A DNA stretch of 64,000 bases from Staphylococcus muscae (GTDB lineage Bacteria; Bacillota; Bacilli; Staphylococcales; Staphylococcaceae), in assembly GCF_003019275.1 (NCBI RefSeq), contig NZ_CP027848.1, forward strand, positions 1,054,001 to 1,118,000, read 5' to 3'. How positions within the stretch are numbered: position 1 is the first letter of the stretch; each line of letters opens with the position of its first letter. Shown piece after piece: positions 1 to 64,000 of the stretch. The translations under genes were made by a program, and so were the position numbers. Under the pieces are notes generated by a model. That model saw only the letters and a list, made by a program, of their open reading frames with translations, had not been told where the DNA came from and searched no databases.

Positions 1-103
1 CTTATATATTGCTCAAACACTTGCGCATCAGATTGGTGGTCATATTGAAGTCCAAAGTACTTATGGTATAGGAACAACCGTAACATTGTATTTTCCTATT
101 TAA
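1..103 (+). CDS. Sensor histidine kinase, C-terminal fragment (cut by window edge)
   Basis: Reading from base 2, the last 33 codons of a protein are open and end at the TAA at 101-103. The residues (LYIAQTLAHQIGGHIEVQS, then YGIGTTVTLYFPI) match the end of a histidine-kinase HATPase domain: the helix after the G2 box and the final strand with the G-x-G-T-T-x-x-x-x-x-P pattern. It would phosphorylate a response regulator encoded upstream, outside the window. A strong terminator follows. Which kinase it is cannot be told from this tail. Confidence 0.75.
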   Translation, partial: LYIAQTLAHQIGGHIEVQSTYGIGTTVTLYFPI

Positions 104-112
104 ATGATAAAC

Positions 113-166
113 AGGCAGTCACAAAATAGAGAATGTCTCTATTTTATGACTGCCTTTTATTTTTAT
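113..166 (+). terminator. Rho-independent terminator after the partial kinase
   Basis: A long stem is formed by 113-132 and 136-154 (AGGCAGTCA.AAAATAGAGA against its complement) with a 3-base loop, followed by a T-rich run. It ends the plus-strand kinase transcript. It is nearly symmetric and may also serve the convergent operon ending at 177. Confidence 0.85.
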
Positions 167-176
167 TGCTCCGATG

Positions 177-686
177 CTAATCATCGTCTATCTCGTCATC
201 ATCATCGTCTGAATAATAGTAGTACGGATTGGGCTGGACTTGTAAATTCGTTTGTGCGCCAGACTGCTGTGCTACTGACGGATCTTCCATTGATTGTGTC
301 TGTGAAGGTGCTTGCTGCTGCACATTTTGCTGTTCAGATGTTTGATCGCCTGTTTGTTTCTCTTTTGACTGTTGCACACGCTTTTTCTTTGGTTTTTCTT
401 TTTTTTCAGCCTTTCGCTTAATCACTTTTAAATGAGATATTTTTTCTGACTGTCGATCGATCTGAAATCGAAAAATTTTCTGTTTATCTTCAACTGTTAC
501 TTTAAAATAGTGTTTATCTTCAGACATGTTAAAACTTTTGATGTCTCCAGCGTAACGTTCTTTCACCATTGCTTTTCCTTCTTCGGCACTCAATAATGAC
601 TTATTACTCTGAAAGATCATCATTCCCAACACTAAAATAAGCACGAAGATAATCATATATAAAATAGGTTTTATTAAATTATTCAA
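177..686 (-). CDS. Membrane-anchored PepSY-like protein with Gln-rich linker and poly-Asp tail
   Basis: This 169-residue protein has a single N-terminal membrane segment (about residues 7-27, preceded by Lys), so the rest should face outside. Residues ~33-92 resemble a PepSY-type domain: a helix (SAEEGKAMVKERYAG) followed by strands (HYFKVTVEDKQKIFRFQID). A Lys-rich stretch, a Gln/Ser-rich linker (~100-150) and an acidic terminus (YYYY-S-DDDDD-EI-DDD) follow. It overlaps the end of the upstream kinase gene by 8 bases, so it is translationally coupled to the two-component pair. I infer an accessory or sensor role, perhaps cation binding by the acidic tail. No family-specific function can be assigned. 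Confidence 0.7.
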   Translation of the reverse strand: MNNLIKPILYMIIFVLILVLGMMIFQSNKSLLSAEEGKAMVKERYAGDIKSFNMSEDKHYFKVTVEDKQKIFRFQIDRQSEKISHLKVIKRKAEKKEKPKKKRVQQSKEKQTGDQTSEQQNVQQQAPSQTQSMEDPSVAQQSGAQTNLQVQPNPYYYYSDDDDDEIDDD

Positions 687-2040
687 TCACATGCTCCTTT
701 ATATTAAGTGTTATCGTTGTTCCCTCTCCGACAGTTGATGCCATAGAAATATCCACTTGATTTTTCTGGGCAATTTCTTTAGCAATATACAAACCAAGGC
801 CACTGCCCCCATTTTGTCTTGTCCGTGCCTTATCCACACGATAAAAACGGTCAAATATTTTATTTAAACTCTCTTCAGGGATACCTTCACCTTTATCGCT
901 GATTTGAATTTTAATTGCTCGATTCACACTATGGATTTGAATCACAATGACTTCATCACTATACTTCATGGCATTATCAATAAATATCGTAAAGAGTTGG
1001 ATCAACTGTTCTTTATTTGTTTTTATATATTTCGAGGTCTCTTTACCATTGACGACAATCTTCCTTTCATAAGCCAATGTTAACTTTTTAGATAACTGTC
1101 GCAATACTTGTGTCACATCAAAAATTTCTATTTCTGATTGTTGTTTCTTCTGTTGGAATGACGTAATTTGTAACATTTGATCTGCCAAACTTTTCATCCG
1201 CTTCGACTCTTCATGAATCACGTCTAATCCTTCATCAAGAAGTTCTGGTTTTTGTTTACCAAATCGTTTCAACATCTTACTATAACTATGAATAACGGTA
1301 ATTGGTGTTTTAAGCTCATGGGATGCATTCGCAATGAAACTTTGTTCTTTCTCTTCTTGTTCACTTAATCGCTGCATCATCAAGTTGAAAGTATCAGTCA
1401 AATCATCCAGTTCCTTAGTGCTACGTTCCAACTTTTCCACTTTTCGATAACCTTTTGTTTTATTAATATTAGACATTTTATCAATGAGTAAATGAATAGG
1501 TTTTAAAATATTATGTGTAATAATCATATTTAATATAAAGATAATCAGCGTCAACATCACCGTGGATCCTATCAATATCCACTTGAGTGTTTCAAATGAT
1601 TCATGTTTCATATCGACATTTTCATAGATTTGTAAATTGACGGTTTCATCATTCTCCCATAAGACTGGCACAGATACCATGACAAAGTAATGCCCTTTAT
1701 GTTCGACATAACGATCCACCTGTTTGTTGGAATAATCCGAGACCAATGATTCATAATTTTTATTTGTCATAATTTGGATTTTTCGTTTATTGTCACGGTC
1801 TACAATCGCAATCGAACCATCTGATAATAAATGATTCACTATAATTCTTTCATTGTCACCACGATGATGCTGTGACTTTTCTAACTCTTTAATAATATTC
1901 ACTGCTCTGTTTTCTATTTGATGCACTTCACTATCAATCGCATTCTTTTTAAATGTCATATAGACAAAAACATTTACAATAATTAAAGTAATGACGATCA
2001 TCATTGTCGTATACATTTGAATCTTTGTTCTAAGCTTCAT
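679..2040 (-). CDS. Two-component sensor histidine kinase
   Basis: This is a 453-residue membrane kinase. It has TM1 at ~8-28, an extracytoplasmic domain at ~30-152 and TM2 at ~153-174, then a HAMP region at ~175-228. The HisKA H-box is FIANASHELKTP with phospho-acceptor His241. The HATPase domain has N-box N356 (FIDNAMKYS), G1 DKGEGIP and G2 GGSGLGLYIAKEI. It autophosphorylates and passes phosphate to the regulator encoded directly upstream, whose gene it overlaps by 11 bases. The architecture resembles staphylococcal ArlS-type kinases but the sensor domain is different, so I give no gene name. Confidence 0.92.
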   Translation of the reverse strand: MKLRTKIQMYTTMMIVITLIIVNVFVYMTFKKNAIDSEVHQIENRAVNIIKELEKSQHHRGDNERIIVNHLLSDGSIAIVDRDNKRKIQIMTNKNYESLVSDYSNKQVDRYVEHKGHYFVMVSVPVLWENDETVNLQIYENVDMKHESFETLKWILIGSTVMLTLIIFILNMIITHNILKPIHLLIDKMSNINKTKGYRKVEKLERSTKELDDLTDTFNLMMQRLSEQEEKEQSFIANASHELKTPITVIHSYSKMLKRFGKQKPELLDEGLDVIHEESKRMKSLADQMLQITSFQQKKQQSEIEIFDVTQVLRQLSKKLTLAYERKIVVNGKETSKYIKTNKEQLIQLFTIFIDNAMKYSDEVIVIQIHSVNRAIKIQISDKGEGIPEESLNKIFDRFYRVDKARTRQNGGSGLGLYIAKEIAQKNQVDISMASTVGEGTTITLNIKEHVIE

Positions 2041-2713
2041 ATGACGTATCCTTCAACACATAGCCAATGCCTCGCACACTAGTAATGTAGTCATGTGATG
2101 GGCCTAATTTTTTTCGAATATACCGCACATAAACATCGACAATATTTGTATCTCCCACATAATCAAATCCCCATACTTCTTCAATGATCTGTTCACGTGC
2201 TAAGACCTGATTCTTATTACAAACAAAATAATATAACAAGTCATACTCTCTTTGCGTTAAAGAAATATAAGTTTCATCCACATAAACTTCTCGTACATTG
2301 GTATATATTTGCAAATTTTTAAACGTTAAAATATCTTGTTCTGTGCCTTGTTGTCGATCTTTTAAATGCACACGTATGCGCGCTAACAACTCTTCAATTT
2401 CAAAAGGCTTTGTCATGTAATCATTGGCACCACTATCCAATCCACCTACTTTATCCATGACCGTATCTCGTGCTGTGAGCATAATAATGCGTGTCTCTGT
2501 ATCTGTCATTCTGATGCGACGCAATACTTCTAAACCATTTAACTCTGGAATCATGACATCCAACAAAATCAAATCAAACTTCTCAGTTTCATATAAGTTT
2601 AATCCTTGTTTCCCTGTATACGCCTTTGTCACTTGATATCCCGCAAACTCTAGTTCCAATTCAATCACACGTGCAATTTTTTCATCATCTTCAATAATCA
2701 AAATATGCGCCAT
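2030..2713 (-). CDS. OmpR/PhoB-family response regulator
   Basis: This 227-residue protein has a receiver domain (1-~120) with acidic pocket E8/D9/D10, phospho-acceptor D52 (LILLDVMIP) and K103 (MTKPF). A winged-helix DNA-binding domain (~130-225) follows, with the usual LTQREYDLL and SVRGIGYVL motifs. It is partnered with the overlapping downstream kinase. Its start (ATG at 2713, preceded by AGAGGTG) lies only 10 bases after the stop of the transporter gene, so it is probably cotranscribed with glycerate kinase and transporter. It resembles ArlR, but the context is not the arl locus. Confidence 0.93.
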   Translation of the reverse strand: MAHILIIEDDEKIARVIELELEFAGYQVTKAYTGKQGLNLYETEKFDLILLDVMIPELNGLEVLRRIRMTDTETRIIMLTARDTVMDKVGGLDSGANDYMTKPFEIEELLARIRVHLKDRQQGTEQDILTFKNLQIYTNVREVYVDETYISLTQREYDLLYYFVCNKNQVLAREQIIEEVWGFDYVGDTNIVDVYVRYIRKKLGPSHDYITSVRGIGYVLKDTSYEA

Positions 2714-2723
2714 AGTTCACCTC

Positions 2724-4097
2724 TTAAAGTGTTAGTCCAATTGGTTGCCAATAACAATAATAAAATAGCACCATCAACATAATATAAATGGGCGTTAAAA
2801 TCAAACTCAACTGCATGAGCTGTTTGGAACTAAATCCTGCGTTACCTTCAAAAAATACCAAAAGCGCTTTCGAACTCACGGGAAACGTTAAGCAATAATT
2901 CATGCCAATAAGTGCAATAAACACAACAGACGTTGCATTTAACTGATATAACTCTGACAAGACTAAAAAGCTAGGTATCAGAACGACAGCTCTCGTAGTA
3001 TGACTTGTAATGATGAGATGTGATAATACAGTAACGACACAAATCAATATGAGTATGATCCCATCATGAATATGCGTCATCGTTGTTAGTTTTGAAAACA
3101 ATGACTTCTGTAATTGATCGATAACTTTATATTCTACGAGCAATGTCCCTAATGCACTTGCTGCTGCTACAAATAAAATCAAGTTCCAATTAATAAACTT
3201 TAAACTATCTTTAAAAGTCATCATATTAAAAACAGGTAATGTCATCATCAACGCAATGAAAAACGTAATGACAGCAATATCAATATGATGAAGCCATTCT
3301 GTTAACCAAAAAATGACTGTAATGATAAGAAGTATTAACGTCTTTTTCTCATGATTCGTATACGGCTGACTTATTTTTGACTGTTCGTCAACACCCGTTG
3401 AGACGTTCGACATATGTGTATATCGATAAATCACCCATACGGATATGATTGCTATCATGACACCAAATGGTGCAGCTAAATATAAAAACTCAAAGTAACT
3501 CAGCACATCTTTGTTTTGTGCTTGTAGTAATCCCATGCCTATGAGATGACTCCCTGCACCTAATAGTGTCAAATTAGATCCCATTAATATCAGTACGGGA
3601 AATAATAAACTATAAAACGTCTTATACTGCGGTAACTTTGCGATAATTTGTTGATAAAGTGGCAATAAGATGACCGCTCGAGAAGATGTCGACGGAATTA
3701 CGATACTTACCACTTGTACAAGTGAAAAGATTAATCGATTCATTTTCCGTGTCTGTCCTTGACTCAACACCCAAGTTGTCATGCGTTGTATCAAACCACT
3801 TTGTTCTAGCACACCACTAACCATAAATGCACCGATCATCAACCAAATAATATCTTGATCAAATGAATTGAATAACAATGTTTTCGGCAATCCAAGTACG
3901 ATACCCGTTGTAAGTAATAACATTGCGACAAGTGTGGGTGGCAGTGATGTCATCACAAATAGCACTAATGATACGACGAATAAAATAATGCTGAGTTTAC
4001 CAAAATAACTAAAGTCGCTTAGCGCAAATATCATAATAGCAAACAATAAGCAAAAGATTGTCACCAGCAACGTTCGATTAGATTGATTAAACGACAT
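2724..4097 (-). CDS. DASS/SLC13-family anion transporter
   Basis: This is a 457-residue integral membrane protein of about 11-12 hydrophobic segments. It has the divalent anion:Na+ symporter (ArsB/NhaD-like) layout, including PSTSSRAVILLP (~135-146) and a second repeat with TSHTTRAVVLIPSFL (~365-380), corresponding to the paired SNT/STT-type substrate loops. It probably imports a carboxylate or similar anion. The gene overlaps the preceding glycerate kinase by 11 bases, so glycerate or a related hydroxy acid is an attractive but unproven substrate. Downstream lies a two-component system that may respond to the same compound. Confidence 0.8.
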   Translation of the reverse strand: MSFNQSNRTLLVTIFCLLFAIMIFALSDFSYFGKLSIILFVVSLVLFVMTSLPPTLVAMLLLTTGIVLGLPKTLLFNSFDQDIIWLMIGAFMVSGVLEQSGLIQRMTTWVLSQGQTRKMNRLIFSLVQVVSIVIPSTSSRAVILLPLYQQIIAKLPQYKTFYSLLFPVLILMGSNLTLLGAGSHLIGMGLLQAQNKDVLSYFEFLYLAAPFGVMIAIISVWVIYRYTHMSNVSTGVDEQSKISQPYTNHEKKTLILLIITVIFWLTEWLHHIDIAVITFFIALMMTLPVFNMMTFKDSLKFINWNLILFVAAASALGTLLVEYKVIDQLQKSLFSKLTTMTHIHDGIILILICVVTVLSHLIITSHTTRAVVLIPSFLVLSELYQLNATSVVFIALIGMNYCLTFPVSSKALLVFFEGNAGFSSKQLMQLSLILTPIYIMLMVLFYYCYWQPIGLTL

Positions 4098-5262
4098 GTG
4101 ACTTCATCGCTTTTCCGATAATAATGCCAATCATGACTTTACGCATCGCATTCTCTGCACAGTTCTTGAGCCATCGACTCGCATCCATCATTGCATCTTC
4201 TAACGTCGCAGGTTGGGGAATAATACTGACAAACGCATCAATACCGTTATCATAATTGATCTTTGCATTTTTACCAATTGTACCTGCTAATGCAATCACT
4301 GGCTTCTGATAGACTTTCGCTATCCTAGCAACTTCTGACGGAATTTTCCCATGCGGTGTTTGATAATCTAAACAACCTTCCGCAGTAAAAACTAAGTCTG
4401 CGTTTTGAATCGCATCTGAAATTTGAATATACTTCATAATGATTTCAAATCTTGGATGCAACTTTGCACCACAAATGGCAATGAGACCTGCACCTAAACC
4501 GCCTGATGCGCCTGTACCTTGACCGTATTTTAGGTCTTTCGTTGATATTTCTCCATATAACTCAGCTAAATATTCTAAGTTTCTAGCTAATAAAGCGACT
4601 TGTTCTGGCGTTGCTCCTTTTTGTGGACCATATACTTTTGCGACACCTGATTCTCCGCAAAGGATATTATCCCAGTTCACTGCAACATCAATTGGGATAC
4701 GTTTAATATCTACATTTAAGTCACTATAATCTATTTTATGGATATGATGAATATCACCACCACCAACGACTTGTATTTGATGACCCGTTGCATCAAAACA
4801 GCGAACACCAAGTGCTTGCGCCATACCAATACCACCATCGTTTGTACCGGAATCACCACAGCCAATTAAGATGCGCTCTGCCCCATCTTCAATCGCCTTT
4901 AAAATCATTTCTCCAACACCATACGTCGTCGTTTTCAAAGGGTTTCTCATATGCTTAGGAACATTTTTTAATCCTGCAATGACAGCCATTTCAATAACAG
5001 CTGTTTGCAAGCCATTTTCATAAAATACACCATAATATGCATCAATTTCTTCACCTATGGGACCTGTCACTTTATGGTGAATCAACTTCCCAGCCTTCAA
5101 CTTCACAATCGTCTTGGCAAAACCTTCTCCACCATCTACCATAGGTATCACATTCACATCATGTGAATTATCTACTTTATCAATGCCTTGCTTAATCGCC
5201 ATTCCAACTTCTTCTGCACTTAAACTTTCTTTAAATCCAGATGGAATTACTACTATTTTCAT
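4087..5262 (-). CDS. glxK: Glycerate kinase
   Basis: This 391-residue protein belongs to the GlxK/GarK class of glycerate kinases (family PF02595), which phosphorylate glycerate with ATP to feed lower glycolysis. Diagnostic stretches are the N-terminus KIVVIPSGFKESLSAEEVG, the GCGDSGTNDGGIGMAQALG loop, GQGTGASGGLGAGL and FTAEGCLD. Length matches the family (~380-390). The start ATG follows AAGGAGAATC. It is the first gene of a probable five-gene operon with the anion transporter, response regulator, kinase and PepSY-like protein. The symbol follows common usage for this family. Confidence 0.88.
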   Translation of the reverse strand: MKIVVIPSGFKESLSAEEVGMAIKQGIDKVDNSHDVNVIPMVDGGEGFAKTIVKLKAGKLIHHKVTGPIGEEIDAYYGVFYENGLQTAVIEMAVIAGLKNVPKHMRNPLKTTTYGVGEMILKAIEDGAERILIGCGDSGTNDGGIGMAQALGVRCFDATGHQIQVVGGGDIHHIHKIDYSDLNVDIKRIPIDVAVNWDNILCGESGVAKVYGPQKGATPEQVALLARNLEYLAELYGEISTKDLKYGQGTGASGGLGAGLIAICGAKLHPRFEIIMKYIQISDAIQNADLVFTAEGCLDYQTPHGKIPSEVARIAKVYQKPVIALAGTIGKNAKINYDNGIDAFVSIIPQPATLEDAMMDASRWLKNCAENAMRKVMIGIIIGKAMKSHVV

Positions 5263-5368
5263 ATCCCGATTCTCCTTAACGTCTATGATTCATTGACACT
5301 AATATAACCTGAGATTATTGGACATTACTTAAGCAAAAATTAAAAACGATTAGAAAGTCTATCCAAAC

Positions 5369-5415
5369 AAAAATAGCCATACCAAGTTACATAAAACTTG
5401 ATATAGCTACTTTTT
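5369..5415 (-). terminator. Terminator of the tcyABC-like operon
   Basis: An imperfect hairpin (TAGCTATATCAAGTT against AACTTGGTATGGCTA on the minus strand) is followed by TTTTTG, just downstream of the ABC ATPase stop. Confidence 0.75.
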
Positions 5416-6144
5416 CTAAATATCTATGACATTAAAGAATTTCTTCAATTCTTCTGTTTGTGGCTGGTTAAACAATACTTCTGGCTTACCTTCTTCACCA
5501 ATGAGACCTTCATTGATGAAAATAACACGATCTGACACTTCACGTGCAAAGCGCATTTCATGCGTCACAATGACCATCGTCATACCTTCGTTAGCCAAAT
5601 CTTTGATCACCTTGAGTACGTCATTGACTAACTCTGGGTCTAATGCAGATGTCGGTTCATCAAATAACATGACTTCTGGATTCATGGCTAAAGCACGCGC
5701 AATCGCCACACGTTGTTGCTGACCTCCTGATAATGCATGAGGTCTTTGATCTTTGACACTTTCTAAACCTACTTTTCTAAGCAATTGTAAGGCTTCTTCA
5801 TGCGCTTGTTGCTTGTTCATCCTCTTCACTGTCACAAGACCTTCCATCACATTTTCGATGGCTGTTTTATGCGGAAAGAGATTATAGCTTTGGAAGACCA
5901 TTCCAGATTGCTTTCTCACTTTGATCTGAGACTTTTTGTCATCATTCGTATATGTTTCACCATTCACATATACAGTCCCTTCAGTTGGCAATTCTAATGC
6001 GTTGATCATACGCAATAGCGTCGTCTTACCAGAACCTGACTTGCCAATTAATGTAATCACTTCACCTTGTGCTACTGAAAGACTAATCCCTTTGATGACT
6101 TCTTTATCATTAAATGACTTTTTAATATTTTGAAGTTGAATCAT
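5416..6144 (-). CDS. tcyC: Polar amino acid ABC transporter ATPase (TcyC-like)
   Basis: This 242-residue ABC ATPase has Walker [10 protein letters not shown] (~36-44), Q-loop ([11 protein letters not shown]), signature LSGGQQQR, Walker [13 protein letters not shown] and H-loop VTHEM. It belongs to the polar amino acid (PAAT/GlnQ) subfamily and energizes the permease whose gene it overlaps by 4 bases. The three-gene set resembles the staphylococcal TcyABC cystine/cysteine importer, hence the symbol. Glutamine or another polar amino acid remains possible, since substrate cannot be read from the ATPase. Confidence 0.78.
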
Positions 6145-6860
6145 GAGCGATACCCTCTTTCAATATAAGATTCATAATATGATTGAATCACAGAAATGAT
6201 GAAACATGTAATCCAATATAACAAGGCGACAAGTAAGTAGATTGTTAAAAATTCATACGTTGTCGATGCCACTTCTTGTGCTTTTCTGAACATCTCTGCC
6301 ACAAGGATGAAGCCTAATAATGATGTATCTTTCACTAAGCTTAAAAATGTATTACCTAAAGCTGGAATAGATACTCTGATTGCTTGAGGTAAAATAATAC
6401 GTTGAACTGTTTGCTTATAGCTCATCCCTATTGAATACGCAGCTTCAGTCTGCCCTTTTGGAATAGACATGATGCCCCCTCTTAAAATTTCAGAAGCATA
6501 AGCACCTACATTTAATGACAGACCAATAATCGCCGCTACAACTGGTGTTAAAGTGAGCTGATTGTCCGCATTGCCGGTCGCAAGTCTACCTATTTCAGGA
6601 ATACCATAAAAGATAATGAATAATTGTACGATCATCGGTGTACCTCGAATAATCGATACATAAAAACGTGCAATCCCTCTCAAAACTTTACTGCTTGAAA
6701 TACGCATTAATGCAGTAAATAAGGCTAAAATTAAACCAATAACAAATGTAACAATTGTTATTGGTATAGAGTACTTAATTAAGCCTTCTAACATAGGTAA
6801 AAAAGCTTGTTTCGCAGCTTCTAATGCGTGAATCTGTTCATTATTTAGGTTCTGAAACAT
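6141..6860 (-). CDS. tcyB: Polar amino acid ABC transporter permease (TcyB-like)
   Basis: This 239-residue membrane protein of the HisM/GlnP permease type has about five membrane spans (~20-45, 65-85, 100-120, 165-190, 205-225). The cytoplasmic EAA loop reads [28 protein letters not shown] in shortened form (start [11 protein letters not shown], end PQAIRVSIP). It forms the channel of the importer with the ATPase downstream. Its 5' end overlaps the binding-protein gene by 20 bases. Confidence 0.85.
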
Positions 6861-7620
6861 TTTCGCCGAACCATTTCTTACTAATTTTTTCTAATTCACC
6901 ATTATCTTTTAATTTTTTCAAACCTTTATTGAAGTCTTCTACAACTTTATCATCTGTTTTCTTGCTGAATGCAAATGCTGATTGACTTTGTTCTGCATCG
7001 CCTTCGATTGCTTTAATTTTCGCATTTGGTTTTTGTTTTTTGTAATCTAAATATGAGATATTGTCATTGAAAGTTCCTTCAACACGGTTAGATAACAATA
7101 AATCCATCGCTTGGTTGAAACCGTCTACTTTTGTAATCTCTGCACCTTTAGATTCTGCAAGCTTACCGTAATTTGATGTTAATGTTTGTGCAAGTTTTCT
7201 ATCTTTTACATCATCAAATGATTTAATATCATCATTATCTTCAGCAACGACTAATACACCATTTGAATAAGTGTATGGATCTGAGAATTTGTATTTCTCT
7301 TTTCTTTCATCGTTAATCCCCACTTGGTTAGCAATGACATCAAAACGACCTGCATCAAGACCTGCAAACATTGAGTCCCATTGTGTTTCTTTGAATTCAA
7401 CGTCATAACCCATTTCTTTCGCAACTGCTTTTGTTACTTCTACATCGTAACCTGTTAACTTGTCATTTTTATCATGGAATGTGAATGGTGCGTATGTCCC
7501 TTCAGTTCCCACTACAATCTTTTTATCTTCGTTTTTACTACTATTCTTTGAGTCGTTACCATTACCGCATGCAGCAAGTACAATCGCAAAGGCAACCATT
7601 AATAACAAAATTCTTTTCAT
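6841..7620 (-). CDS. tcyA: Amino acid ABC transporter substrate-binding lipoprotein (TcyA-like)
   Basis: This is a solute-binding lipoprotein of the SBP_bac_3 family. The lipobox VLAACGN puts the lipidated Cys at about residue 18, and a Ser/Asn/Lys linker follows. The ligand-binding domain begins VGTEGTYAPFTFHDKNDKLTGYD in part, a signature of cystine/polar amino acid binders. I place the start at 7620 (MKRILLLM, 259 residues), because AGAGG is 9 bases upstream. An ATG two codons earlier (7626) has too short a spacing. It is the first gene of the importer operon, with a clear promoter upstream. Confidence 0.85.
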   Translation of the reverse strand: MKRILLLMVAFAIVLAACGNGNDSKNSSKNEDKKIVVGTEGTYAPFTFHDKNDKLTGYDVEVTKAVAKEMGYDVEFKETQWDSMFAGLDAGRFDVIANQVGINDERKEKYKFSDPYTYSNGVLVVAEDNDDIKSFDDVKDRKLAQTLTSNYGKLAESKGAEITKVDGFNQAMDLLLSNRVEGTFNDNISYLDYKKQKPNAKIKAIEGDAEQSQSAFAFSKKTDDKVVEDFNKGLKKLKDNGELEKISKKWFGENVSEPK

Positions 7621-7663
7621 TACCATATACCTCTATTCTTAGTTTCTTTATCGGATTAAATAC

Positions 7664-7692
7664 AGTTTAGACGGAAACACCTTCTATGTCAA
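7664..7692 (-). promoter_or_regulatory. Sigma-A promoter of the tcyABC-like operon
   Basis: On the minus strand TTGACA (7687-7692) and TAAACT (7664-7669) are separated by 17 bases, about 40 bases upstream of the tcyA start. I could not identify a CymR operator with confidence. Confidence 0.65.
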
Positions 7693-7777
7693 TTATAAAA
7701 ACCGAAATATACCTTGTCTTTTTCATCTTTTAGATAAAGGCATAATATCTTTAAAAAATTCGTCACACCTTTCATTA

Positions 7778-8134
7778 TTAACTTGTTAAATCGTAACTCG
7801 CATCGATAAACTCAGTCAGTTCATCAAGTAATGACAACTCTTCCAAATGCAAAGTCACCCAATTTGCTTTATTCATATGATAAGCCTCATATACACCTTG
7901 TTTTTGTCTCAATACACCCATGAATTCCTTCTCTACTTTGACATTTACAACATCAATGACTTTGTTGCTGTCTATCCCTAGTTTATCTGCTGTAATATCC
8001 ATCATAAGTGCAAACCATTTACCATTCTTTTTATGTCTCAAAGCCACATAATTTGGGTACTTCTCCCACGGATAGTCAGGTGACACATCGTGTTGTTGTT
8101 GAACATATGACAAAACAGTTTTTCGTGTCAGCAT
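7778..8134 (-). CDS. MmcQ/YjbR-family protein
   Basis: This is a small cytoplasmic protein (118 residues from the preferred start) of the YjbR/MmcQ family, which has a CyaY-like fold. Recognizable features are the N-terminal LTRKTVLSYVQQ helix, DYPWEKYPNYVALRH, the KWFALMMDI strand and the MNKANWVTLHLEEL segment. The ATG at 8134 has TAGGAGATGATTTG upstream. An in-frame ATG at 8188 would add 18 hydrophobic residues with no good ribosome-binding site and is rejected. Function is unknown; some relatives are described as DNA-binding. Confidence 0.8.
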   Translation of the reverse strand: MLTRKTVLSYVQQQHDVSPDYPWEKYPNYVALRHKKNGKWFALMMDITADKLGIDSNKVIDVVNVKVEKEFMGVLRQKQGVYEAYHMNKANWVTLHLEELSLLDELTEFIDASYDLTS

Positions 8135-8170
8135 CAAATCATCTCCTATTTTCACACCTATTATAATGCT

Positions 8171-8211
8171 AAAAAAAGCACCTTCCAATCAAATGACTTG
8201 GAAAGTGCTAA
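8171..8211 (-). terminator. Terminator after the flavin oxidoreductase gene
   Basis: On the minus strand AGCACTTTCCA pairs with TGGAAGGTGCT (one G-T pair) and is followed by TTTTTTT. It lies immediately after the stop at 8217. Confidence 0.88.
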
Positions 8212-8216
8212 TGTGT

Positions 8217-9188
8217 TTATGATTCAATACCACGCATGAGACGATCAACAATTGCCGCTGCAGGCTCAATTTCATTCATAAATGAGATACCGAGACCAAA
8301 TGATGCATAACCTTTCGATAAATCACCAAATACCATACCATTACGCATGCCTTTGTAGCCGTAGTGTTTATCAAAAATTTCTTGTTTTGTTGCGCCCTTA
8401 TCACTCATTTCTTGTAGTTCATTCGGCAACTCACCTGGAATTGAACGATAATAAGAACTGTAATCGTTATACATCAACATATCAGTCGCATCAAAATTTT
8501 TAACTTGTTCTTTAATATTTTGAGCCATATTAGACTCTTCTGCCATCAAAAAGGCACTTCCTACATAAATACCTTCCGCCCCAAGTACCATAGCTGCTTT
8601 TGCTGTACGTTCATCAGCAATACCACCTGCACCAATGACTGGCACACGTCCTTTCGCAGCATCTACAATTAACGGAATGATAGAGAATGTTCCAATGACA
8701 CGGTCAGGTACTGTGCCACCTTCATCAAAACCAGTTGCAACAATGACATCCGCCCCACCTTGAATCGCTTCTTCTACATTTTCTACTGATGGTGTATGTG
8801 GACGGAACACCACTTTAATACCATTTTCATGATAGCGTTTCGTCCACTCTTTATCGAAAGAACCTACCATAACAGCAACTTCAACACCCGTTTCTACCAT
8901 AAGATCAAACATTGCTTTTGAAACTTCTTCCACTTCTGGAGATGGACTCACATTCATTCCAATTGGGTTACTTGTGATTGATCTCGCAATTTCAATTTCT
9001 TTACGCATATTTTCAACTGACTTCTCTAGCGTTTCTGCTGTTTCAGTTTGTCCTGCATTAAATCCTAATACCCCTAAAGCCCCTGCTTTACTAATCGCAC
9101 CAACAAACTTACCACTTGTTAACCAGAACATTGGCCCTTGAATAATCGGTTTTTCAATTCCTAATACTTCCGTTACACGGTTTTTCAA
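8217..9188 (-). CDS. Nitronate monooxygenase-family flavoprotein
   Basis: This FMN-dependent TIM-barrel protein is of the 2-nitropropane dioxygenase/nitronate monooxygenase type (323 residues). Seen: PIIQGPMFW near the start, GVLGFNAG, the GGADVIVATGFDEGGT loop and phosphate-binding PVIGAGGIADERTAKAAMVLGAEGIYVGSAF in part. It may oxidize nitronates or act as an NAD(P)H:flavin/quinone reductase. I prefer the TTG at 9188, with AAGGTG 6 bases upstream. The ATG at 9212 would leave only about 5 bases of leader after the likely promoter (-10 at 9224-9229). The longer form adds 8 residues. It is divergent from a TetR gene that may control it. Confidence 0.85.
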   Translation of the reverse strand: MKNRVTEVLGIEKPIIQGPMFWLTSGKFVGAISKAGALGVLGFNAGQTETAETLEKSVENMRKEIEIARSITSNPIGMNVSPSPEVEEVSKAMFDLMVETGVEVAVMVGSFDKEWTKRYHENGIKVVFRPHTPSVENVEEAIQGGADVIVATGFDEGGTVPDRVIGTFSIIPLIVDAAKGRVPVIGAGGIADERTAKAAMVLGAEGIYVGSAFLMAEESNMAQNIKEQVKNFDATDMLMYNDYSSYYRSIPGELPNELQEMSDKGATKQEIFDKHYGYKGMRNGMVFGDLSKGYASFGLGISFMNEIEPAAAIVDRLMRGIES

Positions 9189-9223
9189 AATAATCACCTT
9201 TTCCTCAGTCATTTAATAAGGCT

Positions 9224-9252
9224 ATTTTATTGTGCATCAAATCACAAAACAA
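9224..9252 (-). promoter_or_regulatory. Promoter of the flavin oxidoreductase gene
   Basis: On the minus strand TTGTTT (9247-9252) and TAAAAT (9224-9229) are spaced by 17 bases. The predicted transcription start near 9217 supports the TTG start codon at 9188. Confidence 0.55.
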
Positions 9253-9293
9253 TGGTTATTCAAGACAGCAATGTTATTTATTTCACAACAACA

Positions 9294-9302
9294 TGGTATA
9301 AT
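9294..9302 (+). promoter_or_regulatory. Extended -10 of the TetR-family gene
   Basis: TGG-TATAAT (9294-9302) lies 28 bases before the ATG at 9331. No good -35 is seen (TTATTT at 9274). The -10 sits inside a short palindrome (ACAT-N6-ATGT, 9291-9304) that could be an autoregulatory operator. Confidence 0.45.
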
Positions 9303-9330
9303 GTCCTATATCTTAAAAAAGGTGATTGCA

Positions 9331-9912
9331 ATGAATAAAAATGATTTACGTTATCGAAAAACTGAATTCAATTTATACAACAGCTACTTAACTTTATTAG
9401 AAAAAATCTCCGATAAAGAGATTACAATCACTAAAATATGTGAACAAGCACTATGTAGTCGTAATACATTTTATCTACATTACACATCTAAAGATCATTT
9501 GCATGAATCAATGGTGACAGCCTTACTAGAAAAGATGGCAAGTGCTTTTATGTCTCATGTTGAACATGCTCGTCAAATTAGTACAAAACACTACATTTCT
9601 TATAATGAAGCAATCATCAATAGTGTCATCGAAAATAAACGGGTCCTCACTGTATTTATAAAAAACGATGACGGCTCTTTCTTTAAACAATTCAACAAAA
9701 ATATAGAGTCAACCGTTTATCATGAAACTTCTTCCCTTTCCCAACATGAAGATTTAACGACACGAAAGCTATTTGCAGCGTACCTTTCTTCAAGTGTCAC
9801 TGGATTTATTTTTGAATGGCTCAGCAATGATGACATTACAGATGAAGCAGCAAAGAAAGCACTCCATCAGATTCATATTCACACAATGTCTACTGTTACA
9901 AAAACGTTATAG
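9331..9912 (+). CDS. TetR/AcrR-family transcriptional regulator
   Basis: This 193-residue regulator has an N-terminal TetR helix-turn-helix (~25-60) reading ITITKICEQALCSRNTFY then LHYTSKDHLHESM, and an all-helical C-terminal ligand domain. The ATG at 9331 is preceded by AAAGGTGATTGCA; the longer frame from 9232 lacks a ribosome-binding site and crosses the likely promoter. It is divergent from the nitronate-monooxygenase-like gene, the classic arrangement for a local repressor, so I infer it controls that gene and itself. The inducer is unknown. Confidence 0.85.
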   Translation: MNKNDLRYRKTEFNLYNSYLTLLEKISDKEITITKICEQALCSRNTFYLHYTSKDHLHESMVTALLEKMASAFMSHVEHARQISTKHYISYNEAIINSVIENKRVLTVFIKNDDGSFFKQFNKNIESTVYHETSSLSQHEDLTTRKLFAAYLSSSVTGFIFEWLSNDDITDEAAKKALHQIHIHTMSTVTKTL

Positions 9913-9919
9913 ATATAGC

Positions 9920-9955
9920 AAAGCACTCACTTCTCTTTATGAAATGAGTGCTTTT
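9920..9955 (+). terminator. Terminator of the TetR-family gene
   Basis: AAAGCACTCA (9920-9929) pairs perfectly with TGAGTGCTTT (9945-9954), followed by a short T run. Confidence 0.8.
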
Positions 9956-9962
9956 AGTGTCA

Positions 9963-10109
9963 TTATTCGTTTTCTTTTTTATTCTGCAATAAATTCAGGA
10001 GTATGATTTTTGGAAGGCTCATTGCATTTTTAATTTCTGATTTACTTGCTAATTTTTTATTGGATAAATATTCTACAATTTCTGATTTCATATATTTTGA
10101 ACTTGGCAT
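9963..10109 (-). pseudogene. Remnant of the C-terminal HTH region of an AlbA/AAA_4-type protein
   Basis: A 48-codon frame reads MPSSKYMKSEIVEYLSNKK, LASKSEIKNAMSLPKI and so on. The segment KSEIVEYLSNKKLASKSEIK aligns well with TEIVEFLSDGKLASRQEIQ near the end of the Schlafen-like gene at 10595-11796. It therefore appears to be the winged-helix tail of a second gene of the same family. The recognition part and the rest of the protein are missing. It lies outside the direct repeat at 10230-10343, which suggests a second, older element at this site. Confidence 0.6.
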
Positions 10110-10183
10110 TGTTGTTTAATAGCCATCTCACATACAAATAAAAACTTCTACTGTTTTTCAAACTATCAATACATTATTTAAAC

Positions 10184-10216
10184 AAAAAGGGATACAGCAT
10201 ATTATGCCATCCCACC
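10184..10216 (-). terminator. Hairpin with T-tract left of the rpsI-derived repeat
   Basis: On the minus strand GGGAT-G-GCATA-A-TATGC-TGT-ATCCC forms a near-perfect stem followed by TTTTTGTTT. It looks like an intrinsic terminator. No intact gene feeds it now except read-through from the relic. Confidence 0.6.
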
Positions 10217-10229
10217 ACAAAAGATGAAG

Positions 10230-10343
10230 TCACAAAAAAAGCACTCCCCAACATAAGATTGGAAAGTGCTTGTATAAACGATATTAACGTTTTGAGAATT
10301 GTGGTGAACGACGTGCAGCTTTAAGACCTGGTTTTTTACGTTC
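10230..10343. repeat. Left copy of a 114-bp direct repeat (rpsI 3' end plus terminator), att-like
   Basis: These 114 bases are identical to 12513-12626. They contain, on the minus strand, the last 19 codons of rpsI ([19 protein letters not shown], stop) and the complete rpsI terminator. Upstream of that point the coding sequence of rpsI is absent (the minus strand reads GATCCTATAGTTTTT instead), so this is a detached 3'-end duplicate. The layout fits the far attachment site of an element integrated at the 3' end of rpsI. Confidence 0.9.
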
Positions 10344-10487
10344 AAAAACTATAGGATCTCATATAGTTGTATAGACTGTCGTACACATTGATATTAAAGG
10401 ATTTCTGTTTTTTCGATTGAATAGAATTGTATCAAATATCACTCAGCGGTAACTAAATAAACTGTAGGTCAGTGTTAAATACTCTGG

Positions 10488-10576
10488 TATCGTCCGGTTA
10501 TCGTCCGGTTATTGTCCGGTCATAAATATATTGATTTATCAATGTTTATATGTATATTAATAATTTATCGTCCGGT
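10488..10576. repeat. 11-bp repeats (TATCGTCCGGT), three in tandem plus one separate
   Basis: TATCGTCCGGT occurs at 10488-10498 and 10499-10509, TATTGTCCGGT at 10510-10520, and another exact copy at 10566-10576. They lie just downstream of the Schlafen-like gene inside the relic. Read on the minus strand one frame gives Pro-Asp-Asp-Asn-Arg-Thr-Ile, so they may be remains of a repeated protein linker. An iteron-like role is the alternative. Confidence 0.7.
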
Positions 10577-10594
10577 TATCACTTGATGAATTTA

Positions 10595-11796
10595 TTAGTT
10601 TCTAATCAAATAATATCTAGTGCCTGGACCTCTACCTTTAGATCCGATAATCTCTAACTTCTTCAGTTTAGCAATTAACTCAGATGTATAACTTTTTTGA
10701 AGTCCCATTGCTTCTTGAATTTCTTGTCTACTCGCTAACTTACCATCTGATAGAAATTCTACAATCTCTGTCAGTTTCTGATTAGTAGGTATTTTATTTA
10801 ACTTATAATTTTTGTTAAATAATACTACTGTGAAAAGATTATCTGTTGCTATCAAAATAGGTTGTTTATTAAAACCTTTATATAATGAAAAGATTCTTCT
10901 TATTCCTGAACCATAGTTTTCAATATAATCCATTTTATCCATTGCATTGATTAATATTGGATTACGTTTAGCATTTGCACCTCTTTTGATGTCTTCAATC
11001 GTCAATCCGTCTGGTAAAGAACCTGGTGAAGAAATCTCAATTCTATCATCGTATATTTCTATCTTAATATCTGATGTCATTAGATAGTCTCTATGGGTAA
11101 ATGCATTCATCAATGCTTCACGAATTGCATCTTGAGGATAAGAGAATGATTCAATTCTTCTCCCGTTACTACCAAAAGTAATCTCATTTTTATTAATCAA
11201 ACGTAAATAGTTCAAAATTTCTTCTATTTGCTTCACAATCGAACCTGAAAACTTTTTCTTATCTTTAAAAGTTAACGTATCCATACCATCGAAAACAGCT
11301 AATTTCGATATATATGGATTTTGATCACTTAAAATTAGCCCTGCATTATTATAATACTCATTTCTCCATCAAATGAATTAGCAATATGCCTATTCATCAT
11401 TCTTCTAACTTCTTCGTCGCTCGCTTTCCTCTTAGAACTTCCTGTACGTATGTATATTCCTTTAGAATTAAATCCATCACCGTCAGTATAGTAATATGGT
11501 TTATTTACTCCTGCACTAACTGATATTTTAAATGGGATTTCATTTGGTTCAATCATTACAAGACCAGTGACTTCGGGTCGAAATGCAGTTGCAATCCAAT
11601 TCATTAATGTTTCTTCCCATTCTTTATATAATTTTTTTCGGTGCGCTTCACTTTCATATATAATAGGATCTCCATTATCATCTACGCCTAAAAATATTGT
11701 ACCACCATTATTACTGTTTAAAAATGAGACTATTTCTGCTTTCATTTGTTGTGGTTTGGGCATACATTCCTTATATTCCGTGTTATAACTCTCCAT
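10595..11796 (-). pseudogene. AlbA_2 / AAA_4 (Schlafen-like) HTH protein, disrupted by an internal deletion
   Basis: Two frames belong to one ancestral gene. The 5' part (11335-11796, start MESYNTEYKE with AGTGGTGGTG upstream) carries the AlbA_2 domain: YKECMPKPQQMKAEIVSFLN and NNGGTIFLGVDDNG. The 3' part resumes in another frame at YNNAGLILSDQNPYISKLAV (~11337) and continues through the ATPase-like region (REALMNAFTHRDY, NPILINAMDKMDYIENYGSGI) and a C-terminal winged helix. At the junction about 50 family residues are missing and the frame shifts, so the protein is not made whole. The family is common on mobile elements as a putative regulator or defence-associated protein. Confidence 0.8.
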
Positions 11797-11859
11797 AATT
11801 TCACCACCACTTTTTATTATCAATATTATTATATCAAATGTTTTATGGAGATATTAATT

Positions 11860-12042
11860 ATGACCTTTGAAGCAAGATCATATTTTTTAATTACAAATAA
11901 TGTAGAGAATTGAAAAAATAGAAGACATATTTGGAATGACAACTATTTATATGAAAAAATAACAGACATACCTAAAAATACATGTGCAGATTTGGTCTTA
12001 AATGAATTAGAAAAAATTGATCAATGTGTGAGGTGCTCCTAG
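11860..12042 (+). pseudogene. Degenerate ORF, unknown family
   Basis: In one frame from the ATG at 11860 the sequence reads MTFEARSYFLITNNVEN, a TGA stop, then KNRRHIWNDNYLYEKITD and IPKNTCADLVLNELEKIDQ before a TAG. Amino acid composition is gene-like and a single in-frame TGA (possibly a former Trp codon) interrupts it. I do not recognise the family. It is part of the debris inside the rpsI-flanked relic. Confidence 0.35.
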
Positions 12043-12176
12043 ATAATATAAGAATAATGTTATCTGATGATGCAGAAGGACTTCTTATATTTAAAGGAAA
12101 CAACATATCTTTATACTTAACTTTTGAGAATGTTGAACAAACTAAAAAAGCATACAACCATTTACCATTAAAATTT
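12042..12176 (+). pseudogene. Fragment resembling the C-terminal part of a PhnB-like VOC protein
   Basis: The frame reads IRIMLSDDAEGLLIFKGNN then ISLYLTFENVEQTKKAYNHL. This matches the IMLSDD and N-N-I-S-L-Y-L-x-F-x-V motifs of PhnB/YjdN-like vicinal-oxygen-chelate proteins. Neither the N-terminal half nor a proper end is present: the frame runs into the truncated intron near 12177. Confidence 0.45.
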
Positions 12177-12516
12177 CTACCTACTGTGATCTCTGCTGAC
12201 TTTTCATCATTCGTTGTTACTATGACGATTAAGTCGCTGATGAGGCCTCCTCGGATATGAGTAATCACTTTCCACTAACGTCACTGCCTCATTTACTATA
12301 TAGAACTCGGATAGTATCAGACTTTGTCTTGTTTTGTTATACCAACCTATCCATTCTAAACTTTATATGATATTTCCGTTCGTCAGTGCGAGTGTTTGCG
12401 TCCGACTTTCTTCAGATTCCACTTCGCAATGGACACCCTTGTCTTTCACTAACAGTTCCTACTACCAAGCCTGTAACGGACTTTCACCGTCAAGTTATTA
12501 CTCATGCCGGGCTCAC
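12177..12516 (-). mobile_element. Group IIC intron, 5' fragment (domain I to start of domain IV), no reverse transcriptase
   Basis: Reading the minus strand from 12516, the sequence begins GTGAGCCCGGCATGAGT and has the conserved group IIC features in order: GGTGAAAGTCC, AAGGGTGTCC, GTGGAATCTGAAG, CTGACGAACGGAA, ATAACAAAACAA-GACAAAGTC, GTAAATGAGGCAG and CCGAGGAGGCCT. It reaches AAAGTCAGCAGAGATCACAGTA, the usual stretch before the intron-encoded protein. These match the Oceanobacillus iheyensis group IIC intron as I remember it. The first base follows exactly after the T-tract of the rpsI terminator, the typical insertion point of class C introns. Protein ORF, domains V and VI are missing, so it cannot splice alone. 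Confidence 0.85.
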
Positions 12517-12626
12517 AAAAAAAGCACTCCCCAACATAAGATTGGAAAGTGCTTGTATAAACGATATTAACGTTTTGAGAATTGTGGTGAACGACGTGCA
12601 GCTTTAAGACCTGGTTTTTTACGTTC
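12513..12626. repeat. Right copy of the 114-bp direct repeat, within intact rpsI and its terminator
   Basis: Identical over all 114 bases to 10230-10343. This copy is continuous with the intact rpsI gene and therefore marks the gene-proximal attachment-like junction. Identity stops after TCAC on the left, four bases beyond the terminator T-tract, and at GTTC on the right, within codons near the end of rpsI. Confidence 0.9.
12517..12553 (-). terminator. rpsI: Terminator of rplM-rpsI
   Basis: On the minus strand AGCACTTTCCAATC... pairs with ...GGGGAGTGCT (AGCACT/AGTGCT core with imperfect extension), followed by TTTTTTT. The intron fragment begins at the very next base. Confidence 0.85.
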
Positions 12627-12959
12627 TTTCATACGTGGGTCACGTGTTAAGAGACCAGCGCGTTTTAATGAACCTCTGTACTCAGGATCTGCTTCTAATA
12701 ATGCACGTGCGATACCGTGACGGATAGCTTGTGCTTGTCCAGTGAAACCACCACCGTGAACGTTAACTAAAACATCATAGTTACCTTTAGTTTCTGTAAC
12801 GTCGAATGGTTGGTTTAAGTCTAAGATTAATGATTCGAATGGTAAGTAGTCACGTACATCTTTACCGTTAACTGTGATGTTACCTTCACCTGGTACTAAA
12901 CGTACACGTGCTACTGAGTGTTTACGACGGCCTGTGCCTTTATATTCAACTTGTGCCAA
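12567..12959 (-). CDS. rpsI: 30S ribosomal protein S9
   Basis: At 130 residues it is full length for staphylococcal S9. It contains [19 protein letters not shown] at the N-terminus and the strongly basic tail [12 protein letters not shown] that reaches into the ribosomal P site. It follows rplM by 19 bases in the usual rplM-rpsI operon. The 3' end is used as an integration site: its last 19 codons and terminator are duplicated at 10230-10343, but this copy is intact. Confidence 0.99.
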
Positions 12960-12978
12960 TGTAATTTCCTCCTTCTAA

Positions 12979-13416
12979 TTAACCACGTAACTCGTAGTTT
13001 TCTGGTTGTTGTGCAGCGTGTGGATGTTCAGCGCCACCATAGACAAATAATTTTTTACCTTGTTTTTCACCTAAACGTGAACTTGGTAACATACCTTTGA
13101 TTGATTTTTCTAATAAACGCTCTGGGTTAGTTGCTCTTAATTCACCAGCAGTGATTGATTTTAAACCACCTGGGTGATTTGAGTGACGGTAGTAAATTTT
13201 GTCAGTTTCTTTTTTACCAGTGAATTGGATTTTTGAAGCGTTGATGATGATTACATAGTCACCTGTATCAACGTGTGGTGTGTAAGTTACTTTATTTTTA
13301 CCGCGTAAGATAGACGCTACTTCTGATGATAAACGACCTAAAGTTTGTCCTTCAGCATCAATAACGTACCATTTGCGTTCAATGTTTGATTCGTTAGCCA
13401 TGAAAGTTTGACGCAT
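12979..13416 (-). CDS. rplM: 50S ribosomal protein L13
   Basis: This 145-residue L13 ([37 protein letters not shown] at the end) has the length of the staphylococcal protein. L13 is an early-assembly 23S rRNA binding protein. It is the first gene of the rplM-rpsI operon, with a ~150-base leader and a good promoter upstream. The ATG at 13416 is preceded by AGGAGGACTCAATT. Confidence 0.99.
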
Positions 13417-13564
13417 AATTGAGTCCTCCTAAAAATAGATGTTTCTTTTTAAATTCAATCAGTAAACGATTGTTGTTTCCGTTGACTGTTCTCTTCCTGC
13501 TTCTATATCTTGTAACACAATAAGTTTCCGGGGCTTATCGTGGGGTGGATATAAAACAATACCG
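13417..13564 (-). promoter_or_regulatory. Leader of rplM-rpsI, candidate L13 autoregulatory leader
   Basis: About 150 untranslated bases separate the predicted start near 13564 from rplM. They contain paired stretches, for example GTCAACGG...CAATCGTTTACTGATTG. Firmicute rplM operons often carry the L13 leader RNA bound by L13. Position and length fit, but I did not confirm the consensus fold. Confidence 0.45.
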
Positions 13565-13570
13565 TTAACT

Positions 13571-13599
13571 ATGATATAATTTATAAGCCCAAATGTCAA
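13571..13599 (-). promoter_or_regulatory. Promoter of rplM-rpsI
   Basis: On the minus strand TTGACA (13594-13599) and TATCAT (13571-13576) are spaced by 17 bases, just downstream of the truA stop. Confidence 0.75.
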
Positions 13600-13605
13600 T
13601 TGCTT

Positions 13606-14415
13606 TTAAGAATTTTGCGTGGATTTTTTATAGTGAATTTTAATTCCTTCACCAAAATCCGCTTGTAACGCTTCTGGACTTAAGTATACCTTTTCTAAAT
13701 ACAAGCCTTCTGAAGGTGCTGTATGTGGAACAAGATTGCGATCTTTTGCTTCAAGTAATTTTGGGACGTCTGCTGCTTCTCGCTTTCCTTTTCCTACTTC
13801 CAATATATACGCCATGATAACACGTACCATATTATATAAGAAACCAGACCCTGTTATCACAAAGTCTAAACCTTCTGCTGTCTGTTCTACGCGACTTTCG
13901 TATATTGTCCGCTCTTTACTTTCCACCTCAGTTTTTTGAGAACAAAAAGATGTAAAATCATGTGTTCCAATAAAATGTTGTGCTGCTTCATTCATTGCCA
14001 CAATATCCAATGGATTCGATTCAAACGTCTTCAATTGTGATAAGAAAGGATTACGATGTTCTGATTGATAGACCGAATAGCGATAGGTTTTACCTACACA
14101 ATCATAACGACAATGAAAGTTGTCATCAACAAACTGTACATCATGAACGTAGATGTCATCTGGAAGGCTTCTATTCAACGCATACTGCCATTTTGTTGGC
14201 TCAATATTCAACTCCGTATCAAAATGAAAATACTGTTCTTTTGCGTGCACGCCGCGATCTGTACGGCTCGACGGGTGGATGCGTACAGGTTGTTTATGCA
14301 TACGCTTTAGTATTTTCTCAAAATATCCTTGAACTGTGCGCCCTTGATTTTGAATTTGAAAGCCTAAAAATTGTCCCCCATGATAACTAATTTTTACTAA
14401 AATTCTTGGCATCAC
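13606..14415 (-). CDS. truA: tRNA pseudouridine(38-40) synthase TruA
   Basis: This 269-residue enzyme isomerizes uridines 38-40 in the tRNA anticodon stem-loop. The catalytic Asp lies in the [10 protein letters not shown] motif (~50-58). [20 protein letters not shown] (~190-208) and the terminal GLYLEKVYL are also typical. Length matches the family. It is the last gene after the ecfA1-ecfA2-ecfT genes (12-base gap from ecfT), the conserved Firmicute arrangement. The first ATG gives [13 protein letters not shown]; the second Met is also possible. Confidence 0.97.
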
Positions 14416-14427
14416 TTTAAATCCTCT

Positions 14428-15231
14428 CTATATAATATAACGAATCGTCAAAGAGACAGCGGCAATCGGAATAATACAGAATAATGCGACTGTATCTTGC
14501 AATTGCCATTCGAGACGTCGATAACTTGTGCGCTCTGCATTCGCATCGTATCCACGTACTTCCATCGCAATAGCGAGTTCTTCTGCACGCTGAAATGCTG
14601 AAATGAACAATGGAATAAATAATGGAACAAATGCTTTAATTCTCGACATTAAAGAACCGCTCGCAAATGCTGCGCCCCGTGATTTTTGTGCATTAATAAT
14701 CTTATCAAGTTCTTCCATCAAAGTTGGAATAAAACGCAGTGCAATCGCCATCATCATGCTTAATGCTGCTACTGGGATTTTCAAATATCTCAACGGCTTG
14801 AATAATCGATCAAAGGCATCTGTCAAATCAAGCGGACTTGTCGTCAATGTCAAGATGGTTGAAATAATCATGATATATGATAACCGTAAAACAATCAACA
14901 GTCCTTCTTGCAATCCGTGTGAATCAATTGAAATAATCCCCCACTCAAACAGCCGTACCCCGCCTTTTGTTAAAAATAGGTGCATCAACAACGTTAAACT
15001 TAAAAACACAAATAGTGGTAACAATCCCTTTAGTAAAAACCACAAGGGGATACGTCCCAATCTTAAAAAAACATATAGAACGAAGCCAAGCCATATATAT
15101 GCTAACCAGTCATGACTGAAGAAAATGACAATAATAAATAAAAAAACAAACAAAAATTTACTGCGTGGATCTAGACGATGTAATACTGAATCCAAAGGTA
15201 AATAACGACCAATAATCAACTTATCTTTCAT
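14428..15231 (-). CDS. ecfT: ECF transporter transmembrane protein EcfT
   Basis: This 267-residue membrane component of the shared energy-coupling-factor module has about five or six hydrophobic spans. The two Ala-Arg-Gly-type coupling motifs appear as AQKSRGAAFASG and AMEVRGYDAN, and they contact the two ATPases. It partners with vitamin-specific S components such as BioY, also present in this window at 60314-60874. It overlaps ecfA2 by 11 bases. Confidence 0.95.
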   Translation of the reverse strand: MKDKLIIGRYLPLDSVLHRLDPRSKFLFVFLFIIVIFFSHDWLAYIWLGFVLYVFLRLGRIPLWFLLKGLLPLFVFLSLTLLMHLFLTKGGVRLFEWGIISIDSHGLQEGLLIVLRLSYIMIISTILTLTTSPLDLTDAFDRLFKPLRYLKIPVAALSMMMAIALRFIPTLMEELDKIINAQKSRGAAFASGSLMSRIKAFVPLFIPLFISAFQRAEELAIAMEVRGYDANAERTSYRRLEWQLQDTVALFCIIPIAAVSLTIRYII

Positions 15232-16096
15232 GTTCGTCCCTCCACCTTTTATACATCTCTACAAACTGCTCTTCTGTCATCGCTAATTGATTAAATTGTA
15301 TATACAATCGAGATTCTATATCTCGTTGTAGCTGCACAATATCAGGTAATTCAAGATGTAATGATTGTACGTACTCAGTATCTCTAAACAGCTTCTCAGG
15401 TGGCTGGCTATTCATTACACGCCCTTTTGACATCACTTTCACTTCATCTGCATACATCGCTACATCGTTCATATCATGGGTTACAAGAATAATGGTTTTG
15501 TGCTCTTTAAGCTGTATTTCTTTAAATAAATGCATCACTTGTCTTTTACTCTTAGGATCCAAGCCAGCCGTTGGTTCATCTAAGACAAGGATGTCTGGAT
15601 CCATTGCCAGAATAGCAACGATTGCCACTTTACGCATCTGCCCACCTGAGAGCAGAAATGGTGACTGTTTCATCATTTGTTCTGCATCAAGGTTGAGTTT
15701 TTCTAATAACGTCACTGCTTTTTGACGTGCTTTCGTTAAATCTAAACCAAAGTTTTTGGGACCAAACAATATTTCATGTTCCACTGTTTGTTCAAACAAT
15801 TGAGATTCTGGAAATTGAAATACCATGCCAATACGTTTTCTCACTTCATGTAAGGCCTTATCTTTTGTTTTTCGTGTGACAGGTACATCTAATATTTGTA
15901 ATTTGCCACGACTTGGCTTGAGCAGTCCGTTCAAATGCTGTATCAGCGTTGACTTGCCAGAGCCTGTTTTGCCAATAATAGCGTAATAACGACCTTGTTC
16001 AAATGAAGTTGTCACAAGATTGAGTGCCTGAAATTCATAAGGGGTGCGTTGTTGATAAGTATAAGAAACATCGTGAAATTCTATCATGTCAAACAC
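15221..16096 (-). CDS. ecfA2: ECF transporter ATPase EcfA2
   Basis: This 291-residue ABC ATPase of the CbiO family has Walker A GKTGSGKSTL, Q-loop FQFPESQLF, signature LLSGGQMRK, Walker B ILVLDEPTAGLDP and H-loop VTHDM. The C-terminal extension (~230-290) is typical of EcfA2. It forms a heterodimer with EcfA1 and drives vitamin or metal uptake through EcfT. Overlaps of 11 and 13 bases with its neighbours show tight coupling. Confidence 0.95.
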   Translation of the reverse strand: MFDMIEFHDVSYTYQQRTPYEFQALNLVTTSFEQGRYYAIIGKTGSGKSTLIQHLNGLLKPSRGKLQILDVPVTRKTKDKALHEVRKRIGMVFQFPESQLFEQTVEHEILFGPKNFGLDLTKARQKAVTLLEKLNLDAEQMMKQSPFLLSGGQMRKVAIVAILAMDPDILVLDEPTAGLDPKSKRQVMHLFKEIQLKEHKTIILVTHDMNDVAMYADEVKVMSKGRVMNSQPPEKLFRDTEYVQSLHLELPDIVQLQRDIESRLYIQFNQLAMTEEQFVEMYKRWRDEHER

Positions 16097-16893
16097 TCCA
16101 ATAATTCATCATATGTTAAAAAGCCCTTTTGTAGATCTAACAATTGCGCTACACGCATCTCAAAGGGCATATCAAGCCCGTATGCCACTAAAGTATCTGC
16201 GTGAGCAAATATATCATCCACTGTACCAGATAACGCCACAGACCCTTTATTTAAGACAATAACCTTATCTGATGTGACTACCTCAGATAAATCATGTGTA
16301 ATAGATAACACAGTCATCCCCTGTTCTTGATTGAGGTATTGAATCATCGACATAATATCTTTCTTACCTTCAGGATCAAGCATAGATGTCGCTTCATCCA
16401 ATATAATGAGCTTTGGTTGTAGGGCAAGAACCCCTGCAATGGCTACACGCTGTTTTTGTCCACCTGATAAAGCAGTCGGCTCATAGTTTTTTTTATCTTT
16501 CATATCAACATCCTTCAAGACTCGTGAGACAATTTGATGCATTTTCTCATATGAAACTTGTCTATTTTCTAACCCAAACGCAACATCATATTTTACGGTT
16601 GAACCTACAAATTGATTGTCAGGATTTTGAAATACAAAACCAATATGGTGATGAAAAGCTGATAAAGATGTGCTTTTGATCGTTTGATTTTCAATTTTAA
16701 TATCACCATCAAATGTGTTCTCAACACCTGCAATGAGTTTTGCCAATGTAGACTTACCAGAGCCATTATGACCAACAATCGAAACCCATTCGCCTTCCTT
16801 CACAGTAAAGCTAATATTTTTCAATATGTGTTCGGTTTCTTCATCATATCGGAATGAAACATTTTGTATTTTTAGTAATGGTTCTGTTGACAT
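16084..16893 (-). CDS. ecfA1: ECF transporter ATPase EcfA1
   Basis: This 269-residue ABC ATPase has Walker A GHNGSGKSTLAK, Q-loop VFQNPDNQFVG, signature ALSGGQKQR, Walker B LIILDEATSMLDP (with the Asp-Glu-Ala variant seen in EcfA1) and H-loop ITHDL. It is the first gene of ecfA1-ecfA2-ecfT-truA. The ATG at 16893 is preceded by AAAGGAGCCAATCGT. Confidence 0.95.
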   Translation of the reverse strand: MSTEPLLKIQNVSFRYDEETEHILKNISFTVKEGEWVSIVGHNGSGKSTLAKLIAGVENTFDGDIKIENQTIKSTSLSAFHHHIGFVFQNPDNQFVGSTVKYDVAFGLENRQVSYEKMHQIVSRVLKDVDMKDKKNYEPTALSGGQKQRVAIAGVLALQPKLIILDEATSMLDPEGKKDIMSMIQYLNQEQGMTVLSITHDLSEVVTSDKVIVLNKGSVALSGTVDDIFAHADTLVAYGLDMPFEMRVAQLLDLQKGFLTYDELLECLT

Positions 16894-17076
16894 ACGATTG
16901 GCTCCTTTATTTGATGAAATAAAAATGTAACTCTAAAATAGCACTGGATAGCATGATAGATAGTTGTGCCTTTTGAACATTTATCTAATTGTGACATATC
17001 AGTTACAATAACATACCATTTCATTTTACCTAAAAAAATAACACCTGTACAACCTTAGAATGCACACAACGCAAAT
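16894..17076. other. Intergenic region upstream of ecfA1
   Basis: About 180 bases without an ORF. It should hold the ecfA1 promoter on the minus strand (weak candidates only, e.g. TTGTAA-15-TAGATA). I saw no riboswitch-like structure. Confidence 0.4.
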
Positions 17077-17100
17077 AAGACCTGCACAATGGCAGGTCTT
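17077..17100 (-). terminator. Second (distal) hairpin after rplQ
   Basis: AAGACCTGC (17077-17085) pairs perfectly with GCAGGTCTT (17092-17100). On the minus strand it is followed by ATTTGC, a weak T-tract. Confidence 0.55.
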
Positions 17101-17125
17101 AAACGATGATACTAAGTATATGCAT

Positions 17126-17191
17126 AAAAAAGCGCGCACCCCATCCTATTGAGATCACGCTATATCTGCAATATTTAGTTGGATGGGATGC
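17126..17191 (-). terminator. Terminator of the ribosomal-protein supercluster after rplQ
   Basis: On the minus strand GCATCCCATCC (17181-17191) pairs with GGATGGGGTGC (17136-17146), with a long A/T-rich loop, and is followed by GCGCTTTTTT. It lies about 80 bases after the rplQ stop and is the main terminator for the rpsJ-to-rplQ transcription. Confidence 0.75.
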
Positions 17192-17268
17192 TCTGAGCTA
17201 GACAATATTTGTATGTGGCAAACATTATCGTTGCACTCATTTGCTTTAAATGTAGTAGTGTGTATTGA

Positions 17269-17637
17269 TTATACTAATTCGATAATTACTGTTAAAGCGC
17301 CGTCACCTTTACGAGGTGCAACTTTAACGATACGAGTGTAACCACCTTGACGTTCTTGATAACGTTCAGCGATTTCACCGAATAATTTTTGTAAAGCTGT
17401 TTGTGTTGTTTCATCTTCGTTTAAGATTTCAACGTTACGTAATGTTTTAGCGGCATTACGACGAGAAGCTAAATCACCTTTTTTACCTAAAGTAATTAAT
17501 TTTTCAACAACACTGCGAAGTTCTTTCGCACGCGCTTCAGTAGTTTCGATACGTTCGTTAACGATTAATGAAGTTGCTAAATCGCGTAACATTGCTTTAC
17601 GTTGATCTGACGTACGACCTAATTTTCTGTAACCCAT
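17269..17637 (-). CDS. rplQ: 50S ribosomal protein L17
   Basis: This 122-residue protein starts [20 protein letters not shown] and is full length for bacterial L17 of Firmicutes. It is a large-subunit protein near the exit tunnel and the last gene of the alpha operon, 16 bases after rpoA. Confidence 0.98.
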
Positions 17638-17653
17638 GAGTTAACCTCCTTTA

Positions 17654-18598
17654 TCAATCTTCTTTTCTTAGGCCTAAACCTAAGTCTTCTAATTTGTGTT
17701 TTACTTCTTCAAGAGACTTTCGACCTAAGTTACGAACTTTCATCATATCAGCCTCTGATTTGTCAGCGAGTTCTTGTACTGAGTTGATACCCGCACGTTT
17801 CAGACAGTTATAAGAACGTACAGATAAGTCTAATTCTTCAATAGACATTTCAAGTACTTTTTCTTTTTGATCTTCTTCTTTTTCAATCATGATTTCTGCA
17901 TTTTGTGCTTCGTCAGTTAAACCAACAAAGATATTTAAATGCTCAGTCATAATTTTCGCAGCTAAAGAAACTGATTCTTGTGGTGTGATTGAACCATCTG
18001 TCCATACATCTAATGTTAATTTATCAAAGTCTGAACTTTGACCAACACGTGTATTTTCAACTGTGTAGTTCACACGCTCAACTGGTGAGTATAAAGAATC
18101 AACAGGGATAACACCAATAGGCATATCGCTTGAATTGTTTTGGTCTGCTAAAGCATATCCGCGTCCTTTATTTGCAACTAAACGTAGTTTGAAGTGACCA
18201 CCTTTAGAAACTGTTGCAATTTTAAGGTCTGGGTTCAAGATCTCAACATCACTGTCATGTGTGATATCTTTTGCAGTGACTTCGCCTTCTTCTTTAACAT
18301 CGATTTCTAGTGTTTTCTCTTCTTCAGAATAAATTTTAAGCGCTAGCTTTTTAATATTCATTACAATTGTTGAAACGTCTTCTACAACGTTATCGATTGC
18401 TGAGAATTCATGTAAAACACCTTCGATTTCGATATATTTCACAGCCGCACCTGGTAATGATGATAGTAGGATACGACGTAAGGAGTTTCCTAGTGTAGTA
18501 CCGTAACCACGTTCTAGTGGTTCAACAACGAACTTACCGAACTTAGCATCATCACTAACTTCAATTGTTTCAATTCTAGGTTTCTCAATTTCAATCAT
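17654..18598 (-). CDS. rpoA: RNA polymerase alpha subunit
   Basis: This 314-residue subunit has an N-terminal dimerization/assembly domain ([15 protein letters not shown], ~35-50) and a C-terminal DNA- and activator-binding domain (~245-310) with [14 protein letters not shown] and [12 protein letters not shown]. It is located between rpsK and rplQ as in other Firmicutes. The start at 18598 follows AAGGAGGATATGTAA. Confidence 0.99.
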
Positions 18599-18672
18599 TT
18601 ACATATCCTCCTTAAATACGTCGATTTGTATAAAATATAAACTTTTTAACCATGTGACAAAGTAAATTAAAA

Positions 18673-19062
18673 TTATACGCGACGACGTTTTGGTGGACGG
18701 CAACCATTGTGAGGTACTGGAGTAACGTCTTTAATCGCTGTTACTTCTAAACCAGCTGATTGTAACGCACGGATCGCTGATTCACGACCTGGTCCAGGTC
18801 CTTTTACAGTTACTTCAACTGATTTTAAACCGTGTTCCATTGCAGCTTTTGAAGCTGTTTCTGATGCCATTTGTGCTGCGAATGGTGTAGATTTTTTAGA
18901 ACCTTTAAAACCAAGCGCACCTGCAGATGACCATGATAAAGCATTACCGAATTCATCTGTAATAGTTACAATTGTATTGTTAAATGTAGAACGGATATGT
19001 GCTACACCATTTTCAATATTCTTTTTCACTCTACGTTTACGTGATACTTGTTTACGTGCCAT
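18673..19062 (-). CDS. rpsK: 30S ribosomal protein S11
   Basis: This 129-residue protein has the S11 motifs [15 protein letters not shown] and the conserved end [15 protein letters not shown]. It binds 16S rRNA at the platform. It is the gene between rpsM and rpoA. Confidence 0.98.
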
Positions 19063-19086
19063 AGTACTATTTGCCTCCTTTACCTA

Positions 19087-19452
19087 TTATTTTTTCTTGT
19101 TAGCAACAGTTTTAACTGGGCCTTTACGCGTACGCGCATTGTTTTTTGTTTTTTGACCATTTACTGGTAAACCACGACGGTGACGGATACCACGGTATGA
19201 TGAGATTTCCATTAAACGTTTGATGTTTAAGTTAGTTTCACGGCGTAAGTCACCTTCAACTTTATAACCATCAACAACTTCACGAATACGACCTAACTCA
19301 TCATCAGTTAAATCTTTTACACGTGTATCTTCTGAAACGTTCGCTTCTGAAAGAATTTTTTGTGCTGTTGCTTTACCGATACCGTAGACATATGTTAATG
19401 AAATTACTACGCGCTTATCACGTGGGATATCAATTCCTGCAATACGTGCCAT
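19087..19452 (-). CDS. rpsM: 30S ribosomal protein S13
   Basis: This 121-residue protein starts [19 protein letters not shown] and contains [20 protein letters not shown]. It sits in the small-subunit head contacting the large subunit and P-site tRNA. Full length. Confidence 0.98.
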
Positions 19453-19474
19453 TATATTTACACCTCTCTTTTAA

Positions 19475-19591
<117 letters not shown>

Positions 19592-19620
19592 TTATACCTC
19601 CTTCAATGATGGAGTGACAA

Positions 19621-19839
19621 TTATTTATAACGATATGTGATTCTGCCGCGTGTTAAATCATACGGAGACATTTCAACTGTTACTTTATCGCCAGGTAGAA
19701 TACGAATATAGTTCATGCGAATCTTACCACTTACATGTGCAAGAATCTCATGGCCATTTTCTAATTCTACTTTAAACATTGCATTTGGTAAAGTATCAAG
19801 TACTGTACCTTCAAGTTCGATTACGTCTTGTTTCGCCAT
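19621..19839 (-). CDS. infA: Translation initiation factor IF-1
   Basis: This 72-residue OB-fold protein ([40 protein letters not shown]) binds the ribosomal A site during initiation. It is the first gene of the infA-rpmJ-rpsM-rpsK-rpoA-rplQ block, 162 bases after adk, with its own probable promoter. Confidence 0.98.
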
Positions 19840-19887
19840 TGATTAACTCCTCCTTTTCAGTTGTAAGGATTCTAGAATATCAACTCG

Positions 19888-19915
19888 ATTATAGTAGCCT
19901 GGATTTCACTTCAAA
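19888..19915 (-). promoter_or_regulatory. Probable promoter of infA block
   Basis: On the minus strand TTTGAA (19910-19915) and TATAAT (19888-19893) are spaced by 16 bases, about 50 bases upstream of infA. Confidence 0.55.
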
Positions 19916-20001
19916 ATCATCATTATCATTAATGTCACATAATTTGTTTCAACTAATTTATTACTAACGACTTCTTAAAAGCGAATTGCATCCAAGTCGT
20001 T

Positions 20002-20670
<669 letters not shown>

Positions 20671-21963
20671 TTAACGTCTACCAAAGCCTTTATACTCTCT
20701 TTCATTCACTTGTGCTTCTAAGCTCTTCATCGTTTCGATTGCTACACCGATAACGATTAGTAAGCTTGTACCACCCACTTGAATGGATTGTGGTAAGTTC
20801 ATAAATTTCGTTGCAATAATTGGTAAGATCGCAATGACTGCTAAGAAAATAGATCCTACAAACGTTAAGCGATATAAGACTTTCGTAATATATTTTTTAG
20901 TATTAATGCCCGGTCTAATACCCGGAACATAACTACCTTGCTTCTTCAGGTTATCTGCCATTTTTTCAGGGTTAACTTGAACAAATGCATAGAAATATGT
21001 GAATGCAATGATCAAAATAACATATACAATCATTCCCACACTGTGAGATGGATCTGCATAAGTCGCAACTGACTTCGCCCAATCTGCTTTAGGGAAAAAC
21101 AATGTCAAAGTTCTTGGTAATAAGAAGAATGCCATTGCAAAAATGACTGGAATAACCCCTGCAGAGTTTACTTTCAAAGGTAAATACGTTGCTTGTGAAC
21201 CGAGTTGCATTTTGGATTGTTTCTTTGCATATTGAATCGGTATTTTACGAATCGCTTGTAGTACATAAACTGCACCAACTGTTAAAAGAATCATACCTAT
21301 TACAAGGCCTGCTACTTTTAACCAAGCTAATGTCACATCATCTTGCCCGATGAATTCTTGTTGATAGAATTGAATCAAGGCTGATGGAAGTGAAGATAAG
21401 ATACCTGCAAAGATAATGATAGAAATACCATTACCAACACCATATTGCGTGATTTGTTCACCTAACCACATTAAAAATGCAGTTCCTGTTGTTAAAACAA
21501 TTGCAATTAATAGATATGACCATACGCTTTGGTTTTTAATAAGTGCACCATCCAAATATGTGTTGAATTGGAATGACATCCCTATTGATTGAATGAAGGC
21601 AAGAATAATTGTGAAGTAACGTGTAAAAGTACTGATCTTTTTACGTCCAGTTTCACCTTGTTTTGCCCATTCAGTAAACTTAGGCACTATATCCATTTGT
21701 AACAATTGCATAACGATAGAAGCTGTGATGTAAGGCATAATCCCCATAGCAAAGATAGAAAAGTTCTTCAAGGCACCGCCACCAAACGTGTTTAACAAGT
21801 CAGTGACGCCTTGAGAACCTCGTTGATTATCAAAAGCTGCTGGATCTACACCAGGTGCTGGAATATACGTACCTATTTTGAAAATTACTAACATTGCAAG
21901 AGTAAAAAGTATCTTGTTTCTTACTTCTTTAGTTTTAAAGAAGTTTACAAGCGTATGAAACAT
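20671..21963 (-). CDS. secY: Preprotein translocase subunit SecY
   Basis: This 430-residue, ten-span protein is the channel of the Sec export machinery. It contains the plug/TM2 region ([19 protein letters not shown]), TM motif [12 protein letters not shown] and the cytoplasmic C5-type loop ([10 protein letters not shown]). The start ATG overlaps the rplO stop by one base, so translation is coupled. Confidence 0.98.
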
Positions 21964-22403
21964 TAGATCACCTCGTGTGCTCCGCCTTTCGCTTCAATTG
22001 CTTCTTGGGCTGCAGCTGAGAATTTATGTGCTTTTACAGTTAATTTTTTCTCTAATGAACCATTACCTAAAACTTTAATACCAGATTTTTCGTTTTTAAC
22101 AACGCCTGTTTCAATTAATAACTCAGGTGTTACCTCAGTACCATCTTCAAATTTGTTAAGTTGGTCTAAGTTAACAATTGCGTATTCTTTACGGTTGATG
22201 TTAGTGAAACCACGTTTTGGAATACGGCGGAATAATGGTAATTGACCACCTTCGAAACCTGGTCTTACGCCACCACCTGAACGGGCTTTTTGACCTTTTT
22301 GACCGCGACCACTAGTTTTACCGTTACCAGTACCAGCACCACGACCTACGCGGTTACGTACTTTACGTGAACCTTCTGATGGTTTTAATTCATGTAATTT
22401 CAT
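21963..22403 (-). CDS. rplO: 50S ribosomal protein L15
   Basis: This 146-residue protein starts [20 protein letters not shown] and has the Gly/Arg-rich extension [19 protein letters not shown] typical of L15. It is a late-assembly large-subunit protein, between rpmD and secY. Confidence 0.98.
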
Positions 22404-22419
22404 TTCGGCACCTCCTTGA

Positions 22420-22599
22420 TTATTTTTCTTCTACTGTTACTAAGTGACTTACTTTGTTGATTTGTCCACGAATTGCATCGTTGTCTTCAACAACAACAGA
22501 AGAATTCATTTTTTTAAGACCTAATGCTTCAACTGTTTTACGTTGTGTTTCTGGACGACCGATAACACTTCGAGTGAGGGTAATTTGAATTTTAGCCAT
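22420..22599 (-). CDS. rpmD: 50S ribosomal protein L30
   Basis: This 59-residue protein starts [19 protein letters not shown] and contains [19 protein letters not shown]; full length for L30. It lies between rpsE and rplO with a GGAGGG ribosome-binding site upstream. Confidence 0.97.
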
Positions 22600-22614
22600 T
22601 TATCTGTTCCCTCC

Positions 22615-23115
22615 TTAATTGTATAATTCTTCTACTGATTTACCACGTAAACGGGCAACATCTTCAGCATTTTTTAAGTTTTGTAAACCGTCGATTGTAG
22701 CACGTACCATGTTAATTGGTGTGTTAGAACCTAATGACTTACTTAAGATATCAGTGATACCTGCAAGCTCAAGTACGGCACGAACTGGACCACCTGCGAT
22801 AACACCTGTACCAGGTGCAGCTGGTTTCATTAAAACACTTCCTGAACCGAAACGTCCAGTAATTGTGTGAGGAGTAGTTCCGTCAACACGGTGAACTGTG
22901 ATAAGGTTCTTTTTCGCAGCTTCAACTGCTTTTTTGATTGCTTCTGGTACCTCTTGTGCTTTACCAGTACCGAAACCAACGCGGCCATTTTTGTCACCTA
23001 CTACTACTAATGCTGTGAAACGGAAACGACGTCCACCTTTAACAACTTTCGCAACACGGTTAATCGTAACAACGCGTTCTTCAAATTCTTTAACTTCTTC
23101 TTCTCTACGAGCCAT
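22615..23115 (-). CDS. rpsE: 30S ribosomal protein S5
   Basis: This 166-residue protein contains the double-stranded RNA-binding fold with [19 protein letters not shown] and [19 protein letters not shown]. It is a fidelity-related small-subunit protein next to S4 and the target of spectinomycin resistance changes. The residues around the KGGRR loop look normal. Confidence 0.98.
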
Positions 23116-23135
23116 TGAGTTGTCCCTCCTTTAAA

Positions 23136-23495
23136 TTAAAATTGAAGTCCATTTTCGCGAGCTGCATCTGCTAATGCTTTTACACGTCCGTGGAATAAGT
23201 ATCCTCCACGATCAAATACAACTGCTTCGATTCCTTTTTCAGTCGCTTTTTTAGCGATTGCTTCACCAACTTGAGTTGCTAATTCAACTTTAGTTGCTGA
23301 TGCATCTACGCCACTGTCTTTAGAAGACGCTTGCGCTAATGTTACGCCTTTAGTGTCATCAATGATTTGTGCATAGATATGTTTATTAGAACGATATACG
23401 TTAAGACGTGGTCTTTCGCTAGTACCTGACAATTTCGTACGAACACGTGCATGTCTTTTTAAACGTACTTTGTTTTTATCAATTTTGCTGATCAT
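23136..23495 (-). CDS. rplR: 50S ribosomal protein L18
   Basis: This 119-residue protein ([20 protein letters not shown] at the start; [20 protein letters not shown] near the end) binds 5S rRNA together with L5 and L25. Standard position between rplF and rpsE. Confidence 0.98.
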
Positions 23496-23525
23496 GTCAA
23501 TACTCCTTTCTTTAGAGTTTATTTA

Positions 23526-24062
23526 TTATTTACCAGTTTTACCTTCTTTACGGCGAACATATTCACCTTGGTAACGAATACCTTTACCTTTATAAGGTTC
23601 TGGTGGACGAACGTCACGAATTTTTGATGCTGTTGCACCTACTAATTCTTTGTCGATACCTTCAACTTTGACAGTCGTATTTTTTTCTACTGAGAAAGTA
23701 ATACCTTCAGCAGCTTCGAATTCAACAGGATGAGAATAACCAACGTTTAATACAAGTTTAGAACCTTGTACTTGTGCACGGTAACCAACACCGATAAGTT
23801 CTAATGTTTTTTCGTATCCTTTAGATACACCTTGCACCATATTATTGATTAACGCACGAGTTGTACCATGAACAGTTCTGTGTTCTTTAGAATCTGATGG
23901 TCTTACAACTTCAAGTGTGTTTTCTTCTTGTTTATAAGTCATTTCTGGGTTTAAAGTTCGTGATAATTCACCTTTAGGTCCTTTAACGGCAACTGTATTA
24001 CCATCGATAGTTACAGTAACGTCGCTAGGGATCTCGATAATTTTTTTACCAACACGGCTCAT
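23526..24062 (-). CDS. rplF: 50S ribosomal protein L6
   Basis: This 178-residue protein starts [20 protein letters not shown] and ends with [20 protein letters not shown], the L6 signature near the factor-binding site. Full length. Confidence 0.98.
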
Positions 24063-24090
24063 GCTATGGCACCTCCTTATTTATTTTATA

Positions 24091-24489
24091 TTACCAAACG
24101 TATGCTAATACTTCTCCACCAACATTACGTTTTCTAGCTTCTCTGTCAGTGATTACACCTTCAGAAGTAGATACTAAAGCGATACCAAGACCATTTAATA
24201 CTTTTGGCATTTCGCTAGCTTTAGCATAAACGCGTAAACCTGGTTTAGAAATACGTTTTAAGCCTGTAATAACACGCTCGTTGTTTGAACCATATTTTAA
24301 GAATATGCGGATAACACCTTGTTTATCATCTTCGATATATTCTACATTTTTGATGAAACCTTCACTTTTAAGGATTTCAGCAATTTCTTTTTTAATGTTT
24401 GATGCAGGTAACTCTAATTTTTCATGGCGTACCATGTTTGCGTTTCTTACGCGAGTTAACATATCTGCAATTGGATCTGACAATGTCAT
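24091..24489 (-). CDS. rpsH: 30S ribosomal protein S8
   Basis: This 132-residue protein starts [18 protein letters not shown] and ends with [20 protein letters not shown] plus GGEVLAYVW, typical of S8, a primary 16S rRNA binder. Confidence 0.98.
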
Positions 24490-24521
24490 AGTTTGTTGCC
24501 TCCTTTCAAGAGTTTAATATT

Positions 24522-24707
24522 TTACCAGCTAGCTTTACGTACGCCAGGAATATGACCTTTGTAAGCTAATTCACGGAAACAAATACGGCAAAGTTTGAAT
24601 TTACGATATACAGAGTGTGGACGACCACAGCGTTCACAGCGTGTATATTCACGGACTTGGAACTTTTGTTTACGTTGTTGCTTAGCAACCATTGATTTTT
24701 TAGCCAC
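24522..24707 (-). CDS. rpsZ: 30S ribosomal protein S14 type Z
   Basis: This 61-residue zinc-binding form of S14 has CxxC pairs (CERCGRP, CRICFR). This is the spc-operon paralog; the zinc-independent longer rpsN is normally elsewhere on staphylococcal chromosomes. The gene is also called rpsN in some annotations. Confidence 0.96.
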
Positions 24708-24728
24708 TTAATTAGCCTCCTTCAGAGA

Positions 24729-25268
24729 TTATTTTTGAAATGGCATACCGAATTGTGTTAACAATTCACGAGCTTCCTCGTCAGTGTTAGCAGTCGTTAC
24801 GATAACGATATCCATTCCACGTACTTTTGATACTTTATCATAGTCAATCTCAGGGAAAATTAATTGCTCTTTAACACCTAATGTGTAGTTACCGCGACCG
24901 TCAAATGCATTTTTTGAAACACCACGGAAGTCACGTACACGTGGAAGTGAAACAGAAATTAATTTATCTAAGAATTCATACATTCTTTCACCACGTAATG
25001 TTACTTTGGCACCAATTGGCATACCTTCACGTAAACGGAATGTCGCAACTGATTTTTTAGCTTTTGTGATTAATGGTTTTTGACCAGTGATTGCTGTTAA
25101 TTCTTCAACAGCTGTGTCCAATACTTTAGAGTTTTGAACTGCATCACCAACACCCATGTTCACAACGATTTTGTCAATTTTAGGTACTTGCATTACTGAA
25201 CTATAATTGAATTTTTTAACTAAGTTCTCTGTAACTTCTGAGTTAAATTTTTCTTTTAAACGATTCAA
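24729..25268 (-). CDS. rplE: 50S ribosomal protein L5
   Basis: From the TTG at 25268 the protein has 179 residues starting (M)[11 protein letters not shown], the known staphylococcal length. The ribosome-binding site AAAGGAGG ends 7 bases upstream. The ATG at 25289 would place that ribosome-binding site inside the gene and is rejected. L5 binds 5S rRNA and contacts P-site tRNA. Confidence 0.96.
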
Positions 25269-25292
25269 AGTGGATCCTCCTTTCAACAATTA

Positions 25293-25610
25293 TTATTTAT
25301 TAGACTTGATTTCTTCGCCAGATTTTTTTGCGATACGAACTTTTTTACCGTCAACAAATTTGTAGCCTACACGTGTAGGTTCGTTTGTTTTAGGGTCTAA
25401 TACTTGTACGTTAGAAACGTGAATAGCAGCTTCAGTTTCTAAGATTCCACCTTCAGGATTGAATTGTGTAGGTTTTTGGTGTTTTTTGATCATGTTCACA
25501 CCTTCAACTACAACACGGTCTTTTTTAGGTTGAGTTTCTACAACTTTACCAGTTTTACCTTTGTCTTTACCTGCGATAACGATAACGTTGTCACCTTTTT
25601 TGATATGCAT
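25293..25610 (-). CDS. rplX: 50S ribosomal protein L24
   Basis: This 105-residue protein starts [20 protein letters not shown] with a KOW motif, and has the [13 protein letters not shown] segment. It is an assembly initiator of the large subunit. Confidence 0.98.
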
Positions 25611-25649
25611 GTGGGCACCTCCTTGAATTTGTTTATATGATTTCGCTAA

Positions 25650-26045
<396 letters not shown>

Positions 26046-26048
26046 TCA

Positions 26049-26312
26049 TTAAATAATTACTGATTCTTCGACAATTTCTACTAAACGGAAACGTTTTGTC
26101 GCTGATAAAGGACGCGTTTCTTGAATCTTAACGATATCTCCTAATTTAGCTGAATTGTTTTCATCATGTGTTTTATATTTTTTTGAGTATTTAACACGTT
26201 TACCATATAGTTTGTGTGTTTTGTAAGTTTCAACTAAAACAGTGATTGTTTTGTCCATTTTATCTGAAACAACTTTACCAACGTAAACTTTACGATCATT
26301 TCTTTCGCTCAC
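26049..26312 (-). CDS. rpsQ: 30S ribosomal protein S17
   Basis: From the GTG at 26312 the protein has 87 residues ((M)[19 protein letters not shown]), matching the family. AGAGGAGG lies at the proper distance upstream of this GTG. The in-frame ATG at 26333 would put that site inside the gene and is rejected. Confidence 0.96.
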
Positions 26313-26336
26313 TTTAGTAACCTCCTCTTTCAACTA

Positions 26337-26546
26337 TTATTGGTTTGCTTTACCTTGTTCTAATTCTCTTTCACGTGCAACAGTTTTTAGACGTGCGATC
26401 GTTTTTCTTACAGTTTTGATACGAGCAGTCTCTTCTAATTGACCTGTAGCTAATTGAAAGCGTAGGTTAAAAAGCTCTTCTTTTGAAGATTTGATTTGTT
26501 CTTCGATTTCTGAAGTGGTTAAGTCTCTAATTTCCTTAGCTTTCAT
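26337..26546 (-). CDS. rpmC: 50S ribosomal protein L29
   Basis: This 69-residue helical protein ([20 protein letters not shown]) sits at the exit tunnel near the trigger factor and SRP docking site. It overlaps the rplP end by 11 bases. Confidence 0.98.
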
Positions 26547-26970
26547 TTAATTCACCACCCAATTCTTCACGTTTTACAAACTTCGTTTTAACTGGAAGTT
26601 TGTGGCTTGCTAAACGTAGTGCTTCACGCGCAACTTCTTCAGATACGCCTGCTACTTCGAATAATACTCTACCTGGTTTTACAACTGCGATCCAGCCTTC
26701 AACCGCACCTTTACCAGCACCCATACGTACTTCTAAAGGTTTTTGTGTATATGGTGTATGAGGGAAGATTTTAATCCAAACTTTCCCGCCACGTTTCATG
26801 TAACGTGTCATAGCGATACGAGCTGATTCGATTTGACGAGATGTAATCCAAGATGTTGTAGTTGCTTGAAGACCATACTCACCGAATGTTACAAAGTTAC
26901 CGCCTTTTGAACGACCTTTTGTGTCAGGACGATGTTGACGACGATATTTTACACGCTTTGGTAGTAACAT
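26536..26970 (-). CDS. rplP: 50S ribosomal protein L16
   Basis: This 144-residue protein starts [19 protein letters not shown] and has the [20 protein letters not shown] stretch around the arginine that is hydroxylated in some bacteria. Full length. Confidence 0.98.
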
Positions 26971-26972
26971 AA

Positions 26973-27626
26973 TTATTTTCCTCCTTCACTATTTTTCTTA
27001 GTAGGAAGAACTTCACCACGATAAATCCATACTTTAACACCTAACTTACCGTAAGTAGTGTCTGCTTCAGCATGTGCGTAATCAATGTCAGCACGTAATG
27101 TATGAAGTGGTACAGTTCCTTCTGAATATTGTTCAGCACGCGCGATGTCAGCGCCACCTAAACGACCTGATACTTGAGTTTTGATACCTTTTGCACCAAG
27201 TTTCATTGCTCTTCCGATAGCTTGTTTTTGAACACGACGGAATGAAGCACGGTTTTCTAATTGACGTGCGATATTTTCAGCTACTAAACGTGCATCAAGA
27301 TCTACTTTCTTGATTTCTACAACGTTGATGTGAACTTTTTTATCAGTCAATTGGTTTAATTTGTTGCGAAGTTTTTCGATTTCTGAACCGCCTTTACCAA
27401 TTACCATACCTGGTTTACCAGTGTGAATTGCGATATTGATGCGGTTAGCAGCACGCTCGATCTCAACATGAGATACTGATGCGTCTTTTAATGCTTTATC
27501 AATAAATTTACGAATTTTTAAGTCTTCGTGTAAAAGTGATGCGAAGTCTTTCTCAGCATACCATTTAGCTTCCCAGTCACGAATTACACCAACACGAAGT
27601 CCGATTGGATTAATTTTTTGACCCAC
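26973..27626 (-). CDS. rpsC: 30S ribosomal protein S3
   Basis: This 217-residue protein starts [19 protein letters not shown], with a KH domain ([14 protein letters not shown]) and the C-terminal [20 protein letters not shown] motif. It lines the mRNA entry channel. Confidence 0.98.
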
Positions 27627-27650
27627 AATGTTCCCTCCTTAATGATTTGA

Positions 27651-28004
27651 TTAAGCTTCTTGAGCTTCTTCTTTACCATCACTTACAACGATTGTAATGT
27701 GGCTTGTTCTTTTGTTAATTGCACTTGCACGCCCTTGAGCACGTGGACGGAAACGTTTTAAAGTTGGTCCTTCGTTAGCATATGCTTCTTTAACAACTAA
27801 TTCGTCAGTGTTCATACCATAGTTGTGCTCAGCATTAGCTAAAGCGGACATTAATAATTTTTCTACTACTGGAGAAGAGGCTTTGTTTGTTAATTTTAAA
27901 ATAGCTACTGCTTCTCTTACGTCTTTACCTCTGATTAGATCTAATACTAATCGTACTTTACGAGGTGCGATTCTGATAGTTCTAGCAACCGCTTTTGCTT
28001 CCAT
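27651..28004 (-). CDS. rplV: 50S ribosomal protein L22
   Basis: This 117-residue protein ([20 protein letters not shown]) has the extended loop [20 protein letters not shown] that lines the exit tunnel and is a site of macrolide resistance mutations. The loop looks wild type. Confidence 0.98.
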
Positions 28005-28036
28005 TCGTATTTCCTCCTTTACTTATTAGAAATGGT

Positions 28037-28315
28037 TTATCTTCTTGTTTTCTTGTCGTCTGCAGCGTGACCTTTGAACGTACGTGTTGGAGCAAATTCA
28101 CCTAATTTGTGACCAACCATATCTTCAGTTACGTATACAGGTACGTGTTTGCGTCCATCGTATACTGCGAATGTGTGTCCAATAAAGTTTGGGAAAATTG
28201 TTGAACGACGTGACCAAGTTTTGATTACTTGTTTCTTTTGACTATCACCTTGAGCTTCAACTTTTTTCATTAAATGCTCATCGACGAAAGGTCCCTTTTT
28301 AATACTACGAGCCAT
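28037..28315 (-). CDS. rpsS: 30S ribosomal protein S19
   Basis: This 92-residue protein starts [20 protein letters not shown] and contains [17 protein letters not shown]. It forms a complex with S13 in the small-subunit head. Confidence 0.98.
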
Positions 28316-28379
28316 AATGGCGCCTCCTTTCTTATTATGTGCGTGCAGCGATTACGCCGCACACCCAAATAAGCTATTT

Positions 28380-29213
28380 TTATTTTTTCTTACGTCCACG
28401 TACGATAAGTTTATCTGAACGTTTCTTACCACGACGTGTTTTCTTACCAAGAGTTGGTTTACCCCATGGTGACATTGGAGATGGACGTCCGATTGGCGCA
28501 CGGCCTTCACCACCACCGTGTGGGTGATCGTTAGGGTTCATTACAGAACCACGAACTGTTGGTCTCTTACCTAACCATCTTGATTTACCGGCTTTACCGA
28601 CATTTACAAGTTCGTGTTGGAGGTTACCAACTTGTCCTACTGTTGCACGGCAAGTTGAAAGAATCATACGAACTTCACCAGAACGAAGTCTTACAAGAAC
28701 GTATTTACCTTCTTTACCTAATACTTGTGCGCTTGCACCAGCAGAACGTGCGATTTGGCCACCACGGCCTGGTTTTAATTCGATATTATGAATAACTGTA
28801 CCTACTGGAATGTCTTTTAATTGAAGTGCGTTACCAACTTTGATGTCAGCTTCTGAACCACTTTCAACGATTTGACCTACTTCTAATCCTTTAGGTGCGA
28901 TGATGTAGCGTTTTTCACCATCTGCATATACGATTAAAGCAATATTTGCTGATCTGTTTGGATCATATTGAATTGAATCAACTTTACCAGCGATTCCGTC
29001 TTTATTACGTTTGAAATCAATCACACGGTATTGACGTTTGTGTCCACCACCGTGATGGCGTACAGTCAATTTACCTTGGTTGTTACGACCCGCTTTTTTC
29101 GGTAGCGGTTGTAATAATGACTTTTCAGGTTTTGACTCTGTAATTTCAGAGAAATCTAATGTAGTCATATTACGACGACCATTAGTAATTGGCTTATAAT
29201 GTTTAAGAGCCAT
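28380..29213 (-). CDS. rplB: 50S ribosomal protein L2
   Basis: This 277-residue protein is near the peptidyl transferase centre. It contains [15 protein letters not shown] and the conserved [19 protein letters not shown], including the functionally important His. Full length. Confidence 0.99.
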
Positions 29214-29245
29214 TGTCGTTTACCTCCTTAATGGTAATGGGAATT

Positions 29246-29521
29246 TTAGTTGAATAGGTCGATTTGACCTTCTTTTAATGTAACAATCGCTTTGCGACGT
29301 TTGTTTGTGTAACCTTGGTAACGGCCTACACGTTTTTTCTTAGGTTTGTAGTTGATGATGTTGACTTTGTCAACTTTAACATCAAAGATTTGTTCTACTG
29401 CTGTTTTGACTTGTGTTTTGTTTGCACGAACATCAACGTCAAATGTGTATTTATCTTCAGCCATTGCTTCAGATGATTTTTCTGTGATTACGGGGCGCTT
29501 TAGAATATCTCTTGCTTCCAT
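29246..29521 (-). CDS. rplW: 50S ribosomal protein L23
   Basis: This 91-residue protein starts [19 protein letters not shown]. It sits at the exit tunnel and docks trigger factor. The start codon overlaps the rplD stop by one base. Confidence 0.98.
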
Positions 29522-30141
29522 TATCCGAGCACCTCCTCAACTTTTTTAGCTGCTTCTTCAGTGATTAAAACACTGTCAGCATGTGTTAATTCTAATACGT
29601 TTAAGCCTTCTGGTGTTGTGAATTGAACACCTGGGATATTACGTGCTGATAATTCAACATTTACATCACCAAGAGTAACAACAAGAACTTTTTTAGGTAA
29701 TTCTAAGTTAGTTAAAGTTGCTTTGAATTCTTTTGTTTTTGGCGCTTCTAAGTTGAAACTGTCAACGATTTTGAATTCATTTTCTTGAACTTTGAATGAA
29801 AGTGCTGATTTCAATGCTAAGCGACGCATTTTCTTAGGCATTTTGTATGAGTAGCTTCTTGGTGTTGGTCCGAATACCACACCACCGCCACGCCATTGTG
29901 GAGCACGGATAGTACCTTGACGTGCACGTCCTGTACCTTTTTGTCTCCATGGTTTACGTCCACCACCACGAACTGCTGAACGGTTTTTTACCGCATGCGT
30001 TCCTTGGCGTAATGAAGCGCGTTGTAATTGAATAGCTTCAAATAAAACATCGTTGTTTGGTTCGATTGCGAATACCGCATCGTTAAGTTCAACAGAACCT
30101 GCTTTAGTTCCATCAACTTTGAATACATCATAATTTGCCAT
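29521..30141 (-). CDS. rplD: 50S ribosomal protein L4
   Basis: This 206-residue protein has the tunnel loop ([19 protein letters not shown]), where macrolide resistance changes are found elsewhere; the core [12 protein letters not shown] is intact. In other bacteria L4 also regulates the S10 operon through its leader. Confidence 0.98.
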
Positions 30142-30167
30142 TATGCATTTCCTCCTTTCACTACTAA

Positions 30168-30827
30168 TTATTTATTAGCTTTGATTGCTGATTGGATTTG
30201 TACAAAACCTTTTTTAGGACCAGGTACGTTACCTTTTACTAAAATTACGCTGTTTTCCGTATCTACTTGAACAACTTCTAAGTTTTGAACAGTGACTGTG
30301 TTACCACCCATGCGGCCTGGTAATTTTTGTCCTTTGAATACACGTGATGCGTCTGACGCCATACCTACTGAACCTGGTGCTCTGTGGAAATGAGAACCGT
30401 GAGACATTGGTCCACGTGCTTGGTTGTGACGTTTGATTGCGCCTTGGAAACCTTTACCTTTTGAAGTTCCTGTTACGTCAATTACGTCTCCAACTTCGAA
30501 TGTATCAACTGAGACTTCTTGACCTACTTCGTATTCGTCAACATTGATGTTTCTGAATTCACGAATGAAGCGCTTAGGTGCTGTGCCTGCTTTTTTAGCG
30601 TGACCTTCAGCTGGTTTAGTTGCATATTTGTTAGTTTTGCTACCTTTTTTATATGCTTCTTTGTTTTCAAAACCGATTTGGATCGCGTTGTAGCCATCTA
30701 CTTCTTCAGTTTTCTTTTGTAATACTACGTTTTCTTTTGCTTCGATTACTGTTACAGGAATTAAGTCCCCGTTTTCACCGAATACTTGTGTCATACCAAT
30801 TTTTCTTCCTAAGATTCCTTTGGTCAT
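30168..30827 (-). CDS. rplC: 50S ribosomal protein L3
   Basis: This 219-residue protein starts [20 protein letters not shown] and has the extension [20 protein letters not shown] that approaches the peptidyl transferase centre. Full length. Confidence 0.98.
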
Positions 30828-30855
30828 CGAAAGTCCACCTCCTAAAAATTTTTAA

Positions 30856-31293
<438 letters not shown>

Positions 31294-31299
31294 TTAGAT

Positions 31300-31328
31300 A
31301 TTCTACAAGAAAAGTTGCGTCTTTGCAA
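31300..31328 (-). promoter_or_regulatory. Promoter of the S10 operon
   Basis: On the minus strand TTGCAA (31323-31328) and TAGAAT (31300-31305) are spaced by exactly 17 bases. Confidence 0.75.
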
Positions 31329-31416
31329 TAGTTTCTCAAGAATTTTTATATCTAATCACATACCATGTCATTTTACTGTAAATGACGCTTAAGTTCAACC
31401 ATTTATACAAAATTTT

Positions 31417-31445
31417 TTGTTCTTTAATGAGTGTTTGATTATAAT
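31417..31445 (+). promoter_or_regulatory. Promoter of the small membrane protein gene
   Basis: TTGTTC (31417-31422) and TATAAT (31440-31445) are spaced by 17 bases, about 44 bases before the ATG at 31489. Confidence 0.75.
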
Positions 31446-31488
31446 GGTAGACAACGACAAATTTTTAGAAAGATATGAGGTATTGTCT

Positions 31489-31872
31489 ATGACAAAAAAA
31501 GTTAAAACACTTCTAACAGTTTTTACCTTAATCGTACTTGTTTCAGAATTTATCGCTGGGTTTCCATTCCTTGGTGGATGGTATGTTCTCGCATTAGGAT
31601 GGCAGCCTTTAGCATTTAATATTTTCATTTATATTGTGATGGTTCTAGTGTTAATCTTTGATAAGCAAAATACAATTCGCCCGATGGTGTTAATTCCATT
31701 ATTAGGTGCCATTGTAAATTGTGTAGCGATTATTCCTGTGATTGGTATGATTCTGCACTGGCTGATGCTTATTCTACTTATTTTTATGTTAATCATTTTA
31801 TTTGCAACACCTACTTATCTTCCTAATGCACATGCACGTGTGATATACGACGACGATTCACATCGAAAATAA
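31489..31872 (+). CDS. Small four-span membrane protein, unknown function
   Basis: From the ATG at 31489 (GAGGTATTGTCT upstream) the protein has 127 residues with about four hydrophobic spans: ~8-28, 36-57, 68-86 and 90-108. A charged tail ends IYDDDSHRK. The longer frame beginning at 31417 would start inside the promoter and is rejected. I do not recognise a named family. The gene is monocistronic, with its own promoter and a strong terminator. Confidence 0.7.
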   Translation: MTKKVKTLLTVFTLIVLVSEFIAGFPFLGGWYVLALGWQPLAFNIFIYIVMVLVLIFDKQNTIRPMVLIPLLGAIVNCVAIIPVIGMILHWLMLILLIFMLIILFATPTYLPNAHARVIYDDDSHRK

Positions 31873-31893
31873 TATGATAATCACTAACAAAGT

Positions 31894-31941
31894 AAATAGC
31901 CCGACTACTCTTCTTATACGATGAGTAGTCGGGCTATTTTG
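31894..31941. terminator. Bidirectional terminator between the membrane protein and pbuG genes
   Basis: AAATAGCCCGACTACTC pairs perfectly with GAGTAGTCGGGCTATTT (17 bp, 12-base loop). A/T tracts lie on both sides, so it can end both convergent transcripts. Confidence 0.92.
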
Positions 31942-31957
31942 TTGTTATTTTTATTCC

Positions 31958-33298
31958 TTAACCATGTACAAATACAAAATATAAGATGAAGATAATCATC
32001 AATGCATACATGATTGGATGTACTTCTTTATGACGTTTCGTTAATAACATTGTGATTGGATAGAAGATGAAACCACACGCAATACCTGTCGCAATTGAAT
32101 ATGATAAAGGCATCATAATGATTGTAACGAATGCTGGTACAGCTACTTCAAACTTCTTCCAGCTAATGTCAGCTAAGTTAGAAGCCATTAACACACCTAC
32201 TACAACCAATGCTGGTGTTGTGACTGCCGATGTTACAACAGCCATTAGTGGACTGAAGAATAATGCTAATAAGAAACAGATGCCTGTTACGATACTCGCT
32301 AAACCAGTACGTGCACCTACTGCAACACCTGACGTTGATTCGATGTATGATGTTGTTGTTGTAGTACCAAACACAGCACCCGTCATTGTTGCTAATGAGT
32401 CTGCAAATAACGCACGTCCTGCACGAGGTAGCTTGTTATCTTTCATAAACCCTGCCTGATTGGCTACTGCTACAATTGTACCAGCAGTATCAAAGAAATC
32501 GATGAATAAGAATGTCAAGATAACAATTAAAAATTGAATCGTAAATAATTGCGCTGGGTCTTGGAATGATTCGAAAGCAGCACCAAATGTTGGAGCGATA
32601 CTTGGAACTTTCCCTACAATACCTGTTGGCGGTGCAATTTGTTGTGTAACAAGACCTGCAATCGCTGTTAGAACCATCCCTAAGAAGATTGCACCAGGCA
32701 CCTTCTTAGTATACAGAATCACAGTTACAATAATACCGAAAACGGCTAATAATACGGGTGGGTCAGTAATCTTACCTAAAGTAACTAAAGTTGCATCGTT
32801 GTTTACGATAATTCCTGAACTTTGTAGACCGACAAATGTAATGAATAAACCAATACCGGAAGATACTGCTAATTTCATCTCATAAGGAATTGCATTAATG
32901 ATCGTTTCTCTCAAACCTGTTGCTGTTAAAATGGCAAATACAAATCCGGAAAAGAATACGCCTGTTAAACCGACTTGCCATGGAATTCCCATAGTTAGAA
33001 CAACTGTAAATGCGAAGAACGCATTCAATCCCATACCAGGTGCAAGTGCAATTGGGTAGCGGGCGATAAGCCCCATAAATAAACAACCTACAAATGCTGC
33101 AAGTGCTGTCGCTACGAAAATAGCACCTTGGTCCATCTTCTGATCTGCAGGCACACCATCAACACCTGCTAAGCTTAAAACTTGTGGATTGACGGCTAAA
33201 ATATATGCCATCGATAAAAACGTTGTAAGACCGCCGAGAATTTCTCGTTTATAGTTAGTCTGATGCTCGTCAAAGCGGAAGTATCTTCTCACTGTCAT
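31958..33298 (-). CDS. pbuG: Hypoxanthine/guanine-type permease (AzgA/PbuG family)
   Basis: This 446-residue membrane protein of the NCS2 nucleobase transporter superfamily, AzgA-like branch, has about 12-14 spans. Typical motifs are LGGLTTFLSMAYILAVNPQ (~23-41), APGMGLNAFFAF, FIDFFDTAGT and TSYIESTSGVAVGARTGL. It probably imports guanine, hypoxanthine or adenine. It has its own promoter (TTGAAA-17-TAGAAT). No purine riboswitch fits in the short leader. The symbol follows the B. subtilis homolog. Confidence 0.88.
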   Translation of the reverse strand: MTVRRYFRFDEHQTNYKREILGGLTTFLSMAYILAVNPQVLSLAGVDGVPADQKMDQGAIFVATALAAFVGCLFMGLIARYPIALAPGMGLNAFFAFTVVLTMGIPWQVGLTGVFFSGFVFAILTATGLRETIINAIPYEMKLAVSSGIGLFITFVGLQSSGIIVNNDATLVTLGKITDPPVLLAVFGIIVTVILYTKKVPGAIFLGMVLTAIAGLVTQQIAPPTGIVGKVPSIAPTFGAAFESFQDPAQLFTIQFLIVILTFLFIDFFDTAGTIVAVANQAGFMKDNKLPRAGRALFADSLATMTGAVFGTTTTTSYIESTSGVAVGARTGLASIVTGICFLLALFFSPLMAVVTSAVTTPALVVVGVLMASNLADISWKKFEVAVPAFVTIIMMPLSYSIATGIACGFIFYPITMLLTKRHKEVHPIMYALMIIFILYFVFVHG

Positions 33299-33325
33299 TG
33301 GCTCCTTTATTTAAAATACTCATTC

Positions 33326-33354
33326 ATTCTAATACGGTACAATCAGAATTTCAA
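33326..33354 (-). promoter_or_regulatory. Promoter of the purine permease gene
   Basis: On the minus strand TTGAAA (33349-33354) and TAGAAT (33326-33331) are spaced by 17 bases. The predicted leader is only about 20 bases, too short for a purine riboswitch. Confidence 0.7.
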
Positions 33355-33409
33355 TATTAAATACGAACTTTATCTTTAATTTTTAGATTTTTGTTCGATT
33401 TTTAGACAT

Positions 33410-35542
33410 TTATCCTTTTAATCCTTTGAGCGCTTCCTTAAATGGATTGTTTTCCATCGTGTCATCTTTCATATATTTTTTCATGTCACGTTTGGATACT
33501 TTATCTTTCCCTTTGTTTTTAAAGCGTTTATCCATCTGCTCTTGTGTTTCTGTATAACCGCAGCTACAACGATAAGTAGCTTGTTTTCCGACACCAAACT
33601 TTGTCAACCGCTTCTTACATTGTGGGCAGCGTGCTTTTGTTTGGGTTTTGACATCTTTTTTCGTCTTACAGCTTGGGTCTTGACATACGAGCATAGAACC
33701 ATTTTTAGTTTTCACTCTTAACATGAACTTTCCGCACGTCGGACATTCGGCAGACGTCAAGTTGTCATGCTTGTACTTCTGCTCGCTCTGTTTAATTTCT
33801 TCAATGATTTGTTGCGTGAAGTCTTTCATCTCTGCAATAAACTGCTGACGTTTTAGTTGTCCTTTTTCTATGCGTAACAGCTTATCCTCCCACTTCGCAG
33901 TTAGCACTGGTGATGTAAGTGCTTCAGGCGCTAACTCTAAAATCTGTCTTCCTTTCGACGTCACCTTAATGCTGCCGTTTTGATTCTCAATCGCATTCAT
34001 ACTGTACAACTTGTCGATAATATCCGCACGTGTTGCAACCGTTCCGATACCACCTGTTTCTTTAAGTGTTTGTGCTGACTTCTTATCTCTCAATGAGAAG
34101 AACTTGTCAGGACGCTCCATCGCCTTCAATAATGTTCCTTCATTGAAGTAAGGCGGCGGTGTCGTTTGATGTGCTTGTATCGTTGCATCTTGTATTTTTA
34201 TACGACTTCCCTTTTCAAAGTCTGCTGTCTTTTCTCGCTGTTGTACGTCTGTTTGCAGCTTTTTAAATCCTAATTCAATCGGTTGTTGCATCTGATTCAC
34301 AAAAGTTACATCCCCAAATTTCGCAGTCACTTTTTGCTCAACATAACGATACGGTGGTGATAACACTTCTAAAAATCGTTGCACAATCAATAAGTAAATC
34401 TTTTGCTCATTCGGTGATAAGTCACTCATATTAGGACGAACTTCAGTTGGAATAATCGCATGGTGATCGGATACCTTCTGATTATTGATATACCTTGCTT
34501 TCGCATCAAATTTCTGTTGCATTAATGACTTAGCCACATCAAGGTACGTTGTCCCCATTGTCGCTTGTAAACGCTCCTTCAACGTCCCTACCATATCCGT
34601 TGTTAAGTAGTTTGAATCAGTACGAGGGTATGTAACAAGCTTATGTCGTTCATATAACTGTTGCAATGTATTTAATGTTTGCTTTGCCCCCATGTGGTAA
34701 CGTTGATAAGCCGCTTGTTGTAAGTCTGTCAAATTAAACAGTGGGCTCGGATATGATTTTTTATCCTTTGTGTCAATTGATACAATTTCAACTTCTTGCC
34801 CTTTCAATTCATTAACAAGTGTCTCTAATTCGGTACGATCCGTCATCCTACGCTCTTGTCGAAAATCAAACTTCACGCCATTCAACTTGATTGATAACGT
34901 GTAATAATCTTGTGGTCTAAAGTTTTTAATCTCTTGTTGACGCATATGAATCAATTGAATCGTTGGTGTTTGTACACGGCCTAAAGACAGCTGTGCATCG
35001 TATTTTGTTGTGAGTGCACGTGTCGCATTGATACCTACAATCCAATCTGCTTCACTTCGTGCTAATGCTGCCTGGTATAAGTTGTGGTATTGTGACCCGT
35101 CCTTCAAATGTTTAAAACCATCACGAATAGCTTTTGTTGTCACAGAACTAATCCATAACCGCTTAATTGGCTTCTTGATACGGGCCTTATCGATAATAAG
35201 ACGTGCTACAAGTTCCCCTTCTCGTCCGGCGTCAGTCGCAATAATAATTTGCTTAACATCATCTCTTTGCATCAGTTTTTGTACTGTGTTAAATTGCTTT
35301 CTCGTCTTATTGATAATGACTGTTTTCATATGCTTTGGTATGATCGGTAAGTCTTCCATACGCCATTGTTGCAACGACTTATCATACTGTTCAGGTGTCG
35401 CATTGGTTACAAGGTGACCGAGCGCCCACGTAACAATATACGCATTATTTTCAAAGTATCCTTGCTTCGTTGCATTGACTTGTAGTGCCTTCGCAATATC
35501 TCGACCTACTGATGGTTTTTCAGCTAAAATTAATGCTTTCAT
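33410..35542 (-). CDS. topB: DNA topoisomerase III
   Basis: This 710-residue type IA topoisomerase has an N-terminal Toprim domain ([25 protein letters not shown] at ~105-112), then the active-site tyrosine region [17 protein letters not shown] (~300-316). C-terminal Cys clusters ([26 protein letters not shown]) act as zinc-ribbon-like elements. It relaxes and decatenates DNA during replication and recombination. Length is as in staphylococci. Confidence 0.96.
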
Positions 35543-35649
35543 ACATCTTTCTCCTCTTTTATGCCCAATTGGGATTACATCGCTATTTTATTTACCTCTC
35601 CTATTGTAACACGTCAATTTTATCAGTTGGCAAACCGGTTGTGTGGTTG

Positions 35650-35678
35650 TTTGATTTGTCGCTCAAAGTCTTTATAAT
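35650..35678 (+). promoter_or_regulatory. Promoter of the GNAT gene
   Basis: TTTGAT (35650-35655) and TATAAT (35673-35678) are spaced by 17 bases, 33 bases before the ATG at 35711. Confidence 0.6.
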
Positions 35679-35710
35679 AAAAGTATCACGTTATTATTGG
35701 GGGACTGACT

Positions 35711-36571
35711 ATGAAAACTAACTATATACAAGATTTTTCTCATGTCGCAACATTCATTCAAGATAACCTCTCAAAAAATCAATCATACGTACATAAATTA
35801 CCAGTGGATTGCACTGAATCATTACAGACATACTTATCAAATGCAGATTATCATCACCAACTACATACAACACAAGATAGCAATGGTCTAGCAATGGTAC
35901 TTATCTGCACACCTTATGCCGAACATAGATATCAAGTTATCGGCCCTATCTATCGTCAAGGTGCTACTTTTACAGAACATGATCTCAAACAACTATTCGA
36001 ATCAGCAACTGCACATCATCATCGACCTTCTACATATTATTTTTCATTTTCAACAGCACATCCTGCCATTAAGTCTTATATGAAATCAATCGGTGCTGCC
36101 TATACTTTTACCGATTACCATCTAGAAGCCACTCAAGATTTGGGTGAGTCAGAGCGCGATCATCTCATCATTGACTACCAACCTGTCTACTTCCGTCACT
36201 TAAAAAAATTGCACGAAAAAGCATTCCAACATTCATCCGAAACTGCAGAAACAATCGTAAATCATCTGGATGACTCACATAAGTTATTTTTATATGTAGA
36301 AGAAGGACTACTGAAAGGCTACCTATACCTTGTACTAGATGCGCAGACAGAACGTGCCGAGATCAAGTACTTCTCATCACATACAGATTATCGGTTGAGA
36401 GGCATCGCATTTGATCTCATTCAACACGCCATTCATCACGCTTGCCAAGATAATGACATTCAAACGGTTCACTTCAAGATAAGAAGTAAAAATCACCAAC
36501 TCGTGTCTCGATTTGATACACTTGGTTTTCATATCAAAGAATCCTATGATAAGTTCAAATGCCATTTCTAA
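35711..36571 (+). CDS. GNAT-family N-acetyltransferase
   Basis: This 286-residue protein has a C-terminal GNAT fold (~150-285): LFLYVEEGLLKGYLYL (strand 3-4), AEIKYFSSHTDYRLRGIAFDLIQHA (strand 4, with the acetyl-CoA pyrophosphate loop DYRLRGIA) and ENDIQTVHFKI-type strand 5. The N-terminal half (~1-140) may be a second, degenerate GNAT-like domain. Substrate unknown. It has its own promoter, and GGGGG ahead of the start. It is divergent from topB. Confidence 0.75.
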   Translation: MKTNYIQDFSHVATFIQDNLSKNQSYVHKLPVDCTESLQTYLSNADYHHQLHTTQDSNGLAMVLICTPYAEHRYQVIGPIYRQGATFTEHDLKQLFESATAHHHRPSTYYFSFSTAHPAIKSYMKSIGAAYTFTDYHLEATQDLGESERDHLIIDYQPVYFRHLKKLHEKAFQHSSETAETIVNHLDDSHKLFLYVEEGLLKGYLYLVLDAQTERAEIKYFSSHTDYRLRGIAFDLIQHAIHHACQDNDIQTVHFKIRSKNHQLVSRFDTLGFHIKESYDKFKCHF

Positions 36572-36588
36572 CAAAATAAAAAATGCCT

Positions 36589-36664
36589 GAAGCTGAGATG
36601 TAACCGCTTTGTATATTTCGGAAACCGATACGATATATCCGAAAGTAGCATGTTCATCTCAACC
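36589..36664. repeat. Palindromic intergenic element (GAAGCTGAGATG class)
   Basis: Outer arms GAGATG (36595-36600) and CATCTC (36655-36660) enclose an inner stem TTTCGGA (36616-36622)/TCCGAAA (36638-36644). It has no T-tract, so it is not a clear terminator. It shares the GAAGCTGAGA start with the element at 39555-39600, so both may belong to a dispersed staphylococcal intergenic repeat family. Confidence 0.5.
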
Positions 36665-36709
36665 TCGAAGCATCATTGTTCGATTGCGTATGAAACTATT
36701 CATACAATA

Positions 36710-37624
36710 TTATGTGGGTACAAATAAGTATTGATACACATAGAGTGTGATAATACTAATCACAATCGTAATATTACTCGCCATCGCGATAACTGGAAGT
36801 GTCCGATAGCGAAATTGTACAGCATAAGACAGCGCTGCAACCCCGACTGGCATTAGCCAGATTAGTTGTAGTGTTGTCTTTATCATGTCGTCCGATACAG
36901 GCAACAAGTAGTAAACGAGTGTACCGAATAATAAACCAAACCCATAGTACAGTCCTAAGTATTTCAGTGTAATCGGTAAGTAGCGTCTATCCAATCTAAA
37001 ATCAATCAAGACACCTAATAAAATCATAGAGAGCGGTAAGTTTGCTGCAGCTAATACATCAAAAAAACGAATACTCTCTTGCGGAAGGCTTAGATTGAAT
37101 ATGTTGAGTAGCAACATTACAACATACGTCATCAAAGGAATAGATGTCGCTAAGTTTTTCAACACTCTCTTTGGGTTCAATCCACCACTCATATTTTTAA
37201 AATATGATGCCGCAAAGTAAGTCATTCCAAACATAACAACAGCACCCCCGATGTCAGCCATTCCAAAATAAATCAATCCGACATCAGGCCATATTTGTTG
37301 AACGAGTGGATAGGCAAATATTCCAATATTGAGACTCCCTATCATAATTGCTACCGTCCCTCGCACTTCGTTGTTATACTTTAAAAACAGCATCACAATC
37401 AGAATTTTTGTGATAGTTCCGTATAGAATCATCATGACTGGCAAAATGGATAACGAAGGGGTTAACGTCACATCATTCAAATTGACGATGACAACCGATG
37501 GCAAGGTGACATTTAGTACGATGGTCGATATGACACGACTGTCTTGTCCTGAAATATATCTCATTCGTTTCAATATGTATCCTAATGTGATCAATAATAA
37601 TATGATTAAAAAGTTTGCAGTCAT
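36710..37624 (-). CDS. AEC-family (auxin efflux carrier-like) transporter
   Basis: This 304-residue membrane protein has about ten spans in the 5+5 AEC layout. The N-terminal LIILLLITLGYILKRMRYIS and the half-way discontinuity at ~155-185, with PLSMILLGVLIDFRLDRRYLP in the second half, are typical. Family members export organic anions such as malate or unknown small molecules. Substrate cannot be predicted here. Confidence 0.82.
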   Translation of the reverse strand: MTANFLIILLLITLGYILKRMRYISGQDSRVISTIVLNVTLPSVVIVNLNDVTLTPSLSILPVMMILYGTITKILIVMLFLKYNNEVRGTVAIMIGSLNIGIFAYPLVQQIWPDVGLIYFGMADIGGAVVMFGMTYFAASYFKNMSGGLNPKRVLKNLATSIPLMTYVVMLLLNIFNLSLPQESIRFFDVLAAANLPLSMILLGVLIDFRLDRRYLPITLKYLGLYYGFGLLFGTLVYYLLPVSDDMIKTTLQLIWLMPVGVAALSYAVQFRYRTLPVIAMASNITIVISIITLYVYQYLFVPT

Positions 37625-37694
37625 GTCTCTTCCCCTTTTCTACTAATGATTACAGCTCATATCGTACAGTAAAACGTTTTAATATTACAATGGT

Positions 37695-37707
37695 AACATG
37701 CTATAAT
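37695..37707 (+). promoter_or_regulatory. Extended -10 promoter of the small coiled-coil gene
   Basis: TG-C-TATAAT (-10 at 37702-37707) lies 30 bases before the ATG at 37737. No convincing -35 is seen, which is acceptable for an extended -10. Confidence 0.5.
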
Positions 37708-37736
37708 GATGACAATTGATACAAGGAGGATGTTGT

Positions 37737-37901
37737 ATGGACTTAGAGCAACAATTACAAGAACTCAAAATGGATTACATCCGCTTGCAAGGAGATTTAG
37801 AAAAACGCGAATCAACATCACAACAAGTTGATCCGTTAATTAAGCAACTCGAATCAATCGAACAACAAATTGCTGAAGTACGTGCAAAGCTACAGCAATA
37901 A
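37737..37901 (+). CDS. Small coiled-coil protein, unknown function
   Basis: This 54-residue, highly charged helical protein (MDLEQQLQELKMDYIRLQGD ... QQIAEVRAKLQQ) has heptad-like Leu/Ile spacing over its whole length, consistent with a short coiled coil. The ribosome-binding site ACAAGGAGG is excellent, which supports real translation. Similar SE1832-like small proteins are common in staphylococci without known function. It is followed by a second small gene on the same strand. Confidence 0.75.
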   Translation: MDLEQQLQELKMDYIRLQGDLEKRESTSQQVDPLIKQLESIEQQIAEVRAKLQQ

Positions 37902-38001
37902 GCCATTTTCAATGCATAGTCAGCCATTGGCATCAAGCCAGCTTTACTATGCTCCATATACACGCAGATATTAGGCTCGTTTATAGAAAGGATGTATCCT
38001 A

Positions 38002-38319
38002 ATGTTAACTTATCTTATTCTATTGCCATTGATGTATCTCATCGTGGCATATATTAGCATTTTCAAGTTAGATATGTTGCTACCGAAGATTTTGCGCCTG
38101 TTGATGGCTGTCTTACTAATTATCGTTGTAACAACTTCTCTACTATATTATCCATCACAAGTTTGGTGGTTAGTTGCCGTCTTACTAATGCTCATCGGCA
38201 ATGTAGAAATAACTGCATTCAAACATCATAAAAAAGATGCGAAAGGTGTCCAAATTTTAAATATGATGACTTTGCTTATTTTAGTCATCTACATTGGCGT
38301 TACGATTATTCTCGTATAA
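38002..38319 (+). CDS. Small membrane protein, unknown function
   Basis: This 105-residue protein has four predicted hydrophobic spans (~2-20, 28-48, 53-70, 85-104) and a short Lys/His-rich loop (KHHKKDAKG). AGAAAGGATGTATCCT precedes the ATG. I do not recognise the family. It follows the coiled-coil gene by 100 bases. Confidence 0.65.
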   Translation: MLTYLILLPLMYLIVAYISIFKLDMLLPKILRLLMAVLLIIVVTTSLLYYPSQVWWLVAVLLMLIGNVEITAFKHHKKDAKGVQILNMMTLLILVIYIGVTIILV

Positions 38320-38328
38320 TGTCGTACA

Positions 38329-38370
38329 TAAAAAGCCCTTATCAGTTACAAATGTACTGAATAAGGGTCT
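38329..38370 (-). terminator. Terminator after the aminotransferase gene
   Basis: On the minus strand ACCCTTATTCAGTAC pairs with GTAACTGATAAGGGC (one bulge), followed by TTTTTATG. It may also stop the convergent plus-strand small genes. Confidence 0.75.
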
Positions 38371-38382
38371 TATTTATGCATT

Positions 38383-39537
38383 TTACTCTTGGTAAAGCGA
38401 ATCCAATGTAACTAGTCTTTCTAGTGCTTGCTCAAGTTGTTTTTCATCTATCGCAAACGAAACGCGTACATATCCTTCTCCTTCTTCTCCAAAAGGATGA
38501 CCAGGCGCTGCTAAAATGGATAATTCTTCTAATAAATATGTGATGAATGCATCACTCGTCATATTGGGCGGACATTTCAACCATAAGAAGATACCACCTT
38601 TGATTGGTTCGTGCGGTATATTATGTTGCGTTAATTTGGCTTCAATGATATCACGGCGTCGACTAAAAACTTCTCTCTGTAACTCTAATACATCATCACA
38701 TTCGTTTAGAGCAACTGTACAAGCATCTTGCAGCGCACCATACATCCCCGCTTGGGTATGCGTATGATACTTTTGTAAGTTTGCGATAATCTCTGAGTTC
38801 CCAACCGCAAAACCCACTCGATATCCCGACATATTATACCCTTTCGAGAAAGAAAAAACTTCTACCGCAACATCTTTTGCCCCATTCGCAGCCAATATAC
38901 TTGGATTCGGCGCATCGAATCCAAACGCTTGGTAGGCAAAGTCATGTACAATCTTTGTCTTAGTTCCTTTAAATCGATCAATCGTTTCTTGGAAAAATTC
39001 CGGCGTTGCCACAGAACCCGTTGGATTGTTTGGGTATGTTAAATAGACTAACTTCGTATTCGTCGTGTCGACCTTATCCCATTGTGGCAAGTAGTGTTGC
39101 TCAGGTGATAACTTCAAGCGTTTAGGAATACCATGCGCTAGGTGTACTCCCGCTTCATAATCTGTATAACCCGGATCAGGTAATAACACTTCATCTCCCG
39201 GTTCAATCGTACAAGTCGGTATAGCCACAAGCCCATTTTTTGTTCCATAAAAAAGGCAAACTTCTGTCTCTGGGTCTAATGTGACACCAAAATGACGTTG
39301 ATAAAAATCGACAATTGCTTTTTTAAAGTGTGCCTTCCCTTGAAAAGCTAAATATTTCTGATTTTCAGGCTTGATAATCGCTTCTGCGAGTGCGTCTAAA
39401 ATACGTTGCGGTGTATCTGCATCTGGTATACCGACTGCCAAATTAATCAATGGTAGTGGTCCATGTGTCACCTTACGTCCCATTGTCTTACCAAAATAAC
39501 TATCTGGAATTTGTCCCAAAATACTTGTATAAGCCAT
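38383..39537 (-). CDS. PLP-dependent class I/II aminotransferase
   Basis: This 384-residue fold-type I aminotransferase has the cofactor Lys in SFSKGYNMSGYRVGFAVG (~231-248), YPNNPTGS with the conserved Asn (~170-177), PGYTDYEAG and the late Arg motif YVRVSF. The N-acetyl/succinyl-diaminopimelate, LL-DAP and aromatic (PatA) subfamilies are the closest by eye; the exact substrate is undetermined. Monocistronic by appearance. Confidence 0.85.
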   Translation of the reverse strand: MAYTSILGQIPDSYFGKTMGRKVTHGPLPLINLAVGIPDADTPQRILDALAEAIIKPENQKYLAFQGKAHFKKAIVDFYQRHFGVTLDPETEVCLFYGTKNGLVAIPTCTIEPGDEVLLPDPGYTDYEAGVHLAHGIPKRLKLSPEQHYLPQWDKVDTTNTKLVYLTYPNNPTGSVATPEFFQETIDRFKGTKTKIVHDFAYQAFGFDAPNPSILAANGAKDVAVEVFSFSKGYNMSGYRVGFAVGNSEIIANLQKYHTHTQAGMYGALQDACTVALNECDDVLELQREVFSRRRDIIEAKLTQHNIPHEPIKGGIFLWLKCPPNMTSDAFITYLLEELSILAAPGHPFGEEGEGYVRVSFAIDEKQLEQALERLVTLDSLYQE

Positions 39538-39554
39538 GTAATCCCCCCGTATGT

Positions 39555-39600
39555 AATGAGAAGCTGAGACACACTTATGCCCCAGCTCCCCTATCTCATG
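39555..39600. repeat. Palindromic intergenic element (GAAGCTGAGAC class)
   Basis: GAGAAGCTGAGACACA is followed by an imperfect complement TGCCCCAGCTCCCCTATCTC. It resembles the common staphylococcal intergenic hairpins with an AGCTGGG/AGCTGAG core. No T-tract on the minus strand. Confidence 0.5.
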
Positions 39601-39637
39601 ATCGAGATTTTATAATATTTTTATCTTACAGAAGGAA

Positions 39638-42600
39638 TTAATCTACGTCAATGTTTTCAGACTTTTTCGTCAATCTATTTTTAATCGTAAAAATCACTTC
39701 ATAAATGACTGGTACAACAACCAACGTTAACAGTGTTGATGACAATAAACCACCGATAACGGTTGCAGCCAAACCTTTAGAGATAAGCACTGAACTGTCT
39801 TGTCCAAACAACATCGGTAAGAGTGCACCGATTGTTGCGATTGCAGTCATTAAGATTGGACGAATTCTCGTTCCACCCGCTTCTATTAATGCTTCTTTCA
39901 TTGACATACCAGCAGCTTCATTATTGATAACACGGTCAATTAAGACGATTGCATTCGTCACAACGATACCGATTAACATCAGCATACCAATCATACTAGG
40001 AACAGACAATGTTTCCCCCGTTGCAATCAATGCTAAAACGACACCGATAATTGTATATGGCAGCGAGAAGAGAATCGTAAATGGCGCAAGACCACCTTTA
40101 AACGTCAATACTAGAACGAGATAGACAATCATAATCGCCGCAAGCATCGCTAAGCCTAACTGTGTAAACGCAGACTCGATATCTTCATTCGTACCACCCA
40201 TTGACGTTTTCACATCATCAGGCTGTTCAATCTTATTCAATACATTCATCACATCTTGAGAAACAGCACCTACATCATCATTGGTGATTTTACCCGACAC
40301 TGTCGTAGCATAATCTCCACTTTGTTTGATGAGCTTATTCGGTGTGGTTGTCTTCTCGAGTGTTGCGATATCGCTTAGTGTGAGAGAATCACCAGTAGCA
40401 GATGGTAAGGGTGTCTCTTCCAGTTTTTGCTGCGTCCATTGGGTTTCTTTTTCTTGCTTCACAACAACGTCATACGTCTGTTCGGCATCTTTCACTTTCG
40501 TCACAGTCGTGTCAGGTACATTCTCATTTAACATCATCGCTAACTGTCCAGCTGTGATGCCGTATTCTCCGGCTTTCTTAGAGTCAACCTTCACCTTAAA
40601 CTGCTCATATGTTTTCGCCAAGTCAGACTTTACGTTTGTCAAACCATTCAACTTCTTCATTTCTTGCTCAACTTTATCGACCGTTCCTTCAATGCGCTCT
40701 GGCGAAGGTCCTGTCACTTGAACTGTCACTTCATTAGATGTTGCGCCTGTACTCATATCTAAGTTTTTCCAATCACCCGGATGTTTATATGTTGCAATAT
40801 GATTCAACACACGTTGTGGCTCTTCGTCAAACTTGGGCGTCTTTGAATCATACTGTACCATCAATGCCATGCTGTTCGTACTTCCTGTTGGATCGACTGG
40901 AGAAGCACCCCCAACAGAATATTGTACATTATCAACATACTTATTCTTTTGTAAGTAGCGTTCCACATCTTCAGCATGTTTCAGTACACTTCCTTCCGTT
41001 TCACCCGGTTTTGGCGAATACGTTAACGCCATGAACTTATCTTCACCCGTAGAAATAAAGCTTGTACCTACTTTCATCGCACCTAATCCGATACTTCCAA
41101 CTAACAGTAATGTACTGACAATCATCACAATCCACTTATGGTCTAAACTCCAACTTAAGATGCGTTTATAATAACGACTCATCACACCCACATGTTCCGT
41201 TTTTTTACTTGGAAGACCACGCTTGAAGAATACGGACCCTAAAACAGGCACAATTGTAATCGACACTAATAATGATGCTAACAAGCTAAACGTTACAGCG
41301 TAAGCAAACGGGCGGAACATTTCCCCGACCATTCCTGTTACAAAGGCAAGTGGTGCAAAGACGACAATCGTTACAATCGTTGACGACATAATCGGAATGA
41401 ACACTTCTTTTGTCGCAGAAACAATCAGTGCATCCCCTGACAACCGCTCATCCAACCTTGTCAGTCGACGGTAAATGTTTTCAATGACAACAATGGAATC
41501 GTCAATAACACGACCGATAGCAACGGTTAAAGCACCTAATGTTAAAATATTTAGTGAAACATCTGTCAATTTCAACGCAATCATTGCGATAAGAATTGAC
41601 AAAGGAATTGATACAACTGAAATAGCTGTCATACGGAAGTTGCGTAAAAACAACATAATGACGATGACAGCAACGATAGAACCGATTAATGCTTTTTCAA
41701 TCATCGTATTTAACGCATCTTGAATCGGCTTGGCTGTGTCCATAATTTGAATTGATTTTAAGTCAGGATGTTGCTTTACAAAACGGTCGATAGCTTTATC
41801 GACTTCTTTTGCGACAGCAACGGTATTGGCATCTTGCGCTTTAACGACTTGAATGTCAACCGCATCCTTACCATTCGTTCTAGATATTGATGCACGTTCA
41901 TTCACTAATGATACTTTGGCGACATCCTTTAATGTCACAGTTTGCGGTTGTGTGCCGTTATCTTGCGATGATTGACTTGAAGATGCAGGGCTTTGTCCTT
42001 GCTCTCCCTGCTGCGCAATCGATAATGGAATATCCATATTTTCCAAAGCATCTACTGAAGCGAATTGTCCGTCAATCACAATCGACTTTTCCGTATCTCC
42101 AAATTGAAACAGCCCTAATGGTACTTCTTTTGTCGCTGCTTCAATATAATCGATGACTTGTTTTTGGTTAAGACCAACAGCCCCTAACTTTTTATCATCA
42201 AATTCAACATTTACTTGTCGGCTCGTTTGACCGTTCACTGTCGCACGTTGGACACCGTCGATTTCTTGAAGTTTTGGAATCAAATTGTTTTCGACATCTT
42301 TTGTACTTTGTTCAATATCATTTTTTTCGTGCAATATAGAATATGCAACAACTGGAAATGCGTACAGTGAATTACGTTGAATTTCTGGCTTTTCAACACC
42401 TTCTTCAAATTCCAGTTTTTTTAAAACTTTATCTATCTCTTGCTCTGCATGATCCATATCTGTTTGTTCATTAAAGTTAACTGTTATCAACGATGCGTTA
42501 GCAAGAGATTCTGTTTTAACACTTGATACATCCGACATGCCACGTATCGCTTCGTCTATCGGATCGCTCACTTCTTTCATCACCGTTTCAGGTGTGGCAC

Positions 42601-42763
42601 CGGGCATTGCTGTTGTGATTGTTAACATAGGTGGTTCTGTATCTGGCAAAAGCTCTAACTTCATCTTATAGCTCGCAAAAACACCACCTAATATGACAAG
42701 CAATACCATCAATGTAATGGCAAACTTATTAGATAATGAAAAATCTATTAACTTTTTAACCAC
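39638..42763 (-). CDS. RND-family efflux transporter (AcrB/HAE-like)
   Basis: This 1041-residue RND permease has 12 spans: TM1 at ~13-30, then a large extracellular domain, a TM2-6 block (~345-535), a second large domain and a TM8-12 block (~865-1025). It carries the family motif GALTVAIGRVIDDSIVVIENI (TM4 Asp-Asp proton relay). The first porter loop holds a Gln/Ser-rich insertion (~265-290). It is likely to export lipids or hydrophobic compounds. The position beside fmhB is as in S. aureus. Confidence 0.9.
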   Translation of the reverse strand: MVKKLIDFSLSNKFAITLMVLLVILGGVFASYKMKLELLPDTEPPMLTITTAMPGATPETVMKEVSDPIDEAIRGMSDVSSVKTESLANASLITVNFNEQTDMDHAEQEIDKVLKKLEFEEGVEKPEIQRNSLYAFPVVAYSILHEKNDIEQSTKDVENNLIPKLQEIDGVQRATVNGQTSRQVNVEFDDKKLGAVGLNQKQVIDYIEAATKEVPLGLFQFGDTEKSIVIDGQFASVDALENMDIPLSIAQQGEQGQSPASSSQSSQDNGTQPQTVTLKDVAKVSLVNERASISRTNGKDAVDIQVVKAQDANTVAVAKEVDKAIDRFVKQHPDLKSIQIMDTAKPIQDALNTMIEKALIGSIVAVIVIMLFLRNFRMTAISVVSIPLSILIAMIALKLTDVSLNILTLGALTVAIGRVIDDSIVVIENIYRRLTRLDERLSGDALIVSATKEVFIPIMSSTIVTIVVFAPLAFVTGMVGEMFRPFAYAVTFSLLASLLVSITIVPVLGSVFFKRGLPSKKTEHVGVMSRYYKRILSWSLDHKWIVMIVSTLLLVGSIGLGAMKVGTSFISTGEDKFMALTYSPKPGETEGSVLKHAEDVERYLQKNKYVDNVQYSVGGASPVDPTGSTNSMALMVQYDSKTPKFDEEPQRVLNHIATYKHPGDWKNLDMSTGATSNEVTVQVTGPSPERIEGTVDKVEQEMKKLNGLTNVKSDLAKTYEQFKVKVDSKKAGEYGITAGQLAMMLNENVPDTTVTKVKDAEQTYDVVVKQEKETQWTQQKLEETPLPSATGDSLTLSDIATLEKTTTPNKLIKQSGDYATTVSGKITNDDVGAVSQDVMNVLNKIEQPDDVKTSMGGTNEDIESAFTQLGLAMLAAIMIVYLVLVLTFKGGLAPFTILFSLPYTIIGVVLALIATGETLSVPSMIGMLMLIGIVVTNAIVLIDRVINNEAAGMSMKEALIEAGGTRIRPILMTAIATIGALLPMLFGQDSSVLISKGLAATVIGGLLSSTLLTLVVVPVIYEVIFTIKNRLTKKSENIDVD

Positions 42764-42836
42764 GTGTGCTTACGCCTCCTTTTATATGTTTTATACAACA
42801 TTTTACATTGTACTTTTTTTATACTTATTAAGCTAC

Positions 42837-42886
42837 AAAAAAGCCCATCTCATATTTGTTCTATCACAGATTCAATATGAGATGGA
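42837..42886 (-). terminator. Terminator of fmhB
   Basis: On the minus strand CCATCTCATATT (42874-42885) pairs perfectly with AATATGAGATGG (42845-42856), followed by GCTTTTTT. Confidence 0.9.
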
Positions 42887-42900
42887 CACATTTTAATCAA

Positions 42901-44160
42901 TTACTTTTTGCGGGCTTTAATCTGACGTACGACTTTAATTTTTAATTGCGTCAATTGTGGTTTGAATTGCTCAATCATGCGATATAAGATTGGATTTAGC
43001 ACATAGTCGAACTCTCCAATTTTTTCACTTAAATATGTTCCCCACAAGCGTTTAAATTCCCACAAACCATAGTGATCAGAATCTTTATCTGGCGCATTGT
43101 CTGTACCACCAAAGTCATATGTTGTCGCACCTTTATCACGCGCATATTTCATCATAGCAATTTGCATATGATGGTTTGGCATAAACTTTCGATACTGGTT
43201 AGAAGAAGCACCGTATAAATAATATGCCTTCTTACCACAAAACATCAGTAACGCCCCTGATAAATATAGACCTTCTGGATGTTTCTCAGCAAGTGTTTCC
43301 ATCTCAGCAATGGCTTCTTGCTTTTTCGATAACTGCAACTGCACATCTTTTAACTTATTGCGGACTTTTTTGTTGTCTTGATTCTTCCCTAACAAAGCAG
43401 TCTCTTCCGTTTTCAACTGTTCCGCTTCACTACCCAACACATCAAGTACATGTTTCGGATCAAGCTTAACAAGAAATAGTTCAGCATCACCATCTGGATG
43501 AAGCGCATCATAAATCGTTTCAAAGTATGAAACATCACGTGTTAAGAAGCCGTCACGTTCACCCGTTTCTTTCATCAGGTCAGCGAAAATACGCAATTGT
43601 TCACGCCCAGCAATTTCAACCGTCGTCCCTCTTTTCATTGAGGCACGGACTTTTGTGCGGTTGTTTGTTTGAAAACTTTTAATCAATTCTTCATCCGACT
43701 TATCAATCGGGGTAATCATCGTCATTCGTGGTTGAATATAATCTTTAGATAAACCATCTTTGAACCCTTTATGCTTAAAGCCTAACGCTTTCAAATCTTG
43801 AACCGTCGTCATCCCTTGTTCGACCTCTACGTCTGGATCAATTTTAATCGTATAAGCTTTCTCTTGTTTAGCTATTTTGATTGCTTCAGCCAATAATGTT
43901 TTCACAGCAAGTTGATTATCATAGTCGACAACAAACCCTCTTGATGCATAACACAGTGTAAACGGTGTGCGTGGAATCTTTTTGAACAATAATTGTGCAA
44001 CACCTTGTACTTCACCATTTTCGCCGACAGCGATGCGTTTCGTATACCAACCTGTCAGCTTTTTCGTTTCACCCCACTGTGTTAACTGTAATAAGTCACC
44101 ATTAGGATGTGCCTTAACAAACGCATCATGCGCCTGATCGGTAATATTCATCAATTTCAT
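42901..44160 (-). CDS. fmhB: FmhB/FemX: lipid II:glycine glycyltransferase
   Basis: This 419-residue Fem-family peptidyltransferase adds the first glycine of the pentaglycine bridge to the lipid II lysine, using glycyl-tRNA; it is essential in S. aureus. Seen: two GNAT-like halves (N-terminal QLTQWGETKKLTGWYTKRIA; C-terminal GALLMFCGKKAYYLYGASSN and ATTYDFGGTDN) and a coiled-coil helical arm (~240-300, Lys/Glu/Gln-rich). Sequence is recognizably FmhB rather than FemA or FemB. It is cytoplasmic, at the membrane. Confidence 0.93.
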   Translation of the reverse strand: MKLMNITDQAHDAFVKAHPNGDLLQLTQWGETKKLTGWYTKRIAVGENGEVQGVAQLLFKKIPRTPFTLCYASRGFVVDYDNQLAVKTLLAEAIKIAKQEKAYTIKIDPDVEVEQGMTTVQDLKALGFKHKGFKDGLSKDYIQPRMTMITPIDKSDEELIKSFQTNNRTKVRASMKRGTTVEIAGREQLRIFADLMKETGERDGFLTRDVSYFETIYDALHPDGDAELFLVKLDPKHVLDVLGSEAEQLKTEETALLGKNQDNKKVRNKLKDVQLQLSKKQEAIAEMETLAEKHPEGLYLSGALLMFCGKKAYYLYGASSNQYRKFMPNHHMQIAMMKYARDKGATTYDFGGTDNAPDKDSDHYGLWEFKRLWGTYLSEKIGEFDYVLNPILYRMIEQFKPQLTQLKIKVVRQIKARKK

Positions 44161-44192
44161 GATTTAAAGCTCCTTTAGTTTTTTCTTTCTAT

Positions 44193-44960
44193 TTATCTCT
44201 CTTCTGGTTTGAAATGATAGCTTGCGCCACGTGTTCGAATTAATATCGGTGCCTGAATCGTCTGATCGATAAAATGAATCCCTTCAATGCGGTCATCTTT
44301 ACCTTCTACAATTTTAAATTTAACTTTTTTAGCCGGACTCTCAAGTATTGTATACTTATTGGACTTCTCAACAATATCCATATCAAACCATTTCTGCCAA
44401 TTCTCAGTCATTGTTTGACGTTGGTGTGAGTGAAATTCAATCATATCAATATCCAAGTGTGTTTGAAAAGTATCTCTCAAATCGGCTTCTCGGTCTTCAT
44501 CAGATTTATCCCACTGAATGAAAAATGGCATCATCACATCAAATTGATGATCATTCACATATAACAGTTGCCAATGAATTTCATGTCCTTTTTTATTTTG
44601 ACGTGTCATTTTGACAGGTCCTACAACTTCAAGTCCACGTGCTAAAAAGTCTTCTTTTAACTTATAAATATCGTGTGTTCTAAAACATATCTTTTTAAAA
44701 CCTTGCTTGTAACCATTCTGAATGATAGACGTCGCAAATGAATATTTACCTTCTTGCGTTTTTGACTGATGTTTCATTTTTCCTTGATCAAAAATATCTA
44801 ATAGCTCAATATAACTTAAATTAATGTGAACGAGTCGATTGAACGTTCCAAGATTTTCGTGGCGACCGCCTTTTTGAATTTCTAAATATTTCCCAGGAAA
44901 TTCAAAGTGTTCTAAACCATCTATGTAATGAATCATGTGATCAAACTCGATATCGACCAT
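44193..44960 (-). CDS. VOC-family (glyoxalase-like) protein
   Basis: This 255-residue protein has a glyoxalase-like fold: IEFDHMIHYIDGLEHFEFPG at the N-terminus and GGRHENLGTFNRLVHIN, typical of the Glyoxalase_3-type VOC proteins. The ATG at 44960 has AGGAGTGATGAG upstream; the ATG at 44975 is less likely. His residues in FDHMIH and GGRHENLG may bind a metal. Function unknown. It lies directly upstream of fmhB (32-base gap), so cotranscription is likely. Confidence 0.78.
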   Translation of the reverse strand: MVDIEFDHMIHYIDGLEHFEFPGKYLEIQKGGRHENLGTFNRLVHINLSYIELLDIFDQGKMKHQSKTQEGKYSFATSIIQNGYKQGFKKICFRTHDIYKLKEDFLARGLEVVGPVKMTRQNKKGHEIHWQLLYVNDHQFDVMMPFFIQWDKSDEDREADLRDTFQTHLDIDMIEFHSHQRQTMTENWQKWFDMDIVEKSNKYTILESPAKKVKFKIVEGKDDRIEGIHFIDQTIQAPILIRTRGASYHFKPEER

Positions 44961-45065
44961 CTCATCACTCCTCACGTCATTTACTTGTTTCTATTCTAAC
45001 AAAAATTATTTACTATCGCTTGATTCATATGATAATTTCAATTTTATTTTCATGCATTATCTCCA

Positions 45066-45119
45066 AAACAAAGATGCACCTTGCAAGATAGAACTATCTA
45101 TCTTCATACAAAGTGCATC
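45066..45119 (-). terminator. Terminator of the moaA operon
   Basis: On the minus strand GATGCACTTTG pairs with CAAGGTGCATC, with an inner AAGATAGATAG...CTATCTT stem, followed by TTTGTTTTGG. It lies directly after the moaA stop. Confidence 0.82.
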
Positions 45120-45125
45120 CAAAGA

Positions 45126-46148
45126 TTAACCACCAATATAGTTCATATTGATTTTCTTTTTGCGTCTATTTTTAACTGTCTGTTCCGTACGTTCATCTGA
45201 ATAACGGTCAGTTCGAATGTTCCACAAACCTTTTAATGTGTCTTTAACCGATTCATCTGAAGCATCACTTCTCAACAGGTTTCTAACATCAAAACCTTCA
45301 ACGGTACTGAACAAGCACCCGTAAAACTTACCGTCAGAAGACAACCGTGCTCTCGTACATGTTGAACAGAATGATTCTGAAACACTCGTAATCAAACCAA
45401 ACTTAGATTTTGCACCGACATGACGATAATACTTCGCTACTTCTCCATAGTATCTTGGTGCAACCGGCTCTATTTCAAAGGCTTCTTGTATCATTGTTAA
45501 CATTTCATCTTTTGTCACTACTTTACTGAAATCCCAGCCGTTATCATTACCGACATCCATAAATTCAATAAAACGTATTGTAACATCTCTATCTTTGAAG
45601 AAAGCAATCATTGGAACAATCTGATCATCATTGATCCCTTTTTGGACTACGACATTTACTTTCACTTCAAAACCGAGTTGTACCGCATAGTCTATTTGAT
45701 CGATAATCGTTGACGCTTTAATATTGCGATTATTTATAGATTGAAAGAGTTCGTCATCAATCGCATCCAAACTTACATTGATACGACGTAATCCAGCATC
45801 ATACAATTTCTGTCCATGTTTTTTTAACAACAATCCATTTGTCGTTAATCCGATATCTTCAATACCTTCAATATCATTGATTTGTGCAATTAATTGATCC
45901 AAATCACGTCTTAACAATGGCTCCCCACCCGTGATTCGAACCTTCTTAACACCCAGTTTTGCATAAATGCGTGTGACACGGACAATCTCTTCAAATGTCA
46001 GCAATTCATTTTTAGGCAAAAATGCGTAATCATCACCGAAGATTTCTTTAGGCATGCAGTAATCACAGCGGAAGTTACAGCGATCTGTAACGGAAATGCG
46101 CAAATCACGTATCGGTCGGCCTAATTTATCTAATATTTGTTCTGTCAT
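45126..46148 (-). CDS. moaA: GTP 3',8-cyclase MoaA
   Basis: This 340-residue radical-SAM enzyme converts GTP to (8S)-3',8-cyclo-GTP, the first step of molybdenum cofactor synthesis. The N-terminal cluster CNFRCDYC (~24-31) binds the SAM cluster. The C-terminal cluster is supplied by [16 protein letters not shown] and FYGCLFS. The protein ends in Gly-Gly (MNYIGG), needed for activity in the family. It is the last gene of the moeA-mobB-moaE-moaD-mobA-moaA operon. Confidence 0.97.
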
Positions 46149-46168
46149 CTTGCGCCCTCCTTCGCTTC

Positions 46169-46771
46169 TTATTGTGCCAATACTTCTTCCAGCTTCTCCA
46201 AATCACTCGGATAATTTACATTGTAGTACCAATATTCCGGACTATCAATCTCACTGACATCTAACCATTTAGATGACACTTGCGCATAAACATGTTTCAT
46301 ACTCAAATCATCTGTCCATAACACGTCTTCAATGATGGGTTCAACACGACGATGGTAGAAGGCAATCGTTGGAATTGGATACCCTTCTGAAGCAAAACCA
46401 GCAATATCGAGTTGTGATTCAATTAAGTTTGAAACCATAAATTGATATAAACAACTAATTGCTTTTTGGCTAACCATTGGCGTGTCAACAGAGATGACAA
46501 AGTAAAGGTCTTCATCATCTTGCTGCATCACACTATATATCCCTGCCAGCGGTCCTTTATCTTTTTGTGCTTCTTGATCAATAACAACCCGTACATCTTC
46601 AAATTGTCCTGCTAACTGTGTATTACTACTGATCATAATCTCACTGAACATATTTGTTGATTGCAACGTCTGAACAAGTCGCTGATAAAACAACTCACCT
46701 TGAATCGTTGCAAATGCTTTCGGGTTGCCAAAGCGCGTTGATTGACCGCCCGCTAATATAATTGCTTTCAT
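46169..46771 (-). CDS. mobA: Molybdenum cofactor guanylyltransferase MobA
   Basis: This 200-residue nucleotidyltransferase has the N-terminal signature [16 protein letters not shown] and the metal-binding SVDTPMVS (~100-107). It transfers GMP to molybdopterin to form the MGD cofactor of nitrate reductase and formate dehydrogenase. It lies 9 bases after moaD and 20 before moaA. Confidence 0.94.
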
Positions 46772-46780
46772 TGTTGTCGT

Positions 46781-47014
46781 TTAACCTCCACTAACCGGTG
46801 GAATTAATGCAACAATATCATCCGGTCTAACAACCGCATCTTCTTGTACGAATTCTTCATTAATCGCCACTTGGAAAGACTTCCCTTGAATGACAGGATA
46901 AGTCTCGTATAAATGTTTTTTTAATTCAGTCACACTGATTTCATAATCAAAATGAAATGTATCTTCCGCACGATCTAACTTTTCTTTTATCTCTGCAAAA
47001 TACAATATTTTCAC
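46781..47014 (-). CDS. moaD: Molybdopterin synthase small subunit MoaD
   Basis: This 77-residue beta-grasp protein ends in the functional Gly-Gly (IPPVSGG). MoeB adenylates that end, which is then thiocarboxylated to donate sulfur to cyclic pyranopterin. It overlaps moaE by 4 bases. Confidence 0.95.
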   Translation of the reverse strand: MKILYFAEIKEKLDRAEDTFHFDYEISVTELKKHLYETYPVIQGKSFQVAINEEFVQEDAVVRPDDIVALIPPVSGG

Positions 47015-47469
47015 GACTGATTATCTCCCTTCTTGACGGCATCTTCATGGTAACCGCGCTGATGTCCTTGCCATTCAGCACCATCTTCCCATATTTCTTT
47101 CTTCCAAATAGGCACCACTTCTTTAATGCGTTCTATCGCATATTCATTTGCAGCATAGGCATCTTTTCGGTGTGGTGAAGAGACACTGATACATACCGCA
47201 ATGTCGGAGATTGCCAGTGCACCGATACGATGTACAATTGCAGTGACTGTTCCCGGCCAGCGCTCACTTATTTCATCACCAATTTGTGCCAACTTTTTCT
47301 CCGCCATTGGAACATATGCCTCGTATTCAAGATGTTCCGTACGAATCCCTTTCGTCCATTCTCGAACATGTCCTGTAAATACAACAACAGCGCCTTGCTT
47401 TTCATTCAATGTCCACTGACGGTATTGTTCAGGTTCAATCGACGCAGTTGTCACTTCAAATTGTTTCAT
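47011..47469 (-). CDS. moaE: Molybdopterin synthase large subunit MoaE
   Basis: This 152-residue catalytic subunit has the family motifs FTGHVREWTKG, HRIGALAISDIAV and the KKEIWEDGAEW active-site stretch with two Lys. It pairs with MoaD to make the dithiolene of molybdopterin. ATGA overlaps with both neighbours show tight coupling. Confidence 0.96.
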   Translation of the reverse strand: MKQFEVTTASIEPEQYRQWTLNEKQGAVVVFTGHVREWTKGIRTEHLEYEAYVPMAEKKLAQIGDEISERWPGTVTAIVHRIGALAISDIAVCISVSSPHRKDAYAANEYAIERIKEVVPIWKKEIWEDGAEWQGHQRGYHEDAVKKGDNQS

Positions 47470-47951
47470 CTTATCTCTCCTTCACCTTCTCGGATCCATT
47501 GTTTCAGCCACTTATCGTAGCTTGTTTCATCGAATCCACCTGACTGCCATTGCATCGAAAATTGTACATTTTCAAGTTGGCGCAATGCATCTAAATCTTC
47601 TTTATTTTTATAGACAATCACCTTAGGGTAAGTTGCCCGTTTATAGCCTTCAATCAAAATAATACTGTCGTCCATCGTAACACATTCAGCCAGCAAAGTC
47701 TCAAGTGCTGGATAGTGATTGCGTTGAATCGTTTCAATATAATCATGTCCTTGAACGATACTTTGGTCAGCACCCGCTTCAAAATGGCGCATATGATCTA
47801 CCGTTGCGTCAGGCAATGTAATCTCTTCGCCTACATGTCCATGATGTTTCACAGTCACGACCGAGTATCCCCATTGCTTTAACCGTTGAACTGTGTGGGT
47901 CATCAGCGTCGTTTTCCCACTATTTTTATAGCCAACGATTTGCAAAATCAT
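47466..47951 (-). CDS. mobB: Molybdopterin-guanine dinucleotide biosynthesis protein MobB
   Basis: This 161-residue P-loop protein has GYKNSGKTTLMTH (~7-19) and the TVKHHGH motif. It assists MobA in guanine dinucleotide attachment, binding GTP. It overlaps moeA and moaE by 4 bases each. Confidence 0.94.
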   Translation of the reverse strand: MILQIVGYKNSGKTTLMTHTVQRLKQWGYSVVTVKHHGHVGEEITLPDATVDHMRHFEAGADQSIVQGHDYIETIQRNHYPALETLLAECVTMDDSIILIEGYKRATYPKVIVYKNKEDLDALRQLENVQFSMQWQSGGFDETSYDKWLKQWIREGEGEIR

Positions 47952-49207
47952 AAGTACAACTCCTGTTGATACGTCTCAGGGGATGTTAAAAGTACTTCTA
48001 CTTCATGTCCGATTTGATAACCTCTCGTGCCACCAGGCAACATCATCATTCCGTTGCTATGTGCAATTGATACCACAGCACCTGACTTGTTAAATCCTGA
48101 TGGTTTGACTGTCATCTCTCTCCCCGTCATTGTGACGTCTGCACGTACAAAGCGTGTAAATGGATTTGCTTTCTTGAAGTCAGCCATCAATGTTGCGCGT
48201 ACAATCGCTGGATAATAACGTGTTGCACCCATCATATGGTAAATCGCTGGTTTCGTGAATAATTCAAAACCTGAATAACAAGCAGAAGGATTACCTGAAA
48301 GGCCAAATAAATATTTTCCATGTGCAACAGCAACTGTTGTTACGCTACCTGGTCTCATAGCTACTTTGTTAAACAACACTTCTGCTTCAAGTGCACGATA
48401 AATGTCTGGCAAATAGTCAAAGTCTCCGACTGAAACGCCACCTGTTGTGATAACCATGTCGTGTTTTTCAAGCGCTGACTTCACAACAGCCAAGCTACTC
48501 TCATAATCATCGACTTGTATGCGGTAGCGCTCTACTTGAACACCTTCTCTTTGTAATAACGCAGCAATCATCGGTCCATTTGAATTTCTGATCTTGCCAG
48601 GTTCCAAATCATCTTCTACTTCTAACAATTCGCTTCCCGTTGCAATAATTGCAGCAGTTGGTTTGCGAAAAACAGGTACTTCCGAATAACCAAATGTTGC
48701 TAAAACCGCAACAGCTCCTGCATTGATGCGTTGCCCTTTGTGTAAAACAACGTCACCCGTTGCCGTTTCTTCACCTTGAAGCGAGATATTCTCCAAATGC
48801 TTGAATGACTTACGCAGCGTAAATCCATCTTCCGTTTCTACTGTTTGCTCAAGCATGACAACCGCATCTGCTCCGGCAGGAATTTGTGCACCAGTCATGA
48901 TACGTACCGCTTGTCCGGGTTCTAATGTTTTTGCTGAAACAGTCCCCGCACCAATGTGATCAATCACTTGAAAGGCAATACGATGCTCTTGACTTGCACC
49001 TTGTGAATCTTCACTGCGGATTGCAAAACCATCATATGGGGACTTATCAAAGCGTGGAATATCGTAGGTAGCAACGATATCTTCAGCAAGGATATACCCT
49101 TCACACTCATATAAGCTCATACGTTCAGATGACGTATAAATTTCTTGTTGTAGTACACGATGAATCGCTTCTTTTACTGGAATTGGGTGTCTCTTTTCAA
49201 CTGGCAT
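47948..49207 (-). CDS. moeA: Molybdopterin molybdenumtransferase MoeA
   Basis: This 419-residue enzyme inserts molybdate into adenylated molybdopterin. Family motifs are FDKSPYDGFAIRS, IMTGAQIPAGADAVVM, the MPT-binding TGGVSVGDFDYL (~255-266) and GLSGNPSACYSGFELF. It is the first gene of the operon and divergent from moaC. Confidence 0.96.
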   Translation of the reverse strand: MPVEKRHPIPVKEAIHRVLQQEIYTSSERMSLYECEGYILAEDIVATYDIPRFDKSPYDGFAIRSEDSQGASQEHRIAFQVIDHIGAGTVSAKTLEPGQAVRIMTGAQIPAGADAVVMLEQTVETEDGFTLRKSFKHLENISLQGEETATGDVVLHKGQRINAGAVAVLATFGYSEVPVFRKPTAAIIATGSELLEVEDDLEPGKIRNSNGPMIAALLQREGVQVERYRIQVDDYESSLAVVKSALEKHDMVITTGGVSVGDFDYLPDIYRALEAEVLFNKVAMRPGSVTTVAVAHGKYLFGLSGNPSACYSGFELFTKPAIYHMMGATRYYPAIVRATLMADFKKANPFTRFVRADVTMTGREMTVKPSGFNKSGAVVSIAHSNGMMMLPGGTRGYQIGHEVEVLLTSPETYQQELYL

Positions 49208-49276
49208 AACCCATTCACTCCTAACAATTTTTATAATTCATGCTATACTTACCTTGCATATTAAAGGAGGAATAAC

Positions 49277-49753
49277 ATGGCTGAATTTACTCATATTAAT
49301 AAACAAGGAAATGCTAAAATGGTAGATGTTTCTGATAAGTCTATTACGAAAAGAACTGCGATTGCACGTTCAAGCATTACTGTCAATCATACGATTTATC
49401 AACAGATTGCAGAAAATACAAATAAAAAAGGAAATGTCCTAAACACTGCCCAAATAGCGGGTATTATGGCTGCTAAAAATACTTCATCTATCATTCCAAT
49501 GTGTCATCCACTTCCGATATCAGGCGTTGACGTTGCCTTTGATTGGGATACTTCAGATGACCAATTTATTCTTCAAATCGAAACAACTGTCTCAACGACT
49601 GGACGTACAGGCGTTGAAATGGAAGCATTAACAGCTGCATCTGCCACAGCACTTACAATTTACGACATGTGCAAAGCCGTAGATAAAGGGATGATTATCG
49701 GCGAAACATATCTTGTCAAAAAGACCGGCGGTAAGTCTGACTTCCAACGTTAG
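49277..49753 (+). CDS. moaC: Cyclic pyranopterin monophosphate synthase MoaC
   Basis: This 158-residue enzyme acts after MoaA, converting cyclo-GTP to cyclic pyranopterin monophosphate. Motifs: [20 protein letters not shown] (active-site MCHP), [14 protein letters not shown] and [11 protein letters not shown]. It is the only plus-strand moa gene; AAAGGAGG precedes the ATG and a strong terminator follows. Confidence 0.97.
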
Positions 49754-49777
49754 TCAAACAGCCCTCCATTACTTTCA

Positions 49778-49821
49778 AACTGAAACAGAGCGTATCAATA
49801 TCGCTTTGTTTCAGTTTTTTT
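49778..49821 (+). terminator. Terminator of moaC
   Basis: AAACTGAAACAGAGCG (49778-49792 region) pairs with CGCTTTGTTTCAGTTT (49802-49817), followed by TTTTA. Confidence 0.9.
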
Positions 49822-49822
49822 A

Positions 49823-50102
49823 TTCTGCTCAATCCCTGAACGCTTCTTTCACAACCTCTTCTGTCAGTGTTCCAGAAGCAGGGCTTTCGACAGAACTTCA
49901 CAGCTCTCCAAAATCCAGAAAGCGATTTTGTTCGCTGTTCGGGTTCTGCTCAATCCCTGAACGCTTCTTTCACAACCTCTTCTGTCAGTGTTCCAGAAGC
50001 AGGGCTTTCGACAGAACTTCACAGCTCTCCAAAATCCAGAAAGCGATTTTGTTCGCTGTTCGGGTTCTGCTCAATCCCTGAACGCTTCTTTCACAGCCTC
50101 TT
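49823..50102. repeat. Tandem repeat, 121-bp period, two full copies plus a partial third
   Basis: Copies begin at 49823, 49944 and 50065 (TTCTGCTCAATCCCTGAACG each time). The first two are essentially identical; the third is cut after about 38 bases, just before moaB ends. Each unit holds an inverted pair TCTGTC...GACAGA and AGCGA...TCGCT. Since 121 is not a multiple of three, the reading frame shifts between copies, so it is not a coding repeat. This fills the 350-base gap between moaC and moaB. Confidence 0.92.
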
Positions 50103-50105
50103 ACA

Positions 50106-50606
50106 TTACTTATTCATTTCATGGATAAGATGGTTTAGTTCGGGAAGGATTAATTTGTTTAAACCAAGCTTGACAGCCCCCGTAGAACCTGGCAAGCAGA
50201 AAATCAACTTGTTCCCAATCGTTCCACCGACTGCACGAGATAATAATGCTCGTGTACCGACATCTTCAACGTAACTCAAGTATCGGAATAATTCGCCAAA
50301 ACCTTCTATTTCTTTCGTCAACATCGGAGAAACTGTTTCGATTGTGACATCACGTGGTGCAATTCCTGTGCCACCTGTTGTAATAATGACTTCAACATCT
50401 TCTGCTAACCACTTATCAAGTTGTGCTTGAATCTCATCTTTATCATCTTTTACGATACAGTAATGATCAGGTTGAATCTCTGTATTAATTGTTTCCAACA
50501 ATGTTTTAACCAATTGTCCACCTTTATCCGTCTCAACAGTACGTGTATCTGACACGGTTAATACTGCACAACGTATATCTCTATCTAACTTTACATTTGT
50601 ATGCAT
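50106..50606 (-). CDS. moaB: MoaB/Mog-type molybdenum cofactor protein
   Basis: This 166-residue protein has [16 protein letters not shown], the MPT-binding [15 protein letters not shown] (~75-89) and the [20 protein letters not shown] segment with FCLPGST. In Firmicutes MoaB probably adenylates molybdopterin before MoeA. Together with moeB it forms a two-gene minus-strand unit (21-base gap). Confidence 0.94.
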
Positions 50607-50627
50607 GTGACAACCTCCTCATTCATA

Positions 50628-51632
50628 TTAACCAAATAATTGATGAATCAACTTCTTCGCTTGTTTAACTTCTTTCATACCGTGTATCAATAGGCGTCCA
50701 TTTTGAAATGCGACGATGCGGTAACCATCATATTCAAACTGCAATAAATATCCGTTTGAATGATAAGCAATATGACGTGTGGTTAAATACTCCACTAACT
50801 GTTCATATGTTAAACCTTCATGTTGATATTGAACTGTATCACGACCACACATCGCAGCGTATTGTGTGGCTGTATGGTTCAAATACGGATATTCAGGATG
50901 TTCACCGCAAGTTGTACATGCTTTACGCTGCATGCGACCAAATCCGAACACATAGTGTGAACCGTCCCAAATATCACCGTACGTCAACTTAGGCTCTATC
51001 GGTGTTTCTGTTAATATTTTTAATGCATCTCTCAACTGTAAGCTTGTCGTCATCGTCACAGCCGGTTGAATGACCCCTACTGTGTCACACGTAAGATTCA
51101 TGGCAGGAATCTGTGGGATTAAACATTGAAAACACGGTGTTTGTCCTGGAATAAACGCTGCTTCAACATATGTACTGCGCACCACACCACCGTATACCCA
51201 CGGCTTTTGACGAGCAAAAGCAACATCATTGATCATCATACGTGTCTCAAAGTTATCTGTGGCATCCAATATGATATCTACTTGTGCGACTAGCTCATTG
51301 AGAAAGACACCATCTACATGATCGATATACGTGACAATTTCAACATCTTCACGAATGGCTTGCAATGCACTTTTTGCCGCAATCACTTTCGGCATTTGTT
51401 GGCGTGCATCATCTTCTGTAAAGAGTGTTTGACGCTGTAAGTTCGAATACTCAATATAATCGCGATCCACAATATGAAGTTTTCCAATTCCTGCACGTAC
51501 AAGTCCTTCAGCCAGATGTGTACCTAATGCGCCCATTCCTATGATCAATGCAGACTTGCGATTAATCTTCTCCTGTCCGTCTTGACCGATGCCATCAAAC
51601 AGTATTTGTCGTGAATAACGATTATGTGTCAT
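50628..51632 (-). CDS. moeB: MoeB/ThiF-family adenylyltransferase
   Basis: This 334-residue E1-like enzyme has the Rossmann nucleotide site IIGMGALGTHLAEGLVRAG (~30-48), DRDYIEYSNLQRQTLFTE, DATDNFETR, a zinc-type CxxC pair (CFQCLIP, CTTCGEH) and a C-terminal extension (~260-334) reduced compared with full rhodanese-containing homologs. It activates the MoaD C-terminus. The context supports MoeB over ThiF. Confidence 0.92.
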   Translation of the reverse strand: MTHNRYSRQILFDGIGQDGQEKINRKSALIIGMGALGTHLAEGLVRAGIGKLHIVDRDYIEYSNLQRQTLFTEDDARQQMPKVIAAKSALQAIREDVEIVTYIDHVDGVFLNELVAQVDIILDATDNFETRMMINDVAFARQKPWVYGGVVRSTYVEAAFIPGQTPCFQCLIPQIPAMNLTCDTVGVIQPAVTMTTSLQLRDALKILTETPIEPKLTYGDIWDGSHYVFGFGRMQRKACTTCGEHPEYPYLNHTATQYAAMCGRDTVQYQHEGLTYEQLVEYLTTRHIAYHSNGYLLQFEYDGYRIVAFQNGRLLIHGMKEVKQAKKLIHQLFG

Positions 51633-51851
51633 GGTTCTTAACCTTTCTTACTTTATTAGTCTCTTCTCATTATACGGTGTTACACCTATACTCTCAATCA
51701 ATTAAAACGTATCAGTAACTATGCGACAATTAGGCATTTCAATACATTCATTCAGTGTTTTCCCTAAGTTTCTCAATATACACATCGCTGAATCATTTCA
51801 TCTTTCAAAATCTATCATATGTAGCCTGATTCGATACACATAAAAACAAAT

Positions 51852-51884
51852 AAGGTACATGTGCGTCATCGTACATGTACCTCA
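51852..51884 (-). terminator. Terminator of modABC
   Basis: On the minus strand AGGTACATGT (51873-51882) pairs perfectly with ACATGTACCT (51853-51862), followed by TATTTGTTTTT. Confidence 0.85.
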
Positions 51885-51891
51885 ATGATTC

Positions 51892-52497
51892 TTATTCTAT
51901 TGTAATGATTTCATGTGCCAGTTGTTGCGCTTCCCTCTGAGAGTGTGTGACAAAAATAATTGGAATTTGCCACGTTTCAAAAATATGTTGAACGAGCATC
52001 ATGCTCTCTTGTTTAGAAACATCATCTAAACTAGAAAAAGGTTCGTCTAATAATAATAAATCAGGTTTTGTACTCAAGGCTCTCGCTAAAGCGGCACGTT
52101 GCTTCTCTCCACCTGAACATCTCAGCGGATACGCATCCAAAATGTGCGTGATTTTAAGTGTATCAACAAGCTTATCAATATGTGTATTAAACTCTGTCAT
52201 AAAGGTGATATTTTGTCGGATTGTCATATGGGGAAACAGTTGATAATCTTGAAAAAGGTAGCCGATATGACGTTCTCTAATCGGCGTGTCAATTTTGTGT
52301 GCAGTATCTACAACGGTTCTTCCATTGATACGTACCCAGCCTTTATCCGGCAATTGAATACCCGCAATCATATTGAGACATGTTGTTTTACCGATACCTG
52401 ATACACCCCGCAACGCATAAATCTTAGGTGCATCTGTTGTTATTTGAAATGCAATATTTTTATCATTGATACGCTTTTCCAAATGAATATCTAGCAC
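51892..52497 (-). CDS. modC: Molybdate ABC transporter ATPase ModC (short form)
   Basis: This 201-residue ABC ATPase has Walker A GVSGIGKTT, Q-loop FQDYQLFPH, signature RCSGGEKQR, Walker B LLLLDEPFSSLD and H-loop VTHSQ. It lacks the C-terminal TOBE/molbindin domain of enterobacterial ModC (~350 residues), so it should have no intrinsic molybdate sensing. It abuts modB directly (stop and start adjacent). Confidence 0.92.
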   Translation of the reverse strand: MLDIHLEKRINDKNIAFQITTDAPKIYALRGVSGIGKTTCLNMIAGIQLPDKGWVRINGRTVVDTAHKIDTPIRERHIGYLFQDYQLFPHMTIRQNITFMTEFNTHIDKLVDTLKITHILDAYPLRCSGGEKQRAALARALSTKPDLLLLDEPFSSLDDVSKQESMMLVQHIFETWQIPIIFVTHSQREAQQLAHEIITIE

Positions 52498-53169
52498 CTA
52501 TCTCACCTCACGATATCGGTCTTTATTAAGCATATTCATCGTTCCCATTACTGTTACTGCAAAGGCAACAAGAATCAGCACCCATAGCCACGCTTGATTT
52601 TCTCGTCCTTGTTGAACAAGAAAGTAAATTTCTAAAGACAGTGTATTGGTTTTACCCGGAATATATCCTGCAATCATGAGTGTGGCACCAAATTCACCAA
52701 TAGCACGGGCAAATGCCATCATCGTTCCTGAAATAAGCGCTCGTTTTGATAAAGGTAAAATCAAACGATAGAATATTTTACGTTCAGAAGCGCCCATCGT
52801 TCGCGCTGTGTTCAACATCTTATCATCAATACTACGAAAACCTTGTACAGCATGTTGGTACATTAATGGGAAACTCACAATCACCGATGCAATAACGGCA
52901 CCAGTCAATGTAAACACAACTTTAACCCCTAATACCTCTGTTAAAAAATAGCCTACTGGTCCATTTACAGAAAATAAAATAAGGAGTAAGAACCCCATCA
53001 CTGTTGGTGGTAATACAATAGGTAAGAGCACAAGACTCTCACAAAACTTTATCAAACGTCCTTGTTTGTTATATAGAATTTTGGCTAGTAATGTGGCAAG
53101 AATTACTACAATCAATGTACTGATCATTGCCACACGTAATGAGATCCAAAACGGTGTAAGTTCTGACAT
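52498..53169 (-). CDS. modB: Molybdate ABC transporter permease ModB
   Basis: This 223-residue permease has five spans. The EAA-like loop reads TARTMGASERKIFYRLILPLS (~140-160 in part), followed by GEFGATLMIAGYIPGKTNTL, a ModB/CysT hallmark. It is between modA (11-base gap) and modC. Confidence 0.95.
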   Translation of the reverse strand: MSELTPFWISLRVAMISTLIVVILATLLAKILYNKQGRLIKFCESLVLLPIVLPPTVMGFLLLILFSVNGPVGYFLTEVLGVKVVFTLTGAVIASVIVSFPLMYQHAVQGFRSIDDKMLNTARTMGASERKIFYRLILPLSKRALISGTMMAFARAIGEFGATLMIAGYIPGKTNTLSLEIYFLVQQGRENQAWLWVLILVAFAVTVMGTMNMLNKDRYREVR

Positions 53170-53180
53170 AAATGTGTCAC

Positions 53181-53954
53181 CTAAACTTCAAAATGATATT
53201 TTTTTAAAATTTGTTTCGCTTCATCTGACTGCATAAATGTCATCCATTCTTTTGCAGCTTTATTATCTGTCACAAGTCCCATACGGTAGGTAATTGGCTG
53301 TTGCAAGTCGGCATTCATCACTTTTTCGACACCTTTTTGTTGTTTGTCCCCTACATATAAATCTGTCTGATAAACAAAGCCAAGTTGTGCATTCCCCTTA
53401 TCTACATAGTTGAGTACTTCATGAACATCTTTCGCATAGACAATTTTTGAGACAACGGTATCCCATAACTTATGATCTTCTAAATATTGTTTGGCATATT
53501 TACCGGCTGGCACGGATTCGACTTCACCTAACGCCAACTGATCTGTCTCCTGTAAATCTTCAACACTTTTAAGCTTACTACCCTGTTGCCTAATCAATAC
53601 TAACTTATTTGTTGCATAATCATATGTATCTATCACTTTCCCTTGCTTTTTCAATGCATCAATATCTTTCGTATTTGCAGACATCAATATATCTGAAGGG
53701 GCACCTTTTTCAATTTGTTGTCTGAGTGCGCCTGAGCCACCATAGTTAAATGCTACATCGATATCTTTATGCTGTTTATGGAAGGCAGTTTCCAACTCTT
53801 TTGTCACATCTGTTAAACTCGCTGCTGCTGAAACAGTGATTTGATCTTTTTCATTTTTATTGTTGTCTTCAGATTGTGATGCACTACATGCTGACAATAC
53901 GAAAACAAGCAACATACATATGCCCCATAAGAATTTGGATTTCAACATGAACAA
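53181..53954 (-). CDS. modA: Molybdate-binding lipoprotein ModA
   Basis: This 257-residue lipoprotein has signal peptide and lipobox VLSACSAS (lipidated Cys ~ residue 23), then a Ser/Asn/Lys linker. The mature part opens TVSAAASLTDVTKELETAF and has NYGGSGALRQQIEKGAPSDI and VPAGKYAKQYLE, the oxyanion-binding motifs of ModA. The start may also be the second Met (MLKSKFLWG). Confidence 0.94.
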   Translation of the reverse strand: MFMLKSKFLWGICMLLVFVLSACSASQSEDNNKNEKDQITVSAAASLTDVTKELETAFHKQHKDIDVAFNYGGSGALRQQIEKGAPSDILMSANTKDIDALKKQGKVIDTYDYATNKLVLIRQQGSKLKSVEDLQETDQLALGEVESVPAGKYAKQYLEDHKLWDTVVSKIVYAKDVHEVLNYVDKGNAQLGFVYQTDLYVGDKQQKGVEKVMNADLQQPITYRMGLVTDNKAAKEWMTFMQSDEAKQILKKYHFEV

Positions 53955-54022
53955 CTCCTTTTAAATGTAACAATCTCTTATTCATCATTTTAGCAAATGC
54001 CCTATTAAAAAGGCTATTTTTT

Positions 54023-54051
54023 ATTACATATTATTTCTTAAAGCCTTTCAA
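54023..54051 (-). promoter_or_regulatory. Probable promoter of modABC
   Basis: On the minus strand TTGAAA (54046-54051) and TGTAAT (54023-54028) are spaced by 17 bases. I saw no recognizable ModE-type operator. Confidence 0.5.
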
Positions 54052-54122
54052 ATTTATAGAAAAACACTTAAACTAATAGTAATAGAAAACGGGGAAACCG
54101 GTAGAGAAAAGGGGGCTTATAC

Positions 54123-54950
54123 ATGGATCACGATATTCGCTATAATCAAACAATGATACGCTACCAAGATGGTGAACTAATCGAAACAACTGACGACTAT
54201 GTAAAAGAGTTCCCGTTGACAGTCATCGTAAATGGGCACGAGTTTGCGACGATTATTTGTAGTCCGAACAACTTAGAAGAACTTGTGTTAGGTTTTTTAG
54301 CATCTGAAGGTGTCATTTTCAAACGTGAAGATTTGTTGCAACTTGAACTGGATGATCAGCGTGGCTATGCACATGTAAAAGTCACAACAGATATCGAACA
54401 GGCAAACTATCTTTCAACCAAGCGAATGGTCGCTTCCTGTTGTGGTAAAAGTAGAGAGTTTTATTTTCAAAATGATGCTGCTATCGCCAAAACATCTATG
54501 TCTACGATACAATTGTCGCCGTCCCAAATACTTCACATGATGGCACAACTACAAGCACACAGTAAGACGTTCATTGCTACTGGGGGACTACATAATGCAG
54601 CCATTAGTGACGGCAACGCATTCTATGTTCATCGCCAAGATATTGGTCGTCATAATGCGCTTGATAAATTATACGGCTACTGCATTAAACGTCATATTTC
54701 TGTACGTGATAAAATCTTAATTTTTAGTGGGCGTATCTCTTCTGAAATATTAATTAAAGCAGCTAAAATCGGTGTAGGGATGATTATTTCTAAGTCAGCA
54801 CCAACAACACTTGCTGTCCAACTTGCACAAGATTTAAATATTACAGCTATTGGTTTTGTGAGAGAAGGTCACTTCAATATTTACAGCCATCCAGAACGAG
54901 TTGATGGTGCACCCAAGCAACTTCATGCATCACAGCAGTGTCGTAAATAA
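54123..54950 (+). CDS. fdhD: Formate dehydrogenase accessory sulfurtransferase FdhD
   Basis: This 275-residue protein transfers sulfur from a cysteine desulfurase to the molybdenum cofactor for formate dehydrogenase. Motifs: FPLTVIVNGHEFATIICSP, VLGFLASEGV, the Cys pair in VASCCGKSREFYF (~115), DIGRHNALDKLYGYC and LIFSGRISSEI. It is divergent from modA; the target dehydrogenase is not in this window. Confidence 0.95.
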   Translation: MDHDIRYNQTMIRYQDGELIETTDDYVKEFPLTVIVNGHEFATIICSPNNLEELVLGFLASEGVIFKREDLLQLELDDQRGYAHVKVTTDIEQANYLSTKRMVASCCGKSREFYFQNDAAIAKTSMSTIQLSPSQILHMMAQLQAHSKTFIATGGLHNAAISDGNAFYVHRQDIGRHNALDKLYGYCIKRHISVRDKILIFSGRISSEILIKAAKIGVGMIISKSAPTTLAVQLAQDLNITAIGFVREGHFNIYSHPERVDGAPKQLHASQQCRK

Positions 54951-54964
54951 CGCTAATCATAATG

Positions 54965-55017
54965 AAATACACCCCGAAAAATTGAATTCATCATTCAATT
55001 TTTCGGGGTGTATTTTT
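54965..55017 (+). terminator. Terminator of fdhD
   Basis: AAATACACCCCGAAAAATTGAA pairs, through its reverse complement at 54993-55014, around a short loop and is followed by TTTTTG. The stem is over 20 bp. Confidence 0.92.
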
Positions 55018-55108
55018 GTACATAGATGGATCTGAAACATATTAAATTGATGCATTGGAAAGCTGATAACTAGCATTCAAACCTTCTTATCTGTTCAAAA
55101 CCAATTGC

Positions 55109-56320
55109 TTATCGTCTTCTCGGTTTCAATGCTGTTAATCCATGTGCTTTGATTGTCTGTAATAGGTATGGCCATGCATTGGTGCTAATCTTGACATTTC
55201 TTTGACGTCCTATTCTTTTCATCTGCGCCTCATAGTAACTCACACCAATAATCGCACCCAACACTTGATCAATCTGAGGGATTTTAGTCGTTAATCGTGG
55301 TGTTGACAAGTTTATATTACCCGTTCTTTGATAAACTTCAACTAAGTCCGATTGTAGAACGAAAGGTCTTGCCAAACCAATCATTGACACACCATTTTCA
55401 ATCGCTTCTTCCATTTGATCTTTTTGACGAAAGCCTCCCGTCGAAACAATGGGCACATTCGTTAACTCCGATAAGGCAACAGCATAACTTAAAAAGCTTG
55501 CTCCATTTTCATGTTCACTTCCAAATACTGGTGCCTCATAGTTCCCACCAGAAATTTCAATTAAATCAATGCCTAACTCAGACATTGTTTTAACGACTTG
55601 TTGACAATCTTCAAAGCCAAAACCAGTCTCTTTGAAATCAGAAGCATTTAGCTTTAATGCAATTGTGAAATCTGACCCTAAATTTTCTCGTAAACCTTGA
55701 TAAATTTCAATTAAAAAACGCATACGATTTTCTAAACTACCACCATAGCGGTCTGTACGTTGGTTATCTGCTGGTGATAAGAATTGGTTCACAAGATATC
55801 CGTGAGCCGCATGAATTTGAACCCCTGTAAATCCTGCTTCCTTCGCCTTAATGCCTGCTGAAACAAATTTTTTAATCGTTTCTTTAATTTCAAATGTACT
55901 CATTTGACGTGGTGGTCGAAAGGCAGACTTAGCACTTCCAGAGATAGGGACTGCACTCGGAGCAATCGGCACCTGATTCATAGATCGATACATCTGTTTT
56001 CCCGGATGATTGAGTTGGAGCCACATAGGCACGCCTTGCGCTTTTCCTGCCTCAGCCCATTTTGAAAATGCTGATATGTCTGATTGATCATCCAATACGA
56101 TGTTGCCCGGTTCTGCTAAATAACGTCTGTCGACCATGATATTCCCGCTCACTATGACACCCATTGACTGCTTAGACCAATGCTTATATAAAGCAATCAA
56201 CTCATCACTCGGATTGTTCTCTTTATCTCCCATCGTTTCACTCATTGCAGACTTAAAAAAGCGGTTTTTTATTTTCACACCGTTAGGCAAGACCAGTTCT
56301 TCTAATAATATTTTGTTCAT
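55109..56320 (-). CDS. Old yellow enzyme-family NADH:flavin oxidoreductase
   Basis: This 403-residue FMN TIM-barrel protein has LPNGVKIKNRFFKSAMSE at the start, LQLNHPGKQ (substrate-anchoring His/Asn type), HAAHGYLVNQFLSP, NQRTDRYGGSLENRMRF and the phosphate-binding VSTGGFRQKD/GLARPFV. It reduces activated C=C bonds of electrophilic enones or quinones. It lacks the iron-sulfur C-terminal domain of 2,4-dienoyl-CoA reductases. It overlaps the SDR gene by 4 bases. Confidence 0.88.
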   Translation of the reverse strand: MNKILLEELVLPNGVKIKNRFFKSAMSETMGDKENNPSDELIALYKHWSKQSMGVIVSGNIMVDRRYLAEPGNIVLDDQSDISAFSKWAEAGKAQGVPMWLQLNHPGKQMYRSMNQVPIAPSAVPISGSAKSAFRPPRQMSTFEIKETIKKFVSAGIKAKEAGFTGVQIHAAHGYLVNQFLSPADNQRTDRYGGSLENRMRFLIEIYQGLRENLGSDFTIALKLNASDFKETGFGFEDCQQVVKTMSELGIDLIEISGGNYEAPVFGSEHENGASFLSYAVALSELTNVPIVSTGGFRQKDQMEEAIENGVSMIGLARPFVLQSDLVEVYQRTGNINLSTPRLTTKIPQIDQVLGAIIGVSYYEAQMKRIGRQRNVKISTNAWPYLLQTIKAHGLTALKPRRR

Positions 56321-57183
56321 AGTAATCCCTTCCGATAAGCTGCAATCACCTGATCACAGTAATCTATTAATTTCTTTACTTTATCATCGTTATAGCCTTT
56401 GTTAGAAACACGCTTTAACTTTTTACCATCAAAATATGCACCTGTTATCGATGAAACATTTTCTGATAAAGTCAAATAGTATCCCGTTTCAATGCCTTGG
56501 TCTACATCTTTAGACATAGATTTCATAAATCGGCCGAAAAATGATTTCTGTACTTTTTGATCACTAGAATCCATGCCAAGATTAGTAGAAATAAGACCTG
56601 GATGGTACGTATTGACTGTAATATTTGAACCCTCTCGCTGAAGTTTTTGTGCAAGATAGCGCGTTAACCAGATCGTGTAGAGCTTCGCATTGTTATAAGC
56701 AAGACCTGGACTATATTTCTTTTCAAAACCAAAGTCCAAATCTCTTACCTTTGCAAAATGATGCATATATGATGATGTATTGATAATACGGCCTTCTGAC
56801 GCCTTATCTAATAATGGGCGAAGTTCTGTGGCTAAAATATATGGAACTTGTACTGACAACATAAATGTCAATTCGATATTCTCAGCCGTCGCCGTACGTT
56901 CAGTTCCTGCATAAAGCCCGGCATTGTTAAAGAGTACATCAATCTTGTCAAAGTCATCTTTTATATGATTAACAAAGTCATATACTTCATCCATTTTAGA
57001 AAAATCAGCGCGATAAGCAGTCACAGTCCCTTGGGGAGATAATGCCTTAATCTCAGATAAAGTTGCTTCCAATTTCTTATGGTTTCTACCGTGAATAATC
57101 AATTGATGCCCCTCTGCTGCAAGTTTTTTAGCTAAATGCTTACCAATTCCATCTGTTGAACCAGTTATAATAATTGTCTTCAT
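56317..57183 (-). CDS. Short-chain dehydrogenase/reductase
   Basis: This 288-residue SDR has the nucleotide site TGSTDGIGKHLAKKLA (~7-22), NNAGLYAG and the active site Ser-x12-YNNAK. The usual Tyr-x-x-x-Lys reads YNNAK here (~164-168). It resembles the retinol dehydrogenase/WW-oxidoreductase-like branch. It lies 4 bases after the hydrolase gene, with AGGAGAATAAAGAA upstream. Substrate unknown, probably a carbonyl compound. Confidence 0.88.
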   Translation of the reverse strand: MKTIIITGSTDGIGKHLAKKLAAEGHQLIIHGRNHKKLEATLSEIKALSPQGTVTAYRADFSKMDEVYDFVNHIKDDFDKIDVLFNNAGLYAGTERTATAENIELTFMLSVQVPYILATELRPLLDKASEGRIINTSSYMHHFAKVRDLDFGFEKKYSPGLAYNNAKLYTIWLTRYLAQKLQREGSNITVNTYHPGLISTNLGMDSSDQKVQKSFFGRFMKSMSKDVDQGIETGYYLTLSENVSSITGAYFDGKKLKRVSNKGYNDDKVKKLIDYCDQVIAAYRKGLL

Positions 57184-57187
57184 TTCT

Positions 57188-58024
57188 TTATTCTCCTAAA
57201 AAATTAATCAATTCTTGTGAAAATACTTCTGCATATTGAAAAATTGAGCCATGTCCTGCATTAGGGTAGATAATGACGCTACTATCCGTAATCTTATCGT
57301 TCATATGATATGAGTTGACTGTTGGCACTTGCATATCGTGATCTCCATTAACAATTAAAGTAGGCTGTGTAATATACTGTAAATCATCCTTTTCAGACTT
57401 ACCCCAACGTTTAATGGCTTTTAATTGTGTTAAGAAACCCGGTACATTCATCTCTTTATCAGTGAATGCTTTAGAACGTTCTCCCATACGATTAAGGACT
57501 TTCTCAGCTTCTCGCCCACCTTCTTCATCGTGGTTGTAGAATATATAACGCTTCGGATCTACTTTCTTAATAGCGGCTTTGATCATAAATTTGAATGTCT
57601 TCCCAGTGACCTTATCCACTTCCATGCCACCACGTGGTGCTGTACCAGCTAGAATCAAACGATGAACCAGTTGATTATTGGCTCTGATTATTTCCTGGGC
57701 AATCATGCCACCCATAGATAATCCAAGTAAGTTAATCTTGTCATATCCCAACGCTCGAATGATTTCGATTGTCTGTACAGCCATACCTGGAATTGTATCT
57801 GCTACTTTACCTTCACTGGCTCCCACACCTGGCAAGTCAAGCACAATAACATGATGTTTTTCAGAAATTAAATCTAATAACTTAGGATCCCAGTTATCAA
57901 GTGTTGCAGCAAGATGAACGAGCATCACAAGCGGTAAGTCTGACTTACCCTTCCCTACTTCACGATAAGCAATCTGATTCCCATTAACAGTGATATAACT
58001 ATTTTTTGTTGTAATATATGACAT
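57188..58024 (-). CDS. Alpha/beta hydrolase
   Basis: From the ATG at 58024 (AAAAGGAGAAATATT upstream) the protein has 278 residues. The fold is the canonical alpha/beta hydrolase: oxyanion HLAATLDNWD, nucleophile elbow GLSMGGMIAQE (Ser ~106), acid NGDHDMQVP and catalytic His in NAGHGSIFQ near the end. An ORF extending to 58141 would run through the palindromic operator at 58042-58066 and into the rrf2 gene; rejected. It is the first gene of hydrolase-SDR-OYE. Confidence 0.87.
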   Translation of the reverse strand: MSYITTKNSYITVNGNQIAYREVGKGKSDLPLVMLVHLAATLDNWDPKLLDLISEKHHVIVLDLPGVGASEGKVADTIPGMAVQTIEIIRALGYDKINLLGLSMGGMIAQEIIRANNQLVHRLILAGTAPRGGMEVDKVTGKTFKFMIKAAIKKVDPKRYIFYNHDEEGGREAEKVLNRMGERSKAFTDKEMNVPGFLTQLKAIKRWGKSEKDDLQYITQPTLIVNGDHDMQVPTVNSYHMNDKITDSSVIIYPNAGHGSIFQYAEVFSQELINFLGE

Positions 58025-58041
58025 AATATTTCTCCTTTTGT

Positions 58042-58066
58042 TGTTCTTGTATCCAATACAAGAACA
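58042..58066. promoter_or_regulatory. 25-bp palindromic operator, perfect copy, before the hydrolase operon
   Basis: TGTTCTTGTAT (58042-58052), CCA, ATACAAGAACA (58056-58066): two perfect 11-bp arms. It lies 18 bases upstream of the hydrolase start and is the best of three copies in this cluster. The likely binder is the adjacent Rrf2 regulator. Confidence 0.82.
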
Positions 58067-58100
58067 TGTTATTTGAATTAAAATCTGACTTACTGACAAG

Positions 58101-58532
58101 TCAGATTCGTGATCTATTTGCGGTTTTATAAAGATTGTCAATCACATCGTCAAGTGTTTGACGAGATAGTTCTTCTTCCAACTGTTGCTCAATATTCGAA
58201 AAGATCGGCTTTATTGCCCCTTCCATATGCTGACCAACTGGACAATTTTGATTAATATTTTGTGGAATTTCAAAAAGTGTAATCTTGTTAATTTCTTGAG
58301 TGGCAAAGTATATCTCAAGTAAAGACATCTGTTCTGGCGACTTGCTTAATTGATATCCAGAGCGTCCTTGTTGCGATTGAATAAGCGCTGCATTTTTCAA
58401 AAGGACGATTACTTTACGAATATAACTAGGGTTTGTTCCAACACTCTCTGCTAAAGTCTGAGAACTCAACGTTTCTTCACTCTCACTAATCATAGCTAAA
58501 ATATGCAAAGCCACTGTAAACTTAGTGTCCAT
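58101..58532 (-). CDS. Rrf2-family transcriptional regulator
   Basis: From the ATG at 58532 (TTGAGGGGGCACAT upstream) the protein has 143 residues. The N-terminal winged helix reads FTVALHILAMISESEETLSS, LAESVGTNPSYIRKVIVLLK and QQGRSGYQLSKSPEQM, the Rrf2 pattern. It has a single Cys, in NQNCPVGQHM (~95). That matches YwnA/HypR-type thiol sensors rather than iron-sulfur IscR/NsrR proteins with three Cys. I infer a redox or electrophile-sensing repressor of this cluster. Confidence 0.88.
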   Translation of the reverse strand: MDTKFTVALHILAMISESEETLSSQTLAESVGTNPSYIRKVIVLLKNAALIQSQQGRSGYQLSKSPEQMSLLEIYFATQEINKITLFEIPQNINQNCPVGQHMEGAIKPIFSNIEQQLEEELSRQTLDDVIDNLYKTANRSRI

Positions 58533-58546
58533 ATGTGCCCCCTCAA

Positions 58547-58571
58547 TCAACTTGTATTTGATACAAGAACA
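58547..58571. promoter_or_regulatory. Palindromic operator before the rrf2 gene
   Basis: The right arm ATACAAGAACA (58561-58571) is perfect; the left arm TCAACTTGTAT (58547-58557) matches the consensus TGTTCTTGTAT at 8 of 11, with the same 3-base spacer. It sits 15 bases upstream of the regulator start, consistent with autoregulation. Confidence 0.75.
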
Positions 58572-58610
58572 AGGTTATCATGTTCTATACGTGATAACAA
58601 GTCTTTTGTT

Positions 58611-59378
58611 TTATAGTCTCTTACCATCTAAAACAAACGGTAAAGTTTCATCAATACGATAAGCGTGCATTGCTGACGCATAATCTATCAGTTCGCTGTT
58701 AAAGTTGAAGGCATGACGATCATAAAATTCTTGTCTAGCTACTTCATCTGAGAAGCCTATAATGATTGAGGCGTGTAAGTGCGCTTCCTTAGGATTGTCA
58801 TGTGCAACATTCGGCGTATTCCACGTCACCTTATTCCATGGGAGATATACTTGTGAACGTACTTCAGTCACACCAGTTATTTCCACCATTTGACTAGCCA
58901 ATTTTTCATTAACAAAGTTTTTGAACTTAGCACGACTTACATTATCTTTTCTGCGAATATAAAAAACATCTCTCACTTTAGTTTCAGAATAAACATTATT
59001 TGTATGATACCAACGTGATGAGTATGGTACCCCCATGTGCATTAACGTTCGGCGAAAAACATTAATCTCATCTTCAAATGCTAATGCTGTTTGACGACGA
59101 CCACCAATAGGAGCAAGTAATTTATTATATGTCACTTCTGCTATTCCATCGATACGACGATCTTCAGGTATGTGCGTCTCCAAATCATCTATCTTCGGCC
59201 AGAAACCGTATTCTGTTTCACTTAAATGTTGCTGTCGATATTCTAAAAGACCCGGAGAAGCTGCAATTATTTGTGCATGTCCTCCTCGCCAATAGTCCAT
59301 TCCTTCCTGACGAGCTTTATCTTGTCGCATCCATAACAAAATTGAAAGTGAAAATCGTTTATCATAATTTTGGGGCAT
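58611..59378 (-). CDS. EthD-like dimeric alpha/beta-barrel protein
   Basis: This 255-residue protein has two ferredoxin-like repeats. The first holds the EthD motif YWRGGHAQIIAASPGLLEYRQ (~29-50) and the second has FVNEKLASQMVEITGVTEVRS and HLHASIIIGFSDEVARQEF. EthD domains occur in enzymes or accessory proteins acting on aromatic or polyketide-like compounds. It has its own copy of the Rrf2-type palindrome upstream (59402-59426), so it belongs to the same regulon as the hydrolase-SDR-OYE genes. Confidence 0.72.
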   Translation of the reverse strand: MPQNYDKRFSLSILLWMRQDKARQEGMDYWRGGHAQIIAASPGLLEYRQQHLSETEYGFWPKIDDLETHIPEDRRIDGIAEVTYNKLLAPIGGRRQTALAFEDEINVFRRTLMHMGVPYSSRWYHTNNVYSETKVRDVFYIRRKDNVSRAKFKNFVNEKLASQMVEITGVTEVRSQVYLPWNKVTWNTPNVAHDNPKEAHLHASIIIGFSDEVARQEFYDRHAFNFNSELIDYASAMHAYRIDETLPFVLDGKRL

Positions 59379-59401
59379 ATTATCAATCCTATAATTAAAT
59401 T

Positions 59402-59426
59402 TGTATTCGTATCTGATACAAGAACA
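59402..59426. promoter_or_regulatory. Palindromic operator before the EthD-like gene
   Basis: The right arm ATACAAGAACA (59416-59426) is perfect; the left arm TGTATTCGTAT (59402-59412) matches 8 of 11, with spacer CTG. It lies 24 bases upstream of the start at 59378. Confidence 0.75.
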
Positions 59427-59487
59427 AGTTTAGTCGAAAAAAATCTATTTTGCAAGATATTTATTTAAATAATTGTTAAATGACATC

Positions 59488-59525
59488 TAAAAAAAGATGA
59501 GATAACCCGTTAAGTTATCCCATCT
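59488..59525 (-). terminator. Terminator of the GNAT gene at 59542
   Basis: On the minus strand AGATGGGATAAC pairs with GTTATCTCATCT (one mismatch), followed by TTTTTTTA. Confidence 0.87.
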
Positions 59526-59541
59526 GATATATCACTGACTT

Positions 59542-60291
59542 TTATTCTTTAAGCGCGGAATATTGAAATCCCATATATGTATAGCCTTGCTTTACATACA
59601 TATCTTTTGCTGTATCTTCAGCATCTGCCACGAGTATTATCGGTTTTTCTCCTGCTATTTCTCCTACTGCTGCTTGTATACGAGAACCAATACCTTTTTG
59701 ACGATATTCTGTTAGAACTGCAAAACCATCAATTTCTACAAAGTGTTCACTCTGTATCACATTGATAATACCGATCGGCTTATTTGTTTCATAGGCAATA
59801 TAATAATGGATTGGATGCGATACATCTGACAAAATATCTTTCATATAGCGATGACATTCTTCAATATACGCTTCACCATACTCGATACTTAAAGGCGTAT
59901 AAACGGTAAAATAATCTTCTACATTTTCTTCAGTCACACGTTCAAACTGAATTGGCTGTTGCGTCAGTTGTCTTAATTGTGCTGCTTCAATCATATAAAG
60001 CTCGACACACCCCAATGAAAAACCTTCTGCACGTAAATACTGCAACATATCAATGGATGGTTTAATATCTTGAGGAAAGTCAAAGTTAAGATGCGTGGAC
60101 CCTTGTGCTTTATGCGCCTCACCTTGCTGAAACATATCATTTTTAAAAGTTAATAAATCTGGCATTTTTTTATAGCACCACTTATTAGCATCAAACTTAA
60201 GCGGCCTATCTGGTGTTTGATAATACTTCACTCTGTCATCTTCTTTTACTAATGAGCCATCTATATGTATATGGTTCATTGTGACATTCAT
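59542..60291 (-). CDS. GNAT-family N-acetyltransferase
   Basis: This 249-residue protein has a C-terminal GNAT domain (~115-245): YIAYETNKPIGIINVIQ, HFVEIDGFAVLTEYRQKGIG (acetyl-CoA loop RQKGIGSRIQ) and ILVADAEDTAKDMYVKQGY. The N-terminal 100 residues may hold a divergent second copy. AGGTGATAAC precedes the ATG. Substrate unknown. It lies 22 bases downstream of bioY, so it may be cotranscribed. Confidence 0.8.
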   Translation of the reverse strand: MNVTMNHIHIDGSLVKEDDRVKYYQTPDRPLKFDANKWCYKKMPDLLTFKNDMFQQGEAHKAQGSTHLNFDFPQDIKPSIDMLQYLRAEGFSLGCVELYMIEAAQLRQLTQQPIQFERVTEENVEDYFTVYTPLSIEYGEAYIEECHRYMKDILSDVSHPIHYYIAYETNKPIGIINVIQSEHFVEIDGFAVLTEYRQKGIGSRIQAAVGEIAGEKPIILVADAEDTAKDMYVKQGYTYMGFQYSALKE

Positions 60292-60313
60292 GTTATCACC
60301 TACTTTTTTAACA

Positions 60314-60874
60314 TTATGCAGATAGTTGTCTCATAATACGTGCTGTTACTGGATTACGATATAATGCAACTGCAATCAAACTTGCAACGACTGCCTTAAT
60401 TAAATCACCAGGAATAAACGTCAATGACAGTAATAATGCTTTGTCAATTGGCATATGAATGATGAGCGCCATCACAATTCCACCTACTGCATCAAGGAGA
60501 ATCACACCATATATCACGATGATAGCAAGTGTGCGTCCAAAGTTTAGTTTATCATAGTGGCGATCACGTGCCCATCCGATTAAAAAGGCAACAATGATAT
60601 ACATGATTAGATAGCCTGCTGAAGGTCCTAGAAACACGCCAAAACCACCACGGCCACCTGATAATAAAGGTGCACCAGCCATCACGAGTAATAAAAAGAC
60701 GATGACACTTAACACGCCATACTTACGTCCGAGTATAATTCCTGCTAAAAATACGCCCACATTTTGTAACACAATCGGTACAGGGATAAAAGGCAATGGA
60801 ATCGCTGGAACAAGCCCCATTACCGCAATGATTGCTGTCATTAAGGCTGCATAAACTAAATATTTTGTATTCAA
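60314..60874 (-). CDS. bioY: Biotin ECF transporter S component BioY
   Basis: This 186-residue, six-span biotin-binding protein starts at the TTG at 60874 ((M)NTKYLVYAALMTAI), with CAGGAGGAACTCTTA upstream. The ATG at 60916 would lack a ribosome-binding site. Motifs: IPLPFIPVPIVLQNVGVFLAG, GRKYG and GGRGGFGVFLGPSAGYL. It works with EcfA1A2T, also encoded in this window (14428-16893). A BirA-like operator overlaps its promoter. Confidence 0.95.
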   Translation of the reverse strand: MNTKYLVYAALMTAIIAVMGLVPAIPLPFIPVPIVLQNVGVFLAGIILGRKYGVLSVIVFLLLVMAGAPLLSGGRGGFGVFLGPSAGYLIMYIIVAFLIGWARDRHYDKLNFGRTLAIIVIYGVILLDAVGGIVMALIIHMPIDKALLLSLTFIPGDLIKAVVASLIAVALYRNPVTARIMRQLSA

Positions 60875-60939
60875 TAAGAGTTCCTCCTGTATATACGAAA
60901 AATCAGAACCTATCACTTTTCTTTAAGATTCTATGCCGT

Positions 60940-60982
60940 ATTATACCATCATTGTAAACTTAAAGTCTATATGAGTTTACAG
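60940..60982 (-). promoter_or_regulatory. bioY promoter with BirA-type operator
   Basis: TTGTAAAC (60952-60959) and GTTTACAG (60975-60982) form an inverted repeat with a 15-base spacer, the geometry of Firmicute BirA boxes. The -10 (minus strand TATAAT, 60940-60945) is adjacent and the -35 region lies inside the box, so binding would block transcription when biotin is plentiful. The box touches the last bases of nanK. Confidence 0.75.
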
Positions 60983-61840
60983 TCGAGAAACTGCACCTAA
61001 AAGTGCTGCATTGTTCTGTAATCTTGCCACACTGATCTCAGCGTGCCCATAATCTTTTGGTAGATATTTCTTTACTTGTGGCACAATCAGATTCAGTAAT
61101 CGATCTCCTTGTGCAGAAATGCCACCACCAATAATAATCTCTTGAGGGTCATACATAATTTGAATTTCTGCAATACCACGTGCTACTTCTTCCGCCCACT
61201 GCTTTAACTCATTTTGTGCACTTGCATCACCAGCACTTGCCATTTCAAACCACGCTGGAATGGGAAGATATGGATACCCATTATCAGATAACTGTCTCTT
61301 TAAACCGTTTGTTGATGCACGTTGCTCATAGTTTGTATCTGTTTCAGGATCATAAAGTAAATTTCCGATTTGGTTTGGGCGATGACGTGCCCCTGTCATC
61401 AATCCAAATGCTTTATGATAGTAACTTCCACCAATCCCCGTGCCTAAGGTTAAACAAAACATACTCTCTATGTCATCTGAGCGCACTGTTCGTTCACCAA
61501 GCAAGGCTGCATCTACATCATTATACACATGTAGTTTCTCTACATAAGGTGATAAGTGAGCTGCAAAATCCGTACCTGTATAATCTAAAATATTGGGATT
61601 AGCATATGCGATTTTACATTGTTCACGGTTTACAGCACCAGCAGTTGAAATGCCTACTCGAATATCTTCCAATTGATATTGGTACTTAAATGCTTCTAAT
61701 TGTTTTTTTACTTCTTTTACAATCGCATCACTATGATTTACTGGCGTGCGTACTTTTTGATAGTGAGAAAGCGAACCGTCCTGTGCTACAATAGCTGATT
61801 TAATGTATGTCCCACCGATATCAAATGCGATGTTCGTCAT
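60977..61840 (-). CDS. nanK: ROK-family N-acetylmannosamine kinase NanK
   Basis: This 287-residue ROK sugar kinase has ATP-binding DIGGTYIKSAIV (~7-18), GTGIGGSYY, VYNDVDAALLGE (catalytic Asp) and IIIGGGISAQGD. The Cys-rich zinc motif of most ROK kinases is absent, as is known for S. aureus NanK. Position next to a GntR regulator and divergent nanA supports NanK over glucokinase. It phosphorylates N-acetylmannosamine released by NanA. Confidence 0.85.
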   Translation of the reverse strand: MTNIAFDIGGTYIKSAIVAQDGSLSHYQKVRTPVNHSDAIVKEVKKQLEAFKYQYQLEDIRVGISTAGAVNREQCKIAYANPNILDYTGTDFAAHLSPYVEKLHVYNDVDAALLGERTVRSDDIESMFCLTLGTGIGGSYYHKAFGLMTGARHRPNQIGNLLYDPETDTNYEQRASTNGLKRQLSDNGYPYLPIPAWFEMASAGDASAQNELKQWAEEVARGIAEIQIMYDPQEIIIGGGISAQGDRLLNLIVPQVKKYLPKDYGHAEISVARLQNNAALLGAVSRL

Positions 61841-62519
61841 AGTATTCCGCCCCTTTCATGAGATGATCTGTAAGTAATGCTTTCGCTTTATGGTAATCTT
61901 TCATTTCTAATGATTCATATATTTGTTGATGTTCCAGCATACTTTTTAAATTTTGTTCTTCTGATGTTTCAATCGGTGTACGGTAAAAATAAGCATGTAC
62001 AACTGCACTCATTTGTTTAAATAACTCTGAATCAACTGCCATTAATAGTTGTGCATGAAATGCTCGATCCGCTTCACTATCAAATTGTTCAACATCATCA
62101 ATCAATGTTTGTGCAATGCCTTCAATAGATGCTTGTTCTCTTTCAATCACGTCTATCGCCGCAAGTTCAAATGTGAGACGCAACATCATCAAGTCTTTTA
62201 AATTTCCTTGTGACACTTGGAAACTAAACAAGAATCCTTCTATCAGCGGTCGAATATCTTGTTCTTTAACCAATGTCCCACGACCTTGCACACTCTCTGT
62301 CACACCTGTATTCTCGAGATAACTTAATGCCTCTCTAATGACAGAACGACTCACCTGATAATCTTCAGCAAGACGACGTTCAGTAGGTAACTTATCCCCT
62401 ACTTGCAAATTTTCCTTAATAATATAATCTTTAATTTTTTCAACAACAATTTGTTTCAAACTCTGACGTGACGTTATCTTATCGATAGATTCCACTTTAC
62501 CCATTCCTCTTTCAATCAT
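61821..62519 (-). CDS. GntR-family regulator, FadR (FCD) subfamily
   Basis: This 232-residue protein has an N-terminal GntR winged helix (~17-85: GDKLPTERRLAEDYQVSRSV, IREALSYLENTGVTESVQGRG) and a C-terminal FCD ligand domain (~100-225) with metal-type His (AFHAQLL, MLEHQQIYE, LLTDHLM). It overlaps nanK by 20 bases and is divergent from nanA, so it is the probable local sialic-acid regulator. S. aureus uses an RpiR-type NanR instead. The start is uncertain: ATG 62519, ATG 62504 and a nearby GTG all have imperfect ribosome-binding sites. Confidence 0.85.
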   Translation of the reverse strand: MIERGMGKVESIDKITSRQSLKQIVVEKIKDYIIKENLQVGDKLPTERRLAEDYQVSRSVIREALSYLENTGVTESVQGRGTLVKEQDIRPLIEGFLFSFQVSQGNLKDLMMLRLTFELAAIDVIEREQASIEGIAQTLIDDVEQFDSEADRAFHAQLLMAVDSELFKQMSAVVHAYFYRTPIETSEEQNLKSMLEHQQIYESLEMKDYHKAKALLTDHLMKGAEYYDEHRI

Positions 62520-62661
62520 ATTTTGAATGATTTTTACTTATATACTTATGATCGTAACAAGCAATCACATTTTTGAAAATAGAAATTGTTCAACTCAAAC
62601 CGAAAGCGCTTCTTTCACAATCTCTGTTTATGGATTACTTGATTATTTTTTATCTTTTGTG

Positions 62662-62690
62662 TTGACCTAAAGTTTGTTAACGCTTACAAT
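62662..62690 (+). promoter_or_regulatory. nanA promoter
   Basis: TTGACC (62662-62667) and TACAAT (62685-62690) are spaced by 17 bases. The -10 overlaps a cre site and a GntR-type palindrome follows. Confidence 0.65.
62675..62688 (+). promoter_or_regulatory. cre site (CcpA) at the nanA promoter
   Basis: TGTTAACGCTTACA matches the consensus TGWAANCGNTNWCA with one mismatch. It covers the spacer and -10, so catabolite repression by CcpA is expected. Confidence 0.7.
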
Positions 62691-62700
62691 TAAATTATAA

Positions 62701-62715
62701 ATTGGTCAGACCAAT
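62701..62715 (+). promoter_or_regulatory. GntR/FadR-type operator before nanA
   Basis: ATTGGTC-A-GACCAAT is a perfect 15-bp palindrome with the TGGTC/GACCA core of FadR-subfamily sites. It lies just after the predicted nanA transcription start, a position suited to repression by the adjacent GntR protein. Confidence 0.72.
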
Positions 62716-62746
62716 ATGACAAATATAAATTTTTGGAGGGCTTTTT

Positions 62747-63628
62747 GTGAAGAATGAATTAAAAGGTTTATATGCAGCATTACTCGTGCCATTTGATGAA
62801 GCTGGACAAGTGAAAGAAGCTGGACTCCGCCAAATCGTTAGAAATGCAATTGATGTTCAAAAATTAGATGGTTTATACGTTAACGGAAGTTCTGGAGAAA
62901 ACTTCTTAATGAATACAGAACAAAAGAAAGAAGTTTTCCGCATCGCGAAAGATGAAGCAAAAGATGCAATTCGTCTTATTGCACAAGTGGGTTCATTAGA
63001 TCTAAACGAAGCAATTGAACTTGGAAAATACGCAACAGAGTTAGGTTATGATGCATTATCTGCTGTCACACCATTCTATTATCCATTTACATTTGAAGAA
63101 ATTCGTGATTATTACTTCAAAATTATCGAAGCAACACAAAACAATATGATTATTTATTCTATTCCGGGTCTTACTGGTGTAAATATTTCAATTCAGCAAT
63201 TCGAATCTTTATTCGAAAATGAACACATCATTGGTGTAAAATACACAGCACCTGACTTCTACTTGTTAGAACGCCTACGCAAAGCATTCCCTGACAAACT
63301 TATCTTCTCAGGATTTGATGAAATGCTTGTACAAGCTGCTATTTCTGGTGTTGATGGTGCAATTGGTTCAACATACAATATCAATGGTGTACGTGCTCGT
63401 GAAACATTTGAAGCTGCTCAAAACGGCGATGTGGCACGTGCTTACGAGTTACAACACGAAACAAACGATATTATTGAATCTGTTATTGCAATGGGACTAT
63501 ATCCAACACTCAAAGCATTTTTAACTGAAAAAGGTATCGATACAGGATTGCCAAAAGCACCATTCCATCCATTCAATGAAACACATCGTCCAGTACTTAA
63601 AGATTTGATTACGAAATACAACTTATAA
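62747..63628 (+). CDS. nanA: N-acetylneuraminate lyase NanA
   Basis: This 293-residue class I aldolase splits sialic acid into N-acetylmannosamine and pyruvate. Schiff-base Lys165 is in [10 protein letters not shown] and Tyr137 in [10 protein letters not shown]; the carboxylate-binding motif is GSSGE (~47-51). The start is GTG at 62747 with TTGGAGG upstream. Length equals S. aureus NanA. A terminator follows before nanT. Confidence 0.95.
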
Positions 63629-63663
63629 TAGACGATTGTATAAATAATTCTCATTAGTTATTC

Positions 63664-63727
63664 GGAAAGAGATAGCATACAAAAGGCCACAGACCATATA
63701 TTGGCACTCTATCTCTTTCCTTTTTAT
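63664..63727 (+). terminator. Terminator between nanA and nanT
   Basis: GGAAAGAGATAG (63664-63675) pairs perfectly with CTATCTCTTTCC (63709-63720), followed by TTTTTAT; the loop is long (~33 bases). Confidence 0.8.
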
Positions 63728-63737
63728 CACGACAATA

Positions 63738-63751
63738 TGATAACGCTTACA
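63738..63751 (+). promoter_or_regulatory. cre site (CcpA) upstream of nanT
   Basis: TGATAACGCTTACA matches the cre consensus with one mismatch and shares TAACGCTTACA with the site before nanA. It suggests separate, catabolite-controlled expression of the transporter. Confidence 0.65.
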
Positions 63752-63797
63752 AATTATTCGACTTATACATTTGTAACTTCTGAAAGGGGTTTTTACT

Positions 63798-64000
63798 TTG
63801 GAAACAATTGGTTTTGGTTTTTGGAACTGGGTTGCACTCGTTCTCTATTTACTACTTATGCTATGCATTGGCGCATTCTTTACAAAACGTGCAGGTAAGG
63901 ATACAGACAGTTTCTTTACGGCGAGTGGTCGTTTACCAGCTTGGGTTGTTGGTTTCTCAATTTATGCTACAACATTAAGTGCCATTACTTTTATGTCAAC
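63798..64000 (+). CDS. nanT: Sodium:solute symporter NanT-like (cut by window edge)
   Basis: The frame opens with TTG at 63798 ((M)ETIGFGFWNWVALVLYLLL) after GAAAGGGG and stays open to the window end (67 residues). It shows TM1 (~8-26), FFTKRAGKDTDSFFTASGRL and the start of TM2 (AWVVGFSIYATTLSAITFMS), typical of SSS-family symporters. Next to nanA and nanK it is most likely the Na+-coupled sialic acid transporter. The remaining ~430 residues are outside the window. Confidence 0.85.
   Translation, partial: METIGFGFWNWVALVLYLLLMLCIGAFFTKRAGKDTDSFFTASGRLPAWVVGFSIYATTLSAITFMS

Follow-up and report, generated by a model that had tools for sequence, protein, structure and literature searches.

The window analysed here is a 64,000-nucleotide stretch (G000:C1:1054001-1118000) of a 2,095,131-base genome from the genus Staphylococcus. 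Five genes are clustered on its minus strand in the order EthD-like gene, rrf2, alpha/beta hydrolase, short-chain dehydrogenase/reductase (SDR) and old yellow enzyme (OYE). Three copies of a 25-bp palindrome, numbered below as putative operators, precede the first three of these genes.

59402..59426, no strand assigned: operator 1, before the EthD-like gene; arms 8/11 and 11/11 (3 mismatches, in one arm)
58611..59378, minus strand: EthD-like protein, 255 aa, tandem ferredoxin-like (dimeric alpha/beta barrel type) repeats, apparently heading its own transcript
58547..58571, no strand assigned: operator 2, before rrf2; arms 8/11 and 11/11 (3 mismatches, in one arm)
58101..58532, minus strand: Rrf2-family regulator, 143 aa, one cysteine (NCPVG), recognition helix NPSYIRK (PF02082)
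58042..58066, no strand assigned: operator 3, before the hydrolase-SDR-OYE genes; perfect palindrome, 0 mismatches
57188..58024, minus strand: alpha/beta hydrolase, GLSMGG nucleophile elbow (PF00561 and motif)
56317..57183, minus strand: SDR, TGSTDGIG and YNNAK (PF00106 and motifs)
55109..56320, minus strand: OYE (NADH:flavin oxidoreductase family), HAAH motif (PF00724 and motif)

The OYE and SDR genes overlap by 4 bases. The Rrf2, hydrolase, SDR and OYE identities assigned in an initial annotation of this DNA were all upheld by Pfam; the regulator scored 100.2 bits against PF02082 (cut-off 30), which places it in the Rrf2 family, and a relative in the PDB is YwnA (1xd7, E 3.8e-27). The name EthD-like stands for the predicted fold, since the protein is modelled, at a mean pLDDT of 90.5, as a monooxygenase-type tandem ferredoxin-like barrel, and ABM/EthD-type tandem ferredoxin-like barrels gave a fold match across most of the predicted structure. 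As a family name it fails, given that the protein had zero Pfam matches up to E = 1, and thus none to the EthD family, and zero NCBIfam matches up to E = 0.001.

The palindrome has the form TGTTCTTGTAT-N3-ATACAAGAACA. A scan of the window at ≤ 3 mismatches gave exactly the 3 matches listed above, against a mean of 0.00 in 100 dinucleotide-preserving shuffles, and at the same tolerance no 25-bp palindrome beyond these three was found in the whole 2,095,131-base genome, where the reversed control of the pattern had 0 matches. Chance palindromes were ruled out by the shuffles and the genome scan. The gap between palindrome and ATG is 14 bases for rrf2 (ATG at 58532), 17 for the hydrolase (58024) and 23 for the EthD-like gene (59378), close to the 15-24 bases reported initially; the three sites themselves and the lack of a further copy in the window at ≤ 3 mismatches were borne out, and the genome scan that had been proposed returned the cluster sites only rather than many copies at unrelated loci. 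This specificity is limited to the long 25-bp form, as the shorter core CTTGTAT-N3-ATACAAG at ≤ 2 mismatches occurred 18 times in the genome versus 8 for its reversed control. A 19-bp single-site pattern, TGTWY-N8-GATACA, matched 8 to 15 times per strand in every one of the 4 genomes scanned and is too loose for listing targets, so extra single-site targets may exist.

Relatives of rrf2 were collected from GTDB genomes (37 loci, species-named) and from genomes of the family and class, and a weight matrix built from the 3 window sites only was scanned across the other species' loci (3.4-10.4 kb each). Loci encoding an Rrf2 with the helix N-x-S-Y-I/V-R-K, 48 in number, are referred to as SY loci. 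The best matrix site of the locus fell within 150 bases before rrf2 in 22/48 SY loci, before the gene preceding rrf2 in 21/48, and before the gene following rrf2 in 3/48; these last three are the loci of the window and of its two nearest relatives and have the rrf2 site as well. It was elsewhere in 2/48; the 46 sites before rrf2 or a neighbour include one (L088) scoring only 10.5, near the two misses (10.1). Both misses (L075, Lactobacillus; L117, Lactobacillus-like) carry TGTAT-N9-ATACA immediately before rrf2, and Bifidobacteriaceae have a weaker site 104-137 bases before rrf2. The 37 distinct sites used for letter counts exclude the two misses, every site scoring < 12 bits, and those of the window and of its nearest relative.

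The site is constant and the gene that it marks varies between species, being EthD-like, nitroreductase, SDR, rrf2 or hydrolase. The preceding gene is EthD-like in Streptococcus cuniculi WM131 and G373, a nitroreductase in Clostridia (Ruminococcus, Lachnospiraceae and others) and an SDR in G101, G095 and G020. Because the site stays with the regulator as its neighbours change, the palindromes are very probably the shared operator of the window Rrf2, which would make the cluster a real regulon with autoregulation; the initial proposal of a self-contained Rrf2 regulon is thus supported by co-travel of palindrome and Rrf2 across genera.

Narrower and broader patterns were also scanned. At ≤ 1 mismatch, TTGTATNNNATACAAGAACA was present in 8 of 108 family genomes, 5 of which have the SY Rrf2 clade; in the three that do not (G017, G070, G089) the match lies inside an open reading frame. 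Seven of the 12 family genomes with the SY clade had no match to TTGTATNNNATACAAGAACA because their sites differ in letters. In 20 genomes a broader 25-mer at ≤ 3 mismatches had, among the matches listed, between 1 and 15 sites each, most of them attributable to chance, as the controls gave 0 to 7 per strand; the Macrococcus-group genomes G001, G003, G004 and G007, whose sites were covered completely, each had exactly one site at 0 or 1 mismatch, before rrf2. The loose pattern TTGTATYNRATACARRA matched 46 of 398 class genomes, nearly all without a close Rrf2 relative, and was set aside as uninformative. Two further frames, in Macrococcoides caseolyticum (L091:5001-5177) and at G006:C7:97565-97753, match only the first ~60 residues of rrf2, so that the gene looks truncated in both; in L091 the operator persists before the seemingly truncated rrf2.

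In order to align the Rrf2 proteins, 127 frames were reduced to 93 rows by removing duplicates and matches shorter than ~100 residues, with two PDB sequences included. The helix N-x-S-Y is found in 48/93 rows and other helices (NPALIRK, NPVVIRR, NPTLVRK, etc.) in 45. In a tree calculated without the helix columns, a single branch separated the 48 SY rows from the rest with an SH-aLRT of 85, a moderate value from a short alignment. For the operator-class count the two PDB rows were left out, giving 43 others versus 48 SY rows. Within 260 bases before rrf2, TGTAT-N3-ATACA at ≥ 9/10 occurred in 23/48 SY rows and 0/43 others, the site of the remaining SY rows being mostly before the preceding gene, whereas TGTAA-N9-TTACA at ≥ 9/10 occurred in 29/43 others (27 perfect) and 1/48 SY rows; mononucleotide shuffles gave a background of 1.5-3.1%, and the rows are related by descent, so these counts are not independent. 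The match between helix and operator is incomplete because 14/43 others have neither operator upstream, nine of them forming the group nearest the SY clade. Operator class appears to follow the recognition helix, the SY clade having a TGTAT code and most others TGTAA. The window genome's other YwnA-like Rrf2 (L094) has a perfect TGTAATCATTATAGTTACA upstream.

That the palindromes belong to a regulator encoded elsewhere, with rrf2 merely among its targets, is very improbable. Nothing points to such a regulator directly, although Rrf2 genes can be regulatory targets themselves; across phyla the class of site goes with the recognition helix of the Rrf2, and the site has no other constant neighbour.

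Further Rrf2 genes were observed in the same material. At 4 of 39 loci, in different genera, a second Rrf2 of the YwnA/SifR type and a YwnB-like NAD(P)-binding protein lie beside the new-type rrf2 (L057:2043-3873, L062:3569-4623, L176:1853-2969, L182:328-1407), and the two sensor types may work together. The window genome also encodes a very divergent Rrf2 (L096, G000:C1:847648-848037) with an NPSAVRQ helix, an NPDCGPG motif and neither operator type upstream, which forms the longest branch of the tree (2.49).

Residue 97, within NCPVG, is the only cysteine of the window Rrf2, as had been read from its translation. This alignment column is cysteine in 48/48 SY and 45/45 other rows, and a single cysteine was present in 116 of the best 120 of 418 homologues. 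Among the SY proteins, 27/48 have one cysteine and 21/48, mostly from Clostridia, have more, with totals of 2 to 5, which makes "single-cysteine" invalid as a description of the clade as a whole. The window cysteine aligns with that of YwnA (1xd7), in CPV at the start of helix alpha-5. According to PMC9218516, C102 of SifR from Streptococcus pneumoniae reacts with quinones, after which SifR leaves the DNA, and the cysteine of Bacillus subtilis YwnA is equated with C102. The earlier suggestion of a thiol-sensing cysteine is consistent with this alignment.

No match of the cluster to a described system had been made initially, yet it can be matched to a described kind, the single-cysteine Rrf2 quinone sensors SifR and YwnA. 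An aligned cysteine and no second one would place the window protein with this monothiol group. Relative to the group as described in PMC9218516, the likenesses are the Rrf2 fold, the cysteine at the same aligned place, repression of oxidoreductases and, if the 19-bp reading given below is correct, the operator dimer spacing, the SifR and HypR operator being TGTAA-N9-TTACA. The window Rrf2 is 39% identical to YwnA over the aligned part only, and the threshold used in that source is 40% over 80% of the length.

The differences are equally specific. The window half-site is TGTAT, mostly doubled to 25 bp, instead of the TGTAA given for SifR/YwnA, and the helix reads NPSYIRK instead of the NPVVVRR of YwnA. 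Compared with SifR proper (SSN cluster 6), for which the signature is HxxPNPxC, the window protein reads PQNINQNC; the best upstream match to TGTAA-N9-TTACA is 7/10, in contrast to 10/10 for TGTAT-N3-ATACA. The catE, yhdA, fre and piu genes connected with SifR are lacking from the window cluster, and its genes are physically clustered, unlike the scattered SifR targets. HypR, the hypochlorite sensor of Staphylococcus aureus, is likewise an Rrf2 protein and controls the flavin reductase MerA and its own gene (PMC9218516, PMC6299908), but it is described there as a two-cysteine disulfide switch (C33, C99), whereas the window protein has one cysteine and scored 56.7 bits against NCBIfam NF041852 (cut-off 180). 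Iron-sulfur Rrf2 proteins (IscR, NsrR, RirA) have three ligand cysteines, in contrast to the one found here, and the window protein was far under the NCBIfam cut-offs for IscR and RirA. The MhqR and QsrR (YodB-type) regulons of Staphylococcus and Bacillus respond to quinones and electrophiles and comprise nitroreductase or hydrolase-type genes; their regulators are of the MarR/DUF24 type, unlike the Rrf2 of the window. In S. aureus, the old yellow enzyme OfrA is tied to thiol-dependent redox balance, and the accessible part of PMC9152700 makes no tie to a window-type Rrf2 operon. One single-cysteine, SifR-like Lachnospiraceae Rrf2 is mentioned in passing in the part available of a preprint (PMC13404960). 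Searches of open-licence papers yielded no description of the SY clade or its operator. Judged from these comparisons, the window Rrf2 is neither SifR, HypR nor an iron-sulfur Rrf2 and would be a variant of the monothiol Rrf2 sensors, the closest described system being SifR, the pneumococcal quinone sensor, from which operator, helix and genes differ. Nothing in the system is of a wholly new kind; the variant is widespread.

The broad consensus of the site, TGTATTTGTATCAGATACAAATACA, contains four TGTAT half-sites in 6-bp phase. The outer-left with the inner-right half-site, and the inner-left with the outer-right, each form TGTAT-N9-ATACA, which has the SifR/HypR spacing. Half-sites were tallied in 51 sites, repeats and weak second sites being left out. 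An intact 19-bp pair (TGT and ACA) was present in 42/51 and absent in 9/51. The 37 species-named loci, 347,206 bases in total, contain 23 exact copies of TGTAT-N9-ATACA, of which 21 are at operator positions and two, in the related loci L081 and L082, are off-operator; the Staphylococcus and Streptococcus sites, with TGTTC as outer half, fall outside this exact count. Lactobacillus sites have the 19-bp form only, two loci (L075, L090) having an exact copy just before rrf2, and Carnobacterium L060 has one exact copy before the gene for an MDR enzyme. Because exact sites concentrate at operators and the Lactobacillus loci have the 19-bp form, it is reasonably likely that TGTAT-N9-ATACA is the unit read by one dimer, and the 25-bp palindrome, initially taken as the site, then probably combines two overlapping 19-bp sites at a 6-bp offset and is not the minimal one. 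Occupation of the 25-bp site by two dimers, a guess from geometry, falls a little short of an even chance.

Some iron-sulfur Rrf2 proteins read an entire 25-bp (11-3-11) palindrome as one dimer. An equivalent reading of the window sites, with the 6-bp repetition of TGTAT in the arms functionless, would account for the perfect 11-3-11 palindrome of the hydrolase operator and for the inner TGT-N7-ACA pair being intact in 33/51 sites, and the NsrR/DNA dimer contacts positions 4-6 and ~8-10 from the centre and can span at least 23 bases. This reading is nevertheless unlikely, given that 13/51 sites keep the 19-bp pair without the inner pair versus 4/51 with the reverse, that the two arms are unequally kept (TGT intact at the outer left in 39/51 sites, the inner left in 35, the inner right in 49 and the outer right in 28), that Lactobacillus sites show the 19-bp form alone, and that the SifR/HypR spacing is identical to the 19-bp form. 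The 19-bp unit is used in what follows.

Candidate promoters abut or nearly abut each operator, and a candidate terminator hairpin lies between rrf2 and operator 3:

59427..59455, minus strand: candidate promoter TTGCAA-17-TAAACT, the -10 ending at the first base before operator 1
58572..58600, minus strand: candidate promoter TTGTTA-17-TAACCT, ending at operator 2
58082..58107, minus strand: candidate rrf2 terminator hairpin, overlapping the rrf2 stop codon and followed by TTTTAATT (-13.1 kcal/mol, z -4.45)
58071..58099, minus strand: candidate promoter TTGTCA-17-TCAAAT, 4 bases before operator 3

A stricter consensus promoter scan found none at the 3 operators, with a regional count equal to chance expectation, and the hairpin at 58082-58107 was not among the results of a consensus terminator scan of the region. 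Across species, in 38 sites chosen as for the half-site tally, the best promoter-like match abuts the operator in 27/38, and a promoter-like score ≥ 8.5 was reached in 19/38 versus 15% of shuffles. TAAACT is the usual -10 at Streptococcus sites; in several Clostridia a -10 chosen by eye shares the first base of the operator and differs from the pick of the score. The hairpin recurs in S. microti (L056; -13.4 kcal/mol, z -4.99) and, in shorter form, in Streptococcus cuniculi (L057; -8.0 kcal/mol, z -3.56). Given the promoter-like phasing and the hairpin between rrf2 and operator 3, the simplest reading is that the three operators serve three transcripts under steric repression; the repression itself is supported by the position of the operators at the -10 box. 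An inverted repeat, GTTATCA-N11-TGATAAC, spans the spacer of the rrf2 promoter (58574-58598). It was considered as an additional operator and rejected, as no counterpart was seen by eye in S. microti.

The gene content of the relatives varies around a common plan: rrf2, then often the MDR enzyme, whose nearest NCBIfam model is the PIG3 quinone-oxidoreductase family (under cut-off), then the hydrolase and sometimes an SDR. The hydrolase is ~76-80% identical in most Streptococcus, Carnobacterium and S. americanisciuri. The window, G097 and S. microti are without the MDR gene and have the SDR and OYE in its stead; relocation of the MDR gene within the window genome was considered and rejected, the one 45% relative (C1:1474473) having no operator in the stretch read. 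SDR, rrf2, OYE, hydrolase and MDR occur together in G101 (44-59% identity), and in Macrococcus rrf2 is found with OYE (52-54%) or with MDR and MsrA (L065).

Judged by families, the gene set consists of reductases and would suit reductive detoxification. The detoxification pathway suggested at the outset stands insofar as reductases and hydrolase are of the kind found in electrophile-stress regulons; for the host- or plant-derived substrate added to it nothing was found in favour. By analogy with SifR, whose quinone-reactive C102 aligns with the window cysteine, the signal is likely an electrophile, quinone-like or of another soft kind. It is distinctly unlikely that the protein responds instead to reactive sulfur or to an oxidant of another kind, such as hypochlorite or disulfide stress, or that the cysteine is structural and the genes catabolic, for example for a plant phenolic. 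The HypR disulfide requires two cysteines, but the window protein has one, and the cluster holds no transporter and no ring-cleavage gene in the window gene list. The variation of the enzymes by species (nitroreductase, MDR, SDR, OYE, and MsrA nearby in Macrococcus L065) suits generalist reductive detoxification better than a catabolic route, and a similarity to chalcone isomerase is one of fold only (~8% identity).

Taken as a whole, the model of a thiol-switch repressor regulon is held with fairly high confidence. In this model, a reduced Rrf2 dimer would bind the three palindromes, each situated at the 3' edge of a -10 box, thereby blocking transcription of rrf2, the EthD-like gene and the hydrolase-SDR-OYE operon. 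A reactive electrophile, most likely a quinone or an alpha,beta-unsaturated carbonyl, would form an adduct with the cysteine with which the dimerisation helix begins, and Rrf2 would leave the DNA. The OYE, SDR, hydrolase and barrel protein would then be made and, in relatives, also the quinone-reductase-like MDR enzyme and the nitroreductase. One dimer would read TGTAT-N9-ATACA, so that the 25-bp site would hold two units at a 6-bp offset and perhaps two dimers.

The detoxification-type genes of an animal-associated Staphylococcus relative are thus most likely repressed by their own cysteine-based switch, and further bacteria of animals and the gut have the same switch and DNA code next to other reductase genes. 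If the model is true, there is a second, orthogonal operator code within thiol-sensing Rrf2 proteins, and the window genome encodes both (L094 being the other). Being compact and naturally occurring, the system would allow two questions to be put, namely in what way the recognition helix determines the half-site and whether a chemical switch becomes sharper when its sites overlap. It would also supply a likely regulator and operator for nitroreductase and quinone-reductase-like operons of gut Clostridia and for hydrolase-SDR-OYE clusters of animal staphylococci and streptococci. More tentatively, and as a reading less likely than not, the SY Rrf2 proteins may form a distinct class of thiol electrophile sensors that has spread horizontally among Bacillota and some Actinomycetota and uses a DNA code of its own, in which the change of two helix residues to Ser-Tyr would correspond to the change from TGTAA to TGTAT, and in which a mostly doubled operator holding two dimers 6 bp apart (~half a helical turn) would make release cooperative and switch-like.

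Several features flank the cluster. An acetyltransferase with an N-terminal DUF5613 domain is encoded immediately upstream (59542-60291), and S. microti has a 65% identical protein at the matching location. Adjoining the cluster at 60977-63628, translations indicate ROK-family kinase-like, GntR-type regulator and dihydrodipicolinate synthase/sialate lyase-like genes, which probably serve amino-sugar or sialic acid use. A perfect 20-pair hairpin with T-rich ends (54967-55013) lies between the convergent fdhD and OYE genes and is likely a two-way terminator.
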